In this document: one piece after another, positions 1 through 22,844 of the stretch
Position numbering within the stretch: position 1 is the first letter of the stretch
How the letters are laid out: every line of letters starts with the position of its first letter
Assembly: GCA_024227975.1 (NCBI GenBank)
Contig: JAAETV010000267.1
Span: forward strand, 1 to 22,844
Length of the DNA: 22,844 nt
Direction: 5' to 3'
Origin: Actinomycetes bacterium
Lineage (GTDB): Bacteria; Actinomycetota; Acidimicrobiia; Acidimicrobiales; SZUA-35
The notes under the pieces: model-generated
Seen by the model: the letters and a program-made list of their open reading frames with translations, nothing else
Databases searched by the model: none
Told to the model about the DNA's origin: nothing
Made by a program: the position numbers and the translations under genes

Positions 1-1
1 C

Positions 2-508
2 GATGACGACCTCACTATCGAGATGCCTGCCAACGATGAGGCCCCCGCCGATGACGACGCTCTGGGTGACGACCAGGGAACTACCGATGGTGCAGTCGCT
101 GGTGGCGACCAAGGCGACGGCGACGCTACGTCGGTGTGGCCACTCCCCACGGCGAACGCTCAGGTGCTTTTTGCCTGGACCCAGACCGACGACGAGCTTC
201 AGCTGAGCGAGAACTCGGACTTCACCATGACCGACATCGATGCCGATGGAGTTCTCGCCTTCTACCGTGACTACTTCCCAACCATCGGGCTCGAGATCAA
301 TGAGTTCGCGGCTGGTACCTCGACCGTGATGAACCTCACCAAGCCCGCAGACCCGTCGTGGAGTGGCGTCTTGCAGACGGCGGACAATTCCGACGGGACG
401 GCCACGGTGCACCAAGAGTTCACCGACTACAAGGAACCCGGCGAGACGACCACAGGTGAGACCGTTTCGGGGAGCTCGTCCTCCGATGAGGGCGAGAGCG
501 GCGACTGA
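2..508 (+). CDS. Acidic secreted or lipoprotein-type protein, C-terminal part (5' truncated)
   Basis: The reading frame is open from the window edge (an in-frame ATG at 23 is unlikely to be the start because acidic codons continue upstream of it) to TGA at 506-508. The visible 169 residues begin with an Asp/Gly/Ala-rich low-complexity linker (to about residue 40), followed by a compact folded-looking segment containing WPLPTAN, LFAWTQ and FYRDYFPTIGLEINEF, then a Ser/Glu/Thr-rich tail. This resembles the linker-plus-domain layout of the lipoproteins at 760 and 20656, so the missing N-terminus probably carries a signal peptide; that is inference. I do not recognise the family. A strong hairpin overlaps the stop codon. 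Confidence 0.75.
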   Translation, partial: DDDLTIEMPANDEAPADDDALGDDQGTTDGAVAGGDQGDGDATSVWPLPTANAQVLFAWTQTDDELQLSENSDFTMTDIDADGVLAFYRDYFPTIGLEINEFAAGTSTVMNLTKPADPSWSGVLQTADNSDGTATVHQEFTDYKEPGETTTGETVSGSSSSDEGESGD

Positions 509-521
509 CAAGCTCTCGCCC
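490..521 (+). terminator. Hairpin terminator overlapping a stop codon
   Basis: A perfect 10-bp inverted repeat, GGGCGAGAGC (490-499) and GCTCTCGCCC (512-521), is separated by a 12-base loop that contains the TGA stop codon (506-508). The sequence after the stem is pyrimidine-rich (acttacctcttt) but has no true T-run. A second copy of GGGCGA at 534-539 could pair alternatively with TCGCCC at 516-521. This is probably the transcription terminator of the upstream gene. Confidence 0.6.
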
Positions 522-622
522 ACTTACCTCTTTGGGCGAAGACGTGCGCGGCACCCACAGTCACCGCACGCTACATGAGGTCCATTCCCTCTCCTGAACG
601 GGGCTACCAGGCTTCCCGCACT

Positions 623-650
623 GCTGTATTGCTGTATTGCTGTATTGCTG
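623..650. repeat. Tandem 8-bp repeat (GCTGTATT x3.5)
   Basis: Three exact copies of GCTGTATT (623-630, 631-638, 639-646) are followed by a partial copy GCTG (647-650). The array lies in the 251-base intergenic stretch 509-759 and is more A/T-rich than its surroundings. The rest of that stretch shows a candidate -10 hexamer at 724-729 and nothing else I recognise. The repeat looks like a slippage-prone microsatellite. Confidence 0.85.
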
Positions 651-723
651 CCACAAGGATGAGCTTCGGGCATTCCCAGGACCGCAGGTTCAAGGCCACA
701 GCGTTGGCGACCTTGGGGGCAGC

Positions 724-729
724 TACACT
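724..729 (+). promoter_or_regulatory. Candidate -10 hexamer for the lipoprotein gene at 760
   Basis: TACACT fits TAnnnT and lies 30 bases before the ATG at 760, which has its own GGAGG at 746-750, so the transcript would have a short leader. A TTGGCG at 704-709 is only 14 bases upstream, too close for a standard -35 spacing. Confidence 0.3.
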
Positions 730-759
730 CGCCCGAGATCAAATCGGAGGGCAGTGATA

Positions 760-1473
760 ATGGGCTTCAAGGACTCGCGTAGTGGTCAAGAAGTGTGTCG
801 TCGGTTGTGCATGGTGCTGTGCGCATTTACGCTGTTCACGGCTGCATGCAGTGACACTGACAGCGCATCTGGCGATCTGGGGAACGACGGCGCCCCGGAC
901 ACACCCGAGATCGATGGCGACGAGAACGGTGGGTCTGGAAACGGGTCAGACGGATCGGAAGACAACTCGGGAGCAACCGACGGCCCGGACAATGACGACG
1001 CCGCCGAGATCGTCGGCAACCCCGACCTCGACCTCGACGAGGCAGGCGAAGCTGGTGAGCTCCTCGACGACATCGACGACTTCGTGTCGATCGGTGATTG
1101 CCAATCGGAGCCCACTGGTCTGGCGATGACTGCGCCCGATGGTTGGGCCTGCCGGGTGCTCGATCAACCAGCTGGTGGCCTCGATGGCTTCACCCTCTTC
1201 ACTGAGGGAAATGCCCTCAACATCACCATCGGAACCCCGAGCGGGTTTCCGGCGCCGTGTGAGGTGTTCAACGCATGCGATGAGGCTGTGGCGATCGATC
1301 TGAGCGACAACTTCCCCGACACGATGCAGTGGGAGATCGCAGGAACGGTTTCCATATGGGGCACCTACAAGGACAGCGATGCCGAGATGGTCATCACCAA
1401 CCCCCAACCACTCACCAATGACGAGATCACGTTCATTTCGATGGTACTCGACTCCGTCGTAACCTTCCCCTGA
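760..1473 (+). CDS. Secreted lipoprotein with acidic linker, unknown function
   Basis: This is a 237-residue protein. I chose the ATG at 760 because GGAGG lies 9 bases upstream and because it gives a proper signal peptide: a charged N-terminus (KDSRSGQEVCRR), a hydrophobic stretch (LCMVLCAFTLFTA) and a lipobox-like TAAC with Cys at about residue 30. The upstream in-frame ATG at 637 would bury that signal. Residues about 31-100 are a Gly/Asp/Glu/Ser-rich spacer. The C-terminal domain (about 105-237) holds four Cys (DCQSEP, WACRV, PCEVFNACDE) and a beta-rich pattern. I do not recognise the domain. Anchored export across the membrane is likely; function is open. Confidence 0.8.
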   Translation: MGFKDSRSGQEVCRRLCMVLCAFTLFTAACSDTDSASGDLGNDGAPDTPEIDGDENGGSGNGSDGSEDNSGATDGPDNDDAAEIVGNPDLDLDEAGEAGELLDDIDDFVSIGDCQSEPTGLAMTAPDGWACRVLDQPAGGLDGFTLFTEGNALNITIGTPSGFPAPCEVFNACDEAVAIDLSDNFPDTMQWEIAGTVSIWGTYKDSDAEMVITNPQPLTNDEITFISMVLDSVVTFP

Positions 1474-1486
1474 GGCTCGAGCCCTG

Positions 1487-1509
1487 CCGCCATTTCACCC
1501 AGCTGGCGG
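1487..1509. terminator. Weak inverted repeat between convergent genes
   Basis: CCGCCA (1487-1492) and TGGCGG (1504-1509) can form a 6-bp stem with an 11-base loop in the 179-base gap between two convergent genes (1474-1652). There is no T-run. The perfect palindrome GGCTCGAGCC (1474-1483) lies directly after the stop codon. Nothing else is evident in this gap. Confidence 0.25.
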
Positions 1510-1652
1510 AACCTCGAACCGCTCACCGTCGATCACGGCTGAGCCGTCTTCGCTCGACGCAGCAGTCAGCCGCCTTGATGACCATGTCGACGTGCTGACG
1601 GCCAACCACCCCACAGCGACGCCCTCCAAATCGGCGGACAGTCATGAAGGCA

Positions 1653-2255
1653 TCAGGCCCGGTCGTGACCGGCGATACCGGCCAACAGGGCGTCGAAGGT
1701 CAGGTTCCAGCGGCGAGTTCGAGACGTCAGCGTCGAGCCCAGAAGACCGACGTTCTCGTCGGTGACCAGGCCGCGATTGGCCGAGATCAGCACACGAGTC
1801 ACGTCGGTCGGGTCGGCCTCGGACCCCTCGTTGTCCAACCATCTGGCTACCCGATCGACCACTAGGGCAAACAGGGGGCCATTCGTGGGACCGTCGTCTC
1901 GGTCAAACCCGGACCCCTCGAAGGGGCCGGAGAACATCACCTCGAACAGCTGGGGTCGCTTGCGGCCGAAGCGACGAATGGCCTCGAACAGGGATCTCAC
2001 GTCCTGGGCTGGATCGTTGGAGGAGGCAACCGACACGAGATCGGTACGGAGCTGCTCGAAGCCATCGTCGGACAGCGATTGGATCAGGCCTGCCTTGTCT
2101 CCGAACAACTCGTAGACCGCCGCAGTCGAGGTACCAGCAGCGCTGGCGACGGCTCGGGCGCGGAGGCCAGCGGGCCCGCAGCGCTCCAACAGGTCGAGGG
2201 CTTCAACACTGATGCGCTGCCGAAGTGCCGGCGTCCGCTGCTTCTGAGGTGGCAC
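1653..2255 (-). CDS. TetR/AcrR family transcriptional regulator
   Basis: This 200-residue protein has the TetR layout. The N-terminal DNA-binding domain (about residues 10-58) carries the helix-turn-helix LRARAVASAAGTSTAAVYEL followed by FGDKAGLI, the usual TetR signature region. A variable helical ligand-binding domain follows. The start is GTG at 2255; a TATTCT hexamer ends only six bases before it, suggesting a leaderless transcript. It lies 88 bases downstream of the transporter permease on the same strand, so it could be cotranscribed with the importer or made from its own promoter. Its ligand and targets cannot be read from sequence; autoregulation and control of the importer are plausible guesses. 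Confidence 0.88.
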   Translation of the reverse strand: MPPQKQRTPALRQRISVEALDLLERCGPAGLRARAVASAAGTSTAAVYELFGDKAGLIQSLSDDGFEQLRTDLVSVASSNDPAQDVRSLFEAIRRFGRKRPQLFEVMFSGPFEGSGFDRDDGPTNGPLFALVVDRVARWLDNEGSEADPTDVTRVLISANRGLVTDENVGLLGSTLTSRTRRWNLTFDALLAGIAGHDRA

Positions 2256-2261
2256 CTTCCC

Positions 2262-2267
2262 AGAATA
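2262..2267 (-). promoter_or_regulatory. Candidate leaderless -10 (TATTCT) of the TetR gene
   Basis: On the minus strand TATTCT ends six bases before the GTG start at 2255, leaving room for a transcription start at or next to the start codon. No convincing -35 is visible. The palindrome GGCCTTGGCC at 2287-2296 lies just upstream and could be an operator, though GGCC-rich palindromes are common here. Confidence 0.4.
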
Positions 2268-2343
2268 ACAGGCCGCATGTATCTGTGGCCTTGGCCTGGT
2301 GTGTGGGCCCCTGAGTCATCGACGCGAACCGGGGCCTGCCTCG

Positions 2344-4278
2344 TCAGTGCATCGGGGCCGGAGGACGAAGACGTTCGGCAATGGCTTGGGTCGTGCGATC
2401 GAGGATCATGGCGATGGCCACGATGGCAAAGCCGACCTCGAAGCCGATGCCGAGATCGCTCCGCTTGACCGCGCTGACGGCCGCGAAGCCGAGAGCCCCG
2501 CCACCGACGAGGCCCGAGATGATCACCATGGCCAACACCATCATGATGACCTGGTTGATGCCGGCCATGATGGTGGGCGCCGCCAGCGGGACCCGAACCC
2601 CGAGCATTGTCTGACGGGCCGTGGCACCGAACACATGCGACGCCTCGATGCTCTCCTCCGGTACCTCCCGGATAGCCAGGGCCGTGATCCGAATCCCGGG
2701 CACGATGGCGTAGAGGACCGAGGCAATGATGCCAGGCACGACGCCGACGGTGAAGAAGATGACGGCGGGGATGATGTAGACGAGCGAGGGGATGGTCTGA
2801 AGGGCGTCGAGCACAGGCCCGAGAGCAGCTTCGATCCGAGGGTTCCGGCCGGCCCAGATGCCCACCGGCACCGCGATCGCCACCGACAACACTACGGCCG
2901 CCACGACCTGGGTGAGGGTGTCGAGTGATTGGGCCCACATACCAATGAGTCCGATAGCGGCCATCATCAACACGGTGAATGCGGCCAGGCTCCGGCCCCC
3001 TATCTGCCAGCCAAGCCAACCGCCGACGAAGAGCAGCACCGGCCACGCGATCGTCTCGATCAGGAGATCTCGAACCGGCACATAGAACCGGCTGACGACG
3101 AAGTCGCTGAAGCCGCGGGTCAGCCAACTCAGATTGTCACGGATCCAGACCACCCCGTCGTCGATCGGGTCGAACACCTTCACGTCCCACACCTCGGGAA
3201 ACCCGTCGGTGCCAGCAGCCAGGCCGACGATCACCAACCCGATCAGGGCCCCCACTGAGATCAGGGTTGCTCGCCGGCTGGGCAGGCTCGACCGATCCGT
3301 CACCACCAGAGCCCGACCGATACGGTCCAACACGATGGCGATGGCGACAACGGCCAATCCGGTGGCGATGCCCCGTCCCGTCCTTCGCTGGCTGAGGGTC
3401 TCCATGATCTCCTGGCCTAGACCGCCAGCCCCGAGCAGGGTGGCCAACACCACGATGCCAAGGGCCATCATGATCGTCTGGGTGACCCCCGCCATGATGG
3501 TGGGAAGAGCCATTGGGAGCTGGACTCTCAGCATGGTCTGGCGAGGTCGGGCACCGAACATCTCCGATGCTTCCACCGCCTGATTCGGGACCTCGCGGAT
3601 GCCGAGAGTGGTGAGGCGCACGACGGGCGGTAAGGCATAGATCACCGTGGCGAAAGTGGCTGGAACTCTGCCCACACCGAACAACATCAGCATGGGCAGG
3701 AAATAGACGGGGGCAGGGATTGTCTGCATGGCATCGAGGGCGGGACGCATCACCTTCTCTGCTCGTGGCCGCTGGGCTCCCCAGATGCCGAGGGGTATGC
3801 CAATCACAACCGAGAAGAAGACGGCGATCGTCATCAAGGCCAGGGTGTCGATCGTGACCTCCCACAGGCCGACCAGGCCGGGGTAGAGCATGGCAACCCC
3901 GGGGACGGTGGCCGCTCGCCAACCTCGGGTCCTGGCCACGATCAAGAACACGGCCACCGGGAGAGCGAACCAAGGCACCCATAGCAGGAACGACTCGACC
4001 AGATCGAGGGCCCAACCAACCCCATCGCTCAACGGGGTGAAGAAGCCGGTGAACATGATGTTGGTCCGACGAGCTGACTGCTGCCAGCGCCCGAACTCGT
4101 CGATCGGTTCGGAGAACGTCGTGTCGAGAAGGGCCGGAAACTCGTCGACCCGAGAGAAGGCGGCCTGCAATATCACCACCCCGGCTAGGAGCAGGATCCA
4201 TGGCCCGTACCGACCCATCGAGGCCCGGTCGGCTAGCGAAGCGAGACTGCTTCTGGCCGGGGCGGGAGTGGTCGTCAT
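2344..4278 (-). CDS. Glycine betaine/proline-type ABC importer, fused double permease
   Basis: This 644-residue membrane protein contains two complete binding-protein-dependent permease domains in tandem. Each has an EAA-type coupling loop: EVPNQAVEASEMFGARPRQT near residues 229-248 and EVPEESIEASHVFGATARQT near 538-557. Each is preceded by a matching PALDAMQTIPAPVYFLP or PVLDALQTIPSLVYIIP segment (from about 179 and 488). Family knowledge: ProW/OpuAB permeases are usually single-domain and act as homodimers, so this protein would supply both halves. Its ATG overlaps the stop of the ATPase gene by four bases (ATGA), implying translational coupling. The substrate is inferred from the OpuAC-type binding protein next door; choline, carnitine or related quaternary amines are alternatives. 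Confidence 0.9.
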   Translation of the reverse strand: MTTTPAPARSSLASLADRASMGRYGPWILLLAGVVILQAAFSRVDEFPALLDTTFSEPIDEFGRWQQSARRTNIMFTGFFTPLSDGVGWALDLVESFLLWVPWFALPVAVFLIVARTRGWRAATVPGVAMLYPGLVGLWEVTIDTLALMTIAVFFSVVIGIPLGIWGAQRPRAEKVMRPALDAMQTIPAPVYFLPMLMLFGVGRVPATFATVIYALPPVVRLTTLGIREVPNQAVEASEMFGARPRQTMLRVQLPMALPTIMAGVTQTIMMALGIVVLATLLGAGGLGQEIMETLSQRRTGRGIATGLAVVAIAIVLDRIGRALVVTDRSSLPSRRATLISVGALIGLVIVGLAAGTDGFPEVWDVKVFDPIDDGVVWIRDNLSWLTRGFSDFVVSRFYVPVRDLLIETIAWPVLLFVGGWLGWQIGGRSLAAFTVLMMAAIGLIGMWAQSLDTLTQVVAAVVLSVAIAVPVGIWAGRNPRIEAALGPVLDALQTIPSLVYIIPAVIFFTVGVVPGIIASVLYAIVPGIRITALAIREVPEESIEASHVFGATARQTMLGVRVPLAAPTIMAGINQVIMMVLAMVIISGLVGGGALGFAAVSAVKRSDLGIGFEVGFAIVAIAMILDRTTQAIAERLRPPAPMH

Positions 4279-5336
4279 GACCCAACCTCCAGCAGGGTGA
4301 TCACGGCATCACGGTCGACAATCCCAACCAGCGAGCCCGAGGTATCAGTGACGCCGATCTCGTCGGTTGCGGCTAGCAGGGTCGACAGGATCTCATCGAT
4401 GGTGCGATCGGCGCCGACCGTGGCGTGGATGACCTCGTCGGTGTGAGGCTTCATCACATTGCCAGCAGCAAGGACCTTGGTTCGAGAAACGTCCTCTGTG
4501 AACTCGCGCACATAGTCCGTGGCCGGACTGGCCAGCAGCTCCAGTGCCGTCCCTACCTGATCGAAGGCACCGTCTTTCATGATGGCGATCCGATCTCCGA
4601 GTTTGATGGCCTCATCGAAGTCGTGGGTGATGAACATCGTCGTCCGGTGCAACTCGGCCTGTAGGCGCAGCAACTCGTCTTGCATGTCACGCCGGATCAG
4701 CGGATCGAGAGCGGAGAACGGCTCGTCGAAGAACAGGACCTCGGGCTCCACGGCAAGAGCCCGACCCAAGCCGACCCGTTGCTGCATTCCGCCCGAGAGC
4801 TGCTGAGGGTAGTGATCGCCCCAGCCCCCTAGACCGACCATGTCGAGCACTTCGAGGGCCTTCTCATGGCGGGTAGCTTTTGCGACGCCCTGGACTTCGA
4901 GACCGTAGGCAACATTGTCGATCACCCGGCGATGGGGGAAAAGGCCGAAGTGCTGGAACACCATGGACATGTTCTGGCGGCGGACGGTGCGGAGCTCCTT
5001 GTCGTTCATCGCCGTGAGGTCGGCGCCGTCGAGGTACACATGGCCTTGGGTGACATCGACCAACCGGGCGATGCAGCGCACCAGGGTCGACTTTCCCGAT
5101 CCCGAGAGACCCATCACCACAAAGGTCTCCCCTGGGTTCACCTCGAAGGACACATCACGCACCGCCACCGTGTTGCCGGTGGTTTGGAGGATCTCGTCGC
5201 GACTGACGCCCTGGGCCGCCATCTCCAACGCCCTCTGCGGCTTGGGGCCGAACACCTTGTAGATGTCAGTACCCACCAGGCTGGCGGCAATAGTGTCTGT
5301 GCTGGCCTCGGTGTCGGTGATGTGATCGGTCGACAT
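4275..5336 (-). CDS. Glycine betaine/proline-type ABC importer ATPase with CBS-type tail
   Basis: This 353-residue ATPase energises uptake through the adjacent fused permease. It shows Walker A GLSGSGKST (76-84), Q-loop Gln128 (VFQHFGLFPHR), signature LSGGMQQR (180-187), Walker B VLFFDEP (200-206) with a SALD D-loop, and switch His238 (ITHDFDEA). After about residue 290 a CBS-like segment (VMKPHTDEVIHATVGADRTI, ending GSLVGIVDRDAV) matches ProV/OpuAA proteins, where this region senses ionic strength or regulatory nucleotides. The N-terminal VFGPKPQRALEM is also family-typical. I chose ATG 5336 over a longer frame to 5534 because the extension runs through the divergent binding-protein gene. 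TAGGGT ends seven bases before this ATG. Confidence 0.92.
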   Translation of the reverse strand: MSTDHITDTEASTDTIAASLVGTDIYKVFGPKPQRALEMAAQGVSRDEILQTTGNTVAVRDVSFEVNPGETFVVMGLSGSGKSTLVRCIARLVDVTQGHVYLDGADLTAMNDKELRTVRRQNMSMVFQHFGLFPHRRVIDNVAYGLEVQGVAKATRHEKALEVLDMVGLGGWGDHYPQQLSGGMQQRVGLGRALAVEPEVLFFDEPFSALDPLIRRDMQDELLRLQAELHRTTMFITHDFDEAIKLGDRIAIMKDGAFDQVGTALELLASPATDYVREFTEDVSRTKVLAAGNVMKPHTDEVIHATVGADRTIDEILSTLLAATDEIGVTDTSGSLVGIVDRDAVITLLEVGS

Positions 5337-5343
5337 GGGCGAG

Positions 5344-5349
5344 ACCCTA
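5344..5349 (-). promoter_or_regulatory. Candidate leaderless -10 (TAGGGT) of the importer ATPase gene
   Basis: TAGGGT on the minus strand ends seven bases before ATG 5336. A TAGCGT on the plus strand (5378-5383) could serve the divergent binding-protein gene at 5425. The two would share an 88-base intergenic region, allowing joint osmotic control. No clear -35 boxes are seen. Confidence 0.4.
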
Positions 5350-5424
5350 GTGGACACCGCAAAAAGTTGATCGGTGCTAGCGTGCAGCCCGTCGATAGGT
5401 CTTGTACAGAGAATCGAGGGGACG

Positions 5425-6399
5425 ATGAATCGATTGCTTGCCATTTTGATGGCATTGGGTTTGGTGGCGGCGGCCTGCGGAGATGATTCAGGCGACGCCA
5501 GCGATGACGACACATCCGAACCATCGGGGGACAAGCCGACGATTGCGTTCGTAGTGAACCCGTGGACGGCCTCAGCATTGAACGCCGAGGTCGCGGCACA
5601 ACTGGTCGAGAGCGAGCTCGGTTACCCGACTGATATTGTCACGATCGACGAGAACGAGGCGATGTTCACCGGCCTGGCCGACGGGACACTCGATGCGGTG
5701 CTCGAGATCTGGCCGTCGGGCATCACCGACACCGAACAGGCCTTCTTCGACGACGGGACAGTGGTTGATCTCGGTGGTCTAGGTGCCATCGGCAAGATCG
5801 GGTGGTTCGTGCCCCAGTACGTGATCGACGAAAGGCCCGAGATGGCAACATGGGAGGGACTCGCCAGCCCGGAGGCGGCCGAGTACTTCGCCACCGCAGA
5901 GACCGGTGACCTCGGCCGCTTTCTCGGTACTGATCCTTCGTACTCGCAGTACGACGCTCTGATCATCGAGAACCTTGGTTTGCCGTTCGAGGTGCAGTTC
6001 AGCGGCTCAGAGCCGGCAACGGTCGCCGAGCTCGATGCTCGGGCCGCCGCCGGTGAACCGATCCTCATGTACTGGTGGACGCCCACGGCTGCGGTTGGCA
6101 AGTTCGATCTGGTGAACGTTGAGCTGCCCGCCTTCACCCCCGAGTGTGGGGCCAGCGGGGCGGCTGCCGATGCCGACGTGGCTTGTGACTATCCGGAGGA
6201 TCCGATCTTCAAGGCGGTGTCCGGCGAACTGGAGGAGAAGGCATCAGACGTGTACGCCTTCCTCCAGGCGTTCACCATCACCAATGCCGACCAGCTCGAG
6301 ATGTTGCCATCGGCTGAGATCGACGGCGAGGACGTTGAGGATGTGGCCGCCGACTGGATCGAGGCCCACGAAGACGTCTGGTCCACCTGGCTCGGCTAG
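5425..6399 (+). CDS. Glycine betaine/proline-type substrate-binding lipoprotein
   Basis: This is the 324-residue extracytoplasmic receptor of the importer. ATG 5425 has AGGGG just upstream and gives a lipoprotein signal (MNRLLAILMALGLVAAAC, lipidated Cys18), followed by an acidic Asp/Ser linker to about residue 36. The mature domain fits the OpuAC family: TIAFVVNPWTAS (Trp47), a LGYPTDIVTIDENEAMFTGL segment, LEIWPSG (Trp96), GWFVP (Trp127) and MYWWTP (Trp217 and Trp218). OpuAC proteins bind quaternary ammonium groups in an aromatic cage; these Trp are candidate cage residues by inference. It is divergent from the ATPase and permease. The upstream in-frame ATG at 5374 is rejected because it would displace the signal peptide. 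Confidence 0.92.
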   Translation: MNRLLAILMALGLVAAACGDDSGDASDDDTSEPSGDKPTIAFVVNPWTASALNAEVAAQLVESELGYPTDIVTIDENEAMFTGLADGTLDAVLEIWPSGITDTEQAFFDDGTVVDLGGLGAIGKIGWFVPQYVIDERPEMATWEGLASPEAAEYFATAETGDLGRFLGTDPSYSQYDALIIENLGLPFEVQFSGSEPATVAELDARAAAGEPILMYWWTPTAAVGKFDLVNVELPAFTPECGASGAAADADVACDYPEDPIFKAVSGELEEKASDVYAFLQAFTITNADQLEMLPSAEIDGEDVEDVAADWIEAHEDVWSTWLG

Positions 6400-6453
6400 G
6401 CCCCCGGCCGACGCCACGCTAGCTCGGGGCAGAGAGAACAACCTCGATGGCGG

Positions 6454-6481
6454 CGACGCTGGTTGGACCACACCAGCGTCG
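6454..6481. terminator. Hairpin between convergent genes
   Basis: CGACGCTGGT (6454-6463) and ACCAGCGTCG (6472-6481) form a perfect 10-bp stem with an 8-base loop. It lies 54 bases after the binding-protein stop in the 219-base convergent gap 6400-6618, so it may terminate the importer transcript. No T-run follows. The remainder of the gap shows no gene. Confidence 0.5.
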
Positions 6482-6618
6482 GCGCCGGTCGATCGTTCTT
6501 GGCGCTCTCAGGTCAGCCGACCCGACGTGGTGGGCCGGCAAGGATTTGGGCTTGGGCCTCGTCGAGTGGTGTCTCGGGGTCGATCGAGAGGCAGAACGAG
6601 AGCCATCATTAATCGATA

Positions 6619-7176
6619 TCAGGCGGAGCGGCCGAGGAAGGCGGCCAGCTGATCGGCGTTGGGAGCACCTTCTGCGCTCTGCTGCTCAGCGCCGAACGGT
6701 GCACCTTCAGGGCCGCGGAAGCTGTCCTGGATCGCCTTCTTCGACTGGGCCAGCAGGGAGGCTGCCAGTTCAGGAGCGAGATCGGTCGACTGCTCGGTGG
6801 CCTTGGCCAGGTCCCAACCATGCTGGAAGGTGTCGGTGGCGGCCAGCCCGATGAGGGCACCACCCGGCATGTCTCCGAATGGGAGGTTGAACATCTGGCC
6901 CGCGAACCCTTCCTGGGAGAAGGTCTCGGTGGCCTCGGCCACAACCTCGTCGAAGGCGGCCAGGTAGTCGCCCGAGGCAAAGTCAGCATCGGCGCCGACC
7001 GGAGGGGTGCCCTTTGCACCGGCCAAGAAGAGATGCTGGGCACCAACGATGTGATTGATGAGCTCATTGACCTTCCACGAAGCACAAGGCGTCTCATTGC
7101 CCATCTGCTCGGCTGCAACCTGCTCCATTACTGAACGGGTCGACGCGGCGGCGGTCTGATAGGGCTGGCTACTCAT
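6619..7176 (-). CDS. TIGR03086 family (DinB/MDMPI-like) metal-binding protein
   Basis: This 185-residue protein matches the actinobacterial TIGR03086 group, a relative of mycothiol-dependent maleylpyruvate isomerase and DinB four-helix proteins. Visible signatures are TPCASWKVNELINHIVGAQH (residues 29-48), with His42 in the expected first metal-ligand position, and DTFQHGWDLAKA (115-126), where Asp115-x-x-x-His119 stands where MDMPI proteins carry ExxxH. The start at 7176 has AGGAGG six bases upstream. A TAGGCT hexamer farther upstream (7207-7212, minus strand) is a candidate -10. The substrate is unknown; a mycothiol-dependent transferase or isomerase role is a family-level guess. It lies downstream of the CoA-transferase on the same strand, with an opening 88-base gap between them. 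Confidence 0.88.
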   Translation of the reverse strand: MSSQPYQTAAASTRSVMEQVAAEQMGNETPCASWKVNELINHIVGAQHLFLAGAKGTPPVGADADFASGDYLAAFDEVVAEATETFSQEGFAGQMFNLPFGDMPGGALIGLAATDTFQHGWDLAKATEQSTDLAPELAASLLAQSKKAIQDSFRGPEGAPFGAEQQSAEGAPNADQLAAFLGRSA

Positions 7177-7264
7177 GTGAGTCCTCCTGGACGTGCGTGG
7201 CAGCTGAGCCTACCGAGAGAGCTCGGTCGCCAATCAGCGCGAACCCTGAACTCTGAAACCCGAC

Positions 7265-8473
7265 TCAAATGATGCCGTCGTCCTCCATGGCAGCAAGCTC
7301 GTCGGGACCATGGCCGAGCAGGTCGCCCAGTACCTCCTGATTGTGTTGACCAAGTTCCGGCCCCGTCGAGGTGATCCGCCCCGGGGTGGCAGACAGCTTC
7401 GGTATGACATTGGGCATGGGAAACGGCCCGACGACCTCGTCGTCGATCGTGATGATGTTGTCTCGAGCGGCGTAGTGAGGGTCGTTGACGATCTGATCGG
7501 GGGTGTAGATCCCTCCTACCGGTACTCCCGCCTCGACCAGGATCGACTCGACCTCGGCGTAGTCGTGACGACCAACCCACTCCGACAACAGCCCTTCCAG
7601 TTCATCGGCTCGCTCATTGCGACTCTTCCCCCTGGCGTAGCGCTCGTCGGTAGCCAGATCATCGCGCCCCATGGCCGCGGCCATGCGGGGCCAAACGTTG
7701 TCGCCCCCAGCGGCGATCTGGACCCAGCGGTCGTCGCGAGTCTTGAACGTCCCCGCCGGGGTGAAGACCGCGTTGCGGTTGCCGATCCGCTCCCGGATAT
7801 GGCCATGGCGGACGAACCCCGCCACCAGATCACTGGTGATCCGAAACGTCGGCTCATACAGAGCCAGGTCGATCATCTGGCCCTCCCCACCATTGGCGTC
7901 ACGCTCGTACAAGGCCAGGAGGGTGGCCATGGCAGCGTAGGCCGCGCTGTAGTAGTCGGCGGTGGGAAAGGCCGGTCGCACCGGAATCCGATCGGGGAAC
8001 CCGGTGGGATACATATAGCCCGAGAACCCAAGGGCGATCCGGTCATAGCCAGGCCGTTTGGCGTAGGGTCCGACCTGGCCCCAACCAGACACCCGGGTCA
8101 TGATCAGCGACCGGTTCAGAGCGTGGACCTCATCCCACCCGAGGCCCCAACGCTCCAACGTCCCCGGGGTGAAGTTCTCGATCAGCACGTCGGCCGTTGC
8201 GATCAGTTCCCGCACCAGGTCTTGACCGGCGGGCACCCGGAGATTGATCGAGACCGACTTCTTGTTGCGCCCCTCGACCAGCCAACCGGCCGAACGGCCG
8301 GCCTTGCCGTCGCGGGGACTGCCCCGGAGGGTGTCCCCCCGGCCTGGCTGTTCTACCTTGATGACCTCGGCTCCGAAGTCACCAAGAAAGGTGGCAGCAA
8401 CGGGTCCGGCCAGCAGGGTTCCGAGATCGAGCACCCGAATGCCGGTGAGTGGAGGTGGGCCGCTGGTGTTCAT
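7265..8473 (-). CDS. CaiB/BaiF (class III) CoA-transferase
   Basis: This 402-residue protein is a family III CoA-transferase, which moves CoA between organic acids through an aspartyl-CoA intermediate. It opens with the canonical GIRVLDLGTLLAGPVAATFL and FGAEVIKVEQPGRGD (about residues 11-47), then GRNKKSVSINL (68-78), DVLIENFTPGTLERWGLG (95-112) and RPAFPTADYYSA (166-177). Asp173 aligns with the catalytic Asp of formyl-CoA transferase. Length is normal for the family. Substrate is not readable; carnitine-, mesaconate- or fatty-acid-related acids are all possible. The start ATG 8473 lies 11 bases after a TAGGTT on the minus strand, so any leader is very short. It is divergent from the serine hydrolase at 8545. 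Confidence 0.92.
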   Translation of the reverse strand: MNTSGPPPLTGIRVLDLGTLLAGPVAATFLGDFGAEVIKVEQPGRGDTLRGSPRDGKAGRSAGWLVEGRNKKSVSINLRVPAGQDLVRELIATADVLIENFTPGTLERWGLGWDEVHALNRSLIMTRVSGWGQVGPYAKRPGYDRIALGFSGYMYPTGFPDRIPVRPAFPTADYYSAAYAAMATLLALYERDANGGEGQMIDLALYEPTFRITSDLVAGFVRHGHIRERIGNRNAVFTPAGTFKTRDDRWVQIAAGGDNVWPRMAAAMGRDDLATDERYARGKSRNERADELEGLLSEWVGRHDYAEVESILVEAGVPVGGIYTPDQIVNDPHYAARDNIITIDDEVVGPFPMPNVIPKLSATPGRITSTGPELGQHNQEVLGDLLGHGPDELAAMEDDGII

Positions 8474-8484
8474 AGGTGACTGCG

Positions 8485-8490
8485 AACCTA
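8485..8490 (-). promoter_or_regulatory. Candidate -10 (TAGGTT) of the CoA-transferase gene
   Basis: TAGGTT on the minus strand ends 11 bases before ATG 8473. It faces the plus-strand promoter at 8507-8535 within a 71-base intergenic region, so the two promoters are nearly back to back. Confidence 0.35.
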
Positions 8491-8506
8491 GTGGTCCATC
8501 GGCCCT

Positions 8507-8535
8507 TTGGAGAAGCTGAGATCGGGCTGTACTAG
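8507..8535 (+). promoter_or_regulatory. Candidate leaderless promoter of the serine hydrolase gene
   Basis: TTGGAG (8507-8512), a 17-base spacer and TACTAG (8530-8535) sit nine bases before ATG 8545. The spacing is ideal for a sigma-70-type promoter starting transcription at or beside the start codon, although TACTAG ends in G rather than T. No Shine-Dalgarno is present. Confidence 0.4.
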
Positions 8536-8544
8536 CGTTGGGTC

Positions 8545-9681
8545 ATGGTCGATATCCACGGCACAGCCGACAGTCGTTTCAATGAGCTTGGAGAGATCCT
8601 CGCCGCTTCGATCGATAGTGGCGACGATGTCGGTGCATCGGTCTCGGTCACGATCGAAGGGCAAACCGTCGTCGACATCTGGGGTGGCTGGAGTGATGAA
8701 GCCAAGACGAAACCATGGGAGGCCGACACCATCACCAATGTGTGGTCGTCGACCAAGACCATGACATCGCTCTCGGCTCTGGTGCTGGCCGATCGGGGTG
8801 AGCTGGACCTCGACGCACCGGTCGCCCGCTACTGGCCAGAGTTCGCAGCCGAAGGCAAGGAGAATATCGCCGTCCGCCAGCTCATGGGCCACACCTCCGG
8901 TGTCTCCGGTTGGGCCCAGCCGGTACAGGTTGAGGATCTATACGACTGGGACAAGTCCACCTCGATGCTGGCCGCTCAGCCTCCGTGGTGGGAGCCCGGC
9001 ACGGCCTCGGGCTACCACGCTCTCAACCAGGGTCACCTCGTCGGTGAGGTCATCCGGCGGATAACGGGCAAGCAGCTCGGGGCATTCTTCGCCTCCGAAA
9101 TTGCCGGCCCTCTCAATGTCGATTTCCACATCGGCTTGGACCCGTCGAACGACAGCCGGGTGGCCAATGTGATCCCGCCGCCCCCACTCCCGTTCGACCT
9201 GGAGGCCATGGATCTTGACAGCCCGGCGGTCAAGACCTTCACCGGCCCCGCTCCGATGGCCGAGACGTCCTGGACATCGGAGTGGCGTCGAGCCGACATC
9301 GGTGCCGCCAACGGCCACGGCAATGCACGAGCAGTGGCCAGGGCCCAAGCCATTGTCGCCAACGGAGGCGAGGTCGACGGGGTGCGGCTCCTCTCCCCCG
9401 CCACCATCGCCAGGATCTTCGAAGTCCAAGCCGACGGGATCGACGTCGTACTCGGCGTGCCCCTGAAGTTCGGCATCGGCTATGGACTCAAATCCGAGTC
9501 CGTCCCCTACCTGCCCGACGGCAACATCTGTTTCTGGGGAGGATGGGGAGGCTCATCGATTGTTGTCGACACCGACCGGCGGGTGACGTTTGCCTACGTG
9601 ATGAACCGGATGGCCGAAGGTGTGCTCGGCGACCCTCGCGGTGTCAACCTCTTCGAGGCCACCCACCGAGCCCTCGGCTGA
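8545..9681 (+). CDS. Serine hydrolase of the beta-lactamase/esterase (EstB-like) family
   Basis: This 378-residue protein belongs to the penicillin-binding-protein-like serine hydrolases, which use an acyl-enzyme on the Ser of SxxK. Seen here: [11 protein letters not shown] with Ser68-Ser-Thr-Lys71, [14 protein letters not shown] and RQLMGHTSG (110-119) in the usual order, a candidate catalytic Tyr157 in [16 protein letters not shown], and a C-terminal [11 protein letters not shown] in the place of the third active-site motif. There is no signal peptide, so it is likely a cytoplasmic esterase or amidase rather than a resistance enzyme. Substrate is unknown. It lies between CoA-transferase and dehydrogenase genes, suggesting ester hydrolysis in a catabolic setting. 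It is convergent with the SDR gene, 19 bases away. Confidence 0.9.
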
Positions 9682-9700
9682 GGCACGACCAAGCCCTCGG

Positions 9701-10477
9701 CTAGCGGGAACCTTGGCCGTCGTCGACCTTGATGACAGCACCGGTGACGCACTCCGAGGCCGGCGAACAGAGATAGAGCAGGGTCGAGTCGAGCTGGGCC
9801 GGCTCGCACAACCGCTTGCGGGGGAAGTGCACGGTGAAGTCACCGAGCCTTTCCAACATCCCGTCCATCATCTCCGAGCGGAAGCCACCGGGGGCGATGC
9901 AATTCACGTTGATGTTGAACCGCGCCCACTCCACGGCCAAGGCCTCGGTCATCCGGACGATCCCGGCCTTGGTGATCGAATAGAGAGCAGCCCCCTGGCC
10001 GCCATAGTTGAACGCCCCCATGCTGGAGATGTTGACCATGCGACCAGGCTGCTTGGCATCCATCAGACGGCGAGCCACTTCACACGACAACACGTACGGG
10101 CCACGCAGATTGGTGTCGAACACGGTGTCGATCAGCTCGTTCGACATCCGGGTTGCCCGCTGGGCGTCGGGCACCCCGGCGTTGTTGACCAGGATCGTGA
10201 CCGGGCCGAGCTCCGTCTGGGCCTGCTCGACGCACGCCACGATGCTGTCGTTGTCGGTCATGTCGAGGGCGATGGGTAGTGCTTGGCCACCCTCGCTGGC
10301 GATGAGCTCGGCCAGATCGTCGAGTCGCTCAACCCGCCGGCCCGATATCACCACCGTCGCCCCCGCTGAAGCCAGGGCTCGGGCGAAGCGGTGGCCAAGG
10401 CCCGCGGTCGCCCCAGTGACCAGGGCAACTTGGCCGCTCAAGTCGTTCGACACATTGGGCAACGGAAAGTCGGTCAT
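9701..10477 (-). CDS. Short-chain dehydrogenase/reductase (SDR)
   Basis: This 258-residue classical SDR is an NAD(P)-dependent alcohol/ketone oxidoreductase. It shows the cofactor motif TGATAGLG (21-28), NNAG (98-101), catalytic Ser in NISSMGAF (149-156), the YSITK active site (Tyr166, Lys170), and the conserved NVNCIAPGGFRSEM segment after it. An Arg pair, SGRRVERL (45-52), at the end of beta-2 favours NADP(H), by general SDR knowledge. The C-terminal TGAVIKVDDGQ is typical. The start 10477 has AGGAG five bases upstream. It is divergent from the D-2-hydroxyacid dehydrogenase at 10606; substrate not determinable, with 3-oxoacyl or gluconate-type substrates among the options. Confidence 0.92.
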   Translation of the reverse strand: MTDFPLPNVSNDLSGQVALVTGATAGLGHRFARALASAGATVVISGRRVERLDDLAELIASEGGQALPIALDMTDNDSIVACVEQAQTELGPVTILVNNAGVPDAQRATRMSNELIDTVFDTNLRGPYVLSCEVARRLMDAKQPGRMVNISSMGAFNYGGQGAALYSITKAGIVRMTEALAVEWARFNINVNCIAPGGFRSEMMDGMLERLGDFTVHFPRKRLCEPAQLDSTLLYLCSPASECVTGAVIKVDDGQGSR

Positions 10478-10572
10478 CTCAGCTCCTCTCGACCGCCCGA
10501 CGGACGGACCGCGGCCACATTAGTCACGCCGCTAGCCGAGGACCGCAGTCGCTGAGATCAGCACCGAAGTCC

Positions 10573-10578
10573 TAAGGT
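10573..10578 (+). promoter_or_regulatory. Candidate -10 (TAAGGT) of the hydroxyacid dehydrogenase gene
   Basis: TAAGGT lies 27 bases before GTG 10606. A transcript from it would begin at or beyond the ATG at 10582, which argues for the GTG start with its AAGGAG. No clear -35 is seen. Confidence 0.35.
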
Positions 10579-10605
10579 TCGATGCAACCGGATGAAGGAG
10601 TCTCA

Positions 10606-11667
10606 GTGGCCGACAAGAAGAAGATCGTGGCGCCCCTACCCGCCATGTTGAGGCCGGGCGTCGTTGATGACCGCTATGGGCGGCAACTGAGCATCCTCGG
10701 TGACCTGGCCGAAGTCCACGAGGTCCAGGTCACATCACCCGAAGCCCTGATCGAAGGGGCGCGCGACGCCGATGCCCTGATGACGACGTGGGGGGTACGC
10801 ATCACCCGGGAGATCATCGCCGAGCTAGACCAGTGTGTGACGATCGGCCTGGCCAGCGTCGGGGTCGACATGGTCGACGTCGAGGCCGCGACCGACCATG
10901 GGATCGTGGTCACCAACGCCCCAGACGCCTTCATCGAGGAGGTGGCTGATCACGCTATGTTGCTGTTGTTGTCAGGGTGGCGCCGCTTCCGCCGTATCGA
11001 CGAGATGGCCCGAACCGACGGTGACTGGCACAAGAGCCGCCCCTTGCTCAACAACTACCGTCCCCTCCGAGGCCAGACCCTGGGGCTGGTCGCCTTTGGC
11101 AATGTGGCCACCCTGGTGGCCCGCCGAGCCAAGGCCTTCGGCTTGAACGTGATCGCCCATGATCCCTATGTCAGCTCGTTGAGGATGGTGGCCGAAGACG
11201 TCGAATCGGTCCTCACCCTCGATGAGTTGTTGGAGCGGTCGGACTTCGTCAGCATGCACTCGGCCCTCAACGAGGAGACCCATCACCTGATCGGGGCCGA
11301 GCAGCTGGCCCGGATGAAGGACACCGCCATCCTCATCAACACCAGCCGAGGCGGGACCGTCGACGGCACTGCGGTGGCCGAGGCCATCGCCCGCGGTTCC
11401 ATCGCCGGCGCCGCCCTCGACGTGTTGGAGGAAGAGCCACCTGACCTCAGCCACCCCCTGTTCGCTCTCGATGACGTCATCATCACCTCTCATGTGGCCT
11501 CGGCTTCATCGATGATGAGAGTGGCATCGGAGACGAGGGCCGCTCGTGAGATCGCCCTGGTGTTGAAGGGTCGCTGGCCCATGGCCTGTGTCAACCCGAC
11601 GGTGTTGCCCAAGATCGAACTGGAGCGTTGGCAGCCGGTGAGCATGGATCGCGGTCCAAACCGCTGA
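10606..11667 (+). CDS. D-isomer-specific 2-hydroxyacid dehydrogenase family protein
   Basis: This 353-residue protein interconverts a 2-oxoacid and a D-2-hydroxyacid with NAD(H), by family membership. The catalytic triad context is complete: Arg in INTSRGGTVD, Glu in ALDVLEEEP and His in ITSHVASAS. The Rossmann loop reads GLVAFGNVA, so the last Gly of GxGxxG is Ala, and Asp in IAHDPY closes beta-2, favouring NAD. I chose GTG 10606 because AAGGAG (10595-10600) sits five bases upstream; ATG 10582 would add eight residues. The C-terminus MACVNPTVLPK is family-typical. Phosphoglycerate, glyoxylate/hydroxypyruvate or other acids are possible substrates. It ends eight bases from the convergent 5'-nucleotidase gene. 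Confidence 0.9.
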   Translation: MADKKKIVAPLPAMLRPGVVDDRYGRQLSILGDLAEVHEVQVTSPEALIEGARDADALMTTWGVRITREIIAELDQCVTIGLASVGVDMVDVEAATDHGIVVTNAPDAFIEEVADHAMLLLLSGWRRFRRIDEMARTDGDWHKSRPLLNNYRPLRGQTLGLVAFGNVATLVARRAKAFGLNVIAHDPYVSSLRMVAEDVESVLTLDELLERSDFVSMHSALNEETHHLIGAEQLARMKDTAILINTSRGGTVDGTAVAEAIARGSIAGAALDVLEEEPPDLSHPLFALDDVIITSHVASASSMMRVASETRAAREIALVLKGRWPMACVNPTVLPKIELERWQPVSMDRGPNR

Positions 11668-11675
11668 GCTGAGCT

Positions 11676-13118
11676 TCAATCGATCTCGCTGGCCAGATCG
11701 TGGGGCAAGGAGCCTCGGGCCGCCCGGAGGTAGCCGAACGGGGTCTCGTAGCGGAGGTTCGAGGCACGGGAGGTGTAGACATCGGCGTACCGCTCGACCT
11801 GGCGGGCGAACAGGCTCTTGTCATTGCCCGCTCTCATGAGAGGACCCCACGATGAGTTCCCGAGCTCGCTTGCCCCTTGGGCCAGCGGAGCGATCTGGTC
11901 GTCGAGAGCACCGAGGCGGCCGCTGATAGCGGCTAGGGCTTCGCTGACATCCCGCCGGTCTCGGTCCGGTCGACCTCGTTGACGGTCGAGGCGGAGCTGG
12001 GCTTGGGACCGCTCCAGGCCCACCTTCTCGTGCATGAGTACTTCGAGCTGTTCCTGCTTGGCGTCGAAGGCGATGGCGTCGAGGATCTCCGCTTCGAGCT
12101 CACGGGCGATGAGCGCGGTCCGCCACCGCAATACGTCTTTGGTGACATGAACGTCGCCGAAGAGGTGGTCGCCAACATAGAGGGGCAGGCCGGCTCGCAG
12201 TCCCAGACTCTGCTCGACCAGGCGGGCGTTGCCTCCGAAGTAGACCTGACCCGATTCGAGGGGACCGTAGTGGGGGCGGAGCAGGGAGCGATCCTCGTCG
12301 ACCACATGGTAGAGAGGGTCAGTATGGGCGAAGAAGCGGGGCTTGTTGGCCGACACGATCACAAGGTCGAACAGATCACGCCAGGTGGTGTTGTCGGGGC
12401 AGTAGCGGTCGAGGGCATAGGCCATCATCTGGCGGCTGTAGGCCCAGTCGGAGTTGGTGATCAGCACGAGCTGCTTCCCCGCTCCCCGCTGGTCGACGAG
12501 GGCGGCCACGATCTCGGGATCGAGGTCGACGAATCGGTCGGGATCAGCCACGATCTCGGCCTTGAGAGTTCCGGTCAGATGAGTCTCGCTGAGGGCGTCG
12601 TCGACCTGCCAATAGAGGTCGGCGTAACTGGTGACACCAGGGAGGGGGGTGTCGTCGTGGATGGCGACGAATTGGGTGAACAGATCGGCTCGTGACAGCT
12701 CGAACATCGTGTTCATGAACTCGAATCGGGGCTCCGACAGCTCGACGATCGTCTCCCGGTACTGCTTGCGCTGTTCCTCGAAGGGGAGGACCCGGATGCC
12801 GTGTTGGGCCCGACGGACGTAGCCGAAGCGGGTCGCCTTGACCACATTGCCGAGGTGGAGGTCGAAGGCGAGGCCGAGGGTGAACCGATCGGGGTCGAAA
12901 TCGAGCCCGCCAATGGGCCACCCCCGGGCACCGAGGAGGTCGCGAGCTTCACGGAAGGCAGCGCCCTCCCACTCGTCGACCCGGTAATGGATCAAGGTGT
13001 AGTCCATGTCGTAGCCAACGGCCTGAATGCCCCGCATGTTCAGTGTGCGGTTGACGAACACCCCACGCTCAGGACGAGGGCGATCGATTTCAACGGCAAT
13101 ATCAGGCAACGACGGCAT
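11676..13118 (-). CDS. HAD-IG family 5'-nucleotidase (NT5C2-like)
   Basis: This 480-residue protein belongs to the HAD superfamily IG 5'-nucleotidases, related to eukaryotic cytosolic purine 5'-nucleotidase. Motif I is YDMDYTL (36-42) with nucleophile Asp37 and acid/base Asp39. Motif II is LITNSDWAYS (219-228). A Lys in SANKPRFF (about 259) fits motif III, and YVGDHLFGDV (314-323) gives the motif IV acidic pair. The C-terminal third, rich in Arg, Glu and Leu (about 350-420), looks helical or coiled. The family removes phosphate from nucleoside monophosphates such as IMP or GMP; the actual substrate is not shown. TAGCCT ends seven bases before ATG 13118, so its transcript may be leaderless despite the alcohol dehydrogenase gene lying 29 bases upstream on the same strand. 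Confidence 0.92.
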   Translation of the reverse strand: MPSLPDIAVEIDRPRPERGVFVNRTLNMRGIQAVGYDMDYTLIHYRVDEWEGAAFREARDLLGARGWPIGGLDFDPDRFTLGLAFDLHLGNVVKATRFGYVRRAQHGIRVLPFEEQRKQYRETIVELSEPRFEFMNTMFELSRADLFTQFVAIHDDTPLPGVTSYADLYWQVDDALSETHLTGTLKAEIVADPDRFVDLDPEIVAALVDQRGAGKQLVLITNSDWAYSRQMMAYALDRYCPDNTTWRDLFDLVIVSANKPRFFAHTDPLYHVVDEDRSLLRPHYGPLESGQVYFGGNARLVEQSLGLRAGLPLYVGDHLFGDVHVTKDVLRWRTALIARELEAEILDAIAFDAKQEQLEVLMHEKVGLERSQAQLRLDRQRGRPDRDRRDVSEALAAISGRLGALDDQIAPLAQGASELGNSSWGPLMRAGNDKSLFARQVERYADVYTSRASNLRYETPFGYLRAARGSLPHDLASEID

Positions 13119-13125
13119 AGATCGC

Positions 13126-13131
13126 AGGCTA
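13126..13131 (-). promoter_or_regulatory. Candidate leaderless -10 (TAGCCT) of the 5'-nucleotidase gene
   Basis: On the minus strand TAGCCT ends seven bases before ATG 13118, inside the 29-base gap after the alcohol dehydrogenase stop. There is no Shine-Dalgarno. It would uncouple the nucleotidase from the upstream gene. Confidence 0.4.
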
Positions 13132-13147
13132 CGGCGGTGTCGCCAAC

Positions 13148-14299
13148 TCAGTCGAAGGCGATAATCCCTCGGATGTTCTTGCCATCCTTCATGTCTTGAT
13201 AACCCTGGTTGATCTCGTCGAGTGCGTAGCGGCGGGTAATCAGCTCATCGAGCTTGAGCTTGCCCTGGCGATACAACATGAGCAGTTCCGGGATCCTTGC
13301 GTTGGGGCTGGCCGAACCAAAGATCGTGCCCTTCAGCTCCTTCTGCGACAAGGTCATGAAGGCCAGATCGAGATCGACCTGATGCTGGTCCATAGGAGCG
13401 ACGGCAGTGGCAACCACGGTGCCCCCCTTGCCCGTCAGATCCATACCCTTCTGGATGAAGTCACCGTAGAGAACCCCCGGGGTGAGGATGGTGGCATTGG
13501 CCATGCGACCCCAGGTCAGATCGTTGACCAGGGGCATGGCTTCCTCCATCGAGCTCACGGCGTGGGTGGCCCCGAACTCCATGGCTTTCTCCTGCTTGAA
13601 CGGGACCGGATCGACGGCGATCACATTGGCCGCTCCGGCCGCCTTGGCCCCCTGCACCGCATTGGAGCCAATCCCACCACACCCGACGACGACCACCGTG
13701 TCGCCCGCTTTCACCTCAGCCCGGTTCACCGCTGACCCATACCCGGTTGCAACCCCGCAACTCACGAGGCACACGGCATCGAGGGGGAGGTCGGGCTCGA
13801 CCTTGATGACCGATGCATCGGCCAGCACCATGTGCTCGGCGAAGGTTCCCAACTTGGCCATCATGTTGAGGTCTTGGGCGCTGGTCGTATGAGCCCGATA
13901 GGTGTCGTCGGTGATCATCCCACCGCCGAAGGTGCGGGCCCCGAGATCGCATAGGTTCTGCATCCCCTGGGCACACGGAGGGCAGATTCCACAGGCCGGC
14001 ACGAACGAACACGAGATGTGATCGCCGGCGGCAACCTTGGTCACGCCGGCGCCGACCTCGAGCACAACACCCGCCCCCTCATGGCCGCCGACCATGGGAA
14101 ACATCGAGCCCCCGGGCAGAAGCTCGAGGAGCTCGGGCGGTGGCGCCATATCACCCGTTACCAGGTGCTCGTCGGAGTGGCACAGACCGGCATATGCCGT
14201 CTTGACCAGCACTTCTCCAGGCCCAGGAGGATCGAGTTCGATTTCCTCGACGGTCCATGGCTGACCGGTCCCGTACAGAACAGCTGCTCTCGTCTTCAT
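13148..14299 (-). CDS. NDMA-dependent-type zinc alcohol dehydrogenase (TIGR03989-like)
   Basis: This 383-residue zinc-containing medium-chain dehydrogenase oxidises alcohols to aldehydes. Catalytic zinc ligands are Cys40 (AGLCHSDEHLVTGD), His73 (GGHEGAG) and Cys181 (SCGVATGYG). The structural zinc is held by Cys103, 106, 109 and 117 (CGICPPCAQGMQNLC). The cofactor loop is GCGGIG (206-211). The MKTRAAVLYGTGQPW opening and CHSDEHLVTGD match the actinobacterial group that keeps NAD bound and passes electrons to mycofactocin (NDMA in vitro); that group assignment is from memory of the family. The start is a tandem ATG-ATG (14302/14299); GGGGAGG spacing favours the second. No mycofactocin genes lie in this window. 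Confidence 0.9.
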   Translation of the reverse strand: MKTRAAVLYGTGQPWTVEEIELDPPGPGEVLVKTAYAGLCHSDEHLVTGDMAPPPELLELLPGGSMFPMVGGHEGAGVVLEVGAGVTKVAAGDHISCSFVPACGICPPCAQGMQNLCDLGARTFGGGMITDDTYRAHTTSAQDLNMMAKLGTFAEHMVLADASVIKVEPDLPLDAVCLVSCGVATGYGSAVNRAEVKAGDTVVVVGCGGIGSNAVQGAKAAGAANVIAVDPVPFKQEKAMEFGATHAVSSMEEAMPLVNDLTWGRMANATILTPGVLYGDFIQKGMDLTGKGGTVVATAVAPMDQHQVDLDLAFMTLSQKELKGTIFGSASPNARIPELLMLYRQGKLKLDELITRRYALDEINQGYQDMKDGKNIRGIIAFD

Positions 14300-14330
14300 C
14301 ATGCCTCCCCAGGGCGATGGCGATGTCACG

Positions 14331-14336
14331 ACCCTA
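14331..14336 (-). promoter_or_regulatory. Candidate -10 (TAGGGT) of the alcohol dehydrogenase gene
   Basis: TAGGGT on the minus strand lies 31 bases before ATG 14299, giving a short leader that includes the GGGGAGG at 14304-14310. The same hexamer precedes the genes starting at 5336 and 22376. Confidence 0.4.
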
Positions 14337-14415
14337 GTTCGCCTGGCGACCAGGCATGAGGCCGTTGGCTGGCGATCTTGTTCGCGCCCCATACGCCTGA
14401 GGTCCTGACCAGGCC

Positions 14416-14421
14416 TACCCT
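14416..14421 (+). promoter_or_regulatory. Candidate leaderless -10 (TACCCT) of the Gfo/Idh-like gene
   Basis: TACCCT ends nine bases before ATG 14431, and no Shine-Dalgarno is present. No matching -35 box at 16-19 bases was found. Confidence 0.4.
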
Positions 14422-14430
14422 GCCAAGCGG

Positions 14431-15723
14431 ATGCACACCCTCCTGTTCCATGAAGCCGGGCACTTCCATGCCGCCCTACTCTTGCGGGTCGACAACCCGC
14501 GACTCGACCGGAACGTCCACGTGTACGCCACCCCTGGGCCAGACGTCGACCGGTTCGCCCAGCTCGTTGAGGGGTTCAACCAACGCCAAACCGACCCCAC
14601 CAACTGGAATCTCACCGTCCACACCAGTGATGACCCGCTAGCCCACCTGATCCACGAGCAGCGGGGGCAAACCGTCGTCGTTGCCGGGCCGAATGCACCG
14701 AAACTGGCCGTGATCCGACGGCTCCACGACGCTGGGCTAGCGGTGCTGGCCGACAAGCCCTGGATCACTACCACCGAATCCATCCCAGACCTCGATCGGG
14801 TCACGGCTGGGCCCCCGCTGGTCGTGGACCTGATGACGGGGCGACACAACACTGTCGATCGGCTCCGCCGCCTGGTGGTCGCGACCAGCCCGGTGTTCGG
14901 AGGCTTCGTCGACGACCCTGATCGTGGCCCCGCATTGGAGTCCAAATCGATCCACCACCTCTGCAAGACAGTCGACGGTCGGCCCCTTCACCGTCCCGAG
15001 TGGTACTACGACGTCGCCGTCCAGGGTGACGGTCTCGTCGACATCCAATCCCATCTCGTCGATCAAGCCCAATGGTTGACTGGCGCCGTCGGACCAGTCG
15101 AGAGCGACGAACTCGACGACATCACCATCGAGAGGGCAGAGCGATGGTCGACCCCGGTCCCATTGGCCCTCTACACCGAGAGCACCGGGGCCGACGCATT
15201 CGCCCCGTCGCTGTTGGCCGACGTCGACGACGGTGTGTTGGCCCTCCGCTGCAATGGCCAGCTCGACTACAAACTGCGGGGGCTCAGGATCAGCCAGCGG
15301 ACGGAGTGGGAGGCCCGCCAGCCTGACGGTGGTGGTGATACGCACTGGGCTGTTGCCCGAGGCAGCAGGGCCATCGTCACCGTTCGCCTCGGACCCCAGA
15401 CCGGCTACCGACCCGAGATCCATGTCGGCCCATCCCAGCTCACTAACGCCAGAACCAGCGTGGGCCGCGAATCGTTGGCCGAGACCCTGGTCAGTGCCCT
15501 CGACCAGTGGCGCGTCGGGTTTGCCGGGCTCGATGTGGCCCGCTCGGAACTGGGCTATCAGCTGATCATTCCCCCCGTCCTCGAAACACCACACGAGGCC
15601 ACATTCGCCATCGCCCTCGACGAGTTCCTCGATCGTGTCGAAGCTGGCTCGTGGTCAGCGGAGGAGGCCGAGACGATCCGGGCTCGCTACACCCTATTGG
15701 CCGAAGCTCATGATCAAGGCTGA
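14431..15723 (+). CDS. Gfo/Idh/MocA-like putative oxidoreductase
   Basis: This 430-residue protein is probably a Gfo/Idh/MocA-type oxidoreductase of the group with a 'putative oxidoreductase C-terminal' domain; this call is from overall pattern. The N-terminal half has the expected sequence of events: a Rossmann-like TLLFHEAGHFHAALLL, VVVAGPNAPKLAVIRRLHDAGLAVLADKPWI (the DKP element of the family at about residues 109-111), then VVDLMTGRHNT. A segment GDGLVDIQSHLVDQAQW (about 199-215) places an SHLVD near where related proteins have a catalytic Asp-x-x-x-His. The first residues lack the usual GxGxxG, which is odd. The substrate, probably a sugar or polyol, is unknown. Its 3' end overlaps the convergent ferredoxin gene by 10 bases. 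Confidence 0.65.
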   Translation: MHTLLFHEAGHFHAALLLRVDNPRLDRNVHVYATPGPDVDRFAQLVEGFNQRQTDPTNWNLTVHTSDDPLAHLIHEQRGQTVVVAGPNAPKLAVIRRLHDAGLAVLADKPWITTTESIPDLDRVTAGPPLVVDLMTGRHNTVDRLRRLVVATSPVFGGFVDDPDRGPALESKSIHHLCKTVDGRPLHRPEWYYDVAVQGDGLVDIQSHLVDQAQWLTGAVGPVESDELDDITIERAERWSTPVPLALYTESTGADAFAPSLLADVDDGVLALRCNGQLDYKLRGLRISQRTEWEARQPDGGGDTHWAVARGSRAIVTVRLGPQTGYRPEIHVGPSQLTNARTSVGRESLAETLVSALDQWRVGFAGLDVARSELGYQLIIPPVLETPHEATFAIALDEFLDRVEAGSWSAEEAETIRARYTLLAEAHDQG

Positions 15724-16133
15724 CCGTAGGCCACGGCCGGGTCGGGGAATGGGACTCGTTCGAGCATCCGAATCTTGGGGCAGCCGACAGTTCGGCCCTC
15801 GTCGCAACGAGGACACGAGTAGTTGTCGCCCGGATCTCGCCAAAGGGGACCCCCACAGCCCTCGCAGCGGTCGGCGAAGATATTGCACTCCACCATCTCG
15901 AGCCGCTTGGAACTGAGGGGACAACCACGGCCATGGCACACGACCCACTCAGGGTCGAGCACAATGGCGTCAAGTGGGCACTTCGGCAGGCAATCCGCGC
16001 ATGCATCGCACCGATAGGGGTCGATTTCGAACAGCCCCAGGAACGAGTCGGTCTTGTAGAGGGCGCCATTGGGGCACGAGTAGTCGCACGCACCGCATCC
16101 AATGCACGCCTCTTCCAAGACCTTGTATGTCAC
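15714..16133 (-). CDS. Two-[4Fe-4S] ferredoxin with Cys-rich zinc-ribbon-like tail
   Basis: This is a 139-residue iron-sulfur protein. Residues 1-56 form a bacterial 2[4Fe-4S] ferredoxin: CIGCGACDYSCP (Cys10, 13, 16, 20) and CDACADCLPKCP (Cys42, 45, 48, 52). The remaining 80 residues carry eight more Cys (66, 71, 83, 90, 93, 107, 110, 118) in CHGRGC, CEGCG and CPRC patterns, suggesting one or two zinc ribbons or another metal site. It is the last gene of the diiron operon; its ATG overlaps the preceding stop by four bases. By inference it is the electron donor for the diiron protein encoded first in the operon. Confidence 0.9.
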   Translation of the reverse strand: MTYKVLEEACIGCGACDYSCPNGALYKTDSFLGLFEIDPYRCDACADCLPKCPLDAIVLDPEWVVCHGRGCPLSSKRLEMVECNIFADRCEGCGGPLWRDPGDNYSCPRCDEGRTVGCPKIRMLERVPFPDPAVAYGQP

Positions 16134-16345
16134 GAGGTTGGCATACCGCCATAGTCGTTCTGGGGGTGCATGTGTCGCAGCTCACCCATGCAGTCGTGGT
16201 GGACCCAGGGGGCGACATCGACTCGCTCAGAGCAAGTGCGGTGCTCATAGCTATCGGTTTCGTCGCTCCACTGCCAGTAGCCATAGGCCAAGTCGAGGAT
16301 GCGGGTCACCGGGGAACCGCAGTTTGGGCAATCAGGCACTGGCAT
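16130..16345 (-). CDS. Small Cys/His-rich (zinc-ribbon-like) protein
   Basis: This 71-residue protein has a CPNC knuckle (Cys6, Cys9) and a second possible half made of Cys38, His49/His50, Cys52, His58 and His60. It is rich in Trp and Tyr (YGYWQWSDETDSYEH). The start ATG 16345 has GGAGG six bases upstream. It overlaps the SCP2-like gene by 14 bases and the ferredoxin gene by four, so it is very likely real despite its length. I know no family for it; a metal-binding accessory, chaperone or electron-transfer rubredoxin-like role are possibilities, but only one clear CxxC is present, so rubredoxin itself is unlikely. Confidence 0.8.
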   Translation of the reverse strand: MPVPDCPNCGSPVTRILDLAYGYWQWSDETDSYEHRTCSERVDVAPWVHHDCMGELRHMHPQNDYGGMPTS

Positions 16346-16787
16346 CGCTGCCCTCCTTGGTCAAGACACCGGCAGCAGCATCGAAGAACTCCTGCAGGGT
16401 CTGGTTGAATCGGTGGAATTTGTCCCAGCCCATCGGATCACTGGCGTGAAGCTGGAGCCGCTGGCCCATGATTGTGAGGGTGTTCAATGTCCACTCCCCC
16501 GTTGCCTGACCTTCGGCAACGATATGAGCGAACAGAGCCTCCCAATCCTCGAGGTCGCCCTCGAGCCAGCAGTCTGCTCCAGCTTCGTCCCCCTCATTGA
16601 TCTTCGCCACCGTCTCACAGGTGATCCCGCTGAAGCCGAGCAGCAGTCGGAACGGCTCCTGGTCACCCCTTCGCATCACGAGGGCGAGATCCATATCGAT
16701 ATCGCCTAGCAGTTCGTAGTGAACCGGATCGCCGTTCATCTCGACAGCGAGTCGATCGAAGAGCTCGACATCGTCGACGCCCATCAT
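16332..16787 (-). CDS. SCP2-like (sterol-carrier fold) small protein
   Basis: This 151-residue protein resembles the SCP2 lipid-binding fold. It has an early beta segment DMDLALVMRRGDQEPFRLLLGF, then a stretch with ADCWLEGDLEDWEALFAHIVAEG (about 76-98) where SCP2 proteins have the 'DWxAL' helix, then TLNTLTIMGQRLQLHASDPMGW, and an amphipathic C-terminal helix. The fold call is by pattern only. It starts at a tandem ATG-ATG after GGGGAGGGG; the first ATG overlaps the diiron gene's stop by four bases. In this context it may present a hydrophobic or CoA-linked substrate to the diiron enzyme, which is inference. Confidence 0.6.
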   Translation of the reverse strand: MMGVDDVELFDRLAVEMNGDPVHYELLGDIDMDLALVMRRGDQEPFRLLLGFSGITCETVAKINEGDEAGADCWLEGDLEDWEALFAHIVAEGQATGEWTLNTLTIMGQRLQLHASDPMGWDKFHRFNQTLQEFFDAAAGVLTKEGSDASA

Positions 16788-17929
16788 GCCCCTCCCCCGG
16801 CGGCGGTCGCAGCCGGTGCCTTCAGTCCTGCTCCTGCTCGTATCTGCTCGATGTCGATACCAAGCTCCTCCAACGGGAGCTTGGTCTTCTCGAGCCGGCT
16901 GATTCCAGCCCGCTCGCAGCGAGCCAGGTATGAAGTGAACTGGTTTGCCGACAGGCGACGCTGAAGGGGGAACCCGACCTCTTCGACCTTGTCGGCCCCG
17001 CCGGCCAACAGGAGGGCGACAGCGGTCGACAGGTCGGGCGAGCGACCGAGCGCCACCATGGCTCCCTCACCATGGTCGAGCGCTTCATGGATTTCATCAG
17101 CAACATCGGGGTCGGCCTCGACCGCGTGGCGGATGTGGAGGGTGCCGTAGGCAACGTGACGAGCCTCATCCTGCATGGTCATGCGGAAGATGCGCTTCTC
17201 GACCTCGGTGGGGGCAATGGCCTCGCCCTGGCGGAAAAGGTCGAGGATGAAGCCTTCACCCAATAGATGCAACAGGGCCGTGGCCTGGGTGTAGGTCTTG
17301 GCCTCGATGATCGTCCGGAGGAGGGTCTCGGTACCGGCCCGGGACATGAGGAGGCCGCCGCCATTGGCCAGGGCTCGCTTGCGGAACACCTCGGAGTGAC
17401 GGGCCTCGTCCATGATCTGGGTGCAGAGGAACATCTTGGCTTCGAGGAACTCATGGTTCATCCGCCACATCCACTTGGCCGGCAGGTCGGAGGCGATCAT
17501 CTCGATCTCCGAGAGGGTCGTGCACAGCTGGCAGATGGCGTGCTCGATGTCGGACGGTAGCTCCTGCAGGTCGCCCCACGGGATATCCCTGGTCGCTGAC
17601 CACTGGCGGGCGACAGCTTCCTCGTAGAGCTCGGTGACGTTCGAGGCCCAGACATCGCTCTTTCGGTTGAGGATGTAGCCCATGTCGGGCGTCTCGTCGT
17701 CGATATCGGCGCCACGAGCAGCCATGGCCCGGTGGACAGGGTGCTCAGGGATGTCGCCGTAAGTACCGACGGCGATGTCCATCATCGTCAAGCCCCGTGC
17801 GCTCGGCTTGGGGTGGATGCCCCACTCGCTCTTGTGACCTGCCAACCAGGCCCAGTCGAGACTAGCTCCGTTGGGGGCAGTGTCTGGCAGGTCTGGATAG
17901 AGGTCCAGGACTTGTTGGGAAATGGCCAT
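16784..17929 (-). CDS. Ferritin-like diiron protein (putative oxygenase or desaturase)
   Basis: This 381-residue helical protein has a complete ferritin-like carboxylate diiron ligand set: Glu143 (LSEIEMIASDLPAKW), Glu175-x-x-His178 (MDEARHSEVF), Glu225 (LLGEGFILDLF) and Glu255-x-x-His258 (QDEARHVAYG). Glu-to-ExxH spacings of about 32 and 30 residues match R2, R2lox and AurF-type enzymes. The conserved WSATRDIPW (110-118) is distinctive of this actinobacterial subgroup as I recall it. ATG 17929 is chosen because GAGGAG (17937-17942) lies seven bases upstream; an in-frame extension to 17995 is unlikely. It heads an operon that ends with a ferredoxin, so O2 activation fed by that ferredoxin is likely. 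The substrate is unknown. Confidence 0.85.
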   Translation of the reverse strand: MAISQQVLDLYPDLPDTAPNGASLDWAWLAGHKSEWGIHPKPSARGLTMMDIAVGTYGDIPEHPVHRAMAARGADIDDETPDMGYILNRKSDVWASNVTELYEEAVARQWSATRDIPWGDLQELPSDIEHAICQLCTTLSEIEMIASDLPAKWMWRMNHEFLEAKMFLCTQIMDEARHSEVFRKRALANGGGLLMSRAGTETLLRTIIEAKTYTQATALLHLLGEGFILDLFRQGEAIAPTEVEKRIFRMTMQDEARHVAYGTLHIRHAVEADPDVADEIHEALDHGEGAMVALGRSPDLSTAVALLLAGGADKVEEVGFPLQRRLSANQFTSYLARCERAGISRLEKTKLPLEELGIDIEQIRAGAGLKAPAATAAGGGA

Positions 17930-17964
17930 TACCGAACTCCTCGATTCACCACTGGGGCAAGGAT

Positions 17965-17980
17965 TTACCTGACAACGTAA
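17965..17980. promoter_or_regulatory. Candidate operator (TTAC-N8-GTAA) in a divergent promoter region
   Basis: TTACCTGACAACGTAA is an imperfect inverted repeat, with TTAC and GTAA arms, in an A/T-rich island (about 17961-18001) between the diiron operon and the divergent acyl-CoA dehydrogenase. Such sites suit a dimeric repressor of the TetR type. The 169-base region may hold both promoters; CTGACA (17969-17974) resembles a plus-strand -35. Confidence 0.35.
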
Positions 17981-18001
17981 GATTTGATTGGGCAAATATT
18001 A

Positions 18002-18021
18002 CCAGGGCCGAAGGTCCCTGG
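18002..18021. promoter_or_regulatory. Stem-loop upstream of the acyl-CoA dehydrogenase gene
   Basis: CCAGGG (18002-18007) and CCCTGG (18016-18021) are perfect arms; two further C-G pairs form if one T is bulged, leaving a GAA loop. It could be an operator or a leader hairpin of the gene at 18099. Confidence 0.35.
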
Positions 18022-18098
18022 CGAATAGCAATGAACTCCATAACGATGACGACGATCCCGGGCTCAGCTGGAGTGCCGGCTGACACAAGGGGTGTGCC

Positions 18099-19355
18099 AT
18101 GGCGATGAAGGTCGAGCCGATTCCAACGGTCTCCGATCGGATCAACGAGATCCGGGGGTTGACGGCGAGGATCGTCAACGAGGAGATCCTGCCCAACGAA
18201 AACATGATCTGGGCCTCCCGAGTCGAAGGCCAGACACTGACCGACGCCGATCGGCGCGAGGCCCGGGCGCTGAGGGAAGGGATCAAGGAGAAGGTCCGCC
18301 AGGCCGGGCTGTGGGCGCCCCATCTCCCAGAGGAGTACGGGGGCGCCGGGCTCAACTTCTTGGAGCACGCCTACATGAACGAGGTGCTGGCCTACGCCGT
18401 CGGGGCCGCTCGCTTGTTCGGAGTGGTTGCCCCCAATTCAGGCAACCAGTCGATCCTGGTCAAGTACGGCACTCCCGAACAAAAGGAGAAGTGGCTCATC
18501 CCGTCCCTCGAAGGGAAGATGGAGTCCGGCTTCTCCATGACCGAGCCCGATGTCGCCGGGTCCGACCCCCGCTCGCTGCAGACGACGGCGATCCGTGACG
18601 GCGAAGAGTGGGTCATCAACGGTCACAAGTGGTTCACCTCGAATGGACTGGCCGCCGACTTCCTCATCGTCATGTGCAAGACCGAAGACCCAGAGGGGGG
18701 CGAGAACTCCAACACCCGCATGACCCAGATCATCGTGCCGACCGATACGCCGGGGGTGAATATCGTCAGAGGGCTCAACGTGTGGGGCCGCTCCAGTGAT
18801 CACTGCGAGATCATCTACGACGATGTGCGGGTTCCGGTCGAGAATCAGCTCGGTAGTCGGGGCAGTGGCCACCAGGCCGCCCAGGATCGCCTCGGGGCGG
18901 GGCGGGTCTACCACTGTATGAACTCCATCGGACAGATGTGGCGGGCCTTCGATCTGATGATCGAGCGATCAATGAGCCGTGAGGTCCACGGCGGGCTGCT
19001 TCGGACCAAGCAATTCGTGCAGGGTTTCATCGCCGACTCCTATATCGACATCCAATCGGCCCGCCTCATGACGATCCACTGTGCCGAGAAGATGGAGAGT
19101 GGTTTGAGCGACGCCCGAACCGACATCTCTGCCATCAAGGTGTTCGTACCCGAGGCCTACCAGCGAGTCGTCGACAGGGCCATCCAGGTTTGGGGAGGCG
19201 CCGGAGTTACCGGCGACCTGCCCCTTGCCAGCATGTACATCGGGGCCAGGACCCTACGCCTGGCCGACGGACCAGACGAGGTTCACAAGATCCTGATCGC
19301 CAAGAACATCCTCAGCCGCTACAGCGGCGGCGACGGTTGGGACTTCGGTAACTAG
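18099..19355 (+). CDS. Acyl-CoA dehydrogenase (ACAD10/11-like subgroup)
   Basis: This 418-residue FAD enzyme introduces an alpha-beta double bond in an acyl-CoA. Seen: LPEEYGGAGLNFLEHA (about 76-91), the FAD/substrate segment GFSMTEPDVAGSDP, GHKWFTSNGLAADFLIVM, the NVWGRSSDHCEIIYDDVRVP region, and a C-terminal WGGAGVTGDLPLASMYIGAR followed by LADGPDEVH. By family knowledge the Asp/Glu of GPDEVH is the catalytic position in ACAD10/11-like proteins. ATG 18099 follows an AAGGGG six bases upstream. Chain length and branching of the substrate are unknown. It is divergent from the diiron operon, consistent with shared lipid metabolism. Its TAG stop is in the loop of the first repeat hairpin. Confidence 0.93.
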   Translation: MAMKVEPIPTVSDRINEIRGLTARIVNEEILPNENMIWASRVEGQTLTDADRREARALREGIKEKVRQAGLWAPHLPEEYGGAGLNFLEHAYMNEVLAYAVGAARLFGVVAPNSGNQSILVKYGTPEQKEKWLIPSLEGKMESGFSMTEPDVAGSDPRSLQTTAIRDGEEWVINGHKWFTSNGLAADFLIVMCKTEDPEGGENSNTRMTQIIVPTDTPGVNIVRGLNVWGRSSDHCEIIYDDVRVPVENQLGSRGSGHQAAQDRLGAGRVYHCMNSIGQMWRAFDLMIERSMSREVHGGLLRTKQFVQGFIADSYIDIQSARLMTIHCAEKMESGLSDARTDISAIKVFVPEAYQRVVDRAIQVWGGAGVTGDLPLASMYIGARTLRLADGPDEVHKILIAKNILSRYSGGDGWDFGN

Positions 19356-19364
19356 TTGCCGAAG
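19343..19364 (+). terminator. Hairpin with the stop codon in its loop
   Basis: CTTCGGTAA (19343-19351) pairs with TTGCCGAAG (19356-19364), nine base pairs with one G-T wobble, around a CTAG loop whose TAG (19353-19355) is the acyl-CoA dehydrogenase stop. It is the first unit of a repeat array and may act as a terminator in both directions. No T-run is present. Confidence 0.5.
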
Positions 19365-19427
19365 CCACAACACAGCGGTAACTAGTTACCGAAGCCACAA
19401 CACAGCGGTAACTAGTTGCCGAAGCCA
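19346..19427. repeat. Tandem 30-bp palindrome-containing repeat (2.7 copies)
   Basis: Units start at 19346, 19376 and 19406; the last is cut at about 19427. Each opens with a 16-bp near-palindrome, CGGTAACTAGTTGCCG in units 1 and 3 and the perfect CGGTAACTAGTTACCG in unit 2, followed by a spacer gaagccacaacacag. Unit 2 differs from unit 1 by one base. The array fills most of the 106-base convergent gap 19356-19461 and begins inside the last codons of the acyl-CoA dehydrogenase gene. Confidence 0.9.
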
Positions 19428-19461
19428 TCCTTGTTCATTGGCCCGCCGCCCTCGGCCCCGG

Positions 19462-20595
19462 CTAGGCCCCGAAGACGCGGTCGAGGATGGTGTCGAGGCG
19501 CGCAACGCTGGCGTCGACGTCGTAGAGCTTGTCCAGGCCGAACAGGCCGATACGGAAGCTCTTGTAGTCGGGGCCTTCATCGCACTGGAGGGGTACGCCA
19601 GCCGCGATCTGGGCTCCTGCGGCCACAAAGGACTTGCCGGTGGCGATGTCGGGATCAGCGGTGAAGCACACGACGACACCTGGGGCCCCGAACCCGGTAG
19701 CTGCTACCGAGGTGATGCCACGGCGGGCCAGGGAGGCCCGAACCCGGTCCCCTTGCTCCCACTGAGCCTTCTCCAAGCGGTCGAACCCATAGTTCCGGGT
19801 CTCGGTCATGGTGTCACGGAAGGCTCGCAGGGCATCGGTGGGCATGGTGGCGTGGTAGGCATGACCGCCGGCTTCGTAGGCTTCCATGATCGACAGCCAC
19901 TTGCCGAGGTCGGCGGCGAAGCTGGTCGACTGGCTCCCCTTGACCCCTTCGATCGCCCGGTCATTCATCATGACCAGACCCGCCGAGGGGGAGGCCGACC
20001 AGCCCTTCTGCGGCGCCGACAACAAGACGTCGATCCCGCTCCGTTCCATGTCGACCCAGGCACAGCCCGAGGCAATGCAGTCGAGGACGAACAACCCACC
20101 GACGGCGTGGGTGGCGTCGGCCACGGCCCGGAGGTAGTCATCGGGCAGGATCATGCCCGCCGAGGTCTCGACATGGGCCGCGAACACGACGGCGGGCGCT
20201 TCGGACGCGATCGTGGCCACCACCTCGTCGACGGGGGCCGGGGTAAATGGTGCCTGGATCCCCTCACCAGCTCTGCGGGCCTTCAACACCGTCTCGGCGG
20301 CTGGGATCTGTCCTGTCTCGAAGATCTGGGTCCAGCGGTATGAGAAGAGCCCGTTGCGGATGACCAAGACCTTCTTGTCGGTAGCCAGCTGGCGGGCCAC
20401 GGCTTCCATGGCATAGGTCCCGCCGCCGGGTACAACGGCTACCCCTGATGCCGAGTACACCTCCTTCAGGGTCGACGAGATATCTCGCATGACCTGTTGG
20501 AAGCTGCCACTCATATGGTTCAGCGAGCGGTCGGTGAACACCACCGAGAACTCGAGCATGCCGCCGGGATCGATCTCGTCTCGCAAAGCTGCCAC
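19462..20595 (-). CDS. Class V PLP-dependent aminotransferase (alanine-glyoxylate-type)
   Basis: This roughly 377-residue fold-type I PLP enzyme belongs to the aminotransferase class V / serine-pyruvate and alanine-glyoxylate group. Seen: VVPGGGTYAMEAVARQL for PLP phosphate binding, VIRNGLFSYRWTQIFE, AAHVETSAGM, a beta-strand Asp in LFVLDCIASG that would contact the pyridine nitrogen, and SAPQKGWSASPSAGLVMMN, where Lys197 (counted from this start) is the likely PLP-binding lysine. I chose GTG 20595, eight bases after AAGGAG; GTG 20604 is in frame but would overlap that AAGGAG. It follows the lipoprotein gene by a short gap and may be cotranscribed. The amino donor is not determinable. Confidence 0.88.
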   Translation of the reverse strand: MAALRDEIDPGGMLEFSVVFTDRSLNHMSGSFQQVMRDISSTLKEVYSASGVAVVPGGGTYAMEAVARQLATDKKVLVIRNGLFSYRWTQIFETGQIPAAETVLKARRAGEGIQAPFTPAPVDEVVATIASEAPAVVFAAHVETSAGMILPDDYLRAVADATHAVGGLFVLDCIASGCAWVDMERSGIDVLLSAPQKGWSASPSAGLVMMNDRAIEGVKGSQSTSFAADLGKWLSIMEAYEAGGHAYHATMPTDALRAFRDTMTETRNYGFDRLEKAQWEQGDRVRASLARRGITSVAATGFGAPGVVVCFTADPDIATGKSFVAAGAQIAAGVPLQCDEGPDYKSFRIGLFGLDKLYDVDASVARLDTILDRVFGA

Positions 20596-20655
20596 CGCTA
20601 CCACTCCTTTGTTCGGTTGTCGTTCGCCATCTCTGCCCGCCTGGGCTCGGCTGGA

Positions 20656-21348
20656 TCAGCCGACGCGGGTCCATTGGGTCGGAAGACGGACGGCGGGGTT
20701 AGTAGGGGCAATCTCGAGCTGGTCGCCACTACAGGTGAAGTTCACCGACGCCTGATCACCCTCAACCGGACCGGGGATATCGGGGAACGGAAAACCGTCG
20801 ATTGCCACATCAAAGGTGTAGCTGACTGTGGTGTAGGTCAGCAGATCACCCTCGACCACCCAGTCAACGACAAAAAGTCCATCCATTATCGCTTCGAGCC
20901 GACCGAGATCGGGATGGTCTCCCGAGACCGTGGCCTGAGTCACGAAGTCGGCGGTCATGTCGGCCCGGAAGTCGGCCGTCATCTGACCGGCCTCCAGGGT
21001 CGGGTCGATGCCGGGGATGGCGGCCAGGTTCGCTGTGATCTGTTCCTCGAAGTCATCTCGTGACGCCTCCCAGGAGCCAACGAGGCAGTCAGCACCACCG
21101 CCGGAGCTGCCCCCGGAGCCGTCGGCCGTGGCTTCGCTCGTCTCAGAGGTATCGGCCTCGGTGGTCTCGACCTCGGTGGTCTCGACCCCATCCGATGACG
21201 GATCGCTGGCAGAGTCATCGCTACTCTCACTTCCGTCCGTCGCCGACTCAACGTCGGCGGCTTCAGAGTCAGAGCTCGACCCATCGCCACAGCCAGTGAC
21301 TATCAGGGCGAAAGAAAGGGTGAAAGCAACCAGGATGCGTGATCTCAT
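20656..21348 (-). CDS. Secreted lipoprotein with acidic Ser/Thr/Glu linker
   Basis: This is a 230-residue lipoprotein: a signal peptide MRSRILVAFTLSFALIVTGC with lipidated Cys20, a long acidic Ser/Asp/Glu/Thr linker (about 22-85) containing VETTEVETTEA, and a C-terminal domain (about 87-230) that begins CLVGSWEAS and ends FTCSGDQLEI and PTQWTRVG. The domain has a beta-barrel-like rhythm and one conserved-looking Cys pair, so a lipocalin-like fold is possible but not proven. TAGATT ends nine bases before ATG 21348. A 15-bp sequence is tandemly duplicated at 21156-21185 within the linker, encoding VETTE twice. Cell-envelope location is likely; ligand unknown. Confidence 0.85.
   Translation of the reverse strand: MRSRILVAFTLSFALIVTGCGDGSSSDSEAADVESATDGSESSDDSASDPSSDGVETTEVETTEADTSETSEATADGSGGSSGGGADCLVGSWEASRDDFEEQITANLAAIPGIDPTLEAGQMTADFRADMTADFVTQATVSGDHPDLGRLEAIMDGLFVVDWVVEGDLLTYTTVSYTFDVAIDGFPFPDIPGPVEGDQASVNFTCSGDQLEIAPTNPAVRLPTQWTRVG
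21156..21185. repeat. 15-bp tandem duplication in a lipoprotein linker
   Basis: CCTCGGTGGTCTCGA occurs twice in direct succession (21156-21170, 21171-21185), in frame, expanding the acidic Thr/Glu linker. Confidence 0.85.
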
Positions 21349-21357
21349 GATCCTGCC

Positions 21358-21363
21358 AATCTA
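21358..21363 (-). promoter_or_regulatory. Candidate leaderless -10 (TAGATT) of the lipoprotein gene
   Basis: TAGATT on the minus strand ends nine bases before ATG 21348, in the 53-base gap after the quinone-reductase-like gene. An AGGA close to the ATG could alternatively be a poorly spaced Shine-Dalgarno. Confidence 0.4.
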
Positions 21364-21401
21364 TCCAGTCAACTTCGCTGAGCTAGCGCGGCTCTCCCCC
21401 A

Positions 21402-22376
21402 TCAGGGCTCGATCACGATCTTGCCCAAAGCCTTGCGGTCAATCAGCGAACGTAGTGCTTCGCCCGCTTGCTCCAGCGGGTACCGGCCAGAGACATAAGG
21501 TCGCAATTCGCCCGAGGCTGTCAGATCGATCAGCTCGCGAGAGATCGAGTCGCGCAGTTCCGGATCACGTGCAACCATCGCCCCGAAGAACACCCCAACG
21601 ATCTGGCAGCTCTTGAGCAGTGTCAGGTTGAGGGGGATCGAAGGAATACCGGCCGTGAACCCGATGACCAGGAACCGACCGCCCCAGCCGATGGCCCGGA
21701 GAGCCGATTCGGCATAGTCGCCGCCGACACAGTCGTAGACGACATCGACACCCTTGCCCCCGGTCAGCTCCTTGGCTCGATCTTTCAGGTTCTCCTCGGC
21801 GTAGTTGATTGTCTCGTCGGCGCCGCGCTGGCGGCAGAGGTCGAGCTTCTCCGCACTGGACGCCGCAGCGATGACGCGGGCCCCCATCAGCTTGCCGAGC
21901 TCGACCGCTGAGAGGCCGACACTCCCCCCTGCTCCGAGGATCAGCATGGTCTCCCCCTCCTTCAGCTCACCCCGGTACTTGAGCCCATAGAGGGTGGTGC
22001 CGTAGGCGTAGTTGAGGCCCGTCGACTCGGCGAACTCGACATTGTCGGGCAGGACGCGGGCCCCAGCGGCGGGGACAACGGCCAACTCGGCGAAACCTCC
22101 GACGACACCCAACCCTCCGACGATCCGATCTCCGACGGCCAGGCTGTCCACCCCATCACCCAGGGCGCTGACCACGCCGGCCACCTCACCGCCTGGAATG
22201 TAGGGAGGGGGCGCCTTGAACTGGTACTTGTCTTCGAGCATGAGGGTGTCGGGAAAGGTGACGGCTGATGCCTTGACCTCGACCAATATCTCGCCAGCAC
22301 CGGGCTGAGGATCGTCGAGCTCTTCGACTACCAGATTCTCCGGTGGTCCAAACTCCTTGCAGACAACGGCTCTCAC
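21402..22376 (-). CDS. NADPH:quinone oxidoreductase-like medium-chain reductase (MDR)
   Basis: This 324-residue zinc-free MDR protein is a quinone or enoyl reductase by family. Seen: RAVVCKEFGPPENLVVEEL at the N-terminus, VKASAVTFPDTLMLEDKYQ and PPYIPGGEVAGVV (about 40-70), the cofactor loop GAGGSVGLSAVELGKLMGARVIAAASS, GGKGVDVVYDCVGGDY and RALGKIVIEP... style C-terminus (SLIDRKALGKIVIEP). The Ala-Ser-Ser-Ala-Glu-Lys after beta-2 fits NADPH preference. It lacks the zinc ligands of alcohol dehydrogenases. GTG 22376 follows GAGG seven or more bases upstream and matches the family N-terminus; the frame continues to 22691 but would overlap the aquaporin gene. Substrate is unknown. Confidence 0.9.
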   Translation of the reverse strand: MRAVVCKEFGPPENLVVEELDDPQPGAGEILVEVKASAVTFPDTLMLEDKYQFKAPPPYIPGGEVAGVVSALGDGVDSLAVGDRIVGGLGVVGGFAELAVVPAAGARVLPDNVEFAESTGLNYAYGTTLYGLKYRGELKEGETMLILGAGGSVGLSAVELGKLMGARVIAAASSAEKLDLCRQRGADETINYAEENLKDRAKELTGGKGVDVVYDCVGGDYAESALRAIGWGGRFLVIGFTAGIPSIPLNLTLLKSCQIVGVFFGAMVARDPELRDSISRELIDLTASGELRPYVSGRYPLEQAGEALRSLIDRKALGKIVIEP

Positions 22377-22420
22377 GACGTTTCCTCTCACTGATAACTG
22401 GTCAGGGGCAGTGCTCCTGG

Positions 22421-22426
22421 ACCCTA
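22421..22426 (-). promoter_or_regulatory. Candidate -10 (TAGGGT) of the quinone-reductase-like gene
   Basis: TAGGGT on the minus strand lies 44 bases before GTG 22376, allowing a leader of roughly 35-40 bases with its Shine-Dalgarno. No clear -35 is seen. Confidence 0.35.
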
Positions 22427-22466
22427 GCCGAGGGCTGAGCCTGGGCCCGAGCCGTCGTGAGCGGGA

Positions 22467-22496
22467 TTGGCGAAGGGGGCATACCGCCGATACCTT
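22467..22496 (+). promoter_or_regulatory. Candidate leaderless promoter of the aquaporin gene
   Basis: TTGGCG (22467-22472), an 18-base spacer and TACCTT (22491-22496) end nine bases before ATG 22506. This is the best-formed leaderless promoter in the window. Confidence 0.5.
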
Positions 22497-22505
22497 GCCG
22501 AGGTC

Positions 22506-22844
22506 ATGGTCGACAAGCTCATGGCCGAGTTCGTCGGCACAGCCCTTCTCTTGGCCGCCGTTGTCGGCTCGGGGATCATGGCCGAGTCGCTCAGCGAAGA
22601 TGTCGGTCTCCAACTCCTGCAGAATGCCTTCGCCACGGCTGGGGTGCTGGCAGCGTTGATCCTCGCTCTGGGTCCAGCGTCGGGGGCCCACTTCAATCCG
22701 GCCGTGACCCTGGCGGCGCGTGCCCTCGGCACGATCGACACGCGCACCGCCCTCGCCTACATCCCGACCCAGATAGTGGGCGGCATCTTCGGCGTGATCA
22801 TTGCCAACCTGATGTTCGAGCTACCGGCCGTCAACTGGTCGACC
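22506..22844 (+). CDS. Aquaporin / MIP family channel (3' truncated)
   Basis: The window ends after 113 codons of an open frame. Visible are a first membrane helix (FVGTALLLAAVVGSGIMAE), a second helix (AFATAGVLAALILALGP), the first half-helix with the NPA signature in SGAHFNPAVTLA, and a third helix (YIPTQIVGGIFGVIIANLMF). These identify a membrane channel for water or small neutral solutes. The sequence VVGSGIMAESL resembles the aquaporins that sit in arsenic-resistance loci of other bacteria, but no ars gene is visible and the neighbour is a quinone-reductase-like gene. The second NPA and selectivity residues lie beyond the edge. Confidence 0.9.
   Translation, partial: MVDKLMAEFVGTALLLAAVVGSGIMAESLSEDVGLQLLQNAFATAGVLAALILALGPASGAHFNPAVTLAARALGTIDTRTALAYIPTQIVGGIFGVIIANLMFELPAVNWST

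Follow-up and report, generated by a model that had tools for sequence, protein, structure and literature searches.

A dimetal-carboxylate operon with an SCP2-fold partner

The minus-strand operon at positions 15714-17929 of the window (the whole 22,844-nucleotide stretch of DNA analysed here) contains four genes, DI, SCP, ZN and FD, which probably encode a soluble O2-activating dimetal-carboxylate oxidase or oxygenase, with SCP as its partner, FD as its presumed source of electrons in actinobacteria and a fatty-acyl or other CoA-linked compound as its possible substrate. The module genes very probably form one machine. What is new is the obligate SCP2-fold partner in an otherwise known kind of enzyme, an O2-activating dimetal oxidase/oxygenase, for which we infer the reaction, metal and substrate. 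The four overlapping genes of the preliminary description, with overlaps of 4, 14 and 4 bases, were confirmed at these coordinates. The features are as follows, each with its basis in brackets.

16784..17929, minus strand: DI, R2/R2lox/ADO-fold dimetal-carboxylate protein, 381 aa (sequence, fold, conservation)
17501..17503, minus strand: codon for E143, a predicted metal ligand on helix 126-154 (sequence, conservation, modelled helix)
17396..17407, minus strand: codons of E175-H178, ExxH, predicted ligands, helix 159-190 (sequence, conservation, modelled helix)
17255..17257, minus strand: codon for E225, a predicted metal ligand on helix 213-233 (sequence, conservation, modelled helix)
17156..17167, minus strand: codons of E255-H258, ExxH, predicted ligands, helix 242-272 (sequence, conservation, modelled helix)
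16332..16787, minus strand: SCP, SCP2-fold partner, 151 aa, overlapping DI by 4 bases (sequence, fold, adjacency)
16130..16345, minus strand: ZN, 71-aa protein with invariant C6xxC9...C52...H60, a probable CCCH metal site (sequence, alignment)
15714..16133, minus strand: FD, ferredoxin of the 2[4Fe-4S] type whose C-terminal extension adds eight cysteines, for 16 invariant Cys altogether (sequence, Pfam, alignment)
18099..19355, plus strand: divergent ACAD10/11-type acyl-CoA dehydrogenase (ACAD), an associated gene outside the operon (sequence, PDB match)

DI carries a conserved set of predicted metal ligands

The E...ExxH...E...ExxH set previously noticed in the ferritin-like protein corresponds to E143, E175/H178, E225 and E255/H258 of DI, and all six predicted ligands are conserved in 37 of the 38 catalytic DI copies read (gammaproteobacterial loci L071, L075 and L078 were left out of this reading). 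A confident R2/ADO-fold model places these residues on its four long helices. The predicted protein combines the R2/R2lox fold with the dimetal ExxH ligand plan. The clustering of ligands implied by the preliminary description is supported to that extent, judged from helices, conservation and fold rather than from distances. With ligands assigned from conservation and fold, the DI four-helix bundle would hold a metal pair, either Fe/Fe or Mn/Fe, and activate O2.

No Pfam or NCBIfam name scored above its cutoff for DI, SCP or ZN. The sequence match of DI to the R2lox/VlmB/ADO fold group was marginal (7qbp, E 0.0044), its score of 19 bits against the ribonucleotide reductase R2 family PF00268 lies below the gathering score of 33.6, and no Pfam family of the multicomponent monooxygenase/PaaABCE type matched it at E <= 1.

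The window and the majority of actinobacterial and Binataceae-type loci have a single kind of DI. In the gammaproteobacteria and in some genomes of the Binatota type, a catalytic DI is paired, at the sequence level, with a ligand-less one; the ligand glutamates of the second copy have been lost at least twice independently. The alpha/beta diiron monooxygenases show the same arrangement.

SCP is the obligate partner of DI

SCP lies immediately after DI in 75 of the 75 loci with enough room; the count omits 5 of the 80 loci that lack 550 bases after DI, of which L001 and L056 still show SCP and L029, L037 and L063 end first. SCP is an obligate partner of DI, and DI-SCP is the core of the module in the groups sampled. 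The predicted fold of SCP is close to that of SCP2 proteins and qualifies as an SCP2 fold; the corresponding Pfam family, PF02036, was matched by one of 41 SCP members (E 0.017) and not by SCP of the window. Most likely, SCP delivers a hydrophobic acyl substrate to DI or controls its entry there.

Less probably, SCP has a different role: it could have given up lipid binding and be a structural or effector subunit, like methane monooxygenase component B or PaaB, and the substrate may then be small and soluble. A fixed stoichiometry would be expected of such a subunit, and translation of SCP is coupled to that of DI at many loci, with two SCP accompanying two DI in 11 of 11 gammaproteobacterial loci. 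SCP has few invariant residues, some of them polar (G28, W82, R126 and Q132 in alignment A3, composed of the window and 40 of 89 SCP), and a sodium:solute symporter gene family, a mover of soluble substrates, occurs in 8 of the 11 gammaproteobacterial loci (Pfam on one representative). Against this stand the SCP2-like fold itself, the description in PMC6747719 of UbiJ and UbiT, SCP2 proteins that pair with hydroxylases, as lipid-binding, and the Binatota-type loci with duplicated DI, which have one SCP in the stretch examined.

Neighbouring genes hint at a possible CoA-linked substrate

ACAD lies 169 bases from the DI start in the window, and ACAD orthologues lie at the 3' end of the operon in eight other loci. 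ACAD was found by profile in 22 loci, nine of which hold close orthologues (73-77%), while the other BLAST matches are 22-40% identical. Apart from the window, the close link holds in 9 of 80 loci. The nearest PDB entries are 4hr3 and ACAD11 (E 2e-74 to 1e-72). ACAD keeps the Asp of the DGPDEVH motif and the first R and the H of the R/H/R helix; at the third active-site basic residue, by our own mapping of the numbering, the window and nine orthologues have N and L053 has R (residue roles as given in PMC12440821). CoA-transferases occur near gammaproteobacterial copies of the module. Because an ACAD10/11-type gene adjoins the operon and CoA-transferases lie near those copies, an acyl-CoA or hydrophobic substrate is favoured, and these neighbours suggest, if weakly, a fatty-acyl or other CoA-linked compound as the likeliest. 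Such a compound might be hydroxylated or desaturated, after which the neighbouring dehydrogenase could act on it.

Neighbours were taken from a codon-usage gene caller and are approximate, and cluster names come from one Pfam-scanned representative each. The window neighbours GFO, AT and ADH were rejected as conserved partners, being found in 0, 0 and 1 of 80 loci, respectively. That DI is an N-oxygenase or other tailoring enzyme of secondary metabolism, like VlmB, seems unlikely: the recurrent neighbours include acyl-CoA and transport genes with no biosynthetic-cluster gene prominent among them, and the AurF Pfam family gave no match to DI at E <= 1.

FD as a proposed electron donor, ZN as a possible accessory, and probable substrate turnover by DI

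FD has two CxxCxxCxxxC motifs and matches Fer4 (PF00037) with 34 bits, above the cutoff of 21.1, which upholds its earlier reading as a two-[4Fe-4S] ferredoxin; that reading overlooked eight further invariant cysteines, which bring the total to 16 (alignment A4, the window and 16 of 52 FD). In actinobacteria FD would supply the electrons. FD was seen on the actinobacterial branch only; a search of six Binatota-type and gammaproteobacterial genomes gave no FD relative at E <= 1e-20 in any of them. Since FD is lacking there and FD-type paralogues also occur apart from DI (G017 C74, G023 C292, G146 C23 and G028 C209), FD is not a universal donor. ZN (alignment A5, the window and 14 of 46 ZN) is a partial addition, missing from the six earlier-branching actinobacterial loci and from L047, and had no significant PDB match (best E 0.046). 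The eight-cysteine extension of FD and ZN may serve as docking or metal-site accessories. A few matches contain an in-frame stop (FD of G134, ZN of G059 and the second SCP of G017).

R2lox is both the top fold match of DI and its top NCBIfam family, the latter with 37.7 bits, far below the cutoff of 194. On this likeness DI could be a Mn/Fe R2lox-type or self-modifying oxidase that does not turn over a small substrate repeatedly, a reading we consider quite improbable. That DI has a ferredoxin and SCP of its own speaks for turnover instead, and the repeated pairs of catalytic and ligand-less DI resemble turnover monooxygenases. R2lox features a Tyr-Val ether crosslink, but DI of the window has no Tyr around residues 215-229, near E225, where the crosslink Tyr would be expected from the R2lox numbering and our presumed mapping. 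Site 182, which we take to be the radical-Tyr site of R2 by its numbering, is Phe in 40 of 40 rows of alignment A2 (the window and 39 of 91 plus-strand DI matches) and in nine of ten added copies. Class Ic R2 likewise has Phe at this site, and Phe182 is therefore not decisive against R2.

Co-occurrence and distribution of the module

Among 148 genomes of one class, strong DI, SCP and FD all occur in one identical set of 15, and ZN in 7 of those 15; strong DI means E below 1e-90, a cutoff chosen after seeing the matches. Compact bacterial genomes often have tightly overlapping genes, but that the four genes are unrelated chance neighbours has next to no probability, the 75/75 adjacency and this coincidence refuting it for DI-SCP and, in actinobacteria, for FD. 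The co-occurrence proposed in the preliminary description is thereby borne out and the module is real, with a DI-SCP core and FD in actinobacteria, although the four genes are not equal partners.

At the looser cutoff of E <= 1e-40, DI-type matches occur in 18 of the 148 genomes, three of which (DI about 1e-50 to 1e-54) lack SCP; in many genomes just part of the first-look candidates was scored, so these absences are not certain. In G059 the DI matches, and in G134 the second DI match, are split up or incomplete. Beyond its groups the module is rare. In samples of whole phyla, DI at E <= 1e-40 turned up in 9 of 198 actinobacterial and 3 of 99 Binatota-type genomes. Of 249 genomes sampled from the gammaproteobacterial phylum, SCP was present in 1, which was the genome that the search started from. 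Actinobacterial carriers include Ilumatobacteraceae and Candidatus Microthrix, a lipid-storing activated-sludge organism, and existing annotation calls the module proteins only ferritin-like or hypothetical. Aciditerrimonas ferrireducens strain MV1 (locus L053) has DI-SCP together with an FD of divergent sequence.

Weaker DI-profile matches (23-56 bits) lie elsewhere in seven genomes, none with an SCP match alongside. A distant DI subfamily (E about 1e-50) has acyl-CoA-dehydrogenase and SBP-like neighbours, which in L119 score best, below cutoff, against the Rv1679/FadE16 and Rv1680 families; it was set aside as a module member on finding no SCP in the four loci read (L119-L122). Distant members are under-sampled, because the search patterns were built by aligning close relatives and the locus set is the best 80 of 87 relatives.

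Comparison with known systems

The literature searched (titles and abstract openings, with subscription journals mostly outside) yielded no description of a DI-SCP system. The module makes it possible to ask whether a genuine enzyme subunit can come from the SCP2 proteins, and, as a natural experiment, how ligand-less partner subunits are gained by dimetal oxygenases; should acyl chains or CoA esters be what it oxidises, it would add a route for aerobic lipid or hydrocarbon turnover.

DI shares its fold with the group of R2lox, the azoxy synthase VlmB and aldehyde-deformylating oxygenase, but has an extra N-terminal segment, an obligate SCP and, in some lineages, a ligand-less paralogue; its likeness to the N-oxygenases AurF and VlmB is in fold only. 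ACAD likewise resembles the LvaC/ACAD10/ACAD11 enzymes of 4-hydroxyacyl-CoA catabolism in its nearest structures and motif Asp, whereas it is a 418-aa protein without a kinase domain and has Asn at the third basic residue of ACAD11. UbiJ, with O2-dependent hydroxylases, and UbiT, with UbiUV, are SCP2 proteins that organise a multi-enzyme complex; SCP of the module is tied to one dimetal protein, and no quinone-biosynthesis gene was noticed next to the operon.

Phenylacetyl-CoA epoxidase PaaABCE, as described in PMC4498308, combines a ferritin-like catalytic subunit, a structural subunit of the same fold and a small partner, with an acyl-CoA substrate, a plan that DI_A/DI_B of the relatives repeat. 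The two have no common Pfam family; in the module an SCP2-fold partner replaces PaaB, a ferredoxin (in actinobacteria) stands in place of the PaaE flavin reductase, and the window lacks a structural paralogue. Tentatively, the module could stand for a class of its own among soluble dimetal monooxygenases: an SCP2-fold subunit would take the place of the usual effector and feed acyl-CoA to the metal site, a 16-cysteine ferredoxin would drive it in actinobacteria, and a ligand-less partner would have evolved independently at least twice, repeating the history of the methane- and phenylacetyl-CoA-type monooxygenases.

Gene set and its conservation

Four overlapping genes occupy the minus strand of the window:

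17929-16784, minus strand, DI, a dimetal-carboxylate protein of the R2/R2lox/ADO fold, 381 aa
16787-16332, minus strand, SCP, its SCP2-fold partner, 151 aa
16345-16130, minus strand, ZN, a CCCH protein, 71 aa
16133-15714, minus strand, FD, a 2[4Fe-4S]-type ferredoxin with an eight-cysteine extension, 139 aa, GTG start

The overlaps of 4, 14 and 4 bases reported in the preliminary description were confirmed from the sequence. Those of the closest protein relatives that carry names come from Actinomycetia/Acidimicrobiia assemblies, and the DI and SCP relatives listed are annotated, where named at all, as ferritin-like or hypothetical; the literature searched yielded no description of the combination. 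The co-occurrence suggested earlier held for SCP, which lies directly 3' of DI in all 75 loci offering at least 550 bases of room, among the best 80 of 87 relatives from a scan of genome contigs. The median DI-SCP gap is 8 bases, with overlap in 27 of these loci. Of 49 actinobacterial loci with enough room, 47 have FD no more than 1.3 kb from SCP. The two others are L053, which has it divergent and just upstream of DI, and L007, whose genome (G011) carries it on another contig. ZN was present in 44/45 main-group actinobacterial loci with room and in 0/6 earlier-branching ones. Across seven whole genomes, all 12 SCP matches fall within a DI cluster, ten adjoining DI and two forming the second member of a tandem SCP pair.

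The actinobacterial gene order is DI-SCP(-ZN)-FD. Loci titled Binataceae or 'Deltaproteobacteria' have DI-SCP, and Binatota-type genomes also carry paired forms, SCP-DI_A-DI_B and DI_A-DI_B-SCP, with a catalytic (DI_A) and a ligand-less (DI_B) copy. The gammaproteobacterial order is DI_A-DI_B-SCP_A-SCP_B in 11/11 loci, followed downstream by a zinc-ribbon protein family (7/11), a sodium:solute symporter (8/11) and a family III CoA-transferase (9/11), as judged from approximate gene calls with one representative per family named by Pfam. That two SCPs accompany two DIs here makes a fixed subunit more likely than a free carrier.

Strong DI matches, with E below 1e-90, occur in an identical set of 15 genomes to SCP at E <= 1e-6 and FD at E <= 1e-20, among 148 genomes of one class, many of which had first-look candidates scored in part, making absences uncertain. 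Assuming independent genomes, which relatives are not, a single partner would coincide with a given set of 15 with probability 8e-21. ZN occurs in 7 of the 15, and 18 of their 19 SCP matches share a contig with a DI match, mostly adjoining it (distances of 4.5 kb in G066, 2.3 kb for a second copy in G059 and 1.3 kb for one in G017); the SCP on G028 C585 starts 1.4 kb into a contig that has no DI match. At DI E <= 1e-40, genomes G126, G145 and G149 have a distant DI type only, without SCP, which counts against one system.

A distant DI subfamily without SCP (L119:8049-10019, L120:7783-8991, L121:8490-9731, L122:7964-9208) recurs alongside genes for an acyl-CoA dehydrogenase and an SBP-like protein, as a set of three; the L119 partners score best, below cutoff, against the NCBIfam Rv1679/FadE16 and Rv1680 families. 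In locus L005, which also has the full operon, the opposite strand bears two more DI-like frames at 15045-16813 (-), scoring 104 and 113 bits. Second FD-type ferredoxins (127-142 bits) lie away from DI on G017 C74 (L126), G146 C23 (L127), G028 C209 (L128) and G023 C292; long ORFs near those of L126 and L127 are putative molybdopterin oxidoreductases.

Predicted metal ligands

In an alignment of the window DI with 39 relatives, all six proposed ligands are present in 31 of 32 catalytic rows, the sole exception (L047) having a deletion across E225, and they are intact in 6/6 added DI copies. E143 is a better helix 1 candidate than E141, because the latter is Met in L123. Each of the 12 DI_B copies read carries substitutions at E175, E225 and E255, and ten also have one at E143; loss of the histidine ligands is less regular. 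The tree places the origin of the ligand-less type at least two separate times, a number tempered by the program's warning of long branches. That exactly the putative metal-binding glutamates are lost in a retained partner argues that the same conserved residues bind metal in the catalytic copy.

Neighbouring genes and substrate

The gene divergent from DI encodes an ACAD10/11-type acyl-CoA dehydrogenase (E 2e-74 to 1e-72 against 4hr3, 2wbi and 8v3u) that keeps the Asp of the DGPDEVH motif. Eight loci have a close orthologue (73-77%) no more than 37 bases from the opposite end of the operon, and a ninth has one 6 kb away; the link has thus outlasted rearrangement, although most loci have no close orthologue in the available stretch. 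PMC12440821 and PMC11342911 describe ACAD10/11 and bacterial LvaC as handling 4-hydroxyacyl-CoA after phosphorylation. One of three basic active-site residues is Asn in the window protein and nine orthologues, and its exact substrate may therefore differ. In each of two actinobacterial-class genomes, a paralogous locus with DI and SCP, L123 (5628-12006) or L125 (8030-14843), sits amid Amidohydro_2 and hydantoinase-type genes, so substrates may vary within the family.

The window's ORF list also includes an apparent family III (CaiB-type) CoA-transferase at 7265-8473 (-), ~7 kb from the operon, and an ABC transporter, choline/betaine type by look, at 2344-4278 (-), 4275-5534 (-) and 5374-6399 (+), with a 644-aa permease, seemingly two fused permease units.

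Proposed mechanism

Sequence comparison establishes the gene set, its co-occurrence, a predicted fold and the conservation of the proposed ligands. We infer that DI would bind Fe/Fe or Mn/Fe and be reduced by FD in actinobacteria or by a different donor; the reduced protein would then activate O2 and oxidise a substrate that SCP presents or gates. A flavin-reductase-domain family (PF01613, one representative scanned) adjoins DI in eight actinobacterial loci, on the opposite strand in seven, ~0.7 kb before the DI start (L040, L041, L030 and others), and could be another electron source. The nearest parallel for the paired DI form is PaaAC (PMC4498308), and that for an SCP2 protein serving hydroxylases is UbiJ/UbiT (PMC6747719).
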